Below, one piece after another: positions 1 to 64,000 of a DNA stretch of 64,000 nt (position 1 is the first letter of the stretch; each line of letters starts with the position of its first letter). Source of the stretch: Caulobacter sp. CCH9-E1. GTDB taxonomy: Bacteria > Pseudomonadota > Alphaproteobacteria > Caulobacterales > Caulobacteraceae. The stretch spans positions 1-64,000 of the forward strand of contig NZ_LSJA01000098.1 of the NCBI RefSeq assembly GCF_001556515.1. The letters are read 5' to 3'. Under the pieces are notes generated by a model. The model saw nothing but the letters and a program-made list of their open reading frames with translations, was not told the origin of the DNA and made no database searches. The position numbers and the translations under genes are program-made.

Positions 1-54
1 CCGCCGACCTGTGGGTTATGAATCCACCGCTCTAACCATCTGAGCTACCCAGCC
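1..54 (-). tRNA. tRNA-Met (CAT), 3' part cut by the window edge
   Basis: Read on the minus strand this begins GGCTGGGTAGCTCAG, a normal acceptor and D arm. A 17-base anticodon arm with loop TTCATAA follows, so the anticodon is CAT. The variable loop is visible, but the T arm and acceptor 3' strand lie outside the window. The D-loop suits an elongator tRNA-Met; a lysidine-modified tRNA-Ile with gene-encoded CAT cannot be excluded without the rest. The last anticodon-stem pair is an A/C mismatch. Confidence 0.9.
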
Positions 55-119
55 AGACCAGGAGGCGCGGCTTATAGGCGACAACCGCGCGGGATTTCAA
101 GCCCGCCTAGCGCGAAGCG

Positions 120-608
120 CTAATCCGCCACGATCGCCGCCGCCGTCGCGCCCAGCGCCTTCACCGCATCGCTCGGCGCGAGCTTCACCTGCAAGCCCCG
201 CTGGCCGCCATTGATGAAGACATAGGGCTCGGCGAGGGCGGCTTGCTCCATCACCGTCGGCAGACGCTTCTTCTGGCCGAAGGGGCTGACGCCGCCGACC
301 TTGTAGCCGGTGATCCGCTCGGCGTCGGGCACGGGCGCCATGGCCGCCGACTTGCCCCTCAGCGCCGCGGCCAGCTTCTTCATGCTGACCTCCTTGTCCG
401 AGGGCAGGATGGCGCAGGCCGGCTTGCCGTCCAGCATGACGACTAACGTCTTGAGCACCCGGCGCGGGTTCTCGCCCAGGGCTTCGGCGGCCTGCAGGCC
501 GACTCGCTCCGATCCAGGATCGTAGTCGTACGTATGAAGGTCGAACGCGACGCCGGCCTTGGTCAGTGCGATCGTGGCGGGGGTGCTCTTGGACATGATC
601 CCGGTCAT
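120..608 (-). CDS. ybaK: YbaK/EbsC-type Cys-tRNA(Pro) deacylase
   Basis: Small cytoplasmic editing enzyme that hydrolyses mischarged Cys-tRNA(Pro), from the YbaK/ProX family. The protein of about 162 residues spans the whole YbaK domain, with family segments ALGENPRRVLKTLV, LPSDKEVSMKKLA and GYKVGGVSPFGQKK; the last is the conserved GxxPFG region near the substrate pocket. Two starts are possible: ATG at 608 (MTGIMSKST), which has a GGAAG about 9 bases upstream, and ATG at 596 (MSKST), without a clear ribosome site. I chose 608. It is divergent from copA, with only 36 bases between the starts, so the promoters must overlap. Confidence 0.9.
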   Translation of the reverse strand: MTGIMSKSTPATIALTKAGVAFDLHTYDYDPGSERVGLQAAEALGENPRRVLKTLVVMLDGKPACAILPSDKEVSMKKLAAALRGKSAAMAPVPDAERITGYKVGGVSPFGQKKRLPTVMEQAALAEPYVFINGGQRGLQVKLAPSDAVKALGATAAAIVAD

Positions 609-644
609 ACCCAAGTGCTTCCGACGGTGGAATACGGAACGGTG

Positions 645-2327
645 ATGACGGCTTTCGATCGACGAACCTTGCTGCGCGGCGCCCTTGGCCTGGGCGCCTT
701 GGGACTGCTTCCGGCCTGGGCGCGGGCCGCCGAGGGCGCGCGATCGCCGGCGGCGCTGAGCGGCGAGGACATCAAGCTGACCATCGGTCACGCCATGCCG
801 CGCATCGACGGACGGGCGGGCCACGGCGTGGCGATCAACGGCACGATCCCGGGACCGCTGATCCGCCTGAAAGAAGGCCAGAACGTTCGGATCGCCGTGA
901 CCAACGCGCTCGACGAGGACACCTCGATCCATTGGCACGGCCTGCTCGTTCCATTCCAGATGGACGGCGTGCCGGGCGTCAGCTTCCCGGGGATCAAGCC
1001 CGGCGAGACCTTCACCTACGACTTTCCGGTCCGGCAGTCGGGCACCTACTGGTGGCACAGCCATTCGGGTCTTCAGGAGCAGGTCGGCCACTACGCGCCG
1101 ATGATCATCGACCCGGCCGGCGAGGATCCGATCGCCTATGACCGCGAGCACGTCGTGGTGCTGTCGGATTGGAGTTTCCTGCATCCGCACGAGCTGTTCC
1201 GGAAGCTGAAGGCCCAGGCGGGGTACTTCAACCGTCAGAAGCAGACCGTGGCCGGCCTGCTGCGCGGCGAGGACCAATCGCTGAGGGATCGGGTCGAGTG
1301 GTCCAAGATGCGGATGGACCCGACCGACGTGCTGGACGTCACCGGCTCGGCCTACACCTACCTCGTCAACGGTCACGGTCCGGGCGACAACTGGACGGGC
1401 CTGTTCTCGCCGGGCGAGCGGGTGCGGCTGCGGATCATCAACGCCGCCGCCATGACCACCTTCAACGTCCGGATCCCAGGGCTGGCCCTGGAGGTCGTGG
1501 CCGTCGACGGTCAGCCGGTGGTCCCAGTCCGCGTCGACGAATTCCAGACCGCGCCGGCCGAGACCTATGACGTCATCGTCCGGCCCGCCGAGGACAAGGC
1601 CTTCACCCTGGTCGCCGAGGCCTCGGACCGCTCGGGAATGGGCCGCGCCACCCTGGCGCCGCGCCTGGGCATGACCGCCCCCGTCCCGCCGCTGCGCAAG
1701 CGGCCGCTGGCGACCATGAAGGACATGGGCATGGGCGCCATGGCCCACGGCATGGACATGCCCGGCATGGACATGTCGATGCGGTCCCAGAGCAACGCCC
1801 CAAGCGTGCCGCTGACGCCCGGCGTCCAGAGCATCTCGCCGATGCCGATGGACCGCATGGCCGAGCCGCCCCAGGGGCTGGAGGACGTCGGCCACAAGGT
1901 CCTGACCTATGCCGACCTCGCCAATCTCCATGAGCCGGCCGACAAGCGCCCGCCGGGACGCACGATCGAGATCCACCTGACCGGCAACATGGAGCGCTTC
2001 ATGTGGGCGTTCGACGGCCAGCCCTACGGGCCTGGCCGCAAGCCCTACGCCTTCGCGCGCGGCGAGCGGGTGCGGGTGGTGCTGGTCAACGACACCATGA
2101 TGTCCCACCCGATCCACCTGCACGGCCACTTCTTCGAGCTGGTCAATGGTCAGGCGCGGCAGCCGCTGAAGCACACGGTCAATGTCGCGCCGGGGAGCAA
2201 GGCCGCCTTCGACCTGACCGCCGACGAGCCGGGCGACTGGGCTTTCCACTGCCACATGCTGCTGCACATGCACGCGGGGATGTTCGCGGTGGTCACCGTG
2301 CGCCCGATGGACGGGGAGGCGGCGTGA
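645..2327 (+). CDS. copA: CopA/PcoA periplasmic multicopper oxidase (copper resistance)
   Basis: Periplasmic multicopper oxidase, 560 residues, that probably oxidises Cu(I) to Cu(II). The N-terminus (DRRTLLRGALGLGALG) is a twin-arginine signal with the pair at residues 6-7 and likely cleavage after AWARA. All four copper-binding regions are visible: HWHG (96-99), HSHSG (138-142), HPIHLHGH (488-495) and HCHMLLHMHAGM (535-546). A methionine/histidine-rich insert at about 358-382 has repeated MGM, HGMDM and PGMDM units, as in PcoA/CopA copper-sensing loops. The stop overlaps the copB start (ATGA), so the two are probably translationally coupled. I chose the ATG at 645 because it gives a clean Tat signal. 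Confidence 0.95.
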   Translation: MTAFDRRTLLRGALGLGALGLLPAWARAAEGARSPAALSGEDIKLTIGHAMPRIDGRAGHGVAINGTIPGPLIRLKEGQNVRIAVTNALDEDTSIHWHGLLVPFQMDGVPGVSFPGIKPGETFTYDFPVRQSGTYWWHSHSGLQEQVGHYAPMIIDPAGEDPIAYDREHVVVLSDWSFLHPHELFRKLKAQAGYFNRQKQTVAGLLRGEDQSLRDRVEWSKMRMDPTDVLDVTGSAYTYLVNGHGPGDNWTGLFSPGERVRLRIINAAAMTTFNVRIPGLALEVVAVDGQPVVPVRVDEFQTAPAETYDVIVRPAEDKAFTLVAEASDRSGMGRATLAPRLGMTAPVPPLRKRPLATMKDMGMGAMAHGMDMPGMDMSMRSQSNAPSVPLTPGVQSISPMPMDRMAEPPQGLEDVGHKVLTYADLANLHEPADKRPPGRTIEIHLTGNMERFMWAFDGQPYGPGRKPYAFARGERVRVVLVNDTMMSHPIHLHGHFFELVNGQARQPLKHTVNVAPGSKAAFDLTADEPGDWAFHCHMLLHMHAGMFAVVTVRPMDGEAA

Positions 2328-3163
2328 TGCTGGTCGATCTGCCCCCCGCCGCTCAGCACGAGCACCACCAGGCCGCGCCGGCCGCCGATCCTCACGCGGG
2401 ACATCAAATGCCGGCGCCGGCCGACCCGCACGCCGGCCACCACATGCCCGCGCCGGCCGCTCCGGCGGCGGAGGCCAAGCCTCCGCCCATCCCGACCGAT
2501 CACGCCGCCGAACGGTTCTACAGCCCGGCGGTGATGGCCGCCGCGCGCGCCCAGCTGGCCAAGGAGCACGGCGGCGGGACCGCCTGGACCGTCCGCGCCG
2601 ACGTGCTGGAGCATCGCGCCATGAAGGGCGCCGACGGCCAGGCCTTCGAGGGCGAGGCCTGGTGGGGCGGCGACGCCTCGCGCTGGGTCGTGAAAGCGCG
2701 CGGCGAGCGCAAGGCCGGCGAAGGCTGGGAGCGCGGCGAGGCCGAGGCGCTGAAGGCCTGGCCGGTTGGCCCCTATTTCGACCTGCAGGCCGGCGTCCGC
2801 TATGACTTGGCGCCGAAGGGACGAGCGTATGCGACGCTCGGCTTCGAGGGGCTGGCGCCGTATTGGTTCGAGGTTCAGGGCGCGGTCTATCTGTCGGACC
2901 AAGGCGACGTGTCGGCCCGGGCCGAGGCCTCCTACGACCTGCGCCTGACCCAGAAGCTGATCCTGCAGCCGAGGCTGGAGGGCGATCTCGCCGAGGCCGG
3001 CGCCGCGCGGCTCGAGGGCGGCCTGCGTCTGCGCTACGAGATCACGCGGGAGTTCGCGCCCTATGTTGGCGTCGTGCGCGAGCGGGTCTTCGGGCCGGCC
3101 GTCATGGCGGGCGAGCGCGCCGGGAGCACGGCGGTGGTGATCGGCGTCAGAGCCTGGCGCTGA
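2327..3163 (+). CDS. copB: CopB/PcoB-family copper resistance protein
   Basis: Partner of CopA, 278 residues. The first 60 residues are rich in His, Met and Pro, with repeated DPHAGHQMPAP / DPHAGHHMPAP units that look like a copper-binding tail. The remainder is the CopB beta-barrel domain (WWGGDASRWVVKARGE, ARAEASYDLRLTQKLILQPRLE, LRLRYEITREFAPYVGV), expected in the outer membrane. The start overlaps the copA stop by one base. No classical signal peptide is visible in front of the His-rich region, which is odd for an outer-membrane protein. Reading further upstream in frame only runs through copA and gives no hydrophobic segment. Confidence 0.9.
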   Translation: MLVDLPPAAQHEHHQAAPAADPHAGHQMPAPADPHAGHHMPAPAAPAAEAKPPPIPTDHAAERFYSPAVMAAARAQLAKEHGGGTAWTVRADVLEHRAMKGADGQAFEGEAWWGGDASRWVVKARGERKAGEGWERGEAEALKAWPVGPYFDLQAGVRYDLAPKGRAYATLGFEGLAPYWFEVQGAVYLSDQGDVSARAEASYDLRLTQKLILQPRLEGDLAEAGAARLEGGLRLRYEITREFAPYVGVVRERVFGPAVMAGERAGSTAVVIGVRAWR

Positions 3164-3269
3164 CGCGCTCGCGACGCTCTATCGTCATGGATGGCTTGCC
3201 GCGCGCGGAAGCCTGGCCCAACATCCGTTTGACCGGACGCAGAGCCGGCGTACGAGGGAGCCAGGACGG

Positions 3270-4862
3270 ATGTCGGACGCGATCGACTTCGAGCGGATGC
3301 GGACCTTGGGCGACGTCGCCCGCTATCACGCCGAGGCGCGGCCCGACGCCGTCGCCTTCAGCTTCGAGGGGCGCGACACCACCTTCGCCGACTTCGACCG
3401 GCACACGAACCAGGTCGCCCATGCCCTGATCGCGGCGGGCCTCGAGACCGGCGACCGCGTCGCCTATGTCGGCAAGAACAGCGACTGGTACTTCGAGCTG
3501 CTGATCGGGGCCGCCAAGGCCGGGGTGGTCACCACGCCGATCGGCTGGCGCCTGGCCGCGCCCGAGATCGCCTACATCGTCGCCGACAGCGACGCCAAGC
3601 TGGTCTTCGTCGGTCCCGAATTGATCGGCCACGTCGAGGAGGTCGCCGCCGAGCTGACCCATCGCCCGGTCGTGATCGCCATGGAGCCGGAGGGCGCGGG
3701 CGAGAACCAGACCTTCGAGGCCTGGCGCGACGCCCAGCCTGACACCGATCCGCACAAGCCCATCGCCACGTCCGACATCGCCATCCAGCTTTACACCTCG
3801 GGCACGACCGGCCGGCCGAAGGGCGCGATGCTGACCCACGACAACCTGCTGGCCATGCGGCGCGAGCCGGCGGCGACGCAGTTGCCGTGGAACCGCTGGG
3901 GACCACAGGACGTCAGTCTGGTGGCCATGCCCGTGGCCCACATCGGCGGCACCGGCTGGGGGCTCGTCGGCCTGCTGAACGGCGCCAAGGGCGTGGTGGC
4001 GCGCGAGTTCGATCCGACCAAGGTGCTGGACTATATCGAGAAGGACCGCGTCTCGAAGATGTTCATGGTGCCGGCGGCGCTGCAGATCGTGGTGCGGCTG
4101 CCCAGAGCCCGCGAGGTCGACTATTCGCGCCTGTCCCACATCCTCTACGGCGCCGCGCCGATCCCGCTGGACCTGCTGCGCGAGTGCATGGAGGTGTTCG
4201 GCTGCGGCTTTGTCCAGCAGTACGGCATGACCGAGACAACCGGCACGGTGGTCTACCTGCCGCCCGAGGACCACGATCCGGCCGGCGCCAAGCGCATGCG
4301 CGCGGCGGGCCTGCCGATGCCGGGCGTCGAGCTGAAGGTCGTCGACGAGGCGGGGAACAGCCTGCCGCCGAACACCGTGGGCGAGGTGGCGATCCGGTCG
4401 CGCTCGACCATGGCCGGCTACTGGAAGCTGGACGAGGCCACGGCCAAGACGATCGACGCCGACGGCTGGCTGCGCACCGGCGACGCCGGCTACCTGGACG
4501 AGGACGGCTATCTCTTCATCCACGACCGGGTGAAGGACATGATCATCTCGGGCGGCGAGAACATCTATCCCGCCGAGGTCGAGAGCGCCGTCTACGGCCA
4601 TCCGCACGTGGCCGAGGTGGCGGTGATCGGCGTGCCCGACGAGAAGTGGGGCGAGGCCGTCAAGGCGGTGGTCGCGCCCAAGCCCGGCGTCACGCCCGAC
4701 CCCGCCGACATCATCGCCTTCGCCCGCTCGCGCATCGCCCACTTCAAGGCGCCCAAGAGCGTGGACTTCGTGGTGGCGCTGCCCCGGAACGCTTCCGGCA
4801 AGATCCTGCGGCGAGAGCTGCGGGCGCCGTATTGGGAAGGGCGCGAGCGGCAGGTGAACTAG
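3270..4862 (+). CDS. AMP-forming fatty acyl-CoA synthetase (class I adenylate-forming ligase)
   Basis: Activates a carboxylic acid through an acyl-adenylate to the CoA thioester. The 530 residues match the full family length. Motifs in order: P-loop-like YTSGTTGRPKGAML (from residue 175), QYGMTETTGT (from 318), WLRTGDAGYLDEDG (from 400), DRVKDMIISGGENIYP hinge, and the C-terminal NASGKILRREL with catalytic Lys near 511. The substrate cannot be read from sequence; a medium/long-chain fatty acid or methylthiopropionate-type acid is plausible. No signal or membrane segment, so cytoplasmic. It stands alone on the plus strand between copB and the palindromic repeat. Confidence 0.93.
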   Translation: MSDAIDFERMRTLGDVARYHAEARPDAVAFSFEGRDTTFADFDRHTNQVAHALIAAGLETGDRVAYVGKNSDWYFELLIGAAKAGVVTTPIGWRLAAPEIAYIVADSDAKLVFVGPELIGHVEEVAAELTHRPVVIAMEPEGAGENQTFEAWRDAQPDTDPHKPIATSDIAIQLYTSGTTGRPKGAMLTHDNLLAMRREPAATQLPWNRWGPQDVSLVAMPVAHIGGTGWGLVGLLNGAKGVVAREFDPTKVLDYIEKDRVSKMFMVPAALQIVVRLPRAREVDYSRLSHILYGAAPIPLDLLRECMEVFGCGFVQQYGMTETTGTVVYLPPEDHDPAGAKRMRAAGLPMPGVELKVVDEAGNSLPPNTVGEVAIRSRSTMAGYWKLDEATAKTIDADGWLRTGDAGYLDEDGYLFIHDRVKDMIISGGENIYPAEVESAVYGHPHVAEVAVIGVPDEKWGEAVKAVVAPKPGVTPDPADIIAFARSRIAHFKAPKSVDFVVALPRNASGKILRRELRAPYWEGRERQVN

Positions 4863-4872
4863 GCGGGGTAGA

Positions 4873-4988
4873 TCCTCCCCCGCGATGCGGGGGAGGTGGC
4901 CCAGAGGGCCGGAGGGGGCCATCTCGGCCGACCTCCAGCTCGCCCCCTCCGTCGCTCCGCGACACCTCCCCCGCATCGCGGGGGAGGA
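4873..4988. repeat. Nested palindromic intergenic repeat
   Basis: The two outer arms (4873-4898 and 4963-4988) are exact reverse complements over 26 bases, and each arm is itself a near-palindrome around CCCCGCGATGCGGGG. A second, inner pair (ggagggggc near 4910 and gccccctcc near 4942) nests inside. The element fills the space between two convergent genes and could act as a bidirectional terminator. The layout is that of dispersed palindromic elements found between genes in Caulobacter relatives; dispersion cannot be tested in this window. Confidence 0.85.
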
Positions 4989-4989
4989 A

Positions 4990-5460
4990 CTAGAAAGCCC
5001 GAAGCCGCTCCAGCGCGCCCTGCAGGATCCAGCCGGCCGCCATCTTGTCCACGACCTCGGCCCGTCTCTTCCGGTTCACGTCATGCTCCTCGATCAGCAC
5101 CCGCGTCACCGCCGCCGTCGACAGGCGCTCGTCCCAGAAGGTGATCGGCAGGTCGGGCTTCAGGCGCAGCAGGTTGCGGCCGAGCGCCCGGTTGCTCTGG
5201 CAGCGCACGCCCTCTGTCCCGTCCATGTTCATCGGCAGGCCGATGACGATCCCGACCGCGCCGCGGCTGTCCATAAGCTTGAACAGGGCCTCGGCGTCCT
5301 TGCTGAACTTGGTCTTTTCGATCAGGGCCAGGGGGCTGGCGACGGTGCGGGTGACGTCCGAGACGGCCACGCCGATGGTCTTCTCGCCGGGGTCCAGGCC
5401 CACCACGGGCGCATACTGGGGCAGGGCGGCGGCGAAGTCTTCGATGTCGAGAACGGGCAT
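4990..5460 (-). CDS. ruvX: RuvX/YqgF Holliday-junction resolvase-like nuclease
   Basis: RNase H-fold protein of 156 residues, the usual length for YqgF. It is associated with pre-16S rRNA 5'-end maturation and has been called a putative Holliday-junction resolvase. Conserved segments are VVGLDPGEKTIGVAVSD (first catalytic Asp), GIVIGLPMNMDGTEG, FWDERLSTAAVTRVL (Glu) and RAEVVDKMAAGWILQGAL (last Asp), so the acidic site appears complete. It is divergent from gatC with about 80 bases between starts. Its stop directly abuts the palindromic repeat. Confidence 0.92.
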   Translation of the reverse strand: MPVLDIEDFAAALPQYAPVVGLDPGEKTIGVAVSDVTRTVASPLALIEKTKFSKDAEALFKLMDSRGAVGIVIGLPMNMDGTEGVRCQSNRALGRNLLRLKPDLPITFWDERLSTAAVTRVLIEEHDVNRKRRAEVVDKMAAGWILQGALERLRAF

Positions 5461-5542
5461 GGCTCTCTTTATCAGCAGCCGCGCCGCTTGAAACCTTGTC
5501 TCCAGCCTAGTAACCGACGCGTTCGAATTTCAGGAGATCCCC

Positions 5543-5830
5543 ATGGCCATTGACGCCGCCACGGTGCGGAAGGTCGCCCGGCTCGCCCGCATCGCCGAAC
5601 CCGAAGAGCGCATCGAGGCCTTGGCTCAAGAGCTCAACGGCATCATGACCTGGATCGAGCAGCTGGCCGAGGTCGACACCGACGGTTGCGAGCCTCTGAC
5701 CAGCGTTGTGGCCGCCGGCCTGCCGATGCGCGAGGATGTCGTGACCATGGGCGGCGATCCGGCCAAGGTGACCGCCAACGCGCCGAAGTCGGTGAACAAC
5801 TTCTTCGTCGTGCCGAAGGTGGTCGAATAA
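5543..5830 (+). CDS. gatC: Aspartyl/glutamyl-tRNA(Asn/Gln) amidotransferase subunit C
   Basis: Small GatC subunit of 95 residues that helps GatA and GatB assemble; the complex converts Glu-tRNA(Gln) or Asp-tRNA(Asn) to the amidated form. Family features are the N-terminal helix [16 protein letters not shown] and the [13 protein letters not shown] segment. An AGGAGATCCCC ribosome site precedes the ATG. Its stop overlaps the gatA start (TAATG), so the two are translationally coupled. Confidence 0.95.
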
Positions 5831-7302
5831 TGAGCGCGCTGACGAACCTGACCCTGAAGGCCGCCGTCGATGGCCTGGCCAAGGGCGAATTCACCTCGGT
5901 CGAGCTGACCAAGGCGCACATTGACGCGATCGAAGCCGCGCGCGGCCTGAACGCCTACATCCTGGAGACGCCGGAAAAGGCCCTGGACATGGCCGCCCAG
6001 TCCGACGCTCGCCGGGCGCAAGGCCAAGCCGGTCCGCTGGAAGGGGCGCCGTTGGGCGTGAAGGATCTCTTCTGCACCGAGGGCGTGCGCACCACGGCCT
6101 GCTCGAAGATCCTTGAGAACTTCGTGCCGACCTACGAGTCGACCGTGACCAGCCAGCTGTGGCGCGACGGCGCGGTCATGCTGGGCAAGCTGAACCTCGA
6201 CCAGTTCGCCATGGGCTCGTCGAACGAGACCTCCTACTTCGGCCCGGTCACCAATCCCTGGCGGGCGAAGGGCTCGACCAAGGCCCTGACGCCGGGCGGC
6301 TCGTCCGGCGGTTCGGCCGCGGCCGTCGCGGCGGACCTGTGCCTGGGCGCCACGGCCACCGACACCGGCGGCTCGATCCGCCAGCCGGCCGCCTTCACCG
6401 GCACCGTCGGCATCAAGCCGACCTACGGCCGCTGCTCGCGCTGGGGCGTCGTCGCCTTCGCCAGCTCGCTGGACCAGGCCGGCCCGATCGCCAAGACGGT
6501 CGAGGACGCGGCCCTGCTGCTGACTTCGATGTCGGGCCACGACCCCAAGGACTCGACCAGCCTCGACGTGCCCGTGCCGGACTTCACCCAGTTCGTGGGC
6601 AAGTCGGTGAAGGGCCTGAAGATCGGCATTCCGAAGGAATACCGCGTCGACAACATGCCGGCCGAGATCGAGAAGCTCTGGCAGGACGGCATCGCCTGGC
6701 TGAAGGAGGCCGGCTGCGAGATCGTCGACATCAGCCTGCCCCACACCAAGTACGCCCTGCCGGCCTACTACATCGTGGCCCCGGCCGAGGCGTCCTCGAA
6801 CCTCGCTCGCTATGACGGCATGCGCTACGGCCTGCGGGAAGAGGGCGCGACCCTGACCGAGATCTACGAGAACACCCGGGCCGCGGGCTTCGGCGACGAG
6901 GTCAAGCGCCGCATTCTGATCGGCACCTATGTGCTCTCGCACGGCTATTACGACGCCTACTACCTGAAGGCCCTGAAGGTGCGTCGTCGCATCGCCGAGG
7001 ACTTCGACAACGCCTGGACGAAGTGCGACGCGATCCTCACCCCGACCGCGCCTTCGGCGGCGTTCGGCCTGGGCGAGAACAGCAACGATCCAATCGCCAT
7101 GTACCTGAACGACGTCTTCACGGTGACGACGAACCTGGCGGGTCTGCCGGGCCTCAGTCTGCCGGCCGGTCTCGACTCCAACGGCCTGCCGCTAGGCCTG
7201 CAGATCATCGGCAAGCCTCTGGACGAGGCGACGGTGTTCTCGGTCGCCGGGGCGGTCGAGAAGGCCGCTAACTTTTCGGCGAAAGCCGAAAAGTGGTGGT
7301 GA
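5830..7302 (+). CDS. gatA: Aspartyl/glutamyl-tRNA(Asn/Gln) amidotransferase subunit A
   Basis: Amidase subunit that releases ammonia from glutamine for tRNA amidation; 490 residues, full length. The amidase-signature catalytic triad is visible as Lys78 (GVKDLF), Ser158 ([10 protein letters not shown]) and Ser182 ([13 protein letters not shown]), with the family's 24-residue spacing between the serines. The start overlaps the last base of the gatC stop. A strong hairpin terminator follows directly, so gatB further right must have its own promoter. Confidence 0.97.
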
Positions 7303-7310
7303 TCTGAAAA

Positions 7311-7338
7311 GGGCGGCTCCGATGGAGCCGCCCTTCTT
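7311..7338. terminator. Bidirectional intrinsic terminator between gatA and the facing gene
   Basis: A perfect stem, gggcggctcc / ggagccgccc with a 3-base loop, is followed by TTCTTCGTT on the plus strand and by CTTTTCAG on the minus strand. It lies between two convergent genes and can serve both. Confidence 0.85.
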
Positions 7339-7361
7339 CGTTCCGGGGTGTGGGACCCGAC

Positions 7362-7976
7362 TTACATCGGGTTGCTCGGCTCGGTCGCCGGCGCCGCCTG
7401 CGGAGCGGCCGGCGTCGGAACCACCAGCGGGGCCGGTTCAGCGATCGCCGGGGCCGGCGCGGCGCTGACGGTGGGCGGCGCGGCCGGGACGGTGGCGCTG
7501 ACGTTGCTCGAGGCGCTCGAAGCGTCAGGCGCGGCGGTCTCGACCGGCGCGGCGCGGCGAGCGGCCGGACGAGTCGGGGCGGCGGCGCGCGGCGTCTCGG
7601 CGCGAGCGACCGGGGCCGGCGCGGCCGTCTCGTTAGCGGCCAACTCGGTCGGTTGCGGGATCGGCGACGGCGTCGCCTCCGGGGGAAGCGGGGCCTTCAG
7701 CGGCGCCGGGCTCTCGGCGGCGGCGACCTGAAGTGATTGCGGATCGGTCGGCGCCTCTGAGCGGTTGGTCATCAAGCCCAAGGTCAGGGCCCCGGCGGCG
7801 ACCGCCACGACGGGCACGCCGATCAGAAGCGGCAGATTGTTCGACGCCTTCTTCTTCGGCGTGCGAGCATAGATCGGCTGCGAGGGAAACAGGGCCGAAG
7901 CATTCGCGTCCGTCGAGACGGCGGGTTCCGGAGAATCAAAGTTCAGGGCGGGGCGGGTAGTGTAAGCGGTGGGCAT
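7362..7976 (-). CDS. Single-pass membrane protein with long Pro/Ala-rich tail, function unknown
   Basis: Not assigned to a named family. Of its 204 residues, about 45 form a polar N-terminus with a basic patch (RTPKKKAS), followed by one membrane helix (LPLLIGVPVVAVAAGALTLGL, about residues 49-69). A tail of about 130 residues rich in Ala, Pro, Thr and Ser follows, which would lie in the periplasm. The topology resembles envelope spacer proteins or SPOR-like proteins without the SPOR domain. A GGAGG ribosome site sits 6 bases before the ATG. The gene interrupts the gat locus on the opposite strand. Confidence 0.75.
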   Translation of the reverse strand: MPTAYTTRPALNFDSPEPAVSTDANASALFPSQPIYARTPKKKASNNLPLLIGVPVVAVAAGALTLGLMTNRSEAPTDPQSLQVAAAESPAPLKAPLPPEATPSPIPQPTELAANETAAPAPVARAETPRAAAPTRPAARRAAPVETAAPDASSASSNVSATVPAAPPTVSAAPAPAIAEPAPLVVPTPAAPQAAPATEPSNPM

Positions 7977-8216
7977 TTCTACCTCCGTAGGTGAGCTGTT
8001 CGAGAAAATGAACGATGCGAAAACTCGACGGTTCCCTTGCCTCGCAATGGCGCCGGATTTGACGGATTCTCGCCTTATTCTCGAAAGCGGGAAAACGAAC
8101 GCTTCCGCTTACCGCCAACGCCTTCAAAGTCTTGCGGGTCTTTAGGTTGGAGAACATGTCCAGAGCGGCGTCCCAGAGCTTTTCCGGCCTAGGGCGCTTG
8201 ATGTAGAGAGACGGCC

Positions 8217-9713
<1,497 letters not shown>

Positions 9714-9738
9714 ACGTCAGCGGCTTCCAAAATGACGA

Positions 9739-9769
9739 GGGCCCGCGGCGAAAGCCGCGGGCCCTTCTT
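9739..9769 (+). terminator. Intrinsic terminator after gatB
   Basis: The arms gggcccgcgg and ccgcgggccc are exact complements around a CGAAAG loop, followed by TTCTTCGTT. It lies 26 bases after the gatB stop and in front of the 3' end of a facing gene. Confidence 0.88.
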
Positions 9770-9790
9770 CGTTGATACGAACGGTTTTTC

Positions 9791-10174
9791 TTATCGCGGC
9801 GTCGTGGGCTGAGACGCGGTCGTTCCAGCCGCCGACGGATCGCTCGGATTGGCCGTCGTGTCGCCACGGTGGTCCTTGTGCTTCTTGGCCTTCTTGGCCG
9901 TCTTTTCGCCCGTCATCGCGGACTGGTCGCCGGTCATGGGCGCGGTCGCCGAGGTCGGAGCGCCGGCGCTGTCGGCCGGAGCGGCCATCTCGGGAGAAGT
10001 CTGGGTCGTGGTTCCCGTCTGGGCGGCGGGGTCGTTGGTCGGCGCGGGCGTCGACGTCATCGGCGACGGGTTGGCGGGCGAGGTTTGGGGGAGGGTGGCT
10101 TGCGCCATGGCCGAGCCGGCGAAGGCGGCGGCGGCCAGAGCAACGGCGGCGGCGGTGATGCGCGGGGTTTTCAT
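9791..10174 (-). CDS. Exported low-complexity protein with basic patch, function unknown
   Basis: I do not recognise this family. The chosen ATG at 10174 gives 127 residues beginning with a signal peptide (MKTPRITAAAVALAAAAFAG, likely cut after SAMA). A disordered region rich in Pro, Thr, Ser and Ala follows, then a short basic cluster (KTAKKAKKHKDHRG) and another disordered tail. It is likely periplasmic. Reading further upstream adds only arginine-rich sequence in front of the signal, which is why I prefer 10174. Confidence 0.7.
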   Translation of the reverse strand: MKTPRITAAAVALAAAAFAGSAMAQATLPQTSPANPSPMTSTPAPTNDPAAQTGTTTQTSPEMAAPADSAGAPTSATAPMTGDQSAMTGEKTAKKAKKHKDHRGDTTANPSDPSAAGTTASQPTTPR

Positions 10175-10365
10175 GGTCTCGGACCTGTTTCGGCGGCGTC
10201 GGGTTGTGACGCACCGTTCACGCTGAAGGGGCAATGCGGTCGAAATGACTTCACAATCAGGTCATTGCGCCCCATGCGCGGCAGGGTTGCGGCGCGCGTG
10301 GCCGTAAAACGGCGTCCCGAGGCATAACCCAGGACGCCGCTCTTTGGCGCCAAGACTCGGCAGGT

Positions 10366-10833
10366 CTAGCGGTTGGCGATGACGTCGAAGATCAGGCCCG
10401 TGGCGATGGCCGCGAGCACATAGTCATTGCCCGTGCGGTACCAATAGTAACCGCGGGGCGGCGGGCGCAGGTGGTAGCGATAGTAGTCGTTCACCACATA
10501 ACCCCGGCCGCGATAGTACGAGGGAAGATAAGCGCCTCGTCGCCAAGCCTCATAGCCCGGCCGATAACCGGGGCGCCCGTAATAGGCGACCGGCGGCGGG
10601 CCGTAGTGCCAGCGGCTGTTGTAGTAGTAGCCATTGTGGCGACCGTGGTCCCAACGATCGCGGCGATCCCAGCCGTTATGACGGCCGTTGTCCCAACGGC
10701 CGCGATCACGATCCCATTCACGGTCGCGATGGTCCCAGCGACCGCGGTCCTGGGCGCTGGCGTCCGTCGCTGACAGGGCCATCGGGCCGGCCACCGAAGC
10801 GACGGCGGCGATCGTGAGCAGCAGACGTTTCAT
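10366..10833 (-). CDS. RcnB-family periplasmic protein
   Basis: Secreted protein of 155 residues. It has a signal peptide (MKRLLLTIAAVASVAGPMAL, cut near DASA), an Arg/Asp/His/Trp-rich low-complexity region (RDREWDRDRGRWDNGRHNG), and the compact C-terminal RcnB-like domain. That domain shows YYRYHLRPPPRGYYWYRTGNDYVLAAIATGLIFDVI. RcnB in E. coli is linked to nickel/cobalt homeostasis, but this short family is widespread and mostly uncharacterised. AGGAGAAGACGAC precedes the ATG at 10833, deciding the start. It is a single gene between a facing and a divergent neighbour. Confidence 0.82.
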   Translation of the reverse strand: MKRLLLTIAAVASVAGPMALSATDASAQDRGRWDHRDREWDRDRGRWDNGRHNGWDRRDRWDHGRHNGYYYNSRWHYGPPPVAYYGRPGYRPGYEAWRRGAYLPSYYRGRGYVVNDYYRYHLRPPPRGYYWYRTGNDYVLAAIATGLIFDVIANR

Positions 10834-11020
10834 GTCGTCTTCTCCTATGGACGACGGCCGAAACCGCCGAGAGGTTCCCTCGACCTTTGACCGCATGATC
10901 GGGGCCGGCGACTGAACCTGGCCTGAACGCGGCCGACAGCTATGACGAAGGGGAGGTCTTGGCGGCCGGCCGCGGCGCCGCCATGGTCTTGAGACGCCGA
11001 CAACGAGACGGAGGAAACCG

Positions 11021-11746
11021 ATGACCCGACCGATCGCGCTCTACTACTGGCCGACGCCCAATGGCTGGAAGGTCTCGATCGCCCTGGAGGAGATGGGCCT
11101 GCCGTACGAGATGATCCCGGTGAACATCGGGACGGGCGAGCAGTTCAAGCCTGACTTCCTGGCGATCAGCCCGAATAACCGGATGCCGGCCATCGTCGAT
11201 CCTGACGGGCCGGACGGCCAGCCGATCTCGATCTTCGAGTCCGGCGCGATCCTACAGTACCTGGCGCGCAAGACCGGCCAATTCTATGGCGCGACCGAGC
11301 GGGATCGGGTCGCGATCGACCAGTGGGTGATGTGGCAGATGGCGGGACTTGGTCCCATGGCCGGCCAAACCCACCACTTCCGCCAGTACGCGCCGGCGAT
11401 CATCGCCGACCAGCGCCAGATCGCCTACGGCGTCGTCCGCTACACCAACGAGACCCATCGTCTCTATGGCGTATTGAACAAGCAACTGGAGGGACGCGAT
11501 TTCATCTGCGGCGATCTGTCCATCGCCGACTTCATGGTCTGGCCCTGGATCGTTCCCTGGAGGAACCAGGGCATTATCCTGGATGAGTTCCCCAATTTGA
11601 GGAGCTGGTTTGAGCGGGTCGGCGCCCGGGAAGCCGTCCAGAAAGGCTTCAAGCTGGGCGCGGAGCTGCGGTCGCAAGGCCTACAAGCCTCAGGAAAAGC
11701 GGCCGAAGAGGCGCGAAAGGTGCTGTTTGGACAGCGCGCGCGTTAA
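11021..11746 (+). CDS. Glutathione S-transferase family protein (YfcG/YghU-like)
   Basis: A cytosolic thioredoxin-fold plus helical GST of 241 residues. The N-terminal domain runs IALYYWPTPNGWKVSIALEEMGLPYEMIPVNIGTG, then NNRMPAIVD (cis-Pro) and IFESGAILQYLARKTG (gamma-glutamyl contact E-S). The C-terminal domain contains FICGDLSIADFMVWPWI (N-capping box). The TPNGWKV active-site segment and long C-terminus are typical of the Nu-class enzymes with disulfide-bond reductase activity. GGAGGAAACCG precedes the ATG. Confidence 0.9.
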   Translation: MTRPIALYYWPTPNGWKVSIALEEMGLPYEMIPVNIGTGEQFKPDFLAISPNNRMPAIVDPDGPDGQPISIFESGAILQYLARKTGQFYGATERDRVAIDQWVMWQMAGLGPMAGQTHHFRQYAPAIIADQRQIAYGVVRYTNETHRLYGVLNKQLEGRDFICGDLSIADFMVWPWIVPWRNQGIILDEFPNLRSWFERVGAREAVQKGFKLGAELRSQGLQASGKAAEEARKVLFGQRAR

Positions 11747-11747
11747 G

Positions 11748-11809
11748 GCGGCGTATACTATCGTTTACAGTCAGTAATAAGGCTGAGCGACTAGTATACA
11801 TTTCGCCGC
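11748..11809. repeat. Long inverted repeat downstream of the GST gene
   Basis: GTATACTA (11753-11760) and TAGTATAC (11792-11799) are perfect reverse complements. Flanking GCGGCG (11748-11753) and CGCCGC (11804-11809) also pair, giving a two-part stem around a loop of about 31 bases. No run of T follows, so it is not a standard terminator. It may be an operator or a transcript-end structure. Confidence 0.55.
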
Positions 11810-11918
11810 ATTCATCATGTCAGCGTGATTAACTATATGTTCAGTCGCGCTGGACTTTCCTCCATTCGTGCTCTGATCCGGCAGAACGCCGTGGCGAGCC
11901 TAAGAAAGGAGATGAGCC

Positions 11919-12197
11919 ATGATGTTGATGAACGAACCGCCGGCCGTCGTCGCCACCCTGCCGCTGCCGACCGCCGAGTCCACCGGCGACGAGCTGTTCC
12001 GCATGGGCCTGCTGTATTCGACCGGTCAAGGCGGCGCGCCGCTGGACTATGTCTCGGCCCACATGCTGTTCAACCTGGCCGCCATGCGCGGTTCGATCGA
12101 AGCCAAGCTCTACCGCAAGGAGCTGGCGCAGGAGATGGCTAGCGAAGACGTCGCCGAGGCTCAGCGCCAGGCGCGCGAATGGCTCGCCCACGGCTGA
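11919..12197 (+). CDS. Small Sel1-repeat-like protein
   Basis: 92 residues, with AAGGAGATGAGCC directly in front of the ATG, a strong ribosome site that supports this short gene. The middle matches one Sel1/TPR-like unit: DELFRMGLLYSTGQGGAPLDYVSAHMLFNLAAMRGS, with the usual G-x-G-x-x-x-D-x-x-x-A layout. A helix rich in Glu and Ala (IEAKLYRKELAQEMASEDVAEAQRQAREWL) follows. No signal peptide, so cytoplasmic. Sel1 repeats mediate protein contacts; the partner is unknown. Confidence 0.75.
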   Translation: MMLMNEPPAVVATLPLPTAESTGDELFRMGLLYSTGQGGAPLDYVSAHMLFNLAAMRGSIEAKLYRKELAQEMASEDVAEAQRQAREWLAHG

Positions 12198-12295
12198 GCC
12201 CGGATCTCCGGGCTCCCTGTTCCTTGTCCGCAGTCGCCTGAACGGGCGCCGCATACAGCGGCCGCCTGCCGCTTAGCTTTTGATCGCGCCCCTCG

Positions 12296-12323
12296 CAGGG
12301 CCGGCGCTTCTAAGCCCGGCCTG
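12296..12323. other. GC-rich hairpin near the end of the sugar-transferase gene
   Basis: CAGG-CCGG and CCGG-CCTG arms pair around GCGCTTCTAAGC with a small bulge. It lies downstream of the facing 12381-13895 gene and the plus-strand Sel1 gene. Without a T tract its role as a terminator is doubtful. The remaining bases between 12198 and 12380 show nothing else I can name. Confidence 0.35.
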
Positions 12324-12380
12324 TGACCAGGGGCGTTTCTGGTCGCATCCTCGCGCGTCCAGCCTGGCTCGATCCGCCGC

Positions 12381-13895
12381 CTAGCGCACCGCCGAGCGGT
12401 CGCCCAGCAGGCACGGCGCGGTCATCAGGATGATGTAGAGGTCCAGCCAGAACGACTGGCGCTCGATATATTCGACGTCCAGCGCAACCCGGCGCCGCAC
12501 GCATTCGGGCGTGTCGACGGGCCCGCGCGAGCCCTTGATCGCCGCCCAGCCCGTGAGGCCGGGCTTCATGCGATGGCGATGGGCGTATTCGGCGACCAGC
12601 TTGGCGGACTCGACGCCAGCCGTCTTCATCCCGACCGCGTGGGGGCGGGGACCCACGATCGACATCTCGCCGCGTAGAACGTTGAAGAGCTGAGGCAGCT
12701 CATCCAGGCTGGTCTTGCGGATGAAGCGACCGACGCGCGTCACCCGATCGTCGCCGGCGCGGATTTGGCGCGCGGCTTGCGCGTCCGCCGCCTCGTGGCG
12801 CATCGAACGGAACTTCCAGACCAGGAATTCCTCGTTGTTGAAGCCGTGACGGCGCTGGCGGAAGAAGACCGGGCCCGGACTGTCCAGCTTCACGGCGAGC
12901 GCTGTCGCCAGCATCACCGGACCCGCCGCGACCAGGCCCAGCGTCGCAAGGGTCAGATCCATGGCTCTCTTGGCGACGATGCGACCGCGAAGATCGCGCC
13001 AGCCCGATAGCGAATGCTCTACGCCCATCGCGATCCGCGCCAGGGTCGCGTCATCCTCGTCGGGCGTTCCACCGTCCACGAACAGATTCAGAGGATGGGG
13101 CAGGACGCCCAGCTTCTCGGACAGTTCGTGGACGCGCGTTTCGGCGCTGGCGGTGATGGCGATGACCACCCGGTCGATGTAAGGTGTGAGCCGATGCTGG
13201 AGCAGGGCGTCAGTGTCGCCCAGCAGCGGCACGCCCAGGATGTTCACGGACGCGCGACGCAAGCGATCATCAAACAGGCCCAGCACATTCACTTCGCCGG
13301 TGCGCATCGCCGCCTCGATCAAGCGCTGAGCGTTGGCCGTGGCCCCGACGACCACCACATTCGGTGTCAGCAGGCCCTGGCGACGCGCATGGTCGATAAG
13401 CTTCCACCAGACCCCATGCAGAGCGACTAGGAAGGCGCTGGCGGCCAGCAGGGGGAGCGCTGAGCGCGCGTCCATGGGATTGAAGATCAAGGAGGCGAGG
13501 GTGGCGGAAATCGCCGCAACCGTCAGAGCCTTGCCCACGTGGCTTAGATGGCGCGCCAGACTCTGCCTGCGCGGAAAGGCGTAGGCGCCGAACACCCGCA
13601 TCGCGATGGGAACCGCGAGCGTCCAAGCCGCGCCCGTCAGAAGATCTCGGCCCAGAGTGACGGGCGCGGCCATCAGCACGGCGCTGGCGACGTCCACGAC
13701 GCGAAACGCCCGTGCGAGCCACCGCGCATCCATCCGCGAGCGCGACGGCAGCAGTTTCCCCGGGCGCAGCGAAGGCTGCCGCCGCCTTTCGCCGCGCGCA
13801 GAGTCCTCTTGGCCGCCCCGGGCCAAGACGTCCCCCGAGGCGTTGAACGCGAAGGCCGAGACGCGCGTGGAATTGGGCTCTGGAATAGGCTGCAT
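12381..13895 (-). CDS. Undecaprenyl-phosphate sugar phosphotransferase (PssY/HfsE/WcaJ type)
   Basis: Initiating polyisoprenyl-phosphate hexose-1-phosphate transferase for exopolysaccharide or holdfast synthesis; about 504 residues from the ATG at 13895. Several hydrophobic segments and a CoA-binding/NAD-like middle domain (TPNVVVVGATANAQRLIEAA) form the N-terminal half. The C-terminal catalytic domain carries FFRQRRHGFNNEEFLVWKF, RFIRKTSLDELPQLFNVL and GEMSIVGPRPHAVGM, the conserved bacterial sugar transferase motifs. Caulobacter has three redundant paralogues (HfsE, PssY, PssZ); I cannot say which this is, though it stands alone rather than in a polysaccharide cluster. In-frame starts up to 13988 exist, so the N-terminus is uncertain. 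Confidence 0.88.
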   Translation of the reverse strand: MQPIPEPNSTRVSAFAFNASGDVLARGGQEDSARGERRRQPSLRPGKLLPSRSRMDARWLARAFRVVDVASAVLMAAPVTLGRDLLTGAAWTLAVPIAMRVFGAYAFPRRQSLARHLSHVGKALTVAAISATLASLIFNPMDARSALPLLAASAFLVALHGVWWKLIDHARRQGLLTPNVVVVGATANAQRLIEAAMRTGEVNVLGLFDDRLRRASVNILGVPLLGDTDALLQHRLTPYIDRVVIAITASAETRVHELSEKLGVLPHPLNLFVDGGTPDEDDATLARIAMGVEHSLSGWRDLRGRIVAKRAMDLTLATLGLVAAGPVMLATALAVKLDSPGPVFFRQRRHGFNNEEFLVWKFRSMRHEAADAQAARQIRAGDDRVTRVGRFIRKTSLDELPQLFNVLRGEMSIVGPRPHAVGMKTAGVESAKLVAEYAHRHRMKPGLTGWAAIKGSRGPVDTPECVRRRVALDVEYIERQSFWLDLYIILMTAPCLLGDRSAVR

Positions 13896-13901
13896 GGCGA
13901 C

Positions 13902-13920
13902 CGATGTTCGGAAAACATCG
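13902..13920. promoter_or_regulatory. Perfect palindrome just upstream of the sugar transferase start
   Basis: CGATGTT and AACATCG are exact reverse complements separated by CGGAA. The element sits 7 bases in front of the chosen ATG at 13895 (minus strand), so it would lie in the leader. It could be a repressor site or an RNA hairpin covering the ribosome-binding region, where no good Shine-Dalgarno is seen. Confidence 0.4.
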
Positions 13921-14027
13921 TTCAATGTAGTGAAGGCTTCTAAGTGCGACGTTAACACGCACATTTTTGGCATTGACGCCGTTGTCATGTCGCACCGAAC
14001 AGGCTATCGAACCGCTCCCTCTCAGGA

Positions 14028-14118
14028 GGAGACGTGGCCGAGAGGCTGAAGGCACCGCTTTGCTAAAGCGGCATACCTCAAAAGGGTATCGAGGGTTCGA
14101 ATCCCTCCGTCTCCGCCA
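14028..14118 (+). tRNA. tRNA-Ser (GCT)
   Basis: Complete class II tRNA. The acceptor stem GGAGACG pairs with CGTCTCC, and the D arm is GGCCGAGAGGCTGAAGGC. The anticodon arm CCGCT-TTGCTAA-AGCGG gives anticodon GCT, which reads AGC/AGU serine codons. The long variable arm (catacc...ggtatc) is typical of tRNA-Ser. The T arm is GGGTTCGAATCCC, followed by discriminator G and encoded CCA. Confidence 0.97.
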
Positions 14119-14158
14119 TCACACTTCCGTCCAGCTTGGTCGATGCGCGTCGCACGCG

Positions 14159-14550
14159 GTTGAGCTGTTCAAGAAGTACGTGACGCAGTTCAACCTGCCG
14201 ACAGGGCTGGTGAAGAAGAACTCCAACACCAACGCGCCGGTGAACCGCCTGGACGCTCAGTTCAGCCGGGAGCTGCCGACCTGATCAACGGCCACAAGCT
14301 GAAGGTCCAGGTCGATGTCCGCAACCTGCTGAACCTGATCAACCGCGACTGGGGCCTGGTGTCGGAATATGGCGACATCAACACCCTGGCTCGGGTCGAC
14401 TGCTTGAAGGAAGGCAACGCCCTGGCGACGGCCAGCGACTCTGCGTGCCTCCGCTATCGCTACTCCAGCGTCCCGACCTCGGTGACCAAGACCCGCAACA
14501 CGGGCCTGTCGCTCTGGTACATGCAGGTCTCGCTGCGGTACGAGTTCTAG
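14159..14550 (+). pseudogene. C-terminal remnant of an Oar-like TonB-dependent receptor
   Basis: Right after tRNA-Ser, two frames together read as the end of an outer-membrane receptor. VELFKKYVTQFNLPTG...RLDAQFSRELPT runs to a stop at 14284. A one-base frame change near 14280 then gives LINGHKLKVQVDVRNLLNLINRDWGLVSEYGD and a barrel ending LWYMQVSLRYEF before the stop at 14548-14550. The closing aromatic strand (F at the last position) is the outer-membrane insertion signal. Only about 130 residues of an expected 900-1100 remain, and there is at least one frameshift, so it is non-functional. Its old terminator still follows. Confidence 0.82.
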
Positions 14551-14599
14551 GCTGCTTGCAAGCGGATCGAAGGCCAGCTCTGGCCTCCATTCCACGACG

Positions 14600-14630
14600 C
14601 CGCCGCGGCCCTGGCCGCGGCGGTTTTCGT
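14600..14630 (+). terminator. Intrinsic terminator of the receptor remnant
   Basis: ccgccgcggcc (14600-14610) pairs with ggccgcggcgg (14613-14623), followed by TTTTCGTTT. It sits 50 bases after the pseudogene stop and faces the 3' end of the next gene. Confidence 0.82.
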
Positions 14631-14631
14631 T

Positions 14632-15117
14632 TCACGCCGAGCGTCGCTCGAAGGCCTGCAGCGTCTTCATCATGCGCTGGACCTTGGCGTGCGTGCGCCG
14701 CGCGGCGTCCCGGCGCTCGGGGGTGTTGTCGGCGGTTTCCGGGACGATGAAGCCGTTGCGGCCGCGCCTGACGATCTGTCCGCTGGCCTCCAGCGCCACG
14801 AAGCGGCGTCGCACGGTCTCGTAGGGCTGACCTAGCGATTGGGCGACCTGGCGGATCGTAAGGGGGCGACGCTCCCGGTCCGGCGGCGCCTTGTCCAGCG
14901 TTGCGAACTGCTCGGCCGGCAGGTGGGCGCAGTTGCCCGAGCTCAGCGCGGCCAGCACGAGCACCGAAAGCAGATCGCCGTCATGGACCTGGAGGCCGGC
15001 GATCAGGTGATCGAGCAGGAAGTCCATCGCCACGCGCGCCGCGGCCGCCGCGGGCAAACGCCCTTCGGTCGCCAGCACGGCGGGCGAGGGCGCTTGTGTT
15101 GCGGCTAAGCTTGTCAT
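14632..15117 (-). CDS. Small winged-helix DNA-binding protein, function unknown
   Basis: 161 residues from the ATG at 15117. An alternative TTG start at 15147 adds ten residues; neither has a clear ribosome site. The N-terminal half is helical (AAARVAMDFLLDHLIAGLQVHDGDLLSVLVLAAL). The second half contains a clear winged helix-turn-helix: PLTIRQVAQSLGQPYETVRRRFVALEASGQIVRRGRNGFIV. This resembles a CRP/MarR/GntR-type wing, but I cannot assign the family. It sits between two TonB-receptor pseudogenes, so it may be the surviving regulator of a lost transport locus. Confidence 0.75.
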   Translation of the reverse strand: MTSLAATQAPSPAVLATEGRLPAAAAARVAMDFLLDHLIAGLQVHDGDLLSVLVLAALSSGNCAHLPAEQFATLDKAPPDRERRPLTIRQVAQSLGQPYETVRRRFVALEASGQIVRRGRNGFIVPETADNTPERRDAARRTHAKVQRMMKTLQAFERRSA

Positions 15118-15289
15118 GCCCCATGCAGAAGGCCGACCGGGCGACAAAGGCTATAGGGCAGGTTGTCGCAGCCTACGCGGTTTCGGGACCCGCTTGGCGG
15201 CCGGCGAGGTTCGCCAGCCGCCGCTTGGCTCTACATCGGGCCACGCCGCCCGGGTTGGCCTGGAGGTCGAAAGCCGGCTCGCGCGGACG

Positions 15290-15631
15290 ATGGGAGGTGG
15301 CCGCGCCTGGCCGCCGAAGCCGTAGGTTATGCCGACAAAGACAGCTCGCAGGTCGAGGTCCATGGCTCGGCGCTCCTTCAGGGCGGCCTTCTGGATGACC
15401 AGCTTGTCGCCGAGGGGCCTGGATGTCCTTGCCCAGGCTGTAGCTGCGGCGGTCGATCGAGGTCTTGATGTCCTGGTTGGACGGGGCGGTGATGGTCACG
15501 CCCGCACCTCAGCCGACGGTTCCTTTTTCGCGGGCGGCGGAGTCGAGGCCGGCGTCTGGGCGTAGGCGTTGGCGCTGAAAGCGACCAGGCCGCGGCGGCC
15601 AGCAGGGCGGCGCGGCGGGGGCGTGGGTCAT
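15290..15631 (-). pseudogene. TonB-dependent receptor with its barrel deleted (N- and C-terminal ends fused)
   Basis: Reading the minus strand from the ATG at 15631, which has AGAGGAG upstream, a signal peptide can be followed only by changing frame: RRAALLAAAAW, then FSANAYAQTPASTPPPAKKE. After a stop and another frame change comes ITAPSNQDIKTSIDRRSY and SLGKDIQA, the start of a TonB receptor plug domain. At about 15417 the sequence jumps to GDKLVIQKAALKERRAMD...RAVFVGITYGFGG, the typical end of such receptors. Hundreds of residues of plug and barrel are missing and at least two frameshifts are present. No other gene is seen between 15118 and 15727. Confidence 0.78.
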
Positions 15632-15709
15632 GGAAGGGTCTCCTCTGTTGCGAGGAACCTGCCAGGACGACTCAAAGCGTTGCAGTGCCCGCGGTCACGC
15701 GCTGGAGGG

Positions 15710-15723
15710 GACGTTTGTCATGT
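15710..15723 (-). promoter_or_regulatory. Upstream element shared with the 21.85 kb promoter region
   Basis: On the minus strand this reads ACATGACAAACGTC, about 80 bases upstream of the receptor pseudogene start. The same 14 bases occur at 21845-21858, about 100 bases upstream of the UDP-glucuronate decarboxylase-like gene. The core is close to an inverted repeat, TGAC-AAAC-GTCA. Whether it is a -35 region or an operator cannot be decided. Confidence 0.35.
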
Positions 15724-15727
15724 GGGC

Positions 15728-16246
15728 TCAGGGCGCGAGCGCGTCCAATGTTTGAGGCGCGGCCGCCTCCGACCCATTGAAGATCAGGGTCCGGGTGACG
15801 CCCAGGCGGCGGACGTTCACCTGGTTGACCTGATCGCCGTAGACGTCCGCGAACATGGCGGCGCGTACGGTGATCTCCGCCGAAATGTCGCCGGGGGTGA
15901 TTTTGCCGACGTATTCCAGGCGGACTTCGTCAGCGCCCAGCGTCATGTCCTTGAGAACGAGCGGGACCGGAGCGCCGGACACCGCCACCGCGAACCGTTG
16001 GGCCATGTAGGTCTTCAGCGCCTCGATCGCGTCCGGATCGTCGAGGCTCGCCTGCGCGTCGGGCGCGATCACGGCCAGCGCCGGCTCCGCGTCGTGAGCC
16101 GGGATGCGATGGGTGACCGTGACGGCGCCCGTCTTGCCATCGATCTCCACGACGCTGAGCGCGCCGTGGCCGCGGTGCGCGGCCGCCGGGAGCGGGGCGA
16201 GCACGAGGCTCGCCACCGCCAGCAGAACGGCCGCGCGCCGGTTCAC
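15728..16246 (-). CDS. DUF6702-like exported protein
   Basis: 172 residues starting from GTG at 16246, which overlaps the stop of the M1 peptidase gene (GTGA), so translation is coupled. A signal peptide (VNRRAAVLLAVASLVLAPLPAAA) is followed by HRGHGALSVVEIDGKTGAVTVTHRIPAHDAEPAL. This is the pattern of the DUF6702 family, which begins with a His-containing strand after signal cleavage. It is likely periplasmic or surface-associated; no enzyme activity is known. Family members are often beside M1 peptidases, as here. The longer in-frame reading upstream lies inside the peptidase gene and is not used. Confidence 0.8.
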   Translation of the reverse strand: MNRRAAVLLAVASLVLAPLPAAAHRGHGALSVVEIDGKTGAVTVTHRIPAHDAEPALAVIAPDAQASLDDPDAIEALKTYMAQRFAVAVSGAPVPLVLKDMTLGADEVRLEYVGKITPGDISAEITVRAAMFADVYGDQVNQVNVRRLGVTRTLIFNGSEAAAPQTLDALAP

Positions 16247-18660
16247 TTGGAGCCTTCGTCCTTCTTGGGCTCCGCATTGGGCAGGGTGGCCAGGCTGTCG
16301 GGTTCGACCTTCAGATTGGCGTCCTTCATGCGGTTGGCGCCTTCCGGCGGCTTGGCGATCTTGATGGTCGTCGGGACGATCGCGCCTTCGTAGACGTTGT
16401 TGCCGCGATCGGCGTCGGCCGTCTCCCACAGAGAATCGATCTGCGCGCCCTTCAGCTGCTTCGTCGACACGTACTGCCAGGTGACCTGCTTGGAGTTCTT
16501 GCGCCAGATCTCCGCGGGGATGCGAACCGTCTCCGAGGAGCCGTCGGCGAAGTCCATCTTCAGGATCACCGGCATCACCAGGCCGCCGATGTTGCGGAAG
16601 GTGAAGCGATAGAGGTTGTCCTTGAAGTCCTGGGCGGCCTGCTCTTCCGGCGTCAGGTCCTCGCGCGCCGACTTGGCCTTCTTGCGGGCGCTGTCGAACA
16701 CCGCGAACTCGTCGTTCGCATTGTAGAAGTCGCGCGTCTTGGGATCGAGCTCGACGACCGTCGGCGCCTTGTTGTTCGCGGCCGTGCGCGATTCCGGCTC
16801 CTTGGCGCGCTCGGCCTTGCGAACGGAGGCCTCGACGTCGGGATCGCCGCTGTCGAGACGCCCTTGGACGACCTTGTCCAGAGCGATGTCGACGTGATCG
16901 GTCGAGTAGAACCAGCCGCGCCAGAACCAGTCGAGATCGATGCCCGAGGACTCTTCCATGGTGCGGAAGAAGTCATACGGCGTGGGGTGCTTGAACCGCC
17001 AGCGGTTCGAATATTCCTTGAAGGCGCGGTCGAAGAGCTCGCGGCCCATGATCGTCTCGCGCAGGATGACCAGCGCCGTCGCGGGCTTGGAGTAGCCGTT
17101 GGGACCAAACTGGATCACCGAGTCCGACTGGGTCATCAACGGCACCTGGTCCTGGCTGACCATGTACTCGACGATGTCCTTGGGCTCGCCGCGACGCGAC
17201 GGGAACTTCTTGTCCCACTGCACTTCGGCCTGGAACTCGAGGAAGCTGTTCAGGCCCTCGTCCATCCAGGTCCATTGACGCTCGTCGGAATTGACGATCA
17301 TCGGGAAATAGTTGTGGCCCACCTCGTGGATCACGACGCCGATCAGGCCGTACTTGGCGCGCTCGGTATAGGTGAGGGCGCCGGTCTTCTTGTCCTTCAC
17401 CGGCCGCGGGCCGTTGAAGGAGATCATCGGATATTCCATCCCGCCGACCGGGCCGTTGACCGATTGGGCCACCGGATAGGGATAGGCGAAGGTGAAGTCC
17501 GAATAGACCTTCAGGGTGTGGGCGATCGACTTGGTCGAATAGGCGTCCCACAGGGGGCGGGCTTCCTTCGGGAAGAAGGACATGGCCATCACGACCGGGT
17601 GCTCGGCCTTGGCGTCCGCCTGCTTCACGCCCAGGGCGTCCCAGACGAACTTGCGCGAGCTGGCCCAGCCGAAGTCGCGGACGTTGCTGGCCTGGAAGAC
17701 CCAGGTCTTCTCGGTCTTGGCCTTGCCCTTCTCGGCGGCCAGCGCCTCCTCGGGCGTCACGACATAGACCGGTTCGCTGGCGGTGCGGGCCTTGGCCAGA
17801 CGATCACGCTGGGCTTGCGAGAGCACCGCGGCGGGGTTCTGCAGCACGCCGGTGGCGGACACCACGTGGTCCGACGGCACAGTCAGGGCGACGCGATAGT
17901 CGCCGAACTCGAGCGTGAACTCGCCCGAGCCGAGGAAGGCCTTGTTGTGCCAGCCCTCGTAGTCCGAATAGACGGCCAGACGCGGGAACCACTGCGCGCC
18001 CTCGTAGATGCAGTTGCCGTCCTCGCCCTTGCCGGTGAAGCACTCGTAGCCGCTGCGGCCGCCGATCACCTTGTTCTCGACCATGGGCAGCGACCATTCG
18101 ATCGTGAACTTGGTCTCGCCGCCATTAGCCCGCACGGCGGCCGGCAGGTCGACGCGCAGCAGGGTGTCGACGACGGTGAACTTCAGAGGACGGCCCGAGG
18201 CGTCCTTCACAGACTTGATCGTGAAGCCGCCTTCCCATTCCTTCAGGCGTTGGATGCGCCGGACTTGGCCAAGGCTCATCGACTCGCCCGAGACCGTTTC
18301 GGTCATCTTGCTGATCGAGTCGCGCTTGTAGTCCTGGTCCAGCAGCAGCCACAGATAGGGCAGGTTGTCGGGCGAATTGTTGCGATAGGTGATCGTCTCG
18401 CGACCGGTCAGGGTCTTGGCGTCTTCGTTCAGACGCACCGCGACGTCGTAGTCGACCTTCTGCTGCCAGTAACGATAGCCTGGCGCGCCCGAGGCGTTGC
18501 GGTAGTCGGTCGGAGTCGGCCAGTCCTCGCCCTCCAGCTGGCGGAACTTGTCCTCGAACGGCGCCTTGGTCTGCTTGATGGCGTCGGCGTGAGCGACAGA
18601 AACGGCGAGCGCGGCCGCGATGACGCCGGCCACGGCGTAACGAATGGAACCCTTGGACAA
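16243..18660 (-). CDS. Exported M1-family zinc metallopeptidase
   Basis: Gluzincin aminopeptidase of 805 residues. The start is TTG at 18660, supported by GAGGGG eight bases upstream and a signal peptide (IRYAVAGVIAAALAVSVAHA). The zinc site is HEVGHNYFP (His445, Glu446, His449) with the third ligand Glu468 in MDEGLNSF. The gap between His449 and Glu468 is 18 residues, exactly as in the family. GGMEYPMISF is the upstream substrate-binding GxMEN-like loop, here GGMEY. Probably periplasmic, trimming peptides, perhaps those imported with the TonB receptor encoded just upstream on the same strand. Confidence 0.92.
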   Translation of the reverse strand: MSKGSIRYAVAGVIAAALAVSVAHADAIKQTKAPFEDKFRQLEGEDWPTPTDYRNASGAPGYRYWQQKVDYDVAVRLNEDAKTLTGRETITYRNNSPDNLPYLWLLLDQDYKRDSISKMTETVSGESMSLGQVRRIQRLKEWEGGFTIKSVKDASGRPLKFTVVDTLLRVDLPAAVRANGGETKFTIEWSLPMVENKVIGGRSGYECFTGKGEDGNCIYEGAQWFPRLAVYSDYEGWHNKAFLGSGEFTLEFGDYRVALTVPSDHVVSATGVLQNPAAVLSQAQRDRLAKARTASEPVYVVTPEEALAAEKGKAKTEKTWVFQASNVRDFGWASSRKFVWDALGVKQADAKAEHPVVMAMSFFPKEARPLWDAYSTKSIAHTLKVYSDFTFAYPYPVAQSVNGPVGGMEYPMISFNGPRPVKDKKTGALTYTERAKYGLIGVVIHEVGHNYFPMIVNSDERQWTWMDEGLNSFLEFQAEVQWDKKFPSRRGEPKDIVEYMVSQDQVPLMTQSDSVIQFGPNGYSKPATALVILRETIMGRELFDRAFKEYSNRWRFKHPTPYDFFRTMEESSGIDLDWFWRGWFYSTDHVDIALDKVVQGRLDSGDPDVEASVRKAERAKEPESRTAANNKAPTVVELDPKTRDFYNANDEFAVFDSARKKAKSAREDLTPEEQAAQDFKDNLYRFTFRNIGGLVMPVILKMDFADGSSETVRIPAEIWRKNSKQVTWQYVSTKQLKGAQIDSLWETADADRGNNVYEGAIVPTTIKIAKPPEGANRMKDANLKVEPDSLATLPNAEPKKDEGSK

Positions 18661-18752
18661 GTTCAGCCCCTCAATTCAGAACCCTGATGAACCCCGGCGA
18701 CACCTTGGCCAGGACGGTGGGGGAAATCATCCCTTTTTTCCGTCTGGAGGCG

Positions 18753-20750
18753 TCAGAAGTTGATCTTGATCCCGGCGCGCACAGCCCGCGGTTCCACGGG
18801 GTGGAAATGCACGTCCTCGATCCCGGCCGCCGGCTCGCCGGGCAGCCGCGAGGCGTAGAGATAGGCGATGTCGTCGCGCTTGCTGTTGGTCAGGTTCAGC
18901 ACTTCGACCATCAGGCTAGCGCGGCCCAGGTCCTGGACGAACAGGGCGTTGACCAAGCTGGTCGGGCGCGAACGGACTGAGTTGTCCTCGACCAGCGGCG
19001 CGCCGCCCAGGCGGCGATAGGTCAGCGACAGGGTGGAGCCCTTCACCGGCGTCCAGTTGGCGCCGGCGGACAGCACCGAGCTCACCGCGTTGGGAATGCG
19101 GTCGCCCTCCGGCGGATCGTCCGCGAACCGCGCGTGGGTGGCGGCGTAGGAGCCCGTCAGGCTCAGGCGCGACGTCGGCCGCCAATCGGCCAGCAGTTCC
19201 ACGCCCCGCCGACGGGTCGCGCCGCTGGCTTCGGTGAACCCAGCGTCGCCGACATAGACGAGCTCGGAATCCACGCGCAGCGCCCAGGCCGCGGCGGTCA
19301 GGGTCAGGTCGCCGCGCTTCCAGCGCAATCCAAGCTCCGCGCCGTCGGTCGGCGACAGCAGCGGCGCGCGTTCGGCCGGATCGCCGGTGACTGGATCGAC
19401 CGTGATCACCGCGCCGCGCGCGTCGTTGGAATGGAAGCCGCGCCCGGCGTCGGCATAGAGCTCGAAGGTCTTGGAGACCCGCCAAGCCAGGGCCAGTTTC
19501 GGACTGACCTGCAGGTCGCTGACCGTTCCGGCGTTACGCGGATCGCCGGCGTCGACCTCGGCGCCCATCGCGTCGGCGCGCAGGCCGAAGGTGGCGTCCA
19601 GCTTGCCAAAGCGACGGGAGGCCTCGCCCCAGAACGCCGTCGACCATTCGGTCAGGGCGTCTTGCCGGACTGTCGCGCGCCGGGCGCGAGCGGTGGTGCG
19701 GTAGAGGCCGACCTTGCCGATGTCGTCCACGCGCGCGGAGACGCCCGTGCGGGCGCTCCAGGCGTCTCCCAGGCTCCAGCGCTTGATCAGCGAGCCGCCA
19801 TAGACCCAGCGACGATCGACCTGCTCGAACTGGTCGCCATTGACCGGATCGTCGAGGAAGTAGGTGAAGTTCGAATAGAGATCGAGCGTGTAGCGCTGCA
19901 CGTAGACCACGGCGTCGAGGCCGCGCAGCAGGTCGCGGCGGCGAGCCGAGACGATGTAGCGCGAGGTGTTCCCGCCATCGGTCGTGTCGACGGCGTCCAG
20001 ACGATCCAGAACGCCGGCCTCGACCGCCCGGCGCGGGATCTGGTCGGTGGCGTTCCACTTGGCGTCGTAGGCGAGGGCGGTGATCGACCAGCCGCCCGCG
20101 AGCGCTCGGCCCAGCAGATTGATCTTGCGAAGGTCCTCGGGATTGGTCCAGGCGCCGCGCGCGGTCGAGAGGTCGGCGGCGATCAGGACGTTGTCGGTCA
20201 GCGCCTTGGAGCCGACCGCGCGATAATAGTCATTCTCGCCCACCCAGGCCTGCAGGCCATCGCCGTGCAGGTGGTCGGCGGTCTCGAAGGCGACCGCGCC
20301 GGCCGTGGCGAAGTCGCCGTTCTCGGCCGAATAGGGTCCCTTCTTGAAACTGATGTCGTGGACGAATTCCGGCGTCAGCAGGTTCAGGTCCAGATAGCCC
20401 TGGCCGTGGCCGTGCGACGGCAGGTTCAGCGGAACGCCGTCCAGCGAGGCGGCCAGGTCCGTGCCGTGGTCCAGATTGAAGCCGCGCAGGAAATACTGGT
20501 TGGCCTTGCCCGCGCCGGAGTGCTGGGTCGCGGCGAGGCCCGGCACCGCCTCGATCAGCTCGCCAGGGCGCAGCAGGGGGCGGACGGCGAAGTCGGCATA
20601 GGCGATGCGGCCCTCGCTGGCCGAGGTCGCGCGGCCCAGATCGTTGGCGCGTCGCCCCCAGACCGAGATGGCCTCGACCTCCTGCGACTGAGCGAAAGCC
20701 GGGAGGGATGTGGCCAGCATCAGGGCCAGCAGGGAAATGTTACGCGCCAT
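18753..20750 (-). CDS. TonB-dependent outer-membrane receptor
   Basis: 665 residues with a signal peptide (MARNISLLALMLATSLPAFA). A plug domain (RPGELIEAVPGLAATQHSGAGKANQYFLRGFNLDHGTDLA) and a beta-barrel ending in KINF follow. GTDLAASLDGVPLNLPSHGHGQGYLDLNLLTPE is a plug segment seen in a receptor subfamily often paired with peptidases and DUF6702. The ligand is unknown; copper, peptides or a chelate are possible. The M1 peptidase gene starts 92 bases downstream on the same strand, so receptor, peptidase and DUF6702 protein probably form an operon. Confidence 0.92.
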   Translation of the reverse strand: MARNISLLALMLATSLPAFAQSQEVEAISVWGRRANDLGRATSASEGRIAYADFAVRPLLRPGELIEAVPGLAATQHSGAGKANQYFLRGFNLDHGTDLAASLDGVPLNLPSHGHGQGYLDLNLLTPEFVHDISFKKGPYSAENGDFATAGAVAFETADHLHGDGLQAWVGENDYYRAVGSKALTDNVLIAADLSTARGAWTNPEDLRKINLLGRALAGGWSITALAYDAKWNATDQIPRRAVEAGVLDRLDAVDTTDGGNTSRYIVSARRRDLLRGLDAVVYVQRYTLDLYSNFTYFLDDPVNGDQFEQVDRRWVYGGSLIKRWSLGDAWSARTGVSARVDDIGKVGLYRTTARARRATVRQDALTEWSTAFWGEASRRFGKLDATFGLRADAMGAEVDAGDPRNAGTVSDLQVSPKLALAWRVSKTFELYADAGRGFHSNDARGAVITVDPVTGDPAERAPLLSPTDGAELGLRWKRGDLTLTAAAWALRVDSELVYVGDAGFTEASGATRRRGVELLADWRPTSRLSLTGSYAATHARFADDPPEGDRIPNAVSSVLSAGANWTPVKGSTLSLTYRRLGGAPLVEDNSVRSRPTSLVNALFVQDLGRASLMVEVLNLTNSKRDDIAYLYASRLPGEPAAGIEDVHFHPVEPRAVRAGIKINF

Positions 20751-20797
20751 GACTGGCTGTTACTGTCGAGCCTCGATCGCGGCAAGGCTTAGCCGCG

Positions 20798-21745
20798 TCA
20801 TGCCGCCTTCAGCAGGCTGTCGAAATACTCGATGGTCTTCATCAGGCCCACGTTCAACGGCGCCGTCGGCGTCCAGTCCAGGTGCTGCTTGGCCAGCGTG
20901 ATGTCCGGCTGACGCTGGCGAGGGTCGTCCGAGGGCAGGGGACGATGGACGATCTGCGAGGGGCTTCCCGTCAGCTCGAGCACGAGCTCGGCCAACTGCT
21001 TCATCGTGAACTCGACGGGATTGCCCAGGTTGATGGGGCCGGTGACGTCGTCGCTCGTGTTCATCAGCCGGATCAGGCCATCGACCAGGTCATCCACGTA
21101 GCAGAACGATCGGGTCTGGTTTCCATCGCCATAGAGGGTGATGTCCTCGCCCTTCAGGGCCTGGACGATGAAGTTCGACACCACGCGCCCGTCGTTCGGG
21201 TGCATGCGGGGGCCATAGGTGTTGAAGATCCGCGCGACCTTGATGCGCAGCCTGTGTTGGCGCCAATAGTCGAAGAACAGAGTCTCGGCGCAGCGCTTGC
21301 CCTCGTCGTAGCAAGAGCGGATGCCGATCGGATTGACGTTGCCCCAGTAGCTCTCGACCTGCGGGTGGATGCTCGGGTCGCCGTACACTTCGGAGGTCGA
21401 GGCCTGCAGGATCTTGGCCTTCACCCGCTTGGCCAGGCCCAGCATGTTGATCGCGCCGTGGACGCTGGTCTTGGTCGTCTGCACCGGGTCGAACTGGTAG
21501 TGCACCGGGCTGGCCGGGCAGGCCAGATTGTAGATTTGATCGACCTCGACATAGAGCGGCATGGTCACGTCGTGACGCAGCAGTTCGAAGCGGGGATTCG
21601 ACAGGTTCTGCGCCACGTTCAGGCGCGAGCCCGTGTAGTAGTTGTCCACGCAGAGCACCTCGGCGCCGCTCTCGAGCAGCCGGTCGCACAGGTGCGATCC
21701 GACGAAGCCCGCGCCGCCCGTCACGAGAATTCTCTGCGTATGCAT
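20798..21745 (-). CDS. UDP-glucuronate decarboxylase-like extended SDR (UDP-xylose synthase)
   Basis: 315 residues of an extended NAD-dependent sugar-nucleotide dehydratase/epimerase. It has the Rossmann motif [46 protein letters not shown] catalytic YxxxK (seen as CYDEGK) and [19 protein letters not shown]. The last segment, with the HYQ and MHPNDGR blocks, is characteristic of UDP-glucuronate decarboxylase, which makes UDP-xylose. It probably serves surface polysaccharide synthesis rather than the adjacent pectin island, although it borders it. It has its own promoter region of about 200 bases. Confidence 0.9.
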
Positions 21746-21844
21746 GGCGCGATCGGCCTCCCCAGGGACTCACATCGACTTCGGTTGTAACGCGCCGCTG
21801 GTCGCCTCTCCAAGGTCGGGTTTCGCGCGCGACCGCGGCAAGGT

Positions 21845-21858
21845 GACGTTTGTCATGT
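21845..21858 (-). promoter_or_regulatory. Copy two of the ACATGACAAACGTC element
   Basis: It lies about 100 bases upstream of the ATG at 21745, in the space between this gene and the MFS gene. Here the inverted repeat TGAC-AAAC-GTCA is perfect. A GC-rich hairpin (gcggcgc-tgat-gcgccgc) follows at about 21873-21890. No other feature is seen in 21746-21952. Confidence 0.35.
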
Positions 21859-21952
21859 CGGCTCGGTGACGGGCGGCGCTGATGCGCCGCGCCGGACACA
21901 AGCATGTTGGCCTCGACAACGAGGGACGCCGACCCTGTCAGCGCAGCCGTTG

Positions 21953-23524
21953 CTAGCCGCGGCCCCAGAGCCGCTCCCACTTCCAGCCGGTGAGGTCCTC
22001 GACGATCTGCTTTGACTCTGGCGTCTCCGCTTCGGTCGCGCCGGCGCGCAGACGCTCGACCTCGTGGACCAGCACCTCGTGCGTGCGGGCGTTCAGGTGG
22101 AAGCGCCAGGAGATGAGCATGCCGGCGATCATCACCAGCAGCGGCCCGCCGACCATCACGAGGACAAGCGCCTGGATGGCTTCCGGCGTCTGCTGGGCGA
22201 GCGGCTGGCCCTTGGGCGCGGAGACGAAGCCGCCCAGGCCGATCAGGCTGGTGGTCAGCAGGATGGCGCCGGACTGGGCGACCTTGCGGGTCAGGGTCAT
22301 GACGCCGGCGAAGATACCCTCGCGGCGCTGGCCCGTGACCGCCTCGTCGACGTCGGGCAGGTAGTTGTAGACGCCCCACGGCACGAAGTTCAGCGTGCCG
22401 CGGCCTAGCCCCGCCAGGATGATCGGAACGAACAGCCAGAACAGCACCGCCGGGCTCGAGGCCAGGTTGAAGATGTCGCCGTTCAGCGCCGCGACGCCGT
22501 CGGCGAAGCCCGCCGGGCGGATCAGGTAGAAGGCCAGGAACAGCAGCAGGGCCGCGCCGACGCTGGTGATGGCCATGCGATAGGCGACCACCGGCCCGGT
22601 GCGGATGATGACGCGGATGGCGATCATCACCGAGATCAGCTGGGCCACATACATGGTGGTCATCAGCTGCGAGATGATCAGGGTCGAGCCGACCATCACC
22701 GTCGCCACGAACAGCGGGAAGGCGGTGTTGAAGATGTCCTGGCTGATATAGCCGCCCAGATAGAGCGACAGGTGCTGGCGGAAGGCCTTGATCTTCAGGG
22801 TCGAGAACAGGTCGCGGAACATGTTGACCGGGATCATCGCCGCCTTGCCCCAGTCCATCGGTTCGGGCTGGATCAGCTTTTCGTCCTCGGTGTAGGGCCG
22901 CTCCCACGAGAGCAGGATCACCAGGGTCACGACCAGGCTGAACAGCACGCCGAAGATGGCGGCCATGATCAGGAAGGTGTTGGGCGAGTCCTTACCGCCG
23001 AAGTGGTTGATGATCAGGGTCGGCAGGTACGAGGCCAGGATCGCCGAGCTCTGGGCGACCAGCATCCGCGCGCCGGCGAACTTGGCCTTCTCCTTGTAGT
23101 CCTTGGTCATCTCCGCCGCGAGGGTCTCCCACGGGATCAGGAACATCGTGTAGACGAACTCGAAGAAGATGAAGGTCGTCAGGTAGTAGGCGAAGGTCTG
23201 GCCCGTCACGAAGATCAGGGCGAAGGCCGGCAGCAGCGGGATGGTCAGGATCAGGAAGATCTTCCGCCGCCCGATCTTTCGCCCCACCCAGGTGTGACGC
23301 AGGTTGTCGGAGATGTAGCCGATCAGCGGACAGGTGATCGCTTCCAAGAGGCGCGGCAGGCCCAGGATCAAGCCGGTCTCGACCGGCGACAGCCCGCAGA
23401 AGGTGATGAAGAAATAGGCCAGCCAGCCGGTGATCACCGCTTGGGCGCCAGCGCCGAGCATGTCGCCCGAACCCCAGCCCCAATAGTTGACCCATGTGGG
23501 TTTGCGCGCGTCCGAGCTGGCCAT
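21953..23524 (-). CDS. GPH/MFS-family sugar:cation symporter
   Basis: 523 residues with about 12 hydrophobic segments, inner membrane. The N-terminus (WVNYWGWGSGDMLGAGAQAVITGWLAYFF) and PLIGYISDNLRHTWVGRKIGRRK are typical of the glycoside-pentoside-hexuronide (MelB-like) symporters; the second is the loop 2-3 motif with R-x-G-R-R. A polar C-terminal tail of about 60 residues ends LTGWKWERLWGRG. It is downstream of the GH105 gene in the pectin island, so the cargo is probably an unsaturated rhamnogalacturonan disaccharide or oligogalacturonide crossing into the cytoplasm. Confidence 0.88.
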   Translation of the reverse strand: MASSDARKPTWVNYWGWGSGDMLGAGAQAVITGWLAYFFITFCGLSPVETGLILGLPRLLEAITCPLIGYISDNLRHTWVGRKIGRRKIFLILTIPLLPAFALIFVTGQTFAYYLTTFIFFEFVYTMFLIPWETLAAEMTKDYKEKAKFAGARMLVAQSSAILASYLPTLIINHFGGKDSPNTFLIMAAIFGVLFSLVVTLVILLSWERPYTEDEKLIQPEPMDWGKAAMIPVNMFRDLFSTLKIKAFRQHLSLYLGGYISQDIFNTAFPLFVATVMVGSTLIISQLMTTMYVAQLISVMIAIRVIIRTGPVVAYRMAITSVGAALLLFLAFYLIRPAGFADGVAALNGDIFNLASSPAVLFWLFVPIILAGLGRGTLNFVPWGVYNYLPDVDEAVTGQRREGIFAGVMTLTRKVAQSGAILLTTSLIGLGGFVSAPKGQPLAQQTPEAIQALVLVMVGGPLLVMIAGMLISWRFHLNARTHEVLVHEVERLRAGATEAETPESKQIVEDLTGWKWERLWGRG

Positions 23525-23564
23525 GTGCGTTCCGTTCCCGGCTAAAGGGGTCTTGCCGCCCCAT

Positions 23565-23592
23565 CCGGTCCGACCGCGAAGGGCCGGACCGG
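23565..23592. other. Hairpin in the spacer between GH105 and transporter genes
   Basis: CCGGTCCG (23565-23572) pairs exactly with CGGACCGG (23585-23592) around a 12-base loop. There is no T run. In an operon spacer of 93 bases it could slow transcription or protect the mRNA end. Confidence 0.45.
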
Positions 23593-23617
23593 TAATCGAT
23601 ACAAAGGCCTGTGGGCC

Positions 23618-24727
23618 CTAGATGAAGGCGCGCTGGAACTCGCCCAGCGCCAGCATGGCCAGCGACTGGCCGTAGGGCATCGAGGTCAGCGGGATGTCCT
23701 TGTAGCCCTGGATCGTGTCGAACACCGGGGTGCCGAACGACACCTGCTGCAGCTCGCCCTTGTCGTCGATATTGGCCAGCACGCCCTTGATCGCGCGGAT
23801 GGCGACGGCCTCGTATTCCTTGCCGATGTAGCGCTTACGCACGGCCTTGAGGATGCCGTAGGCGAAGCCGGCGGTGGCCGAGGCTTCCAGGTACGAGGTC
23901 TTGTCGTTGATGATCGTGTGCCACAGGCCCGTCTCCTCGTCCTGGAACTGCGTCAGCGCCTTGATCTGGGCTTCCAGCGCGTCGATCAGGAAGGCGCGCA
24001 GGCCATCGCCCGGCTTCAGGTCCAAGAGCTCGATGAACTCGGGGATGGCGATCGTCACCCAGCAGTTCCCGCGCGCCCAAAGGGCGTCGGCGAAGTTGTG
24101 GCGGCCCAGGAACGTCCAGCCGTGGAACCACAGGCCGGTCTTGCGGTCGGCCAGGTACTTGATGTGGACCATGAACTGGCGCTTGGCCTCCTCGACGAAG
24201 TCGGGGCGGTCGAGCAAGAGGCCGATCTTGGCCAGCGGCAGCACGCTCATCATCAGCGTGTCGTCCCACAGCTGCTGCGGGTTCTCGCTGTTGAAGACGA
24301 TGTGCTGGAAGCCGCCTTCCTCGGTGCGCGGACCCTCGTACATGACGTAGTCGGCCCAGGTCTCGAGATAGGGGATGTAGGTGTGGTCGCCGGTGGCCTC
24401 GTAGAGGTAGGCCAGGGTCAGGAACGGCGAGACCGTGTTGATGTTCTTGGTCGGCGTGCCGGCCTCGAAGCGGTCGGCGAACCACTGGGTCATGATGTCG
24501 AAGGCGCGTTCGTCGCCGTGCATCTCGTACTGCTTCCACAGTCCGTAGAGCCCGACGCCATGGGTCCATTCCCAGTCGTTCCAGCCCTTGGTGTCGATCA
24601 CCCGGCCGTCGTCGAGGCGCAGCAGGAACTCGCCGGTCTCGTCGGTGATGTCGACCAGGTTGCTGATCAGGGCGGCGATCTTGGCCTTGATGTCCTTGGC
24701 CTCGAGGCCGTGGGCGAGATTGGGCAC
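23618..24727 (-). CDS. GH105 unsaturated rhamnogalacturonyl hydrolase
   Basis: Removes the unsaturated galacturonyl residue that lyases leave at the non-reducing end of rhamnogalacturonan fragments. 369 residues, full length for the alpha6/alpha6-barrel GH88/GH105 group. Recognisable parts are WNDWEWTHGVGLYGLWKQYE, INTVSPFLTLAYLYEATGD, QLWDDTLMMSVLPLAKIG (the D-D catalytic/substrate region), HGWTFLGRHNFADALWARGNCWV and SATAGFAYGILKAVRK. There is no signal peptide, so it acts in the cytoplasm on imported disaccharides. The start is GTG at 24727 with TGGAG seven bases upstream. Part of the island operon on the minus strand. Confidence 0.9.
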   Translation of the reverse strand: MPNLAHGLEAKDIKAKIAALISNLVDITDETGEFLLRLDDGRVIDTKGWNDWEWTHGVGLYGLWKQYEMHGDERAFDIMTQWFADRFEAGTPTKNINTVSPFLTLAYLYEATGDHTYIPYLETWADYVMYEGPRTEEGGFQHIVFNSENPQQLWDDTLMMSVLPLAKIGLLLDRPDFVEEAKRQFMVHIKYLADRKTGLWFHGWTFLGRHNFADALWARGNCWVTIAIPEFIELLDLKPGDGLRAFLIDALEAQIKALTQFQDEETGLWHTIINDKTSYLEASATAGFAYGILKAVRKRYIGKEYEAVAIRAIKGVLANIDDKGELQQVSFGTPVFDTIQGYKDIPLTSMPYGQSLAMLALGEFQRAFI

Positions 24728-24766
24728 GGGTGTCTCCAGTAGCAGTCGGCGGGGGAGCGCCGGTCT

Positions 24767-27700
24767 TTAGGGTTTGAAATCGGGCGCCGGGACACGGGCG
24801 ACGGGAACGCCGCCGCGCACGGTCCGCAGGTTGACGAGCTTGACGGTCTCCAGCGCGTCGCCAGGAGCGCCGTCGCTGGTGACCGCCAGGGCGAGGGTGT
24901 TCTTGCCGCGCGGATCGATGATCCCATTGGGCAGCACGAAGGTCCGCTGCGGGCCGACATGGGCGATGAACTGCCCCATGTTCCAGCCGTTGACGAAGAT
25001 CAGCACGCGATAGCGCTTGTTTGGCGAGCGGGGCTTGTCCGGATCGCCGATCGTCAGGCCCAGGCTCACGTCGTGATCCTTGGGCAGGGCGAGGTCGAAG
25101 CTCGTCCGATACCAGGTCGTGCCGGCGTAGGGCTTGGTCCCGGCCATGTCGGCCTTGGCCCAGGCCGTATCCGGGAAGCCCGGCAGGTGCCAGCCCTCGC
25201 GCTCGCCGTACTGGCCGCCGTTGTTGAGCGAGCCGCGCACCGGATCGGCGATATCCTCGCCGCCCTTGTTGCCCTGGATCTTCCAGGCGATCGGCACGGC
25301 GAAGCTGTAGGTCCCGGGACCCGACAGAGAGGCCGACACCAGGCCGCGCGCCTCCTTATGGAAGTCGTCGGCGTCGAGGTCCCAGTTATGGCCGTTGTTG
25401 CGGACCATGACCGACAGCAGGTGCTCGCCCGTCCCGCGCAGCTCGGCGGGGATCTGGAAGGTCGCGACACCCGTGGTGATCGGGCGGGGCAGGCCGCCGT
25501 CCAGTTCGTGCTGGCCCAGGAACTTGCCGTCCAGCCAGACCTGCAGCATCCCCGCGCCGCCGGCGCCGTAGTGCAAGGTCAGGGTGTCGATGTCGGCGCG
25601 GCCCTGATAGCGACCCCGGTACCAGACGTCGCCGTTGTGGAAGCCGTAGGTGCTCATGTCGAGCGCGGGCTGGCCGGTGGGGCCCCGCACGGTCGAGGCG
25701 CTGCGGCGGCCTTCGGTCTTCATCCAGCCGCTGTCGTCGAACTTCGGATCGGCTTCCGGCGAGCCGGGGGAGGTCTTCCAGTCCAGTTTGGCGAGGTCGG
25801 GCAGGGTGATCGCCGCCGGCCCCGCTAGCGGCTTGTCAGCCAGCAGGCTGCCCGACGCGGTGGTCTTCACAAGGACCTTGGCGCCGTTCCAGCGGATCGA
25901 GGTCACGGCCTTGGGCGCGAAGACTTCCAGCGGGCTGTCGGTCTCGGTGTCGCCGGTCAGGCTGAGGACGCCGCCCTTGCTTGTGTCGCTGCGCACCAGG
26001 CCCGGACCTCGGAGCAGAGCGTTCTCGCGCCGCCAGAAGGTTTGGCCGGTCTCGGCGTCGGCCAGCAGCAGGGTCAGGGCGGGACGACCGCCGCCCGTGA
26101 TCCGCACTCGTGCGAGGCCCTTGTGCGCATAGGTCAGCTTCAGGTCGCCCTTCGCCGGGTCGAAGCTAGACGTCACCTCGCCTTCGATCACCTCGACCTT
26201 CGGCGCGCTGGCGTAGCGCAGCACCGTCTCGCCCGCCTCGCCGGCGCGGCCGTAGAGCAGGGCCAGATCGCCGTCGTTCCACTTCAGGTGCGTCTGGATC
26301 TCTGAGGTCGAATAGACCAGCCGCTGGCCGCCCAGGTCGTAGCTGGCCATCAGCATCTTGCTGTCCTGGCCCTTGATCCGCGAAGGGACCACATACTCGC
26401 CGTCGCGGGCCTTCACCTTGAAGGTGAAGGCCTCGTCGCCCGTGGCGCTGCTGGGGTTGTGGACCACCACATAGAGGTGGCTGCCCGTCTCGGCGTTGAC
26501 GTTGTGATAGATGCGGACCTTGTCGTTCGACGGAACGACCGCCTCGCCCTTGTCCATGCGGGTAAGGTCGGGGACAGAGGCGATGAACTCGCCCATCTGC
26601 TTCATCACCCGCGCCTTGTCGCGCAGGCCCCGGGCCTCGTCGATGGCCGAGCCATAGTCGTAGGAGGTGAACACGACCGGCGCCGGCAGCCAGCCCCAGC
26701 TGGTCCCGCCGTAGGTCATGTAGAAGCTTTGCAGCGTCAGGCCATTGGCGATGTTCGTACCGTAGAACACCCGCTGATAACCGACCCCGCGGTGAAGGGC
26801 CGTGCAGTCGTAGTCGCCGTTGCTGCCCCAGTAGTCGAACCAGCCGCCGCCGAACTCGGCCAGGAACCCAGGCGTGTTCGGGCTGGCCGAAGCTCCGCCC
26901 TTGGCGCCGCCGGTCCCATAGATTCCCCAGTCCGGCGCGACGCCGGGGCTGGAGGGCGTGGAGTCGACCTTGCAGCTCCCGCCCGGATAGCCGTCGAAAG
27001 CGTAGAGGTCGTTCGGCCCTTCCACCGTCCCCGGAACGTTGGAACCCTTGGGGACCCAGTAGCCGTTGCGACCCTTGTCGTTGTGGAAGATCGGGACGGT
27101 GATCCCCTCCGCCTTCGCTTTATCAAACAGCCACTGCATGTAGCGCTGCTGCGGCGCGCCGACGACATCGAGCTCGTTCTCGATCTGGTGAGCGATGACC
27201 GTGCCCTGGCCGGTCGTCAGCTGGTGGCGGGCGATGACGGCGTTGATCTGGGTGAGCCACTCGTCAGAGGCGGTGATGTATTCCGGCGCGTCGGTGCGGG
27301 CGCGAGCCTGCTGGTTGACCAGCCATCCGGGGAAGCCGCCGCGCGTCAGCTCGGCGTTCACATAGGGACCCGCCCGCGTGATGACGTAGAGGCCTTCTTC
27401 CTTGGCCATGGTCAGCACGCGATCCATGTCCCGGATGCTCGAGAAGTCGTAGACCCCCTGCTTGGGCGAGTGGTAGCCCCAGTCGAAATAGATCGCGACC
27501 GTGTTGTAGCCGCTGGCCTTCATCTTCTGGAGGATGTCGCGCCACAGTTCGGGACTCGGCACGCGGAAGGGGTGGAACTCGCCGCCCCACGAGAATATCC
27601 GCTGGCCATCGACCATCAGCGAATACTTGTCCCAGGTGATCTTGTGGACCTGCGCCGGCTTGGTCGCGGCGGCCTGATCGCCGCCTTCCTTCAGCACGGT

Positions 27701-28531
27701 GAAGTGGCGCACCGTCCCGGACAGCTCGGGCAGCTCGGTTTTCGGCGTCCAGGTGCGGAAGCCGTCCTTGCTGTCGGAGTACCAGTAGCGCTTGGACATG
27801 TACTCGTCGAAATAGATGCGCCAACCGCCGTCGGGCGTGCGGGCTATGGCCGGGCCTTCCAGGAAGCGACCCCAGCCGGCCCAGTCGCCGGTCCCCTTGG
27901 GTTGCCACGGTCCGTCCAGCGACGGCGCGCTCCAAAGCTCGATGAACTTGCTCGTCTCGTTCTTGGCGAAGGCCTGGTAGAGGCTGCCCTCGCGCACCAC
28001 GAACGCATCAATGAAGTTCGGGCCCAGACCCGCCAGCGGCTTCGGCGCGCTCCAGTTGGCCAGGGAGGGATCGGTGGCGGTCAGGCGATAGGGCTGGAAC
28101 TGGCCTTGCTGCCCGGTGGTCGAGACCGAGAGGATCAGGTTCACCGAGCCGTCCTCGTCGACGAACCATTCCGGCGCCCAGCTGTTGGTCGCGCCGGGAA
28201 CCTCGACCTTGACGTCGCGCAGGAAGGTCCAGTCCGAAAGGTCCTTGCTGCGCGCCAGACCGATGGTGTCGCCCGACCAGCCGGTGGTGTAGGCGACGTA
28301 GTACCAGCCGTCGGTGTGCTTCATCACGCTGGGATCGCGGATCAGGCCCTTGGGCGGCGTGTAGGCCAGCGGCTTCTTTAGGGTGAACCGCGCGCCGTCG
28401 GCCGAGTCGTAGACGCTCATGTTCGACTGGCTGGCGTTGGTGAACGCCGTCATCGTGTAGCGAACGGGCTCGGCGAGCGCGCTGGTAGTCAGGAGGGCGG
28501 CCGTCAGGCCGAGCAGGAGGGGCGAACGCAT
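24767..28531 (-). CDS. GH43-like / GH35 beta-galactosidase fusion enzyme
   Basis: Very large exported glycosidase of 1254 residues. A signal peptide (MRSPLLLGLTAALLTTSALA) is followed by a five-bladed-propeller domain of GH43 type (about 40-325): KGLIRDPSVMKHTDGWYYVAY, WAPEWFVDEDG and FLEGPAIARTPDGGWRIYF, with candidate catalytic acids in RDP and EGP. Residues about 330-680 form a GH35 barrel: FSWGGEFHPFRVP, IAHQIENELD with acid/base Glu453, and FLAEFGGGWFDYW with nucleophile Glu559. The C-terminal 500 residues are beta-sandwich/galactose-binding-like. It should release galactose and perhaps arabinose from RG-I side chains in the periplasm. The chosen ATG (28531) lies two bases after the mutarotase stop. 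Confidence 0.88.
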   Translation of the reverse strand: MRSPLLLGLTAALLTTSALAEPVRYTMTAFTNASQSNMSVYDSADGARFTLKKPLAYTPPKGLIRDPSVMKHTDGWYYVAYTTGWSGDTIGLARSKDLSDWTFLRDVKVEVPGATNSWAPEWFVDEDGSVNLILSVSTTGQQGQFQPYRLTATDPSLANWSAPKPLAGLGPNFIDAFVVREGSLYQAFAKNETSKFIELWSAPSLDGPWQPKGTGDWAGWGRFLEGPAIARTPDGGWRIYFDEYMSKRYWYSDSKDGFRTWTPKTELPELSGTVRHFTVLKEGGDQAAATKPAQVHKITWDKYSLMVDGQRIFSWGGEFHPFRVPSPELWRDILQKMKASGYNTVAIYFDWGYHSPKQGVYDFSSIRDMDRVLTMAKEEGLYVITRAGPYVNAELTRGGFPGWLVNQQARARTDAPEYITASDEWLTQINAVIARHQLTTGQGTVIAHQIENELDVVGAPQQRYMQWLFDKAKAEGITVPIFHNDKGRNGYWVPKGSNVPGTVEGPNDLYAFDGYPGGSCKVDSTPSSPGVAPDWGIYGTGGAKGGASASPNTPGFLAEFGGGWFDYWGSNGDYDCTALHRGVGYQRVFYGTNIANGLTLQSFYMTYGGTSWGWLPAPVVFTSYDYGSAIDEARGLRDKARVMKQMGEFIASVPDLTRMDKGEAVVPSNDKVRIYHNVNAETGSHLYVVVHNPSSATGDEAFTFKVKARDGEYVVPSRIKGQDSKMLMASYDLGGQRLVYSTSEIQTHLKWNDGDLALLYGRAGEAGETVLRYASAPKVEVIEGEVTSSFDPAKGDLKLTYAHKGLARVRITGGGRPALTLLLADAETGQTFWRRENALLRGPGLVRSDTSKGGVLSLTGDTETDSPLEVFAPKAVTSIRWNGAKVLVKTTASGSLLADKPLAGPAAITLPDLAKLDWKTSPGSPEADPKFDDSGWMKTEGRRSASTVRGPTGQPALDMSTYGFHNGDVWYRGRYQGRADIDTLTLHYGAGGAGMLQVWLDGKFLGQHELDGGLPRPITTGVATFQIPAELRGTGEHLLSVMVRNNGHNWDLDADDFHKEARGLVSASLSGPGTYSFAVPIAWKIQGNKGGEDIADPVRGSLNNGGQYGEREGWHLPGFPDTAWAKADMAGTKPYAGTTWYRTSFDLALPKDHDVSLGLTIGDPDKPRSPNKRYRVLIFVNGWNMGQFIAHVGPQRTFVLPNGIIDPRGKNTLALAVTSDGAPGDALETVKLVNLRTVRGGVPVARVPAPDFKP

Positions 28532-28533
28532 GG

Positions 28534-28869
28534 TCAGCCCTCGAAGTAGAAAACGGGCTTGAGCGCCCATTCGACGGGCCGGTTGTCGGGATGGACCGCC
28601 ATAAGGTCGGCCATGTAGTCCCACCAGCGCTTCATCACCGGCTGCAGGGGCAGGGAGTCCTTCCTGTGGTCGGGGCGCAGGCGCAGCACGGCGAAGAGGC
28701 TCATGGTCTCCTCGTCCAGGAAGATCGAGTAATCGTGGATGCCCGCGTCGCGCAGCGCCTGAGCGAGATCGGGCCAGAGCTCGTCATGGCGACGCTCGTA
28801 CTCGGCGGCGACGCCCGGCTTCAGTTGCATGCGGAAGGCGAGGGGGCGGCTTTCCGTGGTCGTGCTCAT
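28534..28869 (-). CDS. rhaM: L-rhamnose mutarotase
   Basis: Interconverts alpha and beta anomers of L-rhamnose. 111 residues of the RhaM/YiiL dimeric alpha-beta barrel family, with FRMQLKPGVAAEYERRHDELWPDL, HDYSIFLDEETMSLFAVLRL and a C-terminal KRWWDYMADLMAVHPDNRPVEWALKPVFYFE. His, Tyr and the WW pair match the family active site. The ATG at 28869 is preceded by GGGAGGAC. It lies between the lactonase and the GH43/GH35 gene in one operon. Confidence 0.93.
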   Translation of the reverse strand: MSTTTESRPLAFRMQLKPGVAAEYERRHDELWPDLAQALRDAGIHDYSIFLDEETMSLFAVLRLRPDHRKDSLPLQPVMKRWWDYMADLMAVHPDNRPVEWALKPVFYFEG

Positions 28870-28897
28870 GTCGTCCTCCCGTTCGGTCTTGTTCTTG

Positions 28898-29806
28898 TCA
28901 GTTCGGCAGCCGGTAGATCCGCCGGGCGTTGGCGGCGAACAGCGCCTCTCGCTCCTCGTCGCTGAAGCCCGTCGTGATCGCGTCATAAGCCGCGTAGAAG
29001 GCGCCGAAGCTCCCGTGCACCTTCTCGACCGGGAAGTTGCTGGCGAACAGGCTGCGCTCGACCCCGAAGGTCTCGATCACCTGGAGCACGAAGGGCTTGA
29101 GGCTCTCGACGGTCCAGGCGCGATCGATCATCGCCAAGCCGGAGATCTTGCAGCTGACATGCGGACGTTCGGCCAGCGCGGCCAAGCCGTCGCGCCAGGC
29201 GGCGAGACCAGCTTCGTCGCGGTCCGTCGGCATGCCTGTGTGATTGACGATCAGCGGAATGTCCGGGTGGGCGTCGGCCAACTCGGCCGCGACCTTCATC
29301 TGCGACGGATAGAGCTGCAGGTCGAACGACAGGCCGTACTTGGCCAGCAGCGCGAAACCTTTCCGCCACTGGGCGTCGAGCAGCTTGTCCGTCGGGCCGT
29401 AGGTCTTGGCCGGGTCCTGGTGCCAGTTGACGATCTGGCGGACACCCCGGACGTTCCGCCGCGCCGCGTGCGCGGCCAGCATCGCCTCGACGCCAGGGTC
29501 GTCGAGGTTCGCCCCGGCCACGATGCCGCCGATCACGCCACGCTGGTCGGCGATGGATTGCAGCCAGTCGGTTTCCGACAACTGGTCCTTGGGCGGCAGG
29601 CCGCATTCGACATGCACGACCTCGACGACGTTCCAGCCCTTGGCGTCGGCCAGATAGTCGTCGAGCCCATAAGACTTGTAGGCGATCGGCGTCATGTCGC
29701 CGGCCGGATTGTTCGGCAGCGGCGTGTCCTGAAGCCAGGCGTAGTAGTGCCGATCGAGGTCCCACAGATGCATGTGGGGATCGACGATGGGGCCCGTGTA
29801 CGCCAT
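28898..29806 (-). CDS. Amidohydrolase-2 family sugar lactonase (probable L-rhamnono-lactonase)
   Basis: 302-residue metal-dependent TIM-barrel hydrolase. The N-terminal IVDPHMHLWD carries the HxH metal ligands; HVECG, IVNHTGMP and SLFASNFPVEK supply later ligands (H, H, D replaced by the SNFP segment seen in fuconolactonases). The family hydrolyses L-fucono-, galactaro- or rhamnono-lactones. Given the neighbouring rhamnonate dehydratase and dehydrogenase, the likely reaction is L-rhamnono-lactone to L-rhamnonate. No signal peptide, so cytoplasmic. Confidence 0.87.
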   Translation of the reverse strand: MAYTGPIVDPHMHLWDLDRHYYAWLQDTPLPNNPAGDMTPIAYKSYGLDDYLADAKGWNVVEVVHVECGLPPKDQLSETDWLQSIADQRGVIGGIVAGANLDDPGVEAMLAAHAARRNVRGVRQIVNWHQDPAKTYGPTDKLLDAQWRKGFALLAKYGLSFDLQLYPSQMKVAAELADAHPDIPLIVNHTGMPTDRDEAGLAAWRDGLAALAERPHVSCKISGLAMIDRAWTVESLKPFVLQVIETFGVERSLFASNFPVEKVHGSFGAFYAAYDAITTGFSDEEREALFAANARRIYRLPN

Positions 29807-29822
29807 GGCTCCAACTCTTCCT

Positions 29823-30575
29823 TTAAAACGTGGTCCGGCCGCCGGAGGTGTCGAAGGTCGCGGCGGTGGTGAAGCTGCACTCTTCCGACGCCATGAAGCA
29901 GACCATGGCGGCGCTCTCGTGGACTTCGCCCAGGCGGCCCATCGGGATCTTGCCCTTCATGTACTCGACCTGGCTCGGCGGAAGCTGGTCGAGGATCGGG
30001 CTCTCGAAAGTGGCTGGCGTCAGGCTGTTGGCGATCACGCCCTTGGTGGCCAGTTCCTTGCCCAGCGACTTGGTCAGGCCGATCACCGCCGCCTTGGAGG
30101 CCGAATAGGCGCCGGCGTTGGGATTGCCTTCCTTGCCGGCCACCGAGGCGACATTGACGATCCGGCCATAGCCGTTCGTCAGCATGAACGGCACGACGGC
30201 CTTGCAGCTGTAGAAGACGCCGTTGACGTTGATGTCGAACACGCGCTTCCAGCTGTCCGTCGGGTACTCGTAAACGGTGGCCGTGGCGCCTGTGATGCCC
30301 GCCGAGGCGACCAAGATGTCGATCCGACCCAGGGCGGCGTTGGCGCTCTGGGCGGCTGCCTGCACGGCGACTTCGTCCGACACGTCGAGCGCCGCGGTGT
30401 GGCTGGCGCCCACCTCGGCGGCGGCGGTCTTCACGCCTTCCGCGTCCACGTCCCACAGCGAGACCTTGCCGCCCTCGGCGACGATGCGCGCGGCGACCGC
30501 CTTGCCCAGGCCGGAAGCCCCGCCGGTAACGACGGCCGTACGGCCCGCAAAACGATTTGCGAAGACGGTGCTCAC
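29823..30575 (-). CDS. SDR dehydrogenase, probable 2-keto-3-deoxy-L-rhamnonate 4-dehydrogenase
   Basis: Classical short-chain dehydrogenase, 250 residues, with cofactor motif TGGASGLGKAVA, ASAGITGA in place of NNAG, active-site Ser in NVASVAGKEG and YSASK (Tyr-x3-Lys). It probably oxidises C4 of 2-keto-3-deoxy-L-rhamnonate to the 2,4-diketo acid, the step before the neighbouring FAH-fold hydrolase; the closest known enzymes are LRA5 and L-KDF dehydrogenases. The start is GTG at 30575, overlapping the hydrolase stop by four bases (GTGA). The C-terminus ends TSGGRTTF. Confidence 0.85.
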   Translation of the reverse strand: MSTVFANRFAGRTAVVTGGASGLGKAVAARIVAEGGKVSLWDVDAEGVKTAAAEVGASHTAALDVSDEVAVQAAAQSANAALGRIDILVASAGITGATATVYEYPTDSWKRVFDINVNGVFYSCKAVVPFMLTNGYGRIVNVASVAGKEGNPNAGAYSASKAAVIGLTKSLGKELATKGVIANSLTPATFESPILDQLPPSQVEYMKGKIPMGRLGEVHESAAMVCFMASEECSFTTAATFDTSGGRTTF

Positions 30576-31435
30576 GCGACGCCTTCCTTGGTCCAGGAGA
30601 CGACGAGCTGGCGCTGCTCGCCCAGCTTCTCGATGCCCAGGCGCATCTCGTCGCCGGCCTTCAGATAGACGGGCTCAGGCTTCTGGCCCATGCCAACGCC
30701 CGGCGGGGTGCCGGTGGTGATCAGGTCGCCGGGCTCCAGCGTCATGAATTCGCTGATGTAGGAAACCAGCTTGCTGATCGGGAAGATCATGGTCTTGGAC
30801 GAGCCGTCCTGCTTGCGCTGGCCGTTGACCTCCAGCCACATGCCGAGGTTCTGCGGGTCGCCGACCTCGTCCGAGGTCACGAGCCACGGGCCGATCGGGC
30901 CGAAGGTGTCGCAGCCCTTGCCCTTGTCCCAGGTGCCGCCGCGCTCGATCTGGAAGGCGCGTTCGGAGACGTCGTTGATCAGGACGTAGCCAGCGACATA
31001 GCCCAGGGCCTCGGCTTCCGAGACGTAGCGGGCGCGCGAACCGATCACGACGCCCAGTTCGACTTCCCAGTCGGTCTTCAGCGAGCCCTTGGGCAGCATC
31101 ACCGGGTCGTTGGGACCCTGGATGCAGCTGACCGCCTTGGTGAAGATCACGGGCTCTTCGGGGATCGGCAGGTTCGACTCGGCCGCGTGGTCGGCGAAGT
31201 TCAGTCCGACGGCGATGAACTTGCTGACGCCCGCGACCGGGCAGCCGTAGCGCGGCGCGCCCTCGACGAGGGGCAGGGTGGCCGGATCGATCGACGCCAG
31301 GGTGTTCAGACTGGCGGGCGACAGCTGGGCGCCGGTGATGTCGGGCACGTGGCCTGACAGGTCGCGGATCTTGCCGTCGGCGTCGAGGAGGCCGGGCTTC
31401 TCGGAGCCCTTGGAGCCGTAGCGGAGCAGTTTCAT
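30572..31435 (-). CDS. FAH-family 2,4-diketo-3-deoxy-L-rhamnonate hydrolase (probable)
   Basis: 287 residues of the fumarylacetoacetate hydrolase fold. KFIAVGLNFADHAAESNL, PVIFTKAVSCIQGP, DWEVELGVVIG (metal ligands Glu-x-Glu), YVLINDVSERAFQ (Asp), GKGCDTFGPIGPWLV and ITTGTPPGVGMG are all family signatures. In the non-phosphorylated rhamnose pathway this enzyme (LRA6) cleaves 2,4-diketo-3-deoxy-L-rhamnonate to pyruvate and L-lactate. The latter matches the lldD gene found in the opposite arm. Translationally coupled to the SDR gene downstream. Confidence 0.87.
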   Translation of the reverse strand: MKLLRYGSKGSEKPGLLDADGKIRDLSGHVPDITGAQLSPASLNTLASIDPATLPLVEGAPRYGCPVAGVSKFIAVGLNFADHAAESNLPIPEEPVIFTKAVSCIQGPNDPVMLPKGSLKTDWEVELGVVIGSRARYVSEAEALGYVAGYVLINDVSERAFQIERGGTWDKGKGCDTFGPIGPWLVTSDEVGDPQNLGMWLEVNGQRKQDGSSKTMIFPISKLVSYISEFMTLEPGDLITTGTPPGVGMGQKPEPVYLKAGDEMRLGIEKLGEQRQLVVSWTKEGVA

Positions 31436-31458
31436 AGGTCTTGAGCCTTCAGGGAGGA

Positions 31459-32637
31459 CTAGCGGGCGTAAGGCCGGTGCAGACCGACCTCGCGATTGAG
31501 TTCGACGCCGAAGCCCGGCGCGTCGGAGAGCTTGAGCTTGCCGTTCACCGGCACGGGTTCGCCGATCAGTTGCGGGTGGAACATCGGCACCACCTCGTCG
31601 GCCTTGGGAGCCATCATCAGGAACTCGGCGAACGGGCTGTTATGGCGCGTGATGACGAAGTGGTAGCTGTAGACGGACGAGCCGTGCGGGATCATCAGCA
31701 CGCCCTTGCTGTCGGCCAGGTTGGCGATCTTGATCAGCTCGGTGACGCCGCCGCACCAGCCCACGTCCGGCTGGATGATGTCGCAGCACTCCATCTCCAG
31801 CAGCATGCGGAAGCCCCAGCGGGTGGCTTCGTGCTCGCCGGTGGTGACCAGCATGCCGGGAGGCGCGTTCTTCTTCAGATCGCGATAGCCCCAGTAGTCG
31901 TCGGGGCTCAGCGCCTCCTCGATCCACTTGAGGCCATACTCATGGGCCTTGTGGGCCAGCTTGGTGGCGTAGTTGAGATCCAGCGACATCCAGCAGTCGA
32001 ACATCAGCCAGAAGTCCTCGCCGCAACGCTCGCGCATCGTGGCCAACTCTTCGATGTTCTTACGCAGGCCTTCCTCGCCCTCGGCCGGGCCGTGGTGCAG
32101 GGGCATCTTGCCGCCGATGAAGCCCATCTGCTTGGCCAGGTCCGGACGCGCGCCCGTGGCGTAGAAGGTCAGCTCGTCGCGGACCTTGCCGCCCAGCAGG
32201 GCGTAGACGGGTTCTTGGCGCAGCTTGCCGAGCAGGTCGTAGAGCGCCAGGTCGACGCCCGAGATGGCGTTCACCACCAAGCCCTTGCGGCCATAGTATT
32301 GGGTCGAGAAGTACATCTGGTCCCAGATCTTCTCGACCTCGCTGGGATCGCGGCCTTCCAGGAAGCGCGAGAGGTGCTTTTCGACGATGTAGGCGGCGGG
32401 TTCGCCGCCGGTGGTGACCGCGAAGCCGATCGTGCCGTCCGCGGCCTCGATCTCGACGACCAGCGTGCCCAGCACGTTGATGCCGAAGCTCTGGCGGCTC
32501 TGGCGGTACTCGGGATAGCGCGACATCGGCGTGGCGATGTGGTCATCGATCCAGTGACCCGCGCCTTGGTCGTGATAGTCGGCGCCGCCCCCCCGGACGA
32601 CGAAGGCGCGGACGTGCTTGATGACCGGGAACGCCAT
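31459..32637 (-). CDS. rhmD: L-rhamnonate dehydratase
   Basis: Enolase-superfamily enzyme of 392 residues that converts L-rhamnonate to 2-keto-3-deoxy-L-rhamnonate. The N-terminal [31 protein letters not shown] is nearly diagnostic of RhmD. Metal ligands are in [14 protein letters not shown] (Asp), [14 protein letters not shown] (Glu) and [17 protein letters not shown] (Glu). [16 protein letters not shown] carries the catalytic His. First gene of the minus-strand catabolic operon, with a regulatory region of about 250 bases shared with the divergent iclR gene. Confidence 0.95.
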
Positions 32638-32829
32638 GAACGACGAGGCTCCAACCTATTGGGTGGCCGTTTCGACGACCCCCGGGACGAGGAAGCCCAT
32701 CCGCCGAATATTTTCGGCAAGACTGGACGCGGTTTGCCCGCGCCTACCTCCCCAATACAACCTATGACACGCTAACGGTTCACTTGGCTCGTCGGCGATG
32801 AGAGTCGCCACGCGCCCGCTTGCCTTGCG

Positions 32830-32858
32830 TTCCACAATATGAGAGGTAGTGCTATAAA
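32830..32858 (+). promoter_or_regulatory. Candidate operator and -10 box for the IclR-type regulator
   Basis: TTCCACAATATGAGA (32830-32844) resembles the partly palindromic TTCCA-N5-TGGAA sites bound by IclR-family proteins, with two mismatches in the right half. TATAAA at 32853-32858 is a good -10 candidate. Transcription from it would begin after the ATG at 32859, supporting the later start at 32889. The rest of 32638-32829 shows no clear motif. Confidence 0.4.
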
Positions 32859-32888
32859 ATGAAACGAGCGTCAAGGGGAACGGGGACG

Positions 32889-33689
32889 ATGGCGGGGGAC
32901 GACAAAACGGCGCCCAAGTCTCCGAGCGGCAGCCAGACCCTGTTCCGCGGTTTGGATCTTCTGGACGTGGTCGCCGAGTCCGGAACCATCGCGTTGCCAG
33001 CGCTCGCCAAGCAGCTGGGCCTGACCCGCAGCACGACGCACCGCCTCGCCACCGCCCTGGTCGAGCGCCGGCTCCTGTCGCAGGCGCCGCGCGAGGGCTA
33101 TAGCCTGGGCTCCAAGCTCCTGGAGCTCGGCTATCTGGCCAGCCAGCAGATGGACCTGCCGCGTATCGCGCGGCCGCATCTCGAAAAGCTCTGGGAAGAC
33201 ACCGAGGACACGGTGCACCTGGGCGTGCTGGACGATGACCGGGCGCTCTATCTCGACAAGCTGACCGGCCGACGCCGGATCAACATCAGCTCGCGCGTGG
33301 GCGATCGCCAGCCGATCCGCTCGACGGGCCTGGGCAAGGCGCTTGTGCTGGATGAGCGCGAGGACCGCTGGCGTACGCTCTATCGCTCCGAAGGCCCGCC
33401 CGCGCCAGGCGCGCCCGACGAAGCGCAATGGATCGACTGGATGCGCGACTACGCCCAGCGCGGAGTCGCCTTCGACCTGGAAGAAAACGAGGACCGCATC
33501 CGCTGCGTCGCCGCGCCGATCCGCGGGGCCTCGGGCCAGATCGTCGGGGCGATCAGCGTCTCCGGCGCGGCCCAGTACATGGACGACGACCGCATGAAGG
33601 CGCTTGTGGACGACGTCCGCGACACCGCCAACGCCATCGGTCGCGATCTCGGCTGGAACGGCAAGAGGACCACCGTCGGCAAGCGCTAG
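32889..33689 (+). CDS. IclR-family transcriptional regulator of the rhamnose genes
   Basis: 266 residues. An N-terminal winged helix (QTLFRGLDLLDVVAESG, LAKQLGLTRSTTHRLATALVERRLL) is followed by the IclR effector domain: GYSLGSKLLELGYLA, DTVHLGVLDDDRALYLDKLTG, PIRSTGLGKALVLDE, RGVAFDLEENEDRIRCVAAPI and SVSGAAQYMDDDR. I prefer the ATG at 32889 because GTCAAGGGGAACGGGGACG precedes it; an ATG at 32859 would lie at or before the likely transcription start. It is divergent from rhmD and followed 25 bases later by the rhamnose dehydrogenase gene, so it most likely controls both arms in response to a pathway intermediate. Confidence 0.9.
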   Translation: MAGDDKTAPKSPSGSQTLFRGLDLLDVVAESGTIALPALAKQLGLTRSTTHRLATALVERRLLSQAPREGYSLGSKLLELGYLASQQMDLPRIARPHLEKLWEDTEDTVHLGVLDDDRALYLDKLTGRRRINISSRVGDRQPIRSTGLGKALVLDEREDRWRTLYRSEGPPAPGAPDEAQWIDWMRDYAQRGVAFDLEENEDRIRCVAAPIRGASGQIVGAISVSGAAQYMDDDRMKALVDDVRDTANAIGRDLGWNGKRTTVGKR

Positions 33690-33714
33690 GCGGCGGTAAC
33701 GGAGTGGAGGAACG

Positions 33715-34476
33715 ATGCTTCTGAAGGACAAGGTGGTGCTGGTGACCGGCGCCTCGCAGGGGATCGGCAAGGCCGCCGCGATCGGCTGCGCCCGGCACGG
33801 CGCGGACGTGGCGATCAACTACCATTCCGACGAAGCGGGCGCGGCCGACGCCGTGCGCGAGATCGAAGCGCTTGGCCGTCGCGCGATCGCCGTGAAGGGC
33901 GACGTGGCCGAGGTCGACACCGCCCAGGCCTTCGTTCAAGCCGCCGTGCAAGCGTTCGGCAAGGTCGACGTGTTCGTCAATAACGCCGGCATCTGTCCGT
34001 TCCACGCCTTCCTCGACATGCCGCCCGAGGTCATGGAGCGGACGATGAAGGTCAACCTGTTCGGCGCCTACTACATGGTCCAGGCGGCCGCCAATCAGAT
34101 GGTCCGTCAAGGCCACGGCGGCGCGATCATCGCCGTCAGCTCGATCAGCGCGCTGGTCGGCGGCGGCATGCAGACCCACTACACCCCGACCAAGGCCGGG
34201 GTGCACAGCCTGATGCAGTCGACGGCCATCGCGCTGGGCAAGCACGGCATCCGCTGCAACTCGGTGCTGCCGGGCACAATCGAGACCGCCATCAACAAGG
34301 AAGACCTCTCCGACGTCGCCAAGCGCGAATACATGGAAGGCCGCATCCCGCTGGGACGCCTGGGAGAGCCCGACGACCTGGCCGGGCCCATCGTGTTCCT
34401 GGCCTCGGATCTCGCCAAGTACGTCACCGGCGCGGCCCTGCTGGTCGACGGCGGCGCCTTCGTGAACCTGCAGTAG
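33715..34476 (+). CDS. SDR L-rhamnose 1-dehydrogenase (probable)
   Basis: 253 residues. The cofactor site is [12 protein letters not shown], with [13 protein letters not shown], active-site Ser in [12 protein letters not shown] and Tyr-x3-Lys in YTPTK. The C-terminus [16 protein letters not shown] resembles fungal and bacterial L-rhamnose 1-dehydrogenases, which oxidise L-rhamnose to the lactone. This fills the first oxidation step of the pathway encoded across the divergent promoter. GGAGGAACG precedes the ATG. Another sugar substrate remains possible. Confidence 0.8.
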
Positions 34477-34480
34477 GCCG

Positions 34481-35623
34481 ATGATCGTCTCCTCCACGAC
34501 CGACTTCCGCGAGGCGGCGCGACGCAAGCTGCCGCGCTTCCTGTTCGACTATATCGACGGCGGCGCCTATGCCGAGCGGACGCTTCAGCGCAACGTCTCC
34601 GACCTGGCCGACATCGCTTTGCGCCAACGGGTGCTGAAGGACGTCTCGGCCGGCGATCCCTCGACCACGCTGTTCGGCGTCAAGCAGGCCCTTCCGGTCG
34701 CCCTGGCGCCGGTCGGGCTGACGGGCATGTATGCTCGCCGGGGCGAAGTCCAGGCCGCCCGCGCCGCGGCTAAGAAGGGCGTGCCGTTCTGCTTGTCCAC
34801 CGTGTCGGTCTGCGACGTCGACGAGGTCAGCAAGGCCTCGTCCGCGCCCATCTGGTTCCAGCTCTATGTTTTGCGCGACCGGGCGTTCATGCGCGACCTG
34901 CTGGTCCGTGCGCGAGACGCCGGCGCCACGGCCCTGGTGTTCACGGTCGACATGCCGGTGCCCGGCGCCCGCTACCGCGACGCCCACTCGGGCATGAGCG
35001 GCCCGAACGCCGCCGCCAGACGGATCGTCCAGGCGATGTTCAAGCCGTCCTGGGCCTGGGACGTCGGCGTGATGGGCCGTCCCCACACGCTCGGCAATGT
35101 CGCGCCGGTGCTGGGCGAGAACTCCGGCCTCGAGGACTTCATGGGATGGCTGGGGGCGAACTTTGATCCGTCCATCCAGTGGAAGGACCTGGAGTGGATC
35201 CGCGACCTCTGGAAGGGGCCGTTGATCATCAAGGGCGTGCTCGATCCGGAGGACGCCAAGGCCGCCGCCGACATCGGCGCCGACGGGGTGGTGGTCTCCA
35301 ACCATGGCGGGCGACAGCTGGACGGTGTGCTGTCCAGCGCCCGCGCGCTGCCGGCGATCGCCGAGGCGGTGGGAGACCGGCTGACCGTGCTGGCCGACAG
35401 CGGCGTGCGTTCGGGGCTCGACGTCGTGCGAATGCTGGCTCTGGGCGCCAAGGGAGTCCTGCTGGGCCGCGCCTTCGTCTACGCCCTGGCCGCGCGCGGT
35501 GAGGCGGGCGTGACCCAACTGCTGGACCTGATCGAGAAGGAGATGCGCGTCGCCATGGCCCTGACCGGCGTGCGCGACGTCGCCAGCATCGACCGATCCA
35601 TTCTCGCGGAGTTGAAGTCGTGA
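34481..35623 (+). CDS. lldD: FMN-dependent L-lactate dehydrogenase
   Basis: 380 residues of the FMN alpha-hydroxy-acid oxidase family. It has [61 protein letters not shown], the lactate-dehydrogenase-like [19 protein letters not shown] loop, [12 protein letters not shown] (Lys), [16 protein letters not shown] (catalytic His and Arg) and [20 protein letters not shown]. It oxidises L-lactate to pyruvate at the inner membrane, passing electrons to quinones. In this island it would consume the L-lactate released by the diketo-acid hydrolase. Starts four bases after the previous gene. Confidence 0.9.
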
Positions 35624-36390
35624 TCGCCGCTCTCGCGCTCGCGGCCGCCGTCGCGGCGACGCCGCCACGCGTCGTCATCGCCAGCGACTCCACGGCCGCC
35701 AACTACAGCGCCGAGCGCTACCCGCAGATGGGCTGGGGCATGGTGCTGAAGTGCTCGCTGGACCCGAATGTGGAGGTCGTAAACCTGGCGCGCGGCGGTC
35801 GCTCGACCAAGACCTTCATCGAGGAGGGGCTATGGGACCAACTGGTCGCTCAGCTCCGCCCCGGCGACACGGTGCTGATTCAGTTCGGCCACAACGACGC
35901 CGACACCAAGAAGATGGAGCGCCATACAGATCCGAACGGCGCCTACGACGTCAATCTGCGGCGCTTCGTGGCCGACGTCCGCAAGGCCAAGGCGACGCCG
36001 GTGCTGGTCACCCCGATCGCCCGCTGGATGTGGGAGAATGGCGAGCCCAAGGACGCCCACGGGCCATACGCAGCGACGATCCATCGTGTGGCCGCCGACC
36101 TGAAGGTTCCGCTGGTCGACCTCGATGGCGACATGATGGCGGCGCTGAAGGCGAGGGGAGAGCTCGCCTCGCAAAGGCTCTATCTCCAGTACAAGCCCTA
36201 TGACCACGTCGCGCGCTATCCCGAAGGGATCGCCGACGACACCCACATCAACGAGGCGGGGGCGCGTCTCGGCGCGGCGCTGGTTGCGACGCGGCTGGCG
36301 AGCCTGAAGCTGCCGATCTCGCGTCACGTTCAACCGGCGTCCGTCGCCGGTCAGCCGCGACTGGGCGGCCCCAGCTGTCCGGGAGACTGA
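35620..36390 (+). CDS. Rhamnogalacturonan acetylesterase-type SGNH hydrolase
   Basis: 256 residues with a short signal-like N-terminus ([16 protein letters not shown]) immediately followed by the SGNH block I: IASDST with catalytic Ser24. GGRSTKTF (block II Gly), FGHNDAD (block III Asn) and DDTHINEAG (Asp207-x-His209) complete the four blocks. This arrangement is typical of rhamnogalacturonan acetylesterases, which remove O-acetyl groups so lyases can act. Its GTG start overlaps the lldD stop (GTGA). The signal is short; a lipoprotein or cytoplasmic location is less likely. Confidence 0.85.
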
Positions 36391-36392
36391 CC

Positions 36393-37621
36393 ATGAAGCG
36401 CTCACCCGCCGTTCTGACCTTGGCGGTCATAGCGGTCGTCCTGACGACCGGACCCAGCCTCGCGGCGCCGAAGCCAAAACCCGCCGTGGCGGCCGCGCCG
36501 CTTTCCACCTGGTCGGCGGCGTGGTTCAGCGCGCCGCTGCCGCCGGCGGCGGTGGCCCGGCCGAACGAGGTGCGAGCCTTCACGGACGCCACCGTTCGCC
36601 AGGTCGTCAGGCTCAACCTCGGCGGCGACGCCGTCCGCCTACGGCTGACCAACGAACTGAGCGAACGGGGCCTGAAGGTCGGCGCGATGACCGTCGCGCT
36701 GGCGGACGCCGACGGGAAGCTCAAGGGGACGCCCGTTCCCGTCACCTTTGGCGGAAAGTCCGAGGCTTCGATGCCCCCCGGCGCGCCGCTGCTCAGCGAT
36801 CCGATCGCGCTGCCGGTCAAGGCCATGGACCACCTGTCCGTCTCGACCTTCTATGTCGAGCCGACCGCGCCGGCCGGACACCGCATGCGCCTGTTCGTCT
36901 CGCCGCCCGGCAACCACGCCGGCAAGCGCGAGGTCCCCGGCGAGCAGGCTCTGCGCGGCCCCGGCCTGATCTCCGGCGTCGAGGTGCGCGGCGCCAGCCA
37001 GAGGCCCGTGATCGTCGCCATCGGCGACTCGATCACCGAAGGCGCGCGATCCACGCCCGACGCCAACATGGGTTGGCCCGAGCAGCTGGCGGCGCGGCTC
37101 GCGGCGCGCGGCGTCGATGTCGCCGTAGTCAACGCCGGGATCAGCGGCGGCCGGGTGCTGCGAGAAGGGGCGGGCCCCAGCGCCCTGACCCGCTTCGATC
37201 GCGACGTGCTTTCGATTCCGGGTCTATCCAGCGTGGTCCTGCTGGAGGGTATCAACGATATCGGTCGCCCCGCCCAGCCGGGCTACGCCAGCGAGACCGT
37301 CACCGCCGACGATCTGATCGCCGGCTATCGCCAGCTGATCGCGCGGGCCCACGCGCGCGGCGTGAAGATCCTGGCCGGCACGCTGCCGCCGTTCGAGGGC
37401 GCGATGTACTTCCACGCCGCCGGCGAGGCGACGCGCCAGGCGGTCAATGCCTGGATCCGGACCAGCGGCGAGTTCGACGGCGTCATCGATTTCGACGCGG
37501 CGATGAAGGATCCCGGCAAGCCGTCGCGAATGCTGGAAGGCCTGCACAGCGGCGACTTCCTGCATCCTGGCGACGCCGCATGGCCGAGGTGGCGGACAAA
37601 GCGCTGTTCGGCGGTCGTTGA
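36393..37621 (+). CDS. GDSL/SGNH esterase with a frameshift near its C-terminus
   Basis: Secreted esterase (signal MKRSPAVLTLAVIAVVLTTG, cut near SLA). An N-terminal beta domain (30-205) is followed by an SGNH domain: IGDSITEG (Ser213), ISGGRVL, EGINDIG and SGDFLHPGDA with Asp388 and His391. After HPGDA the frame breaks at about 37577. The expected ending continues in another frame as MAEVADKALFGGR with a stop at 37619-37621. In the original frame the protein runs on to 38177, about 200 residues antisense to the next gene. A small deletion seems to have removed the usual GY-x-x segment. All catalytic residues lie upstream of the break, so it may still be active; a sequencing error is possible. 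Confidence 0.78.
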
Positions 37622-37628
37622 GGCCGGC

Positions 37629-38957
37629 TCAGGGCCGCGTCTTGGCGATCTCCACCGCATAGACCTGGTTGGCGCCGTGCATGTTCGAGCGGAACACCAG
37701 CCACTTGACGTCCGGCGTGAAGTTGACGTTCGGCTCCAGCCGATAGTCGTGGCCGCGCATGTCGACCAGGCGCTCGGACTCCAGGACGCCGGGGCTGATC
37801 AGGTGCTCGGCGCCGGGCGCGTGGATGCCCGCCACGTCCGGAATGGCGCGCGGCTTGAGCAGCACGATCCATTTGCCGTCGGAGGCGTGGGCGACCATCT
37901 CGCTGTCGCCGCCGTCGCCGGCGAAGAGCTTGCCGTCGGGCGACGAGTTGAAGTGAACCGACCAGTCATTGCGCTGGACGTGCAGCCAAGTTCGCTTGCT
38001 GGTCGCGATCTCGTAGCCCGCGACCCAGAAGTCCTCGCCGCGCGGGGTCTGCAGATCGTACCAGACGGTCTTGCCGTCGGCGCTGAACCACTCGTGGCCA
38101 GCGATCTCCATGTTCATGGTGCGGGTGTGGATCTTGACCGGCGCGTCGCCCGTCTTGTCGGTCCGCACCAGCCATAGCCGATCGACCTTGTGCCACGGCC
38201 CCTCGTGGCAGAACATCAGGAGGCCCGGATCGGTCGGCGAGAACTGCAGGTGGTTCAGCCAGTCCGCAGCCTGATGCACGACCTTGCGCTCGCCGGTGAC
38301 CGTGTTGATCGTGAAGATCTCCATCGGGATGCGGCTGTCCAGGCGCGCATTCAGCTGCACCTCGCGCCCTTCGGCGTAGGACAGATCCTTTCCGTCGGCG
38401 CTTTTGACGTCGTCCGGGTTCTTGGGGAGGGCGTCGGCCAGGTTCGGCGGGATCGGGACGTCCGTGCGGACGGCGACGCCGGCCAGCAGGGTTTCGTCCG
38501 CATTGATCGTCTGGAAGCCGCCGCGATCCACCTTGGCGACCTCGCGGGTGACCTTGGTGTAGGGATCGGCGGCCATCACGACCTTTGGGCCCATGGGATC
38601 GGCGGTCAGCGCCTTCTCGTAGTAGACCGCCCCCGTCTTGCGGCCGACGAACAGCAGCTTGACCTTACCCTCGACGATCCTGGTCAGGGCGCGGGTCTTC
38701 AGGTCCATCGCCGTGACGCCGGTCGGCGTCGCGAAGACCAGCCGGTCGCCCTTGGGCGTATAGGCGTTGTAGTTGAAATAGAGGCTGGAGCTGCCGGGCT
38801 CGCGCGACAGGCGGACGATCCGGTGGCCGGTGGCCTTGTCGACCCACTCCACCGGCGGCTCGGGCGCGCCGGGCTTGGCAGTGGTCTGCAGGTCTTGGGC
38901 CAGCGCCAAGCCCGCCAGCAGCAGGGCGGCCGCGCCGCCGATCAGGAACGACTTCAT
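37629..38957 (-). CDS. ogl: PL22 oligogalacturonate lyase, exported
   Basis: Beta-elimination of unsaturated di- and oligogalacturonides. 442 residues, a seven-bladed propeller as in PL22. The family core is WLNHLQFSPTDPGLLMFCHEGPWHKVDRLWL, with metal-binding His and the CHEGPW block; GHEWFSADGKTVWYDLQTPRGEDFW and NPHxHFS-like VHFNSSPDGKLFAGDGG follow. Unlike enterobacterial Ogl, which is cytoplasmic, it begins with a signal peptide (MKSFLIGGAAALLLAGLALA), placing it in the periplasm. ATG overlaps the stop of the PL11 gene upstream (ATGA). Confidence 0.9.
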   Translation of the reverse strand: MKSFLIGGAAALLLAGLALAQDLQTTAKPGAPEPPVEWVDKATGHRIVRLSREPGSSSLYFNYNAYTPKGDRLVFATPTGVTAMDLKTRALTRIVEGKVKLLFVGRKTGAVYYEKALTADPMGPKVVMAADPYTKVTREVAKVDRGGFQTINADETLLAGVAVRTDVPIPPNLADALPKNPDDVKSADGKDLSYAEGREVQLNARLDSRIPMEIFTINTVTGERKVVHQAADWLNHLQFSPTDPGLLMFCHEGPWHKVDRLWLVRTDKTGDAPVKIHTRTMNMEIAGHEWFSADGKTVWYDLQTPRGEDFWVAGYEIATSKRTWLHVQRNDWSVHFNSSPDGKLFAGDGGDSEMVAHASDGKWIVLLKPRAIPDVAGIHAPGAEHLISPGVLESERLVDMRGHDYRLEPNVNFTPDVKWLVFRSNMHGANQVYAVEIAKTRP

Positions 38958-40918
38958 TGCGAGGCCTTGCGGGTTACGATGGCCGCTGGCTTGGGCGTCT
39001 CCATGCCCTCGCCGAGATGGAAGCTCGTATGCGGCGGCTGGTTGTAGGCGGTGTTCTGCCAGGCGATCGAGACGCGGTACTGAGGATCGTGCATCAGTGT
39101 CGCCAGCCGCCGCTCGGTGGGGTAGGGCGTGACGTAAATCCGCAGCGACCTGTTATCTTCCGCCCGCAGGATCAACTCTTCGCGCCAGTCGCCCAGGATG
39201 TCGGCCGACAGCGTCGGCGTGGCCTTGGTGCCGTTGTTCGAGGTCATGCCCTCGGCGGTGAGCAGCGGGACCGACTGGCCGGTCTTCCAGTCCCACTTGC
39301 TGATCTGGTTCCTGTCCAGCAGTTCCCGCAGCTCGTCGCCGTCCCACCAGATCGCGAAGTTGCTCTGGCGCGGATGCTTCACGCCTTCGATGACCTTGCC
39401 TTGGGCGGTGTAGAGCGCGTCCTGATTCGAGCCCCAGGCCTCGTCTCCAGAGAAGCGCGGATCGATGTCGGCGGCTAGGCCCCGCCCGGTGTCGTGATCG
39501 GTCGGCGTGCTCCAAAGAACCTTGCCGGTGCGCGCGTCCAACATGGCCGCGCCGACGCCGCCATTGGCCTTCGGGCTCTCGTGGACGCCGAACTTCTCCA
39601 GGCCCGGATGCGTCGGATCGAGGTCGCCCACATGCATGGCGTCGCCATGGAACAGGCGGGCGCTCCACAGGCCCTCGCCATTGTCGTCGATCGCCATGGA
39701 GCCGTAGAGGATCTCGTCGCGGCCGTCGCCATCCACATCGGCGACGCTGAGCTGGTGGTTGCCCTGGCCGCCATAGGCCTCGTTGCCAGGGGCGGCGCTG
39801 TCGAACAGCCAGCGCTGGGTCAGCTTGCCGTCGCGATAGTCCCAGGCGGCGATGGTCGAGCGCGCGTAGTAGCCGCGTCCCATGATGATGCTGGGCCGCT
39901 GGCCGTCCAGATAGGCCGTGCCGGCCAGGAAACGATCCGAGCGGTTGCCGTAGCCGTCGCCCCAGACCTGCGTCATCTGCTCGACGCTGGGCGCGTCCGT
40001 GCGCGGGTCGCGCGGGGGCGAGTAGGGCGCGCTGGCTAGCGCCTTGCCCGTCGCGCCTTCGAAGATGGTCAGGAACTCGGGGCCCTTGAGGATCCGACCC
40101 TGAACCTTGGCGACCTTGGTCCCGTCCGGCTGGACGAAGGCGCCGGTGCGGTCGGCCTGGGGGCGCTCGCCGCCGGTCTCGCGCCAGTCGGCGTTGGGAT
40201 CGCCCAGCGCTTTGCCGGCCCCGTCGATCGTCCCGTCGCTGGTGCGCACGGCGATCTCGGCCTTGCCGTCGCCGTCATAGTCATAGACCTCGAACTGGGT
40301 GTAGTGCGCGCCGGCCCGGATATTGCGGCCAAGATCGATGCGCCACAGCCGCCGCCCCTCCAGCGTATAGGCGTCGAGATGGACGTTCCCGGCATAGCCG
40401 CCGAAGGCGTTGTCCTTGGAGTTGGTCGGGTCCCACTTCAGAACGATCTCGTAGCGACCGTCGCCGTCCAGATCGCCGACGCTGGCGTCGTTGGCCGTAT
40501 AGGCATAGGCCTCGCCGGCCGGTGTGACACCGCCCGGCGGCGGCTCGATCGGGATCGAGAGATAGCCTTCGGCCCAGACCTTGGCGGGCGCGCTGGCGGG
40601 GCCTTCCTGGCCCTTGCTGACCGGCCGCACCGTGTAGATCCCGGCGCCGGGCCTCCTGTCGACGAAGTTCGTGGCCCCGGTCAGCGGCTTGGCGTTCAGC
40701 TTCCGGCCATCGCGATAGACGTTGAAAGCCGCGCCGCTCGGATCGTCGCCCAGCAATCGCCAGCTGACCAGCACGCCGCCATCGACCGCCGGAACCGCCA
40801 CGACGCCCCGATCCAGCGCCTCCATCCAACGCGGCGCGGCTTGAGCGGCGGCGCTGGCCTGCAGCAAGGCCAGGGCGCAGGCGCCGGCGCCGAGTCGGGT
40901 TCGGAAGAGCTTGTGCAT
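38954..40918 (-). CDS. PL11 rhamnogalacturonan lyase
   Basis: Endo/exo-lyase that cleaves the alternating rhamnose-galacturonate backbone of RG-I. 654 residues with signal peptide (GAGACALALLQASAAAQA). It starts with the small N-terminal beta domain (RWMEALDRGVVAVPAVDGGVLVSWRLLGDD), then an eight-bladed propeller. The propeller carries repeated calcium loops DLDGDGRYEIVLKWDP, DYDGDGKAEIAVRTSDG and DVDGDGRDEILYGSM, plus KATPTLSADILGDWREELI, all hallmarks of YesW/YesX enzymes. I use ATG 40918. It is the first gene of a two-gene operon with ogl, divergent from the large TonB receptor and under the 41.07 kb palindrome. Confidence 0.94.
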   Translation of the reverse strand: MHKLFRTRLGAGACALALLQASAAAQAAPRWMEALDRGVVAVPAVDGGVLVSWRLLGDDPSGAAFNVYRDGRKLNAKPLTGATNFVDRRPGAGIYTVRPVSKGQEGPASAPAKVWAEGYLSIPIEPPPGGVTPAGEAYAYTANDASVGDLDGDGRYEIVLKWDPTNSKDNAFGGYAGNVHLDAYTLEGRRLWRIDLGRNIRAGAHYTQFEVYDYDGDGKAEIAVRTSDGTIDGAGKALGDPNADWRETGGERPQADRTGAFVQPDGTKVAKVQGRILKGPEFLTIFEGATGKALASAPYSPPRDPRTDAPSVEQMTQVWGDGYGNRSDRFLAGTAYLDGQRPSIIMGRGYYARSTIAAWDYRDGKLTQRWLFDSAAPGNEAYGGQGNHQLSVADVDGDGRDEILYGSMAIDDNGEGLWSARLFHGDAMHVGDLDPTHPGLEKFGVHESPKANGGVGAAMLDARTGKVLWSTPTDHDTGRGLAADIDPRFSGDEAWGSNQDALYTAQGKVIEGVKHPRQSNFAIWWDGDELRELLDRNQISKWDWKTGQSVPLLTAEGMTSNNGTKATPTLSADILGDWREELILRAEDNRSLRIYVTPYPTERRLATLMHDPQYRVSIAWQNTAYNQPPHTSFHLGEGMETPKPAAIVTRKASQ

Positions 40919-41046
40919 GGCGGCCTCCCTCAAGCCTACGCGATCCCGCGACCGCCTGGTGGCGGCTTCTGGAGGCCGTGCGCGCGCCTGATCGGGACGT
41001 CGCGGTTACACCATGAAATCGTCGTTTTGTCTTCCCATAAATTGCA

Positions 41047-41085
41047 TTGACATCTCAATATATGGCACTTAGGAATTTGTCCTAA
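41047..41085 (+). promoter_or_regulatory. Receptor promoter with overlapping palindromic operator
   Basis: TTGACA at 41047-41052 is spaced 17 bases from TAGGAA at 41070-41075, a possible -35/-10 pair for the receptor gene at 41191. The -10 region lies inside a perfect inverted repeat, TTAGGA-ATTTG-TCCTAA (41069-41085), placed as a repressor site would be. The intergenic region also serves the divergent PL11-ogl operon. A closely related palindrome is at 48772-48788. Confidence 0.62.
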
Positions 41086-41190
41086 CAATGAGCCGTTGTG
41101 CGTGGAGCGCGTCCCATGGGGCGAGCTCCCGCGCCACAGGCGTCCGGTCGTCCTCAGTCGGGCGACAAGGCCATGTAAGGGAGGGGCAAC

Positions 41191-44100
41191 ATGAAGTTCT
41201 CGACGGCTCGTCGCCGGAAGGCCGCCGCCACCGCGTCTATCCTGGCGCTGAGCGCCGGCATCGCCATCGCCGATCAGGCTGCGGCCCAGACCGCGCCCGC
41301 CAGCAACTCCGAGGCGACAGTCGTCGAGGAGATCGTGGTTGGCACCCGCGCCAGCCTGCAGTCCGCGATGAATCGCAAGAAGCGCGCGGGCACCATCTCC
41401 GACTCGATCGTCGCCGAGGACATCAGCCAGTTCCCCGACAAGAACGTCGGCGAGGCTCTGGGGCGCATCACTGGCGTACAGCTGGCGCGCGACTTCGGCG
41501 AAGGCAGCGCGGTGTCGATCCGCGGCGTCGAGCCCGACCTGAACCGGGTCGAGATCAACGGCATGAGCACGTTGTCCACGGCTGGCAACCTGCAGGTCTA
41601 CGGCGGCGGCGGTCGTTCCAACGATTTCCGCGAGCTGGCCTCGGAGCTGGTCGCGTCCATCGACGTGTTCAAGGGCTTCACCGCCGACATGACCGAAGGC
41701 GGCGTCGGCGGCACGGTGTCGGTCAAGACCCGCAAGCCTCTGGACTTCAAGAAGCCGACCCTGTCGCTGACGGCCTCGGCCCAGAACCTCGACACCGCCA
41801 GCAAGTGGCGGCCGCGGGGGAACCTGTTCGCCGCGACCCGCCTGCTGGATGGCCGCCTGGGTCTGATGGCGAACGTCACTTACGACAAGGTCGACACGCG
41901 GGGCGACTATGTCCGCAACACGTCGTGGGGCCGGTTCGCCGACTTCGACAACTCGGCCAACAAGACGGTCGACTACTACAGCACCGCCTACAACGCGCAG
42001 ATCAACGCCTTGGCCAAGGGCGTGACCACGGCGGCAGGCTGCAGCACGCTGACCACGCCCGACGCCACCCAGATTTCGACCACCAACCTGCGCACCGCTT
42101 GCCTTTCGCAATGGTACGATTACGCCCCGCGCACCGCGCGTTATGGCGTCTGGACTCGGAACGATGAGCGCATCTCCGCCGAGTTCACCGTCCAGTACCG
42201 CTTTACCGACAAGATCGACGCCTGGGTCAGCTACAATCGCAACGAGCGCAAAAACCGTCTCAACGACATCAACTACGGCACCGACTTCACGTCGGTCACG
42301 CGTCTGCGTAACGCCGCCTCGGCCACAGCCTGCTCGGCCACCGACACGACGGCGTCGTCGGTCAAGGTCGACGCCAACCACAACGTCACGTCCTACACGC
42401 TGGGCAATTGCCTGACCACGTCGGCCGCCGGCGGCTACGGCGGGTTCGGCATCAGCGCCCGCGATTTCTCGAACGACACCAGCAGCAACTACTACAACTT
42501 CGGCGCCAACTACCGCGGCGACCGCCTGCAGGTGGAGTTCCAGGGCTCCAAGGCCGACACCAGCAACGTCGCTCAGACCAACAATGTCAGTGTAACCTTC
42601 GACACGCCCGGGATGGCGGTGACGCTGGACCCGGCGACCGGCAATCCGTCGTTCGCCTTCGCGAGCGGCTACAGCCCGTCCGACGCCTCGGCGATCCGCC
42701 AGTGGCAGATTCAATACCGTCCATCCAACGCGGCCTCTAAGGAAGAGCAGTACAAGCTCGACTTCGACTACGACACGCGCCTGCCGTTCATCCCGAAGAT
42801 CGAGTTCGGCGGTCGTGCGACCGACTTCTCGACCAAGGGCTATGGCTACGGCGGCTTCATCCTGAACGCCGGCTCGAACCCATACTCGACCGCCGACGAC
42901 ACCGTCATCTACTCGAACGCCGTCAACTCGACGGCCACGATCCTGTCGTCCCAGGCGCTGGATCAGACCAGCCCGGTCAACGCTTCGGCGGCTTCGACGA
43001 CGGGTTACTGGTCGACGACCGAGACCTGGTCGCGCGCCTTCTCGAATTCGGTCTTCGCTCAGGCGATGACGGGCCTGCCCAGCGACTTCTATTTCGGGGG
43101 CGGCTCGATCCCGTCGACCTGGAACTATCCCAACTTCAGCTCGGTAGCGCAGTACCTCGATACTTCGCACTTCAACCTGAACAATCTCGAGCGGACCACG
43201 GGCAGCGATGGCAAGAGCTATGGCCAGTTCCCGTACTACATCGCCGAGAAGACCGACGCCCAGTACCTGAAGTTCAACTACGAGTTCCCGCTGGGCGCCT
43301 ACGACGTCGAAGGCAACTTCGGTTGGCGTCGGGTCCACACCGAGACTTCGGGCAGCGGTGTCTCCACGCGTCAGCAGACCTATGCGGCTACTAACGGCGG
43401 CTCTTCGACGACCTACACAATCGGCAACTCGCTCGCGAGCATGAAGAAGAGCTACACGGTGTGGCTGCCGAGCTTCAACGCGGGACTGTGGGTCATCCCG
43501 AACCGGCTCACCGCTCGCGCGGGCTTCGCCCAGCTGATGGCCCGTCCGCGGATGGACTTCCTGATGCCGACGGTGACCTGCACCACCGACAACTCGCCCG
43601 ACGCGAACGGCGAGTTCGACGAACCGAGCTGCAACGCCGGCAATCCGGAGCTGAAGCCCTATCGCGCCAACCAGTACGACCTGTCGTTCGAATACTATCC
43701 GAACCAGGACACCCAGGTCTCGGTCGGCCTGTTCAAGAAGGATATCGAGTCGTTCTACGTCTCCAGCCGCACCTTGATCGGTAAGCGCGACGTGTACGGC
43801 GATGGTACGCTGTACAACTACAACACCTACATCAACGGCGACGGCGCCAAGATCTCGGGCGTGGAAATCACGGCCAAAACCGCTTTCACCTTCCTGCCGG
43901 GCTTGCTTTCGGGCCTCGGCGTCGACGCGAACTACACCTACCAGAAGGCCAAGAACGTCCGCCTGTACTCGCAGCTCGACGGCTCGCCGCTGCCGTTCCC
44001 GGGCCTGTCCTCCGACAGCGCCAACCTGACGGTCTGGTACGACAAGGGTCCGATCAACGCCCGTCTGGCCTACAACTACCGGTCCAAGTATCTGGTCTCG

Positions 44101-44328
44101 GCGGCCGATAACTCGGGCCAGCCGGTCTACCGTGACCCGACCGGCTATCTCGACGGCAAGATCACCTGGAAGCCGCAGCAGCTGTTCGGCGTCCAGAACA
44201 TCTCGTTCTTCGTCGAAGGCAAGAACCTGACCAAGGAAGAAGAGCGCTCGACCGCTGGCGACATCCGCCTGACCGAGCTCGGCTATTTCGGCCGCCGATT
44301 CTTCGTTGGCATGGGTCTGAAGTTCTAG
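41191..44328 (+). CDS. TonB-dependent receptor for pectin (RG-I) oligosaccharides
   Basis: 1045 residues, in the size range of Xanthomonas/Caulobacter carbohydrate receptors (TonB-Xanth-Caul type). Long signal peptide (ATASILALSAGIAIADQAAA), TonB box region EATVVEEIVVGTRAS, plug GTISDSIVAEDISQFPDKNVGEALGRITGVQL, VSIRGVEPDLNRVEINGM and a barrel ending FFVGMGLKF. GRFADF, WYDYAP and other aromatic-rich loops may bind sugar. AAGGGAGGGGCAAC precedes the ATG. Divergent from the lyase operon, so uptake and depolymerisation should be co-induced. Confidence 0.94.
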   Translation: MKFSTARRRKAAATASILALSAGIAIADQAAAQTAPASNSEATVVEEIVVGTRASLQSAMNRKKRAGTISDSIVAEDISQFPDKNVGEALGRITGVQLARDFGEGSAVSIRGVEPDLNRVEINGMSTLSTAGNLQVYGGGGRSNDFRELASELVASIDVFKGFTADMTEGGVGGTVSVKTRKPLDFKKPTLSLTASAQNLDTASKWRPRGNLFAATRLLDGRLGLMANVTYDKVDTRGDYVRNTSWGRFADFDNSANKTVDYYSTAYNAQINALAKGVTTAAGCSTLTTPDATQISTTNLRTACLSQWYDYAPRTARYGVWTRNDERISAEFTVQYRFTDKIDAWVSYNRNERKNRLNDINYGTDFTSVTRLRNAASATACSATDTTASSVKVDANHNVTSYTLGNCLTTSAAGGYGGFGISARDFSNDTSSNYYNFGANYRGDRLQVEFQGSKADTSNVAQTNNVSVTFDTPGMAVTLDPATGNPSFAFASGYSPSDASAIRQWQIQYRPSNAASKEEQYKLDFDYDTRLPFIPKIEFGGRATDFSTKGYGYGGFILNAGSNPYSTADDTVIYSNAVNSTATILSSQALDQTSPVNASAASTTGYWSTTETWSRAFSNSVFAQAMTGLPSDFYFGGGSIPSTWNYPNFSSVAQYLDTSHFNLNNLERTTGSDGKSYGQFPYYIAEKTDAQYLKFNYEFPLGAYDVEGNFGWRRVHTETSGSGVSTRQQTYAATNGGSSTTYTIGNSLASMKKSYTVWLPSFNAGLWVIPNRLTARAGFAQLMARPRMDFLMPTVTCTTDNSPDANGEFDEPSCNAGNPELKPYRANQYDLSFEYYPNQDTQVSVGLFKKDIESFYVSSRTLIGKRDVYGDGTLYNYNTYINGDGAKISGVEITAKTAFTFLPGLLSGLGVDANYTYQKAKNVRLYSQLDGSPLPFPGLSSDSANLTVWYDKGPINARLAYNYRSKYLVSAADNSGQPVYRDPTGYLDGKITWKPQQLFGVQNISFFVEGKNLTKEEERSTAGDIRLTELGYFGRRFFVGMGLKF

Positions 44329-44396
44329 GGCGCGACTAGGAGCGAGGCGCGGCGGGCGCCTCGCGCCTTCGTTTTGCTTTTCGCGACCGGAAAGAA

Positions 44397-44434
44397 GCCG
44401 GCCGGGGACTTCCGCCCCGCGCCGGCCTTTTTTT
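44397..44434 (+). terminator. Intrinsic terminator after the receptor gene
   Basis: gccggccgggg pairs with ccccgcgccggc with one bulge, followed by seven T residues (44428-44434). A smaller hairpin, gaggcgc-ggcgg-gcgcctc (44344-44362), lies just upstream. Confidence 0.85.
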
Positions 44435-44446
44435 CTGCGTGGGTTG

Positions 44447-45130
44447 TCAGCGGCCCAGGCGGGTAACCGCAAAGTCTCGGATGCGCAGATGGCTCTGCGT
44501 GGTCCGCAGGCCGAACCAGCCGCGGCGATAGGGCGCTGGATCGTCGAGGTCGAATAGCCGCCGGCCGTCGCTCCAGTATTCGATGCGCGAACCGTCGGCG
44601 ACGAGCCGCACCGAAGTCCAGCGGTTGGGAGTCAGCATCTCGTCCGGCGCGCCGTGGTCGTGGCGCGGCAGCAGCGGGCGTTCGCCGGGGCGACCGACAT
44701 AGCGCCGGAAGCGGGTGGTCGTATTGCCGTTGCCGCCCTGACCGACATAGTAGGTCTCCAGGGTGTCGTAGTCGGCGAAGGCGCCGCTTCGGCGATGCTT
44801 CAACGGCGAGCCGCCGCCGACCTCGCGCGCCATCCAGAAGGCGTTCAGGTCGCTGACCCGATCGTAGGGGCCGCCCTCGGACACCGCCATGGCCTGGTAG
44901 GTGATCGCGATCGGGCCGACCAATTCGGGCTTGAACCAGGCCGTCAGGCCCGCCGGCGTCATTATATCCAGCACGCCGTCGCGCGCCGTCACGACAGCCG
45001 GCTTTTCCGCCTCCACGACCCATTGGCCAAGGCTCTGGCGGAAATCGTCGGCGAACAGGCGGCTTGGCGGCGGCTCCGCGGCGAAAGGTGTCGCGGCGAG
45101 GCTTGCCAACAGGCTGCGGCGGTCGAGCAT
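44447..45130 (-). CDS. DUF6250-like concanavalin-fold protein
   Basis: 227 residues from the ATG at 45130, which overlaps the GH28 stop by one base (TGATG). Signal-like start MLDRRSLLASLAATPFAAEP, then a jelly-roll domain: RLFADDFRQSLGQWVVEAE, VLDIMTPAGLTAWFKPEL, LNAFWMAREVGGGS, TYYVGQGGNGNTTTRFRRY and RIEYWSDGRRLFDLDDPAPYRRGWFGLRTTQSHLRIRDF. This is the pattern of DUF6250/DUF1080-type carbohydrate-binding or glycoside-active domains found in pectin clusters. No catalytic residues can be assigned. Last gene of the esterase operon, about 120 bases from the facing receptor gene. Confidence 0.78.
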   Translation of the reverse strand: MLDRRSLLASLAATPFAAEPPPSRLFADDFRQSLGQWVVEAEKPAVVTARDGVLDIMTPAGLTAWFKPELVGPIAITYQAMAVSEGGPYDRVSDLNAFWMAREVGGGSPLKHRRSGAFADYDTLETYYVGQGGNGNTTTRFRRYVGRPGERPLLPRHDHGAPDEMLTPNRWTSVRLVADGSRIEYWSDGRRLFDLDDPAPYRRGWFGLRTTQSHLRIRDFAVTRLGR

Positions 45131-46530
45131 CAGGCGGTCTCCGTCTCGCGCACGTTCTCGAACAGGCGCGTCGGGCGCGGGTCCGGTGCGACGGTCTCGA
45201 TCACGAGGTTTTCGATCTTCAGGCCGTCCACGTGCCGCGCCCACAGGCCGTGGGCGGGGGAGGGGCCGAACATGCTGGGCTCGGGATAGGCTTGCGGCAG
45301 GTCACCGGGCCGCCGTTCGGCCCATGCGGGCGATCCGCCGCCCCTATAGGACAGGCGGATGTTCGACAGGGTGACATCCTTGATCGGCGAGTCTGGCAAG
45401 CCGGCGATCGTGGCGGCGTAGTCCGGCAGGATGTCGGTCGCCTCGATGTCGCGCAGGACGATGCCGCGCATCGCGCCCAGGGGCGCGCCCTCCGGCCCTC
45501 GACGTCGGTCGCCGACGCGCAGGAAGATCGGCGCGGTGGTGACCTCCCGCATCACCAAACGCTCGGCGACGACGTTCTCCATCGTCCCGCCGTCGACCAC
45601 CTCCAGCGCCAGGCCGCGCGACCGGTTGAAGCGGCAGTCGCGGATGACGATGTCGCGAAAACCGCCGTTCGACTCCGTGCCCAGCTTGATGCGGCCGGTG
45701 ACGCGGTCCTGGTCGGGCGCGAGCTGCTGGGTCCGGCCGAAGGTTCCGTCCAGCATCGTGCCGAGATCGAAGCCGCTGACCTCGCAGTGCTGGATAGTCA
45801 CGCGCTCGGTGGGGATGACCTCGCCCAGGGCCAGCGAGCTTTTCAGCACGATGGCGTCGTCGTTGGGACTGTTTACGCGACACCCGGACACCAGCACGTC
45901 CCGGCAGGCGTCGATGTCCAGCCCGTCGCGATTGGTGTCGATGAGGAGGTCGCGCAGCACTAGGTCCTCACATCCCGTGGCCAGCACCGCGAAGTGGCCG
46001 CCTCGGAAGATCGTCAGGCCCTCGATCCGCGCCCGCCTCACGCGCTTGAGAGCGATGGTCTTGTTACCGAGCCCCGCCATCGCCTCGATCGCCGGCGACA
46101 GCTCGGCCAGGGTCTCCGCGGACAGGCCGGCCATGCTCAGCGGAAACTCGCCGGCTTGGCGCGACCAGCGCGAGCCTGGGCCTTCGCGGGTGAGGCCAGC
46201 GCCGTCGATGAGGCCGGGACCCAGGATCGCGACGTCCTCGAGATCCTCGCCCCAGATCAGGCTGTTGCGCCAGTGGCTGTGCCCGAAGTCCTGCCAGCGA
46301 TCGTGCGGATTGGGCTCGGCCGGATCATAGGCGCCGCCGTGACGCGCCGGATCGGCCGCCTCCAGCACGCATCCTTCCTCCAGCCGCAGGGTGACGCCGC
46401 TGAGCAGCCGGATCGAGAAGGACAGATGGCGACCCGCCGGCAGCACCACCTCGCCGCCGCCGCGTGCATGGGCATGGACGATCGCCGCGTTGATCGCGTC
46501 GGTCGCCAGGGCGGGACCGCCTCGCGTCAT
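45130..46530 (-). CDS. GH28-like polygalacturonase/rhamnogalacturonase
   Basis: 466-residue right-handed beta-helix. Near the start ATDAINAAIVHAHARGGGEVVLPAGRHLSF is the normal GH28 N-cap. Catalytic-type motifs are TNRDGLDIDACRDV (NTDG equivalent), SPNDDAIVLKSS (double Asp) and GRIKLGTESNGGFRD (RIK equivalent). The His-containing GHG segment is replaced by FDLGTMLDGTFGRTQQ, so specificity probably differs from classical polygalacturonases. The ATG at 46530 overlaps the upstream stop (ATGA) and leaves no signal peptide, unusual for a pectin hydrolase. In-frame extension to 46680 adds only Arg/Pro-rich sequence. Confidence 0.85.
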   Translation of the reverse strand: MTRGGPALATDAINAAIVHAHARGGGEVVLPAGRHLSFSIRLLSGVTLRLEEGCVLEAADPARHGGAYDPAEPNPHDRWQDFGHSHWRNSLIWGEDLEDVAILGPGLIDGAGLTREGPGSRWSRQAGEFPLSMAGLSAETLAELSPAIEAMAGLGNKTIALKRVRRARIEGLTIFRGGHFAVLATGCEDLVLRDLLIDTNRDGLDIDACRDVLVSGCRVNSPNDDAIVLKSSLALGEVIPTERVTIQHCEVSGFDLGTMLDGTFGRTQQLAPDQDRVTGRIKLGTESNGGFRDIVIRDCRFNRSRGLALEVVDGGTMENVVAERLVMREVTTAPIFLRVGDRRRGPEGAPLGAMRGIVLRDIEATDILPDYAATIAGLPDSPIKDVTLSNIRLSYRGGGSPAWAERRPGDLPQAYPEPSMFGPSPAHGLWARHVDGLKIENLVIETVAPDPRPTRLFENVRETETA

Positions 46531-47489
46531 GCGTAGAGACCATGCCGTCGAAAGAAGACGTCCAGCGCCAGCATGGACGGGGCGATCTGGCCATCCGGCC
46601 CCTTCAGGCCAAAGCCGTGGCCGCCGACCTCCTGCAGGTGCATCTCGACGGGGATCTTCCTGGCGCGGAGGGCTTGCCACATCAGGACGCTGTTCTCGAC
46701 CGGGACCACCTTGTCGTCCGCCGCGGCGGCGATGAAGGTCGGCGGGGCGTCGGCGGGCACGTGCTGCTCGGCCGACACGGCCTGGCGCTGGGCGTCTGTC
46801 GGGTTCGGGCCCAGCAGTTGCTTCAGCGACTGGCCGTGGGCGTAGGGCGCCGTACCGGTGATCACGGGATAGAACAGGCCGGCCGCGAAGGGACGGGTCG
46901 GCAGCTTGTCGGCCTCGTCGACCGGCGCGTAGGTCTCACGACCGTACTGGGTGGCGAGCCGCGCGGCGACGTGACCGCCAGCGGAGAAGCCGATCACCGC
47001 GACCTTGGCCGGATCGACGCCTAGCGAGGGCGCGCGCGCCCGGATCAGCCGGATGGCGCGCTGAGCATCCTGCAGCGCCACGTCGGGACCGGCCTCCCAG
47101 CCGTCGGCGGGTAGGCGGTAGTCCATGACGAAGGCGGTGATCCCCAGGCTGGCCAGCCACGCATCGATCGGGCCGCCGTTCTTGCCGACCGCCACGCGCA
47201 CATAGCCGCCGCCGGGAATCATCAGCACCGCCGCGCCGTTCGGCTTGGCGGGGCGGCGCATGGTCAGCCAGGGCTTGGTCACGTTCAGGAACGCGGTGTC
47301 GTTTGGATCACCGCCCGGCGTGCGCAGGATCACTTGCTCGGTGACGGTGACCTTCTCGCCGCCGGGCGCGCCCTGGGGCCAAAGGTCCACGGTCTCGACG
47401 GCCGACGGCGCGTTCTGAGCGCGAGCGACGACGGGCAGGGCGGCCATGCCGGCGGCGAGGGCCAGCACGGCGCGGCGGTCAGTTTCCAC
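46527..47489 (-). CDS. Exported alpha/beta-hydrolase esterase (BD-FAE/acetyl-xylan-esterase-like)
   Basis: 320 residues starting from GTG at 47489 (AGGAG seven bases upstream), overlapping the preceding gene by 11 bases. A Tat/Sec-like signal (ETDRRAVLALAAGMAALPVV) precedes VDLWPQGAPGGE. The esterase domain contains AVLMIPGGGYVRVAVGKNG (oxyanion loop), AVIGFSAGGHVAARLA (nucleophile Ser in GxSxG), AAADDKVVPVENS (Asp) and EVGGHGFGLKG (His). Such proteins remove acetyl or feruloyl groups from plant polysaccharides. Sits between the SGNH esterase and the GH28 gene in one tightly packed operon. Confidence 0.87.
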   Translation of the reverse strand: METDRRAVLALAAGMAALPVVARAQNAPSAVETVDLWPQGAPGGEKVTVTEQVILRTPGGDPNDTAFLNVTKPWLTMRRPAKPNGAAVLMIPGGGYVRVAVGKNGGPIDAWLASLGITAFVMDYRLPADGWEAGPDVALQDAQRAIRLIRARAPSLGVDPAKVAVIGFSAGGHVAARLATQYGRETYAPVDEADKLPTRPFAAGLFYPVITGTAPYAHGQSLKQLLGPNPTDAQRQAVSAEQHVPADAPPTFIAAAADDKVVPVENSVLMWQALRARKIPVEMHLQEVGGHGFGLKGPDGQIAPSMLALDVFFRRHGLYA

Positions 47490-48702
47490 GGAGCTGCTCC
47501 TGGCTGGCGGCCGCGCTGGGCGGCAGGGCGAAGGTGTCGGGCGAAGGCGGACGGGCCGGGTCAAACGGCGCCAAGTCGGTCGCCAGGTGCGCGGCCAGGG
47601 CGGGAACGCTGGCGCGGAGGCCTTCCACCACGCAGCGCGCCAGTTGATAGGCGCCGTAGTTGTTGTGGTGAGTCAGGTCCTTGCCCCCGTCATTGAACGC
47701 CTTCCAGGCCTCCTTGGGCCCGAGCGCCTCGTAGAACACGGCGCTCATGGCGTGCAGGTCGATCAGCGGAACGTCCAGCGCGTGCGCCGTCTCGCGCATG
47801 GCCTTGGGATAGTCGCCCAGCGTGTCGACCACCTTGCCGGCCGCGTCGAAGCGGTGGCGATGCATCGACGTGACGAACACCGGCGTCGCGCCGCGCCGCC
47901 GCGCTTCGCCGGCATAGACGCGCAGATAGTCGCGATAGGTCGTGGCGGCCTCGGCGTAGCTCTGCGGCCACTGGGTCTTCTGGTCGTTGTGTCCGAACTG
48001 GATCAGCATCCAGTCGCCGGGCTTGATCCGACTGAGGATCTTGTCCAGGCGGCGCTCGATCAGGAACGATTTGAGCGTCTCGCCGGACTCGGCGTGGTTG
48101 GCGACCGAGATCTCGGGCTTGAAGAAGCGGGGCAGCATCTGGCCCCAGCCGGCGGCTGGCTCGAAGCGCTGATCGGTGACGGTGGAGTCGCCGGCCAGGA
48201 ACACGGTCGGGACGGTGACGGGCTCGACGCGCAGGCGGCGGATGGCGGCGGTCGGGCCGAGAAACTCGAGGGTCAGCTTGTCGTCCCAGTCGTAGCTGCC
48301 TTCCTCGCGCGGATTGAGCAGCACCCGGGTCTCGCCCGGCGCGTTCGGCGGCGGCGGGGCGAGATCGGGCCGGCGCACATTGACGACGATTGTCCGGCGC
48401 TCGGTCTTGCCCGCGGCGACGGGGACGCTCTCGAGCATCAGCCGTCTGGACTCGGCCTTGACGGTGGTCTCCGAGGCTTTGGCGGCGCCGAGCTCCAGGG
48501 TGACGCGATAGTCGCCTTCGGGAACGCGAACCGAGAAGAGTTGGCCAGGGCCCGGCTCCCAGCCATGGTCCGTGGAGGAGTCGTAAGGGGTCCGAGGCGC
48601 TGTCTCTAAATCAAAGGCCCACACGGGCGCGACCTCCCTGGCCAGCGAGATGCTAGGCGCGAGCGCGAGGCCCGCCAGCAAGGCGCGCCGATCCAGGATC
48701 AT
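47479..48702 (-). CDS. Two-domain rhamnogalacturonan acetylesterase (SGNH, YxiM/RhgT-like)
   Basis: 407 residues. Signal MILDRRALLAGLALAPSISLA, an N-terminal beta domain (WAFDLETAPRTPYDSSTDHGWEPG, FSVRVPEGDYRVTLELGAAK) seen in front of YxiM-type esterases, then the SGNH domain. Blocks: FLAGDSTVTD (Ser), NHAESGETLKSFL (Gly), IQFGHNDQKTQW (Asn) and KDLTHHNNYGAYQLARCV (a Thr-His-His segment in place of the usual D-x-x-H). The start at 48702 is decided by GAGGGAGGCGGC upstream. First gene of the minus-strand operon, with the second palindromic operator about 70 bases ahead. Confidence 0.87.
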   Translation of the reverse strand: MILDRRALLAGLALAPSISLAREVAPVWAFDLETAPRTPYDSSTDHGWEPGPGQLFSVRVPEGDYRVTLELGAAKASETTVKAESRRLMLESVPVAAGKTERRTIVVNVRRPDLAPPPPNAPGETRVLLNPREEGSYDWDDKLTLEFLGPTAAIRRLRVEPVTVPTVFLAGDSTVTDQRFEPAAGWGQMLPRFFKPEISVANHAESGETLKSFLIERRLDKILSRIKPGDWMLIQFGHNDQKTQWPQSYAEAATTYRDYLRVYAGEARRRGATPVFVTSMHRHRFDAAGKVVDTLGDYPKAMRETAHALDVPLIDLHAMSAVFYEALGPKEAWKAFNDGGKDLTHHNNYGAYQLARCVVEGLRASVPALAAHLATDLAPFDPARPPSPDTFALPPSAAASQEQLRGN

Positions 48703-48771
48703 GCCGCCTCCCTCGCGCGCAGAGTCCGCTCTCTTGGTAGCGGCGCTCGCTGACGGATTCAATGTCAAAAT

Positions 48772-48788
48772 ACAGGATATTGTCCTGT
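48772..48788. promoter_or_regulatory. Second copy of the pectin-island palindrome
   Basis: ACAGGA-TATTG-TCCTGT, a perfect 6-base inverted repeat with a 5-base spacer ending TTG, like TTAGGA-ATTTG-TCCTAA at 41069-41085. It lies 70 bases upstream of the esterase start on the minus strand. TTGACA follows it immediately downstream in that direction (about 48764), so it would lie just upstream of a -35 box, or over a -10 box if TTCCCA is the -35. Confidence 0.6.
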
Positions 48789-48798
48789 TATGTGGGAA

Positions 48799-49800
48799 TT
48801 AAGGGGTGGCTGTTTGCGGCGTATCGTTCGCGACCACGGGGGGCGCCGGACGCGTCGTGCGCCACAGGATCAGGCCCAGGGCGCCCAGGGTCAGCTCGCG
48901 CAGTCGTCGCAGCAGCGATAGGGCCATCGCCTGGTCTGGCGAAAGGCCCAGCGCGCCGCCCAGCAACAGATAGCCGCCTTCCTGCACGCCCAGCGCTCCA
49001 GGAATGGCGAAGCCCACGACCTTGGCCGTCTGCGCCAGTCCCTCGACGATCAGCGCCTGGACCAGGGTGGGATGCAGGCCCAGCGCCCACATCGACACAT
49101 AGGTCTCGAAGGCTCCCGCCAGCCAGGCCGCCATGTGCCAGGCCCAGGAAGCGCCGATCTCCTTCCGACGCGCGCCGATGTCGCGAAAGGCGTCGCCCAG
49201 CGCGCCGACGCGGCTCGCGATCGCGGTCCAGCGCTGCGAGAACTGTCCGATCCGCTGGCCCACCCCCGCCTTATGGGCGACGAACAGGCTGGCGGCGATC
49301 AGCGCCACGACGCTGACCAGGGTCAGGCCGGCCTGCGCCAGGCGCGGATCGCGCAGCGTGACAAGGGCCACCGCCAAGCTGGCCAGGACGAACAGGACCA
49401 GACCCACCGTGCCGGCCAGGACGTCGACGACGCAGCTGGCCGTGCTCTCGGCCAGGCTGAGGCCCTTACGAACGGCCAGCTTGGCGCGGACCACTTCGCC
49501 GCCGACCTGGGCCACGGGCAGCAAGGCGTTGACGGCCTCCTTGATCAGCCGCAGGCGAAACAGGAAGGGCAGGGAGGGGCGGCGGTCGGGCGGCAGCAGC
49601 ACTTGCCAGCCGACCGTGGCGAAGAACGTCACCGGAAGGTGGGCCGCGATGACAAGAACGGCCTGCCAGCCGACCTGGGCCAGGATTTCGCGCACGGCGC
49701 CGGCGCCGTGGGTGGCCAGAAGGATCGCCAACAGCGCGACGCCGGCGGTCAGCAGCCAGCCTCGCGCCGACGCCCCGCGCTTACCCGCCTTTTCGGTCAT
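48799..49800 (-). CDS. UPF0104 / lysylphosphatidylglycerol-synthase-like membrane protein
   Basis: 333 residues with about eight hydrophobic segments (LLTAGVALLAILLATHG, AVLVIAAHLPVTFFATVGWQ, VGLVLFVLASLAVALVTL and others), inner membrane. RLRLIKEAVNALLPVAQVGGEVVRAKLAVRKG is the conserved LPG_synthase_TM (HpnL-like) segment, and GFAIPGALGVQEGGYLLLGGALGL the second. No soluble transferase domain is attached. Related proteins (HpnL, AglD) take part in polyprenyl or hopanoid lipid export. Its ATG overlaps the glycosyltransferase stop (ATGA), so the two likely act on the same lipid. Confidence 0.85.
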   Translation of the reverse strand: MTEKAGKRGASARGWLLTAGVALLAILLATHGAGAVREILAQVGWQAVLVIAAHLPVTFFATVGWQVLLPPDRRPSLPFLFRLRLIKEAVNALLPVAQVGGEVVRAKLAVRKGLSLAESTASCVVDVLAGTVGLVLFVLASLAVALVTLRDPRLAQAGLTLVSVVALIAASLFVAHKAGVGQRIGQFSQRWTAIASRVGALGDAFRDIGARRKEIGASWAWHMAAWLAGAFETYVSMWALGLHPTLVQALIVEGLAQTAKVVGFAIPGALGVQEGGYLLLGGALGLSPDQAMALSLLRRLRELTLGALGLILWRTTRPAPPVVANDTPQTATP

Positions 49801-50999
49801 GCCGCCGAGCGCGCGCGAGCGGTCGGGGCCGCTCCCAGTTCGCGATAGACGTCCAAGACGGCCGCGCAGATCGCATCCCAGTCGTAGGCGGCGCTGGAGG
49901 CGCGGGCCGTCCTGCCGATCCTCAAGCGGCGCAGCGGCTCGGCGATCAGGGCGCGAAGGGCCGCCGCATAGCTCGCCGCGTCCGCGCTCGGCGCCAGGAC
50001 GCCGTCTTGGCCGTCGGTGATCAGGGCGCTGGTGCTAGGGGCGCGGGGACACAGAACCGCCAGGCCCGCCGCCATGCCTTCCAGGCTGGCGTTGCCGAAG
50101 GCCTCGGTCAGGCTGGGATTGAACAGGATGTCGGCGCTGGAGACGGCGCGGCCCAGGGCGTCGCCGTCCAGATGACCGGTGAAGATCGCGTTCGGCGCAC
50201 GCTCTTCGAGGAAGGCGCGAGCGGGACCGTCGCCGATGATCAGCGGACGGATCGGCTGGTCGGCGAGGAGGGCCAGGGTCTCGGCCAGGACGTCGAGGCC
50301 CTTTTCCATGACCAGACGACCCAGGAACGCGACCACGACTTCGTTGTCGGCGATCCCCTGCGACCGCCGCCAGGCCATGTCCTTGCGCTCGGGCGAGAAC
50401 CGGCCGCGATCGACGCCGCGTCCCCACACCCGCACTCGGTCGCCAAGGCCCTGCTCGCGCAGGAGGTCCGCGATCGGCGCGTTCGGCGCCAGCACACGGT
50501 CGCAGCCGCGATAGAAGCGATCCAGATAGCGCTCGACGGTCGGCCGCAGCCAGTCGAGGCCGTAGTAGGATAGGTAGGTCTCAAAGCGCGTATGAAGGCT
50601 GGCGACCACAGGCAGTCCGGCGGCGCGCGCCCAACGACCGGCCTGCGAGCCGAGAAGATCCGGGGCCGAAAGATGGACGATGTTCGGCTGAAAGGCGGCC
50701 AGGTCGGCCTTCAGGCTGGAGGTCAGGCCCAGCGCCAGGCGATATTCGCTACGCCCGGGGATGGCGACGGACGGCGCCGAGACCAGGTCGCCGGCGGGCT
50801 CGAAGGCCGGGGTGTCCGTGGTCGGCGAATAGACGCGGACCGTCGCGCCAGCCTCGATCAGATAGGCCGCAAGGCGATTCAGCGCCTGGTTGGAGCCGTC
50901 ACGCGTGTAGTTGTAGTTGCCTGAGAAAAGGGCGAGGCGAAGGCCTTCGGCGGGCTTTTCCTCAGCGGGCTGACGAATATTTCTTTCCGCGCGCTGCAC
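49797..50999 (-). CDS. GT4-family glycosyltransferase
   Basis: 400 residues, GT-B fold. RLALFSGNYNYTRDGSNQALNRLAAYL at the N-terminus, PNIVHLSAPDLLGSQAGRWARAAGLPVVASLHTRFETYLSYYGLDW and VWGRGVDRGRFSPERKD are the family's acceptor-side motifs. VVVAFLGRLVMEKGLDVLAE, PLIIGDGPARAFLEERAPNAIFTGHLDG and SLTEAFGNASLEGMAAGLAVLCP contain the donor-binding Arg/Lys and E-x7-E. It resembles the SQDG/mannosyl-lipid synthase group. GTG at 50999 with AGGAGGCGTC upstream decides the start. Position next to sphingolipid genes makes a lipid acceptor plausible. Confidence 0.88.
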   Translation of the reverse strand: MQRAERNIRQPAEEKPAEGLRLALFSGNYNYTRDGSNQALNRLAAYLIEAGATVRVYSPTTDTPAFEPAGDLVSAPSVAIPGRSEYRLALGLTSSLKADLAAFQPNIVHLSAPDLLGSQAGRWARAAGLPVVASLHTRFETYLSYYGLDWLRPTVERYLDRFYRGCDRVLAPNAPIADLLREQGLGDRVRVWGRGVDRGRFSPERKDMAWRRSQGIADNEVVVAFLGRLVMEKGLDVLAETLALLADQPIRPLIIGDGPARAFLEERAPNAIFTGHLDGDALGRAVSSADILFNPSLTEAFGNASLEGMAAGLAVLCPRAPSTSALITDGQDGVLAPSADAASYAAALRALIAEPLRRLRIGRTARASSAAYDWDAICAAVLDVYRELGAAPTARARSAA

Positions 51000-51190
51000 G
51001 ACGCCTCCTGGTCTGACTCCGAGGCCCCCACCCGAATATGACAATGGGCATATGGTGGAATGGTTCAGGTTCCGGAAGGGGAAGGCCATCGGTCATCCCC
51101 ACAATCTTTGGGGCAAGCTGAACCGAAGCTGAACCATGGGGTGCGGCGGATCGGCTGCCGACAAGAAGCGATCGACCGTTGCCGATTGAT

Positions 51191-51254
51191 CCCCCTCGCG
51201 AAAAAAGAAGCCGCCGAGGCTTGCGCAACGGAAGGCGGGCGGCTTTTGAGGGGG
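51191..51254 (+). ncRNA. Structured intergenic element, possible small RNA or leader
   Basis: Two nested stems: CCCCCTC (51191-51197) with GAGGGGG (51248-51254), and inside it AAGCCGCC (51208-51215) with GGCGGCTT (51238-51245), separated by A-rich internal sequence and a loop of about 22 bases. It lies in a 377-base gene-free stretch (51000-51376) upstream of the plus-strand nucleotidyltransferase. The rest of that stretch shows only an AT-richer block near 51035-51060. The strand shown is the one reading into the downstream gene. Confidence 0.4.
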
Positions 51255-51376
51255 CGTGCGGACTTGCCGCGAGGCTGGTTCGTGCTCAGTTATGCGCTCG
51301 CGGCCGCCCGGTTCGCGGTCCGACGATTCCTTGCGGGCTATAACAAGCCCCGATCCAGCGAGATTTTTAGAACGAC

Positions 51377-52138
51377 ATGCAGCCGGTCAAGACCCTCATC
51401 CTCGCCGCCGGTCAGGGCAAGCGGCTGTCGCCGCTGACTGACGATCGGCCCAAGTGCCTGGTGGAGCTGGCCGGCAAGACGGTCCTGGAATGGCAGCTGC
51501 GCCATCTGCATCAGGCGGGCGTGCCGGAGGCGGTGGTCGTCACCGGCTTCCGTAGCGATCTGGTCGAGGCCGAGATCGCGCGGCTGTCGCTGCCGGGCAT
51601 GACGGTTCGCACGCTCTACAACCCCTTCTACAGCGTGACCGACAACCTCGCGACGTGCTGGCTGGCGCGCGAGGAGATGCGCGGCGGGCCGTTCATGATC
51701 CTCAACGGCGACACCTTGTTCGAGCCGGCCATCGCCGAGCGCCTGATCAGCGCGCCGGACGCGCCGATCACGGTGACCGTGGACCGCAAGGCGGGCGGCT
51801 ACGACGCCGACGACATGAAGGTGTTGACCGAGGGCGACGCCCTGCGCGCCATCGGCAAGACGATCACCGAATACGACGCCGAGTCGATCGGCTTCCTGCG
51901 CTTCAACACGGAGGGCTCGGCCCTGTTCGTGAAGACGCTGGAGGCGATCATGCGCACGCCCGAGGGGCTGAAGCGCTGGTATCTCAGCGTGATCAACGAG
52001 ATCGCCCAGAACCACGACGCCGTGCGCGTGCGCTCGATCGAGGGCCTGGACTGGGCCGAGATGGACTTCCCCGAAGATCTGGTCCGCAACCGGGCCCTGA
52101 CCGCGCAGTGGGCCGCCAAGGAGGCCGAGGCCGTTTAG
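51377..52138 (+). CDS. LicC/HddC-type sugar- or phospho-alcohol nucleotidyltransferase
   Basis: 253 residues, GT-A-like nucleotidyltransferase. Start LILAAGQGKRLSPLTDDRPKCLVEL holds the G-x-G-x-R and PK activation motifs; VTGFRSDLVEAEI and FMILNGDTLFEP (metal Asp) follow. YNPFYSVTDNLATCWLAREEM is strongly reminiscent of choline-phosphate cytidylyltransferases (LicC; NPxYxxTNN-like). It probably makes a CDP-activated headgroup. Next to ceramide phospholipid genes including a CDP-alcohol transferase, it is a candidate supplier of that donor. Its last four bases overlap the facing gene's stop. Confidence 0.85.
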   Translation: MQPVKTLILAAGQGKRLSPLTDDRPKCLVELAGKTVLEWQLRHLHQAGVPEAVVVTGFRSDLVEAEIARLSLPGMTVRTLYNPFYSVTDNLATCWLAREEMRGGPFMILNGDTLFEPAIAERLISAPDAPITVTVDRKAGGYDADDMKVLTEGDALRAIGKTITEYDAESIGFLRFNTEGSALFVKTLEAIMRTPEGLKRWYLSVINEIAQNHDAVRVRSIEGLDWAEMDFPEDLVRNRALTAQWAAKEAEAV

Positions 52139-52890
52139 GCCTCGCCTACCAGTTCCCGAACGAGATCCAGATCGGACGGCTTGTCGACATCGACGGCCGC
52201 CAGGCCATCCTGCGCCCGCACGGCGGCCGCCTTTACGTCCGCCAGCCTGCCCAGCCGCGCCACCGCCTCGTCCAGCGTCAGCAGGCCCAGGGCGTAGCGG
52301 AGCAGGAAGCTCGGCCCCAGCATGGCGGCGATCTTCCAGGGCTGCTTGCGCAGAGCTTCAACCTTGCGCCAGACGGCGATCACCTTCAGCGCGTTCTCGT
52401 TGCGCAGCAGGAAGAGGTTGCAGCCCGAATAGCGGCCGTCGCGGAACTTCAGATAGGTCCGCTTGGTCTGGGGCGCGGCGGCTTGCACGCGCCCTTCCGA
52501 CGCCAGAAGCACGGCGACATCGGCGTCGGCCGGCGTGTCCGCCACGAACTGTGTGATCCACTCCGGCTTGAGCAGGGCGTGATCCACCGTGGTGACGACC
52601 AGGGGAAAGCCCAGGGCCGTCGCGCCATCGGCGACGCTCTGGCTGGGACCTGCCGACGGCGGCAGGACCTTCACGTCGGCGGTGGCGAGCGCCGCGCGGA
52701 TCGCCTCGTCGTTGGCCGAGACGCCGATCGTCTGCGCGCCAGCGGCCTGGACGGCGCCCAGCACGCGGTCCAACAGCGTCCGGCCCTGCAGGACGATCAG
52801 GCCCTTGTGCGTGACGCCGGCATAGGCGGCGGCGGAGTCGACTTTGCCGCCGCGCGATCCGGCCAGGATCAGCGCTTTAAAGCTGGTCAC
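52135..52890 (-). CDS. MobA-like NTP transferase domain protein
   Basis: 251 residues from GTG at 52890, overlapping the ceramide synthase stop (GTGA). FKALILAGSRGGKVDSAAAYAGVTHKGLIVLQGRTLLDRVL is a nucleotidyltransferase P-loop (G-x-R replaced by SRGGK) with the Lys-containing activation segment HKGLI. FPLVVTTVDHALLKPEW carries a TVDH in place of the NGD/CDxP metal site. No molybdopterin genes are near, so a role in sphingolipid headgroup chemistry is more likely than cofactor synthesis. Last gene of the coupled operon. Confidence 0.78.
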   Translation of the reverse strand: MTSFKALILAGSRGGKVDSAAAYAGVTHKGLIVLQGRTLLDRVLGAVQAAGAQTIGVSANDEAIRAALATADVKVLPPSAGPSQSVADGATALGFPLVVTTVDHALLKPEWITQFVADTPADADVAVLLASEGRVQAAAPQTKRTYLKFRDGRYSGCNLFLLRNENALKVIAVWRKVEALRKQPWKIAAMLGPSFLLRYALGLLTLDEAVARLGRLADVKAAAVRAQDGLAAVDVDKPSDLDLVRELVGEA

Positions 52891-54041
52891 AGAGCCTTCT
52901 CGTAGATCCGATAGGTCTTGTAGTGCGTGCCGCCGACATTCTCGGCGATGTGGCACATGGCCGTGTTGTCCTCGAGCACCCACGAGATCTCGAAGCGATT
53001 GTAGCCCAGCCCGATCGCCGTATCGCGGCCCGCCTTCATCATCCAGAACGGCAACATGCGGCCGCGTTGGGTGGTCGAGAACTTGCGCTTCACGCCCATC
53101 AGCGGAATGCGGGCCGACTTCACGCGCTTGACCTTCAGCCGCCACAGCAGCTTGGCCCAGCCGAACGGCAGCAGCTTGCCGTTCAGGTCGGCGATCGCCT
53201 CGTTGACGTTGGGCAGGAAGACCAGGAACCCGGCCGGCTCGCCGTCGATCTCGGCGAACCAGGTCAGGCGCTTGTCGATCACGGCCTTGAGCGCCTTGGC
53301 CAACTGGCGGGTCTCGGCCTCGGTCGTGGGGGTGAAGCCCCAGTTGTCCTTCCAGGCGTCGTTGAGGATGTCCGTAAGGGTCTCGACCTCCTCGTCGTAC
53401 CGGGACATGTCGAGCTGGCGCAGCACCACGCCCGAGGGCAGGCCGCGCTTGACCCGGCGTCGGGCGATCTCGGGGATGTCGCCCGTCTCGTCGGCGATAT
53501 AGGCGAAGACGTCCTTGGCCTTGACGTAGCCCTGCTCCTCGACGCGCTTGCCGGCATAGGCCGGGTCGTGGCCCATCAGGATCATCGGCGGTGTGTCGAA
53601 GCCGTCGACCAGCAGGCCGACCTCTTCGTTGATCGACAGGTTGAAGGGGCCGACGATGTGCGTACGGCCGCGCGCCCGCAGCCAGTCCTCGGCCGTGCGA
53701 AACAGGATCTGGAAGACGGCCGCGTCGTCCTCGGCGGCGATCATGCCGAAGTGGCCGTCCAGGCGGCCCGGCGTCGGTTGCGGCGTCAGGCGGTCGATCT
53801 GGGCGCTGATCCGGCCGACGTCGCGACCGCCGCGCGTGGCCAGGAACAGCTGCGCCTCGGCATGGGCGAAGAACGGATTGGTCTTCGGCGTCAGGGCCTC
53901 GGTCCGCTCCAGGGTCAGCGGGGTGACCCAGTTCGGATCCTTGGCGTTCAGCCGCGCGGGCAGGGCGATGAAGCGCTTCAGCTCGTCTGGCGTCTTGACC
54001 GGGATGACCTGCAGGTCGGCGTTCGTGGAGTCGAAAGGCAT
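52887..54041 (-). CDS. bcerS: GNAT-type bacterial ceramide synthase
   Basis: 384 residues annotated in many genomes only as GNAT acetyltransferase. It contains IPVKTPDELKRFIALPARLN, a DUF-like N-terminal half (GPFNLSINEEVGLLVDGFDTPPMILMGHDPAYAGKRVEEQGYVKAKD) and a C-terminal acyltransferase core (WFAEIDGEPAGFLVFLPNVNEAI, RFEISWVLEDNTAMCHIAENVGGTHYKTYRIYEKAL). This matches the Caulobacter ceramide synthase that N-acylates the sphingoid base, and spt, acp and cerR are 8 kb away. Start ATG 54041 is shared with the LptG-like stop (TGATG). Confidence 0.82.
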   Translation of the reverse strand: MPFDSTNADLQVIPVKTPDELKRFIALPARLNAKDPNWVTPLTLERTEALTPKTNPFFAHAEAQLFLATRGGRDVGRISAQIDRLTPQPTPGRLDGHFGMIAAEDDAAVFQILFRTAEDWLRARGRTHIVGPFNLSINEEVGLLVDGFDTPPMILMGHDPAYAGKRVEEQGYVKAKDVFAYIADETGDIPEIARRRVKRGLPSGVVLRQLDMSRYDEEVETLTDILNDAWKDNWGFTPTTEAETRQLAKALKAVIDKRLTWFAEIDGEPAGFLVFLPNVNEAIADLNGKLLPFGWAKLLWRLKVKRVKSARIPLMGVKRKFSTTQRGRMLPFWMMKAGRDTAIGLGYNRFEISWVLEDNTAMCHIAENVGGTHYKTYRIYEKAL

Positions 54042-55102
54042 CACCCCTCCAGGGCCAAGAAGGTGCGCGCCGCCAACGCGCCGAAGATGGCGGGGGCCGC
54101 CCACACGGCCAGGATCGGCGACAGGGCGCCGGACTCACCGAGGGCGGTGAGCATGCCGTTCGCGACAAGGAAGAGAAGCCCCGCGCCGAGCCCCGCCGTC
54201 AGCAGGACCGCGCCCTGGCCGCTGCGGAAGTTGGCCAGAGCCACGGGCGCGCTCAGCAGCAGCATGACCAGCGAGACGAAGGGGCTGGCGAACGCCGACT
54301 GGAAGTGGGTGGCGTAGAAGCTTTCCGGCCGGTCCGAGCCGCCGTTCTCAAGCGCGCGCCGCGCCGTGGCCGCGGTGGGGGCGCTGTCGTCGCCGAACAG
54401 GCCCTGGACGTCCTGCGGGCGCAGGGCCGTCGGCCAGCGGGTCGAGGCGGCGGTCGAGGCCTGGGCCAGGTCGCCGACGAAGCGGGTGGTCTTCGGATCT
54501 TCCAGAGTCCAGGCGCCGTGGGCGTACAGGGCCTTCGGCGCTTCGACCTTCTCGACCAGAATGCCCTTGGCGTTGCGGCGGAAGATGGTCAGGCCGGCGA
54601 TCTGGCGGCCGTCCGCCGAGGCGTCGGTACCGATGACCAGGTCGGCCCCAGCGCGGAAGGTGCGGGGCGAGGGCGCCTTGCGCTCGGCGACCGGGGTTGT
54701 CTTCTTCCACCAGTCGGCCAGGGCCGGATCGGCGCGCGGCGCCAGGACTTGGCCGCACAGGGCGTCCAGCAGCATGACGACGATGACGGCCGGCAGGGCC
54801 ATGGCGACGATGCGATAACCGGAAATGCCGCTAGCGCGCATGGCCACCACGGCGCTTTCGCGGGCCAGCTGCGAAAAGGCGAAGAGGCCGCCTGCCAGCA
54901 CGGCGATCGGGGCGACCTGCTCGAACAGGCGGGGCAGGCGCAGGGCGGCGTAATAGGCCACGCCCGCGATGCCCAGGCCGCGGTCGAGGATGTCGGTGGT
55001 GACGTCCAGCAGGTCCAGAATCTGCAGGATGGACATCAGGATCAGCGCCGCGCCGAGGATGCGGGTGGCGACGGTCCGCAGGACGTAGAGCTGCAGCTTC
55101 AT
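54041..55102 (-). CDS. LptG-like YjgP/YjgQ permease (probable sphingolipid export)
   Basis: 353 residues, six transmembrane helices in two blocks of three flanking a periplasmic jelly-roll domain, as in LptF/LptG. RILGAALILMSILQILDLLDV and YYAALRLPRLFEQVAPIAVLAGGLFAF carry the family's N-terminal pattern; ESAVVAMRASGISGYRIV is the coupling-helix region that contacts the LptB ATPase. The periplasmic part (DLVIGTDASADGRQIAGLTIFRR) is intact. Encoded between an LptF-like protein and the ceramide synthase with ATGA and TGATG overlaps, so export of a sphingolipid rather than LPS is likely. Confidence 0.85.
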   Translation of the reverse strand: MKLQLYVLRTVATRILGAALILMSILQILDLLDVTTDILDRGLGIAGVAYYAALRLPRLFEQVAPIAVLAGGLFAFSQLARESAVVAMRASGISGYRIVAMALPAVIVVMLLDALCGQVLAPRADPALADWWKKTTPVAERKAPSPRTFRAGADLVIGTDASADGRQIAGLTIFRRNAKGILVEKVEAPKALYAHGAWTLEDPKTTRFVGDLAQASTAASTRWPTALRPQDVQGLFGDDSAPTAATARRALENGGSDRPESFYATHFQSAFASPFVSLVMLLLSAPVALANFRSGQGAVLLTAGLGAGLLFLVANGMLTALGESGALSPILAVWAAPAIFGALAARTFLALEG

Positions 55103-56316
55103 GCGGGTTGTCGTTTCGGCAGGGGCAGGGCGCGCACCAGGCGCGTGACCAGGTTGTTGACGCGGCGAACCAGACGCGAGACCGGCGTGTCGCCTGGCCT
55201 CGTCCGGCTGCCCAGGAACAGCCAGAGAGCGAATCCCGAGAACAGGGCGAACGGGATCCAGATCGCCGGCCCCGCCGCCATCTTGTCCGCCTTGGCCAGG
55301 CTTTGCCCCAGCAGCAGGGCGTGCTGGAAGGCCAGCAGCAGTACGCCGGCCATGATCAGGCCCGGCGCGCGGTTGCCGCGTTTGGACGCCAAGCCCAGCG
55401 GGAAGGCCAGCAGTGGCAGGAAGGGCAAGAAGGCCGCGCGGGCGATACGGCCGTAGAGCTCGCTGAGCAACGTTCCCTTGGACACCACCGGATTCGGCGA
55501 CTTGGCCTGCTGGGCCAGCTCGCCCAAGGTGAGCTCGCGCTCGTCGCCGCCGCGATCGCGCAGCAGGACGGCCGCCGCCGCCAGCGGCGTCTGGGTCGTC
55601 AGGCTGCTGAAGGCCAGATTGCGATACTCGCCCTTGGCGTCGCGGCCGATGCGGCGACCGTCGCGCAGGTCCATGGTCACGGTCTTGCCGCCGGGATCCA
55701 GCTTCAGGTCCGCGGAGGCGGCCGTGATGATCTCTTCCTGGCCCTTGCTGTCTTGCCGGCGGATGAACACCCGGGTCAGGCGCTGACCCGCGATGTCGGC
55801 GCTGTCGGCCGTCAGCAGCGAGCCCTTGTCGTCGATGAAGGCGCCGCCCGCCAGACGTCCGTTCCAGCCGGCGTTGATCGCCGCGTGCATCACCGCGCGA
55901 TAGGCGTATCGGCTGTAGGGCTGCATGTAGCCGAAGACGATCAGGCTGAAGACGCTAAGGAACAGGCCCACGGCCAGGAACGGCGCGGCGATCCGCTCTA
56001 GCGACTGGCCGCTGGCCAGCAGGGCGTCGACCTCGGAGCCGTCCGACAGCCTCACGATGACGATGAACAGCGCCACGAAGAAGGCCACCGGCAGGGCCAG
56101 GCCCAGATAGTGCGGCACCAGATTGGCGGCGAGCTGGGCGACATAGCCGAACCGCGCGCTGCTTTGCGACAGCGCGTCCAGAAGGCGCAGGATGCGCTCC
56201 AGCAGAAGGGCCACCACCGTGACGCCCAGGCAGCCGACCAGCGGCCAGAACAGCAGGCGCAGCAGGTAGCGATCGATCAGCCGCACGGGACCAGCGGACA
56301 TCGTCTTGGCGCTCAC
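55099..56316 (-). CDS. LptF-like YjgP/YjgQ permease (probable sphingolipid export)
   Basis: 405 residues. DRYLLRLLFWPLVGCLGVTVVALLLERILRLLD is the first helix with the conserved polar start; LAANLVPHYLGLALPVAFFVALFIVIVRLSDGSEVDALLASGQSLERI is the canonical LptF coupling segment. A periplasmic domain (GAFIDDKGSLLTADSADIAGQRL) follows, then three C-terminal helices. The basic tail ends PLPKRQPA. Start is GTG at 56316, overlapping the HIT-gene stop (GTGA); an internal ATG at 56301 is an alternative. Partner of the LptG-like protein encoded next; an LptB-type ATPase is not in the window. Confidence 0.85.
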   Translation of the reverse strand: MSAKTMSAGPVRLIDRYLLRLLFWPLVGCLGVTVVALLLERILRLLDALSQSSARFGYVAQLAANLVPHYLGLALPVAFFVALFIVIVRLSDGSEVDALLASGQSLERIAAPFLAVGLFLSVFSLIVFGYMQPYSRYAYRAVMHAAINAGWNGRLAGGAFIDDKGSLLTADSADIAGQRLTRVFIRRQDSKGQEEIITAASADLKLDPGGKTVTMDLRDGRRIGRDAKGEYRNLAFSSLTTQTPLAAAAVLLRDRGGDERELTLGELAQQAKSPNPVVSKGTLLSELYGRIARAAFLPFLPLLAFPLGLASKRGNRAPGLIMAGVLLLAFQHALLLGQSLAKADKMAAGPAIWIPFALFSGFALWLFLGSRTRPGDTPVSRLVRRVNNLVTRLVRALPLPKRQPA

Positions 56317-56750
56317 GCTTGGACCCAGGCCTTGGCGAAACGGGCGGCGAGGCGCTCGACCGCGTCGAGCGACAGCTCCACGGCCGAGCCCAGGGCCGGC
56401 GCGGCGGGCCAGCCGGCGTCCGGGAAGCTCAGCCCGTCATGCTCGCGCGCGCCCGCATAGCGCGGCAGCACATGGAAATGGACGTCTTTGTCGACCATCA
56501 TCAGCATCAGGTAATTGATCTTTTCATAGTCGACCTGAGCCTTCAGCAGGCGCTCAATGCCGGCCACGGCGACCTGCAAGTCCGCGAAGGCGGCGGGACT
56601 CACCTCGGAGAACGCCTGGACAGCTTCCTTGCACACCAGCACCAAAGACCCAAATGTCGGCTGCTTGGGGCGGAGCAGAATCAGCCAGTGATCGGTCTCC
56701 GCGATCTTGGAACCGGGATAGCCGAACGCCAGAGCGGTGGGATTGGTCAT
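56313..56750 (-). CDS. HIT-superfamily protein
   Basis: 145 residues. IAETDHWLILLRPKQPTFGSLVLVCKE is the N-terminal HIT strand pair, and KDVHFHVLPRYAG the catalytic segment. The usual HxHxH triad reads D-V-H-F-H, so the first His is missing while the two later ones, including the nucleophile position, remain. HIT proteins hydrolyse or transfer nucleoside monophosphates. First gene of the coupled LptF/LptG/ceramide-synthase operon, suggesting it works on a nucleotide-linked lipid precursor. ATG at 56750 gives a normal family length; longer reading upstream is antisense to the DUF2141 gene. Confidence 0.82.
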   Translation of the reverse strand: MTNPTALAFGYPGSKIAETDHWLILLRPKQPTFGSLVLVCKEAVQAFSEVSPAAFADLQVAVAGIERLLKAQVDYEKINYLMLMMVDKDVHFHVLPRYAGAREHDGLSFPDAGWPAAPALGSAVELSLDAVERLAARFAKAWVQA

Positions 56751-56813
56751 GAGAAAGCCGGGAACTTCAGGCTGGTGTCGCCTGGGCGTAACAATAGGGA
56801 TGCGGCGTTTTAG

Positions 56814-57305
56814 ATGAAAGCACCATCCGTTCTCATCGGCGCGATCTTCGCGACTTTGGCGGCGGGTTCGGCGAGCGCCGAGGGGCTTGCCGCGCCTCTG
56901 ACCGACAAGGACTGCGTCGGCCGCAAGGGCGACGTGCGGTTGATCGTGCAGGTCGGCGCGCTGCGCTCGAACGCCGGCGAGGTGTCGATCACGGTCTATC
57001 CATCTGATCCGGATCGCTTTCTGGTTCCGCGCGGCAAGCTGCTGCGCCAAAGGGTCAAGGCGTCCGCGCCGATGACCCAGGCCTGTTTCAACCTGCCCGT
57101 CGCCGACGCCTATGCGGTCGAGGCCTATCACGACGTCGACGCCGATCGGCAACTGGATCGCAATACGCAAGGCCTGCCGACGGAGGGCTACGGCTTCTCG
57201 AACGACGCGCCGACCCGGTACGCCAAGCCGTCCTATGACGCCGTCCGTTTCATGGTGAAGCCGGGCGACAACACCATCCGGATCAAGATCCGCTATCCGC
57301 GCTGA
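56814..57305 (+). CDS. DUF2141 exported protein
   Basis: 163 residues with signal peptide (MKAPSVLIGAIFATLAAGSASA). The DUF2141 domain is clear: GDVRLIVQVGALRSNAGEVSITVYPSDPDRFL, YAVEAYHDVDADRQLDRNTQGLPTEGYGFSNDAP, and a final strand NTIRIKIRYPR. The D-x-D-x-D-like YHDVDADRQLD loop may bind calcium. Likely periplasmic; function unknown. Divergent from the HIT gene (63 bases) and overlapping the facing phosphoesterase gene by 13 bases at the 3' end. Confidence 0.87.
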   Translation: MKAPSVLIGAIFATLAAGSASAEGLAAPLTDKDCVGRKGDVRLIVQVGALRSNAGEVSITVYPSDPDRFLVPRGKLLRQRVKASAPMTQACFNLPVADAYAVEAYHDVDADRQLDRNTQGLPTEGYGFSNDAPTRYAKPSYDAVRFMVKPGDNTIRIKIRYPR

Positions 57306-58204
57306 GCCGCGGCGCTCGAAAGGCTGAAGCGGCCCAGTTCGGTCAGGCCCTCGCGGCCGGCCTCGATCCCGCGCGCGACGATCCGTACGTCGAAACCGCC
57401 GCTGGTCCGCGGCTCGATCTCGATGGCGTTCCAGCGGGCCGGGCCGTGTCGGTTGGGCCGCGCCGAGGCGGAGGGGACGCCCAGCACCGGAATCGTCGCG
57501 CCGTCTGGCCCGCGCAGAGCGCCCAGAAGCGCCTCGTGAGCATGGCCATGGAGAACGAGGTCGGCGCCGCGTCGCGCGAGCACGTCGCGTAGGGCGTGAC
57601 GGTCATCCAGCGACTTGCGCTTGGACACCGCGCCCTCATGCGGCGGGTGGTGCAGGACGACGAGCCGGAAAAGGCCCGCATAGGCAGGGTCGGCGAGGGC
57701 GGCGTCCAGCGCTTGGAGTTGCTCCTCGCCGAGGCGGCCGGTAGCGAGGTGCGGGGCGGTCGGCACGGCCGAGCAAAGATTGAAGATCGCCACGGGGCCG
57801 CGCACGCGGACCTGCGGAAAGCGGCTTTCGCCGGTGTCGCCCAGCCATGGCGCCCAGATCGCGAACCGCTCGTGCCCGCCGGCGCCGGCCAGGGCGTCGT
57901 GATTGCCGGGGCTGACGGTGAAGTCCGCCGGGTCGCCCAAGGATTCCAGCCATTTGCGTGCGGCCGAAATCTCCGTGGGCGAAGCGAAGTTGGTGAGATC
58001 GCCGCTAATCACCACATGATCGGGCGTGGAGGCTTTCAGATCGGCCACCAGGGCTTCAAGCACCTCGGGGCGGTGAACCTTGCGCTTCTTGCGCCAGGCG
58101 ATCCGGCTGAGGAGCCGCTTGGTGAAGACGTCCTTCCACCCGAACGCGCCGGGCGGCGGCGGCAGGTGGGGGTCGGACAGGTGGGCGATGCGGTAAATGG
58201 ACAA
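57293..58204 (-). CDS. Calcineurin-like metallophosphoesterase
   Basis: 303 residues with all five metal motifs: RIAHLSDPHLPPP (D-x-H), VISGDLTN (G-D), SPGNHDAL (GNHD), VVLHHPPH (H) and VLHGHAHEALL (GH-x-H). No signal peptide; KRLLSRIAWRKKRKVHRPEV is basic and might touch the membrane. The start is TTG at 58204; no ATG or GTG fits better. It resembles phosphodiesterases and UDP-diacylglucosamine hydrolase-like enzymes, so a phospholipid or nucleotide-linked substrate in sphingolipid synthesis is possible. Divergent from the CDP-alcohol transferase (77 bases). Confidence 0.88.
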   Translation of the reverse strand: MSIYRIAHLSDPHLPPPPGAFGWKDVFTKRLLSRIAWRKKRKVHRPEVLEALVADLKASTPDHVVISGDLTNFASPTEISAARKWLESLGDPADFTVSPGNHDALAGAGGHERFAIWAPWLGDTGESRFPQVRVRGPVAIFNLCSAVPTAPHLATGRLGEEQLQALDAALADPAYAGLFRLVVLHHPPHEGAVSKRKSLDDRHALRDVLARRGADLVLHGHAHEALLGALRGPDGATIPVLGVPSASARPNRHGPARWNAIEIEPRTSGGFDVRIVARGIEAGREGLTELGRFSLSSAAAQRG

Positions 58205-58281
58205 GATCTTTCGGGTCGTTCTGGTCGAAGCAGCCGAAGCTGCTTATCAATCGGCGCGAGATTCAAGGGGTATATCGGTTC

Positions 58282-59421
58282 TTGAGCGTTGAAATTCAAA
58301 ACACGGCCACGGCGGGTCCGCGGGCCGTGACCGTCGGCGAAGCTGGCGGCCGCATCTGGGGCATGACCTCGCGCGAGCGCTTGTCGCGCGTTTATCGGCG
58401 TCTCGGCCTAATCGAGACGCCGGCCGTCGATCTGTCGCATGCGGCGGTCGTGGTCGACGCCGGCTGGGTGTTCGACGAGTCGCTGATCAAGGCCCTGGCT
58501 GGGCGCGAAGGCGCGGTGCTGGTCGACGACACGGGCAGGGCTGTCGCGGCCCATGCGCCGGCCGAGCTGGCCTACGCCGTTTCCGAGGCGCTGGCCGCCG
58601 GGCAGGACCCGTCGGGCGTCGACGCGCGCCTGACGCGATTGACGGCGTTGGAGTTGGGCTCGGCCTACAACAGCGCCCTGCGCAAGCGCGAGCCGCCGGT
58701 GCTGGAACGCCTGACGCCCGAGACCGTGCGCGCCGTCGAAAAGCGCCTGTTCCAAGGCTCCTACAAGGGCGTCACGGATCTCGTCACCAAGTACGTCTGG
58801 CCCGCGCCGGCGCGCGTCGTGACCCGCTGGTGCGCCCTGGCCAAGATGACGCCGAACCAGGTGACCTTCATCGGCTTCCTGCTGACCCTGGCCGCCACCT
58901 GGCTGTTTTGGCATGGTCAGTTCGGCTGGGGCCTGGTCTGCGCCTGGATCATGACCTTCCTCGATACGGTCGACGGCAAGCTGGCGCGGGTGACCCTGAC
59001 CTCGTCGAAGTGGGGCAACGTCTTCGACCACGGCATCGACCTGCTGCATCCGCCTTTCTGGTGGTGGGCCTGGTTCGTCGGCGTCTACGCGGTCGGCCAG
59101 ACCATTCCTTACCCGGCGCTCAGCTTGGCGATCGTGATCGGCGGCTATGTCGCCCAGCGCGTGGAGGAGGGGATCTTCCTGGCGCTGTTCAAGCTGGAGA
59201 TGCACGCCTGGCGGCCGTTCGACAGCTTCTTCCGCCTGATCACCGCGCGCCGGAACCCGAACCTGATCCTGATGACGGGCTGCGCGTTGATCGGTCGCCC
59301 GGATGTTGGTTTCACCCTGGTGGCGATCTGGACCGCCGTGTGCTTCCTCGTGCACGCCGTTCAGATCCTGCAAGGTCTGGCCGCCCCCAAGGGCTCGATC
59401 CAATCGTGGTTGGCGAAATGA
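58282..59421 (+). CDS. CDP-alcohol phosphatidyltransferase-family protein (ceramide headgroup synthesis)
   Basis: 379 residues. The N-terminal domain (GGRIWGMTSRERLSRVYRRLGLIETPAVDLSHAAVVVDAGWVFDE) is a degenerate nucleotidyltransferase-like module often fused to these enzymes. The membrane catalytic domain holds the signature D228-x2-D231-G-x2-A-R, G, D249 and D253 (LDTVDGKLARV, WGNVFDHGIDLLH). It should transfer a phospho-alcohol from a CDP donor to a lipid acceptor. It leads a coupled three-gene operon matching the ceramide-phosphoglycerate genes of Caulobacter (cpg). TTG at 58282 is the chosen start; ATG at 58363 would lose part of the N-terminal module. Confidence 0.85.
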   Translation: MSVEIQNTATAGPRAVTVGEAGGRIWGMTSRERLSRVYRRLGLIETPAVDLSHAAVVVDAGWVFDESLIKALAGREGAVLVDDTGRAVAAHAPAELAYAVSEALAAGQDPSGVDARLTRLTALELGSAYNSALRKREPPVLERLTPETVRAVEKRLFQGSYKGVTDLVTKYVWPAPARVVTRWCALAKMTPNQVTFIGFLLTLAATWLFWHGQFGWGLVCAWIMTFLDTVDGKLARVTLTSSKWGNVFDHGIDLLHPPFWWWAWFVGVYAVGQTIPYPALSLAIVIGGYVAQRVEEGIFLALFKLEMHAWRPFDSFFRLITARRNPNLILMTGCALIGRPDVGFTLVAIWTAVCFLVHAVQILQGLAAPKGSIQSWLAK

Positions 59422-60335
59422 CACGCGTCGCGGTCATCCGTAATCCAGAGAGCCACGGCAATCGGATGAACCCGCCCGGGCCGACGCCCGAAGGCGTGCG
59501 GCTGGCCGAGCCCTTCGGGCGCGACGCTCTGCGATCGGTGCTCGAGGACTTCGCGCGCGAGGGTCTGGACCTTCTGGTCATCGATGGCGGCGACGGCACG
59601 GTGCGCGACGTCATCAGCCTGCTGCCGCACACCTTCGGCGAGGACCTGCCGCTGCTGGCGGTGCTGCCGTCGGGCAAGACCAATGTGCTGGCGATCGATC
59701 TGGGCACCCAGCGCGACTGGCGTCTGGAGGAGGCGCTGAACGCCGCGCGCAAGGCCGAGCCGCGGATCAAGTCGCGACCGCCGCTGCGCATCAGCTGGGT
59801 GGACAGCCACCGGCCTTGCCTGCAGGGCTTCTTCTTCGGCGTGGGCGCGCTCGTCAAAGCCACCAACCTGTCTCAGAAGGTCCACAAGGTCGGCTTCTTC
59901 CATAATCTGGCGGTCGGCGTGACGATCGCCACGGCCACGCTGGGCGCCCTGTTCGGAGGCGCGCGGGACGAATGGCGCGAGGGCGTGCCGGCGAAGCTGA
60001 CCTTGGACGGCGAGACCCAGCCGGGCGAGGAGCGCTTTGCGATCGTCGCCACGGCGCTGAAGCGCCTGCCGTTCGGGCTGAAGCCCTTCGGCGAACCGCG
60101 CGAGGGCCTCAAGATCCTCGATGTCGACGCGCCGCCCCGAAAGCTGCTGAAGGCTCTGCCCCTGGTGCTGAGCGGCAAGGCCGAGCCGAAGCTCGAGAGC
60201 ATGGGCTATCGACGCCGCGATCCTCAGATGGTGGGCCTGGCTGGCTGCGCGCCGTTCGTGCTGGATGGCGAGGTGTTCGAAGGCGGCGAGTTGGTGATCG
60301 CCCTGGGGCCCGCCCTGAGGTTCCTGGTCGGATGA
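59418..60335 (+). CDS. cpgB: Diacylglycerol-kinase-family lipid kinase (probable ceramide kinase)
   Basis: 305 residues. LLVIDGGDGTVRDVISLL contains the nucleotide-binding GGDGT (57-61); LLAVLPSGKTNVLAIDLG is the second conserved block, with GKTN in place of the usual GTxN. FFFGVGALVKATNLSQKVH forms the C-terminal lobe. The family phosphorylates diacylglycerol or sphingoid lipids; the gene order (CDP-alcohol transferase, kinase, nucleotidyltransferase-fold protein, facing spt) matches Caulobacter cpgB. Its ATG overlaps the preceding stop (ATGA) and its own stop overlaps the next ATG. Confidence 0.85.
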   Translation: MTRVAVIRNPESHGNRMNPPGPTPEGVRLAEPFGRDALRSVLEDFAREGLDLLVIDGGDGTVRDVISLLPHTFGEDLPLLAVLPSGKTNVLAIDLGTQRDWRLEEALNAARKAEPRIKSRPPLRISWVDSHRPCLQGFFFGVGALVKATNLSQKVHKVGFFHNLAVGVTIATATLGALFGGARDEWREGVPAKLTLDGETQPGEERFAIVATALKRLPFGLKPFGEPREGLKILDVDAPPRKLLKALPLVLSGKAEPKLESMGYRRRDPQMVGLAGCAPFVLDGEVFEGGELVIALGPALRFLVG

Positions 60336-61213
60336 GCCGCCTTCGCGACCTTGTCGCGGCCGAGCTCGCCACGCCGCTTCCGGCGCAGATCACCGCCTTC
60401 GCCGAGCATCTGGCGCGGGTCTTTCCGGACGCGCGGGCGGTCTTGTTCTACGGTTCGATCCTGCGCTCCGGCGACCTGTCCGGCGTGCTCGACTACTACG
60501 TCCTGACCGAGCGGCCGCCGGCTGGCTGGCGGGGCGTCTTCACGCGCATTCTCTGGCCGGACGTCAGCTATCACGAGCTCAAGCTGGGCGGCGAGGCGCT
60601 GCGGGCCAAGGTGGCGTCGATGACGCTGGCCCAGTTCCAGCGGGCGGTGAGCGGGGCGGGCCCCGACACAACGATCTGGGCGCGCTTCGTCCAGCCCTGC
60701 GCCCTGGTCTGGGCCGCCGACGGCAGTCGTGAGGCGGTCATGGACGCGGTGAGCGAGGCCTGTCGAACCGCGGCCCGCTTCGCCCAGGCGCTGGGCCCCG
60801 AAGGCGCCGCGCCGCGCGCCTTGTGGACCGCCTTGTTCCAGGAGACCTACAAGGCCGAACTTCGGGTCGAGAAGGCGGGGCGCGAGGCCTCGATCCTAGC
60901 CTACGATCCCGAGCGCTACGACCATGTCATGACGGCCGTCCAGGACGATCAGGGCGGGCCGTTGGAGCCAGCCGAGCGAGCGCGCCTGCGCAGGGCTTGG
61001 GGGCCCCGCAAGCTGTTGGGCAAGCCTTTGAACGTCGCCCGCCTGATGAAGGCGGCCTTCACCTTCCAGGGCGCGGCGCGCTACGCCGCCTGGAAGATCC
61101 AGCGGCACACGGGGGTCGAGATCGAGATCACCCCCTGGCGCGAGCGGCATCCGATCCTGGCGGCGCCGGGCGTGCTGCTGAAGGTCTGGAAGGGCCGGCG
61201 GAGAGCCGCCTAG
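60332..61213 (+). CDS. Nucleotidyltransferase-fold protein of the ceramide-phosphoglycerate operon
   Basis: 293 residues. The N-terminal part has a pol-beta-like G-S motif: ARAVLFYGSILRSGDLSGVLDYYVL, where only one acidic residue of the usual D-x-D pair is kept. A helical C-terminal region (WKIQRHTGVEIEITPWRERHP) is basic and might bind membrane. No transmembrane segment. Third gene of the coupled operon (ATGA overlap), likely corresponding to the Caulobacter cpg gene next to spt; its exact reaction I cannot assign. A strong terminator follows. Confidence 0.78.
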   Translation: MSRLRDLVAAELATPLPAQITAFAEHLARVFPDARAVLFYGSILRSGDLSGVLDYYVLTERPPAGWRGVFTRILWPDVSYHELKLGGEALRAKVASMTLAQFQRAVSGAGPDTTIWARFVQPCALVWAADGSREAVMDAVSEACRTAARFAQALGPEGAAPRALWTALFQETYKAELRVEKAGREASILAYDPERYDHVMTAVQDDQGGPLEPAERARLRRAWGPRKLLGKPLNVARLMKAAFTFQGAARYAAWKIQRHTGVEIEITPWRERHPILAAPGVLLKVWKGRRRAA

Positions 61214-61228
61214 AGCGCAAAAACAAAA

Positions 61229-61258
61229 ACGCCCGGGCCTGGACCCGGGCGTTCTTGC
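61229..61258. terminator. Bidirectional terminator between the cpg operon and spt
   Basis: ACGCCCGGG (61229-61237) and CCCGGGCGT (61244-61252) form a perfect 9-bp stem with a 6-base loop. TTCTTGCTT follows on the plus strand and TTTTTGTTTTTGC on the minus strand, where the T tract is stronger. Confidence 0.9.
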
Positions 61259-61277
61259 TTCAACGATGTGAGCGGTC

Positions 61278-62492
61278 TCAAGCGCGAGCGCGCTTGAGCG
61301 GCTCGATCACGCCCAAAGCCGCGCCGATCTCGGCGAAGGTCTTGAGAACCGCGTCGATCTGCTCGTCGGTGTGGGCGGCGCTGACGCTGGCGCGCAGCAG
61401 CGGACGGCTGTCAGGCGTGGCCGGCGGCAGAGCCAGGTTCAGGTAGACGCCGGCCTGCAGCAGGCCGTTCCACATGGCGATGGCGCGTTCCTGGTCCGGC
61501 ATGGTCGTGGCGACCACCGGGCTGGCCGTCGGGCCGGTGTGGAAGCCCAGGGCGGTCAGGCCGTCGTACAGGCGCTTGGCGTTGTGGTTCAGGCGGTCGC
61601 GCAGCTCCGGCTGCTCGATCATGCGGCGCAGGGCGGTGATGGTCGAGGCGACCACGGCCGGCGGCAGCGAGGCGGTGAACATGTAGGGGCGGCAGACGAC
61701 GCGCATGACGTCGAAGTCGTCCATGTTCGAGACGCAGAAGCCGCCGATGGCGCCCAGGCTCTTGGAGAAGGTGCCGACGATGAAGTCGACGTCGTCTTCC
61801 ACGCCCGCGGCTTCGGCGAGGCCCCGGCCCGTCGCGCCGAGCACGCCCATCGAGTGGGCTTCATCGACCAGCAGGTAGCCGCCCATCTCGCGCTTCACGG
61901 CGGCGATTTCCTTGAGCGGCGCGACGTCGCCGATCATCGAATAGACGCCTTCGACCACGATCAGGCGCTCGCCCGGCGCGTCGCCGAGACGGCGCAGGCG
62001 CTTGGCCAGATCTTCAGGGTCGTTGTGGCGGAAGCGGATGACCTCGGCCTGGCCCAGACGCGAGGCGTCATAGATCGAGGCGTGGCTGTCGGCGTCGAGG
62101 ATCAGATGGTCGCCGCGGCCGACCAGCGTCGACAGCACGCCCAGATTGGCCTGGTAGCCGGTCGTGAAGACCATGGCGTGCTTGCGGCCGTAGAACTTGG
62201 CCAGTTCCTGCTCGAGCTCGACGTGGGCTTCGAAGCTGCCGTTGGCGATGCGGGAACCCGTGGTGCCCGTCCCGCGTTCCTGTACAGCTTTCACCGAAGC
62301 GGCGATCGCTTCTTGGTCGAAGGTCAGGCCCAGATAGTTGTTGGTGCCGAGAAGGATGGTCGGGCGACCCTCCACCACGCCTTCGGTCGGCGAATGCACC
62401 GCGTCGAAACGGACCTTGAACGGGTCGGCCCCGGCGTCCTGGATGGCCTTGTACGCATCGCGATAGGCCAGGTGCTTATCGAATAGCCCCAT
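61278..62492 (-). CDS. spt: Serine palmitoyltransferase (sphingoid base synthesis)
   Basis: PLP-dependent alpha-oxoamine synthase, 404 residues, which condenses serine with an acyl thioester to 3-keto-sphinganine. PTILLGTNNYLGLTFDQEAI, GTGTTGSRIANGSFEAHVELEQELAKFY, LVDEAHSMGVLGATGRGLAE (Asp-Glu-Ala-His cofactor site) and GTFSKSLGAIGGFC with the PLP Lys244 are all present. The acyl carrier protein gene 3 bases upstream indicates an acyl-ACP donor, and 7-keto-8-aminopelargonate synthase is excluded by this context. Cytoplasmic. Confidence 0.95.
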   Translation of the reverse strand: MGLFDKHLAYRDAYKAIQDAGADPFKVRFDAVHSPTEGVVEGRPTILLGTNNYLGLTFDQEAIAASVKAVQERGTGTTGSRIANGSFEAHVELEQELAKFYGRKHAMVFTTGYQANLGVLSTLVGRGDHLILDADSHASIYDASRLGQAEVIRFRHNDPEDLAKRLRRLGDAPGERLIVVEGVYSMIGDVAPLKEIAAVKREMGGYLLVDEAHSMGVLGATGRGLAEAAGVEDDVDFIVGTFSKSLGAIGGFCVSNMDDFDVMRVVCRPYMFTASLPPAVVASTITALRRMIEQPELRDRLNHNAKRLYDGLTALGFHTGPTASPVVATTMPDQERAIAMWNGLLQAGVYLNLALPPATPDSRPLLRASVSAAHTDEQIDAVLKTFAEIGAALGVIEPLKRARA

Positions 62493-62495
62493 TAG

Positions 62496-62747
62496 TTAAG
62501 CCCTAGTCCGGAGATCGTTGATCAGTTTGGAAAGGTCGCCGGCGGTCTCGACAGAGGCCAGACGGTCAAGCGGAATGGAGATGTCGAAGGTGTCTTCGAG
62601 CTCCATGATGATGTTCATGAGGGCCAGGGAGTCCACGGCGAGGTCACGGCCAATATGCGACTCTGCGCGCACCTCGACCGGCCGCCCCAGAACCTTGCTC
62701 GCCGCTACCCCGATCTCGCGTAAGCTGAGATCCGTCACCGTTTCCAT
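62496..62747 (-). CDS. Dedicated acyl carrier protein for sphingolipid synthesis (AcpR-type)
   Basis: 83 residues. The phosphopantetheine site is DLAVDSLALMNIIMELEDTFDISIP with Ser40; the usual helical ACP ends follow. It differs from housekeeping AcpP. It lies immediately before spt and after cerR on the same strand, so it likely holds the fatty acid offered to serine palmitoyltransferase. GGAGG lies 11 bases ahead of the ATG. Confidence 0.92.
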   Translation of the reverse strand: METVTDLSLREIGVAASKVLGRPVEVRAESHIGRDLAVDSLALMNIIMELEDTFDISIPLDRLASVETAGDLSKLINDLRTRA

Positions 62748-62838
62748 ACTATATCAAACCTCCGGGAGCCCCACCCGTGACACTACTGTAACGGCGAGTC
62801 TGTCAGATTCCCGCCCCTTTTGCGCGGGGCGACTTAAT

Positions 62839-63765
62839 TTAGGGCAGCCAGCCCTGTTTTCGGTACCAATCGACTGTGTGAGCGAACCCGTCGAAAAGAC
62901 CGAATACGCTGGGTACTCCCTCAGCCATCGGAGCGCTAGATGGTGTCCAATCGGCGTGAAGCAACTCCCTGGCCTTACCTAAACCGAACACCATGGGGGT
63001 CTGACTGGCGAAAGACCAAGCATCCGCAAGGGCTCCGGCGGCCATGACGCCCGCCTTTGGAAGCCTTACCAGGCTTGGTTTTCGGCCCATCACGCTGGCC
63101 GCCGTACTCATGATTTCCGCCCAGGTGTAACCGTCGCGCCGCACATCCGATAGCTCTACCAGGCCTGAAACGGGGTTTTTGCAATAGGCCGCAAGCTGTG
63201 ACGCGGCGTCGTGGACATGGATCATCGCCACTCTCGACGTCGGAGAGAGCACCGGCAGCACGGGGCTGGAGGCGGCCAGCTTGAAGACTTCCAGAGTTTC
63301 GGTGTCGCCCGGACCATAGATCGCCGGCGGTCGGACGATCAGCGCGTCCGGCGAGTCCGCCAGGACGGCGTCCTCGCCCGCGCGCTTGCTGGCGGCGTAG
63401 TTCGACAGCGTCGGTTCGCGCGCCGCGAGACTCGACACCAGCAGGAAGCGCGCCCTGGCCTCACGCGCGGCCTGGGCGGCGGCGAGCGCGCCGTCGCGAT
63501 TGACCGCGTTGAAGGCGTCCAGGGAGCGGGCCTTGATCAGGCCGGCCACGTGGACCACCACCTCGGCCCCTTCGCTGAGCCGGGCCAGCGCGCCGGGCGC
63601 GCGCAGGTCTCCCGCGACGACCTCGACGTTGAAGTCCCGCCAAACGGGGTGGATCGGGTCGCGCCGGACCAGGACGCGCGGCGTCCAGCCGTCCTGGGTC
63701 AGGGCGCGGACCAGATGGCGGCCCAGGAAGCCCGTGGCTCCGGTGACGGCGACGACGCCTGGCAT
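62839..63765 (-). CDS. cerR: Extended SDR, probable ceramide reductase
   Basis: 308 residues of an NAD(P)-dependent epimerase/dehydratase-like enzyme. Rossmann motif VTGATGFLGRHLVRAL, LLVSSLAAREPTLSNYAASKRAGED with Ser and YxxxK, and IVRPPAIYGPGDTETLEVFKL. The position between acp and an acyl-activating enzyme, in the order acyl ligase-cerR-acp-spt, matches the Caulobacter gene that reduces the 3-keto group of the ceramide precursor. One-base overlap with the upstream stop. Confidence 0.85.
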   Translation of the reverse strand: MPGVVAVTGATGFLGRHLVRALTQDGWTPRVLVRRDPIHPVWRDFNVEVVAGDLRAPGALARLSEGAEVVVHVAGLIKARSLDAFNAVNRDGALAAAQAAREARARFLLVSSLAAREPTLSNYAASKRAGEDAVLADSPDALIVRPPAIYGPGDTETLEVFKLAASSPVLPVLSPTSRVAMIHVHDAASQLAAYCKNPVSGLVELSDVRRDGYTWAEIMSTAASVMGRKPSLVRLPKAGVMAAGALADAWSFASQTPMVFGLGKARELLHADWTPSSAPMAEGVPSVFGLFDGFAHTVDWYRKQGWLP

Positions 63766-64000
63766 CAGTCGCCGTAGGTCCCGGCCAGATAGGCGGCCTT
63801 GGCCTTGGAGCGGCTGAGCTTGCCCGAAGAGGTCTGCGGCAGGGCGTGGGCGCCGACCAGCTTGACCTTGGCGTCGACGCCGTGGCGCGTGCGCAGCAGG
63901 GTCGTGACCTGCTCGACCAAGCCGGCGCGGCTGTCGGCGTCGCCGCCGCGCGCCTGCACCAGCACCACGATCTGGTCTTCTGGCTCGGCGGGGATGGCGA
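63765..64000 (-). CDS. Acyl-activating enzyme (acyl-AMP ligase/acyl-ACP synthetase), C-terminal part only
   Basis: The last 77 residues of an adenylate-forming enzyme, cut by the window edge. VGAHALPQTSSGKLSRSKAKAAYLAG contains the invariant SGK with the catalytic Lys of the C-terminal hinge domain. AIPAEPEDQIVVLVQARGGD belongs to the preceding strand. In Caulobacter the gene at this place activates the fatty acid for the dedicated ACP (aasR). Stop overlaps the cerR start (TGATG). Confidence 0.85.
   Translation of the reverse strand, partial: AIPAEPEDQIVVLVQARGGDADSRAGLVEQVTTLLRTRHGVDAKVKLVGAHALPQTSSGKLSRSKAKAAYLAGTYGD

Follow-up and report, generated by a model that had tools for sequence, protein, structure and literature searches.

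The 64,000-nucleotide stretch of Caulobacter sp. CCH9-E1 DNA analysed here (the window) encodes a pair of LptF/LptG-like permeases among genes for sphingolipid synthesis. This raises the question of which lipid the pair moves. The route of bacterial sphingolipids to the outer membrane is called unknown in a 2024 paper, and in the portions of it used here LptF2, LptG2 and LptC2 of C. crescentus (CC_1156, CC_1155 and CC_1168, respectively) are suggested as a dedicated exporter, transport is stated to be outside the study, and the cofitness of CC_1159 is given as 0.60 with CC_1156 (lptF2) and 0.78 with CC_1168 (lptC2) (PMC11324152). By gene order the window genes are the same as these C. crescentus genes and form the same cluster, for which the same function was suggested. 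The idea of an exporter, which a sequence-only reading of the window had also put forward, is therefore already in print and does not belong to that reading alone; no transport assay was found in print. Beyond the portions of PMC11324152 used here, new elements are the comparison with LpxC-less genomes, the trees of type-1 and type-2 permeases, and the residue patterns.

Gene order and overlaps in the window

Five genes on the minus strand form an overlapping run. The first encodes a HIT-family protein (56313..56750; PF01230, 23.6 bits against a cut-off of 21.5), followed by lptF2 (55099..56316, GTG start), encoding a type-2 LptF permease of 405 aa, and lptG2 (54041..55102, ATG start), encoding a type-2 LptG permease of 353 aa. 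The run continues with the gene of the CC_1154-like bacterial ceramide synthase CerS (52887..54044) and ends with a CC_1153-like gene for a MobA/CofC-like nucleotidyltransferase (52135..52890; PF12804 (NTP_transf_3), 61.2 bits against a cut-off of 27). CerS of the window gave no match to Pfam and NCBIfam profiles, and it fits the published cluster by position and order. Its start has two candidates, ATG at 54041 and GTG at 54044. From the HIT gene to the MobA-like gene, the junctions on the coding strand read GTGA, ATGA, GTGATG and GTGA, and in GTGATG, between lptG2 and CerS, the overlap is 1 base counted from ATG and 4 bases from GTG. The claim that these genes overlap one another by 1 or 4 bases was thus borne out, with overlaps of 4, 4, 1 (or 4) and 4 bases, and such overlaps suggest that the run may be translationally coupled.

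The MobA-like gene lies tail to tail with the gene of a CpgD-like nucleotidyltransferase on the plus strand (51377..52138; PF12804 and PF00483; order as for ccna_01210 / CC_1152), by position a putative phosphoglycerate cytidylyltransferase. Beyond the HIT gene are genes for a CC_1158-like calcineurin-like phosphoesterase (57293..58204, minus strand; PF00149, 56.3 bits), a CC_1159-like, CpgA-like CDP-alcohol phosphotransferase (58282..59421, plus; PF01066, 43.4 bits), a CpgB-like ceramide kinase (DAGK_cat) (59418..60335, plus; PF00781, 41.2 bits), and a CC_1161-like, CpgC-like protein placed by position only and without a Pfam match (60332..61213, plus). These are followed by genes for serine palmitoyltransferase, Spt (61278..62492, minus; NF047599, 687.2 bits against a cut-off of 500), and a CerR-like NAD-dependent reductase/epimerase (62839..63765, minus; PF01370, 71.9 bits).

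The loci closest to the window were those of Caulobacter L001 and L017, with 93% identity over LptG; Caulobacter is also the genus that the sequence-only reading had named. A 4-base overlap of lptF and lptG was possible in 11 of the 13 type-2 loci measured, the window among them, although in L198 this depends on which of two possible starts is taken; elsewhere, lptF and lptG overlap by 8 bases in L205 and are separated by a 15-base gap in L297. A HIT match also adjoins type-2 lptF in L201, L208, L278, L279, L281, L293 and L294.

LptF2 and LptG2 as members of the LptF/LptG family

The window pair was compared with LptB2FGC of E. coli, Klebsiella and others. Like these permeases, LptF2 and LptG2 belong to the LptF_LptG family (PF03739, 218.1 and 244.5 bits, respectively, against a cut-off of 27.9), and their predicted models display the LptF/LptG fold of six long helices and a periplasmic beta domain. 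The best PDB match of the AlphaFold model of LptG2 (pLDDT 88.5) was LptG 6mjp_G, a close match with a TM of 0.83, and that of LptF2 (pLDDT 77.9) was LptF 6mit_F, with an E of 1.5e-13 and a TM of 0.55, which is loose overall. The coupling-helix glutamates have been called strictly conserved (PMC5082905). In LptF this residue (E84 in E. coli, E95 in LptF2) was kept in 88 of 88 aligned rows, including 45 of 45 type-2 rows. At the corresponding LptG site (E88 in E. coli LptG), the window has Ala (position 84 of LptG2), as do 6 of 40 type-2 rows; this Ala occurs in Caulobacter, the window included, and in G037, and it counts against an exporter role.

Unlike LptB2FGC, the window pair is encoded with sphingolipid genes, which are its adjoining genes, and without lptD nearby. 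It also fell below the NCBIfam equivalog cut-offs of the LPS-type proteins (LptF2, 190.2 against 230 for TIGR04407; LptG2, 222.9 against 240 for TIGR04408). Furthermore, type 2 is acidic at LptF residue 40 (45 of 45 type-2 versus 0 of 43 type-1 rows), and a basic residue is rare at its LptG K40 site (2 of 40 versus 37 of 40 rows). R33 of LptF is a contact to LPS phosphate according to the portion of PMC6744409 used here. The aligned residue, R44 in LptF2, is Arg in 45 of 45 type-2 rows; in a first, smaller set the type-1 residue was mostly Gln or Ser, and R44 was dropped as a type-2 marker because, once more genomes were added, 15 of 43 type-1 rows carried Arg at the same site.

In the LptF and LptG trees, types 1 and 2 form separate sets, with a support of 98 for type-2 LptF. 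These are quick trees in which the placement of long rows, chiefly L278, is unsure, and the larger tree was built without five Caulobacter loci (L052, L053, L054, L064 and L066).

Distribution of type-2 LptFG, CerS and LpxC

A second lptFG pair, sought because the proposal would fail if the window pair were the only one, was present in all 14 of the close relatives (one Caulobacterales MAG and 13 genomes under the name Caulobacter), and it is known from these relatives, not from the window organism's own genome. This other pair, type 1, adjoins lptD-surA-pdxA-ksgA in the six of the 14 whose neighbours were read. The statement that LptFG is usually encoded with LPS genes holds for type 1 and fails for type 2. 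Two lptC genes were found in 14 of 14 close relatives, and one LptB scored over the cut-off in 15 of 15 genomes (the 14 relatives and Oleispirillum). Among 60 genomes of the order, Pfam gave a clear double LptC only in the two that belong to the Caulobacter lineage, two LptC pieces in G017 and G042, and none in 9, which counts against a second LptC as a general companion of type 2. With a custom LptC HMM, no second LptC was found in the type-2 loci scanned outside Caulobacter; its only matches were in L253-L255, which are lptB-side loci, and in loci of the Caulobacter lineage.

At least four LptF/G genes were found in 16 of 18 order genomes with CerS and in 1 of 42 others (Fisher 1.7e-11, kinship ignored), with the weak CerS matches of G023 and G062 scored as negative. 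In the class, represented by 190 genomes from two draws taken as identical (the 46 listed rows of the second were all in the first), the counts were 9 of 25 versus 1 of 165 (Fisher 2.6e-8), with the weak match of G256 scored as negative and G006 counted among the 14 relatives, in the order and in the class.

Where order genomes have CerS and extra LptFG, the pair adjoins CerS in ten, and in six the type-2 pair lies in a glycosyltransferase locus away from CerS. The latter arrangement would suit a type-2 LptFG that moves another anionic or glycosylated lipid and is close to sphingolipid genes through co-regulation, and glycosylated diacylglycerols are also made by Caulobacter, as described in the portion of PMC6445935 used here. 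However, these six genomes have CerS as well, and the pair adjoins CerS not only in the ten other order genomes but also in 13 LpxC-less ones; we regard this alternative as very unlikely.

LpxC was the sole lipid A gene used as a marker of LPS, in genomes of unstated completeness. Among class genomes with CerS, it was present in 9 of 9 with at least four LptF/G genes and missing from 13 of the 15 that have two. The sole LptFG pair of each of these 13 LpxC-less CerS genomes is of type 2 and lies inside the CerS locus, and each of the genomes has a single copy of LptD. Placement of these 13 pairs with type 1 was rejected by the AU test (p 3.8e-8 for LptG and 4.1e-6 for LptF), for which only alternate rows of types 1 and 2 were kept and the groups were defined with the larger tree already known; a single clade of the 13 LptF proteins was also rejected (AU p 6.95e-6). 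In the CerS-negative set, LpxC was missing in 2 of 55 genomes (G133 and G160), where the pairs read were of type 1; the 55 were picked non-randomly from 165, comprising all five with at least three LptF/G genes, one weak CerS match, and others mostly of at least 1.9 Mb.

Judged by LpxC, type 2 is thus not confined to genomes where LPS is made, and its being the only pair in LpxC-less relatives with sphingolipid genes suggests sphingolipid export. The type-2 pair might instead export LPS, redundantly or under certain conditions, and have ended up among sphingolipid genes by chance of location, as the LptF/LptG fold, the LptF coupling helix and the joint presence of types 1 and 2 in LpxC-bearing genomes would allow. 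We consider this very improbable, given that the pair stands alone in 13 LpxC-less genomes, every time in the CerS locus, and that just two LptF/G genes are present in 41 of the 42 order genomes lacking a strong CerS match.

Several genomes depart from the pattern. G019 and G050 (type 1 in both) as well as G152 have CerS and LpxC yet one pair, which counts against tracking. G109 has LpxC and one pair (one LptF read, type 1), and its CerS-like match is just 36% identical. G020 has type 2 and no CerS match. In G139, CerS and Spt are present and LptF/G, LptD and LpxC are all absent, indicating that CerS/Spt genes can exist without Lpt. G100 and G231 have four LptF/G genes and CerS-like matches of 33 and 30%, respectively; their second pairs were not located, so type 2 was shown in 7 of the 9 class genomes. 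On sequence grounds, type-2 LptFG is an old subfamily that tracks CerS. Together with its standing as the sole pair in the 13 LpxC-less genomes, this supports the reading of the window pair as a dedicated sphingolipid exporter.

A candidate second Lpt extractor

In our judgement, LptF2 and LptG2 likely form the membrane half of an additional Lpt extractor that is specific for its cargo. They would extract anionic sphingolipid from the inner membrane in a complex with LptB, the ATPase used for LPS too. LptC2 and LptA may also be used by this route, and the outer-membrane gate LptD would probably be common to sphingolipid and LPS. Sequence gives no reading of direction, and LptFG2 could handle sphingolipid at a different step, such as flipping or return to the inner membrane. 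This appears highly unlikely, since Lpt permeases with an established role extract lipid outward, as E. coli LptB2FG does toward the periplasm and outer membrane, and since the 13 LpxC-less CerS genomes with a pair all retain LptD. Furthermore, the published account of the cluster puts forward CC_1166 as a potential flippase distinct from LptFG2, leaving little need for LptFG2 in that role.

Some Caulobacter have a lone LptF3 gene beside two glycosyltransferases (GT_A and GT_B). No identity of GT_A and GT_B with the C. crescentus proteins Sgt1 and Sgt2 is claimed: the Sgt1 and Sgt2 locus names were absent among the 120 listed of 7366 GT_A matches, and a Pho-box-like pattern between GT_A and GT_B was found in L060 only, with four mismatches, and was absent from this gap in the three other loci scanned. 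A more tentative scheme, which we hold to be possible but rather doubtful, treats LptFG as a modular front end chosen according to cargo. In it, type 2 would be the old sphingolipid extractor feeding the LptB and LptD of LPS, with a split by head group (phospho- versus glyco-sphingolipid), and in some Caulobacter LptF3 would take the place of LptF2 as partner of LptG2 for the export of glycosphingolipid.

With respect to extraction by LptF2 and LptG2, organisms with two pairs suit a clean genetic test, as the pair that serves LPS is left intact. Should type-2 LptFG prove to be the extractor, the Lpt machinery would not be restricted to LPS, and two cargoes would be served by one ATPase and one outer-membrane gate. 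This would offer a ready explanation for a sphingolipid-built outer membrane in Caulobacter and its LPS-less relatives.

Gene order at the window locus

Between 56750 and 52135, the minus strand of this Caulobacter DNA encodes, in this order, HIT, LptF-like, LptG-like, ceramide synthase (CerS) and MobA-like proteins, the genes having successive overlaps of 4, 4, 1 or 4, and 4 bases. Around this run are cpgD-, phosphoesterase-, cpgA-, cpgB-, cpgC-, spt- and cerR-like genes, consistent with the CC_1152–CC_1164 order in PMC11324152, and the gene names were assigned by that order. The nearest loci among those searched, both with 93% identity over LptG, were L001 and L017 (Caulobacter sp. BP25).

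The HIT gene (56313–56750) adjoins lptF of the window's kind (type 2), and a HIT gene does so in distant genomes as well (L201, L208, L278, L279, L281, L293 and L294). The published cluster account calls CC_1157 probably unrelated (PMC11324152). Between the HIT and phosphoesterase genes is a plus-strand DUF2141 gene (56814–57305; PF09912, 83.4 bits), and DUF2141 matches recurred in 11/28 clustered type-2 loci. A fatty acid hydroxylase was a recurrent neighbor in 15/28 (e.g., L276:9450–10235), with PF04116 taken from one scanned member.

Just past cpgD (48799–51089, minus strand) are an LPG_synthase_TM protein (PF03706) and a glycosyltransferase 54% identical to GT_A, a glycosyltransferase encoded beside LptF3. 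LptF3 is a lone LptF found in five genomes (L060:6881–8074, L061, L062, L063 and L230) next to two glycosyltransferase genes in divergent orientation and a gene for an unknown protein that matches no Pfam family. In the tree it falls among type-2 LptF of Caulobacter and G037. Its cargo may be a glycosphingolipid, and the neighboring glycosyltransferases are at most candidates for Sgt1 and Sgt2.

Co-occurrence of type-2 pairs with ceramide synthase

Two lptFG pairs (PF03739) were found in all 14 close relatives (13 named Caulobacter and one Caulobacterales MAG), with a fifth, lone LptF/G gene in four. The neighbors of the other, LPS-kind pair (type 1) were read in six relatives (L051–L056), where the order was lptF–lptG–lptD–surA–pdxA–ksgA, with pepA and holC on the opposite side. 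In L219, L223 and L239, surA directly followed the type-1 pair and lptD was elsewhere in the genome. All 14 relatives had two LptC, one of which was on the lptG2 contig, about 11–15 kb away, in 13; the exception was G008, where it was on a different contig. A single LptB exceeded the cut-off in 15/15 genomes (the relatives and Oleispirillum).

Across the order, 60 genomes were compared: 18 had a strong match to ceramide synthase, 17 had at least four LptF/G, and 16 had both. The exceptions were G019 and G050, with CerS and one pair, and G020, with four LptF/G and no CerS match. Type-2 genes were read in all 16 overlapping genomes: they adjoined CerS in 10, and in the remaining six they lay in a locus with a homologue of GT_A from L060, five of these loci also carrying a TMX homologue. 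LpxC and one LptD were present in 60/60, the two LptD pieces of G034 being parts of one frame. G043 carries a fusion of type-2 LptF and LptG, a single frame of 792 residues in which PF03739 matches twice (L204:3979–6357).

Among 190 genomes of the class, 25 had strong CerS matches, 10 had at least four LptF/G, and nine had both. LpxC was searched in 80 of them (the 25 with CerS and 55 others). It was present in all nine CerS genomes with at least four LptF/G, and type 2 was located in seven of these, G100 and G231 being the other two. It was absent from 13 of the 15 CerS genomes with two LptF/G (present in G109 and G152) and from 2/55 searched outside the CerS set. In each of the 13 CerS genomes that have a pair but lack LpxC, one LptD was kept and the sole pair lay within the CerS-centered locus examined, of at most 20 kb. 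All 26 of their LptF/G genes had type 2 as best match. In G139 (L288), a genome of 5.4 Mb, CerS, Spt and CerR homologues were present, and genome searches gave no match for LptF/G, LptD or LpxC.

Phylogeny and residue patterns

A tree of 168 proteins contained type-1 LptF (43 rows, support 100), type-1 LptG (40, 100), type-2 LptF (45, 98) and type-2 LptG (40, 93); the last reached 100 in a thinned LptG tree. Grouping the 13 LpxC-less genomes with type 1 was rejected (p-AU 3.8e-8 for LptG and 4.1e-6 for LptF). Thus, by locus, best match and tree, where LpxC is missing and CerS is retained, the retained pair is of the window's kind. A single clade for the LptF of these 13 was also rejected (6.95e-6), so the pattern is not the habit of one recent family.

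The coupling-helix glutamate was present in 88/88 LptF rows, and that of LptG (E. coli E88) in 40/40 type-1 and 34/40 type-2 rows. Alanine replaces it in the other six type-2 rows: that of the window, those of four genomes that are Caulobacter or Caulobacter-like, and that of G037, which the tree places closest to them. According to PMC5082905, these glutamates are strictly conserved even in distant homologues, LptG E88A alone partly impairs the permeability barrier, and cells changed in both LptF and LptG fail to grow on LB.

LptF position 40 was acidic in 45/45 type-2 versus 0/43 type-1 rows. Position 41 (aligned to K30) was R, K or H in 41/45 type 2 and R in 4/43 type 1; position 44 was R in 45/45 versus 15/43, and aligns to R33, a phosphate contact in PMC6744409. 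The LptG K40 site was R in 37/40 type-1 rows and R or K in 2/40 type-2 rows. As read from the alignments, basic residues at the cavity mouth are concentrated more on the LptF side in type 2 and more on the LptG side in type 1, a shift in line with different cargo heads, though no proof of them.

A proposed route for anionic sphingolipids

Phosphosphingolipid transport by LptF2, LptG2 and LptC2 has been proposed in PMC11324152, which states that it did not study transport and gives cofitness values that fit the proposal. A literature search, with most subscription papers outside it, found this one paper with the proposal, and neither a test of it nor the LpxC-less genome comparison.

The sequence-only reading had likewise suggested a dedicated sphingolipid exporter, and we retain this as the likely explanation, with LptF2/LptG2 as a cargo-specific extractor; confidence in it was reduced slightly because type 2 was located in seven rather than nine of the class genomes with extra pairs. 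One LptB, single-copy in the 15 genomes counted, would power both LptF1G1 and LptF2G2, and in Caulobacter LptC2 would take the sphingolipid. The bridge and LptD would be common to both pathways, since LptD is single in two-pair and in LpxC-less genomes. As a guess, loss of the glutamate in Caulobacter LptG2 might make it a weaker competitor for LptB, which would give LPS priority.
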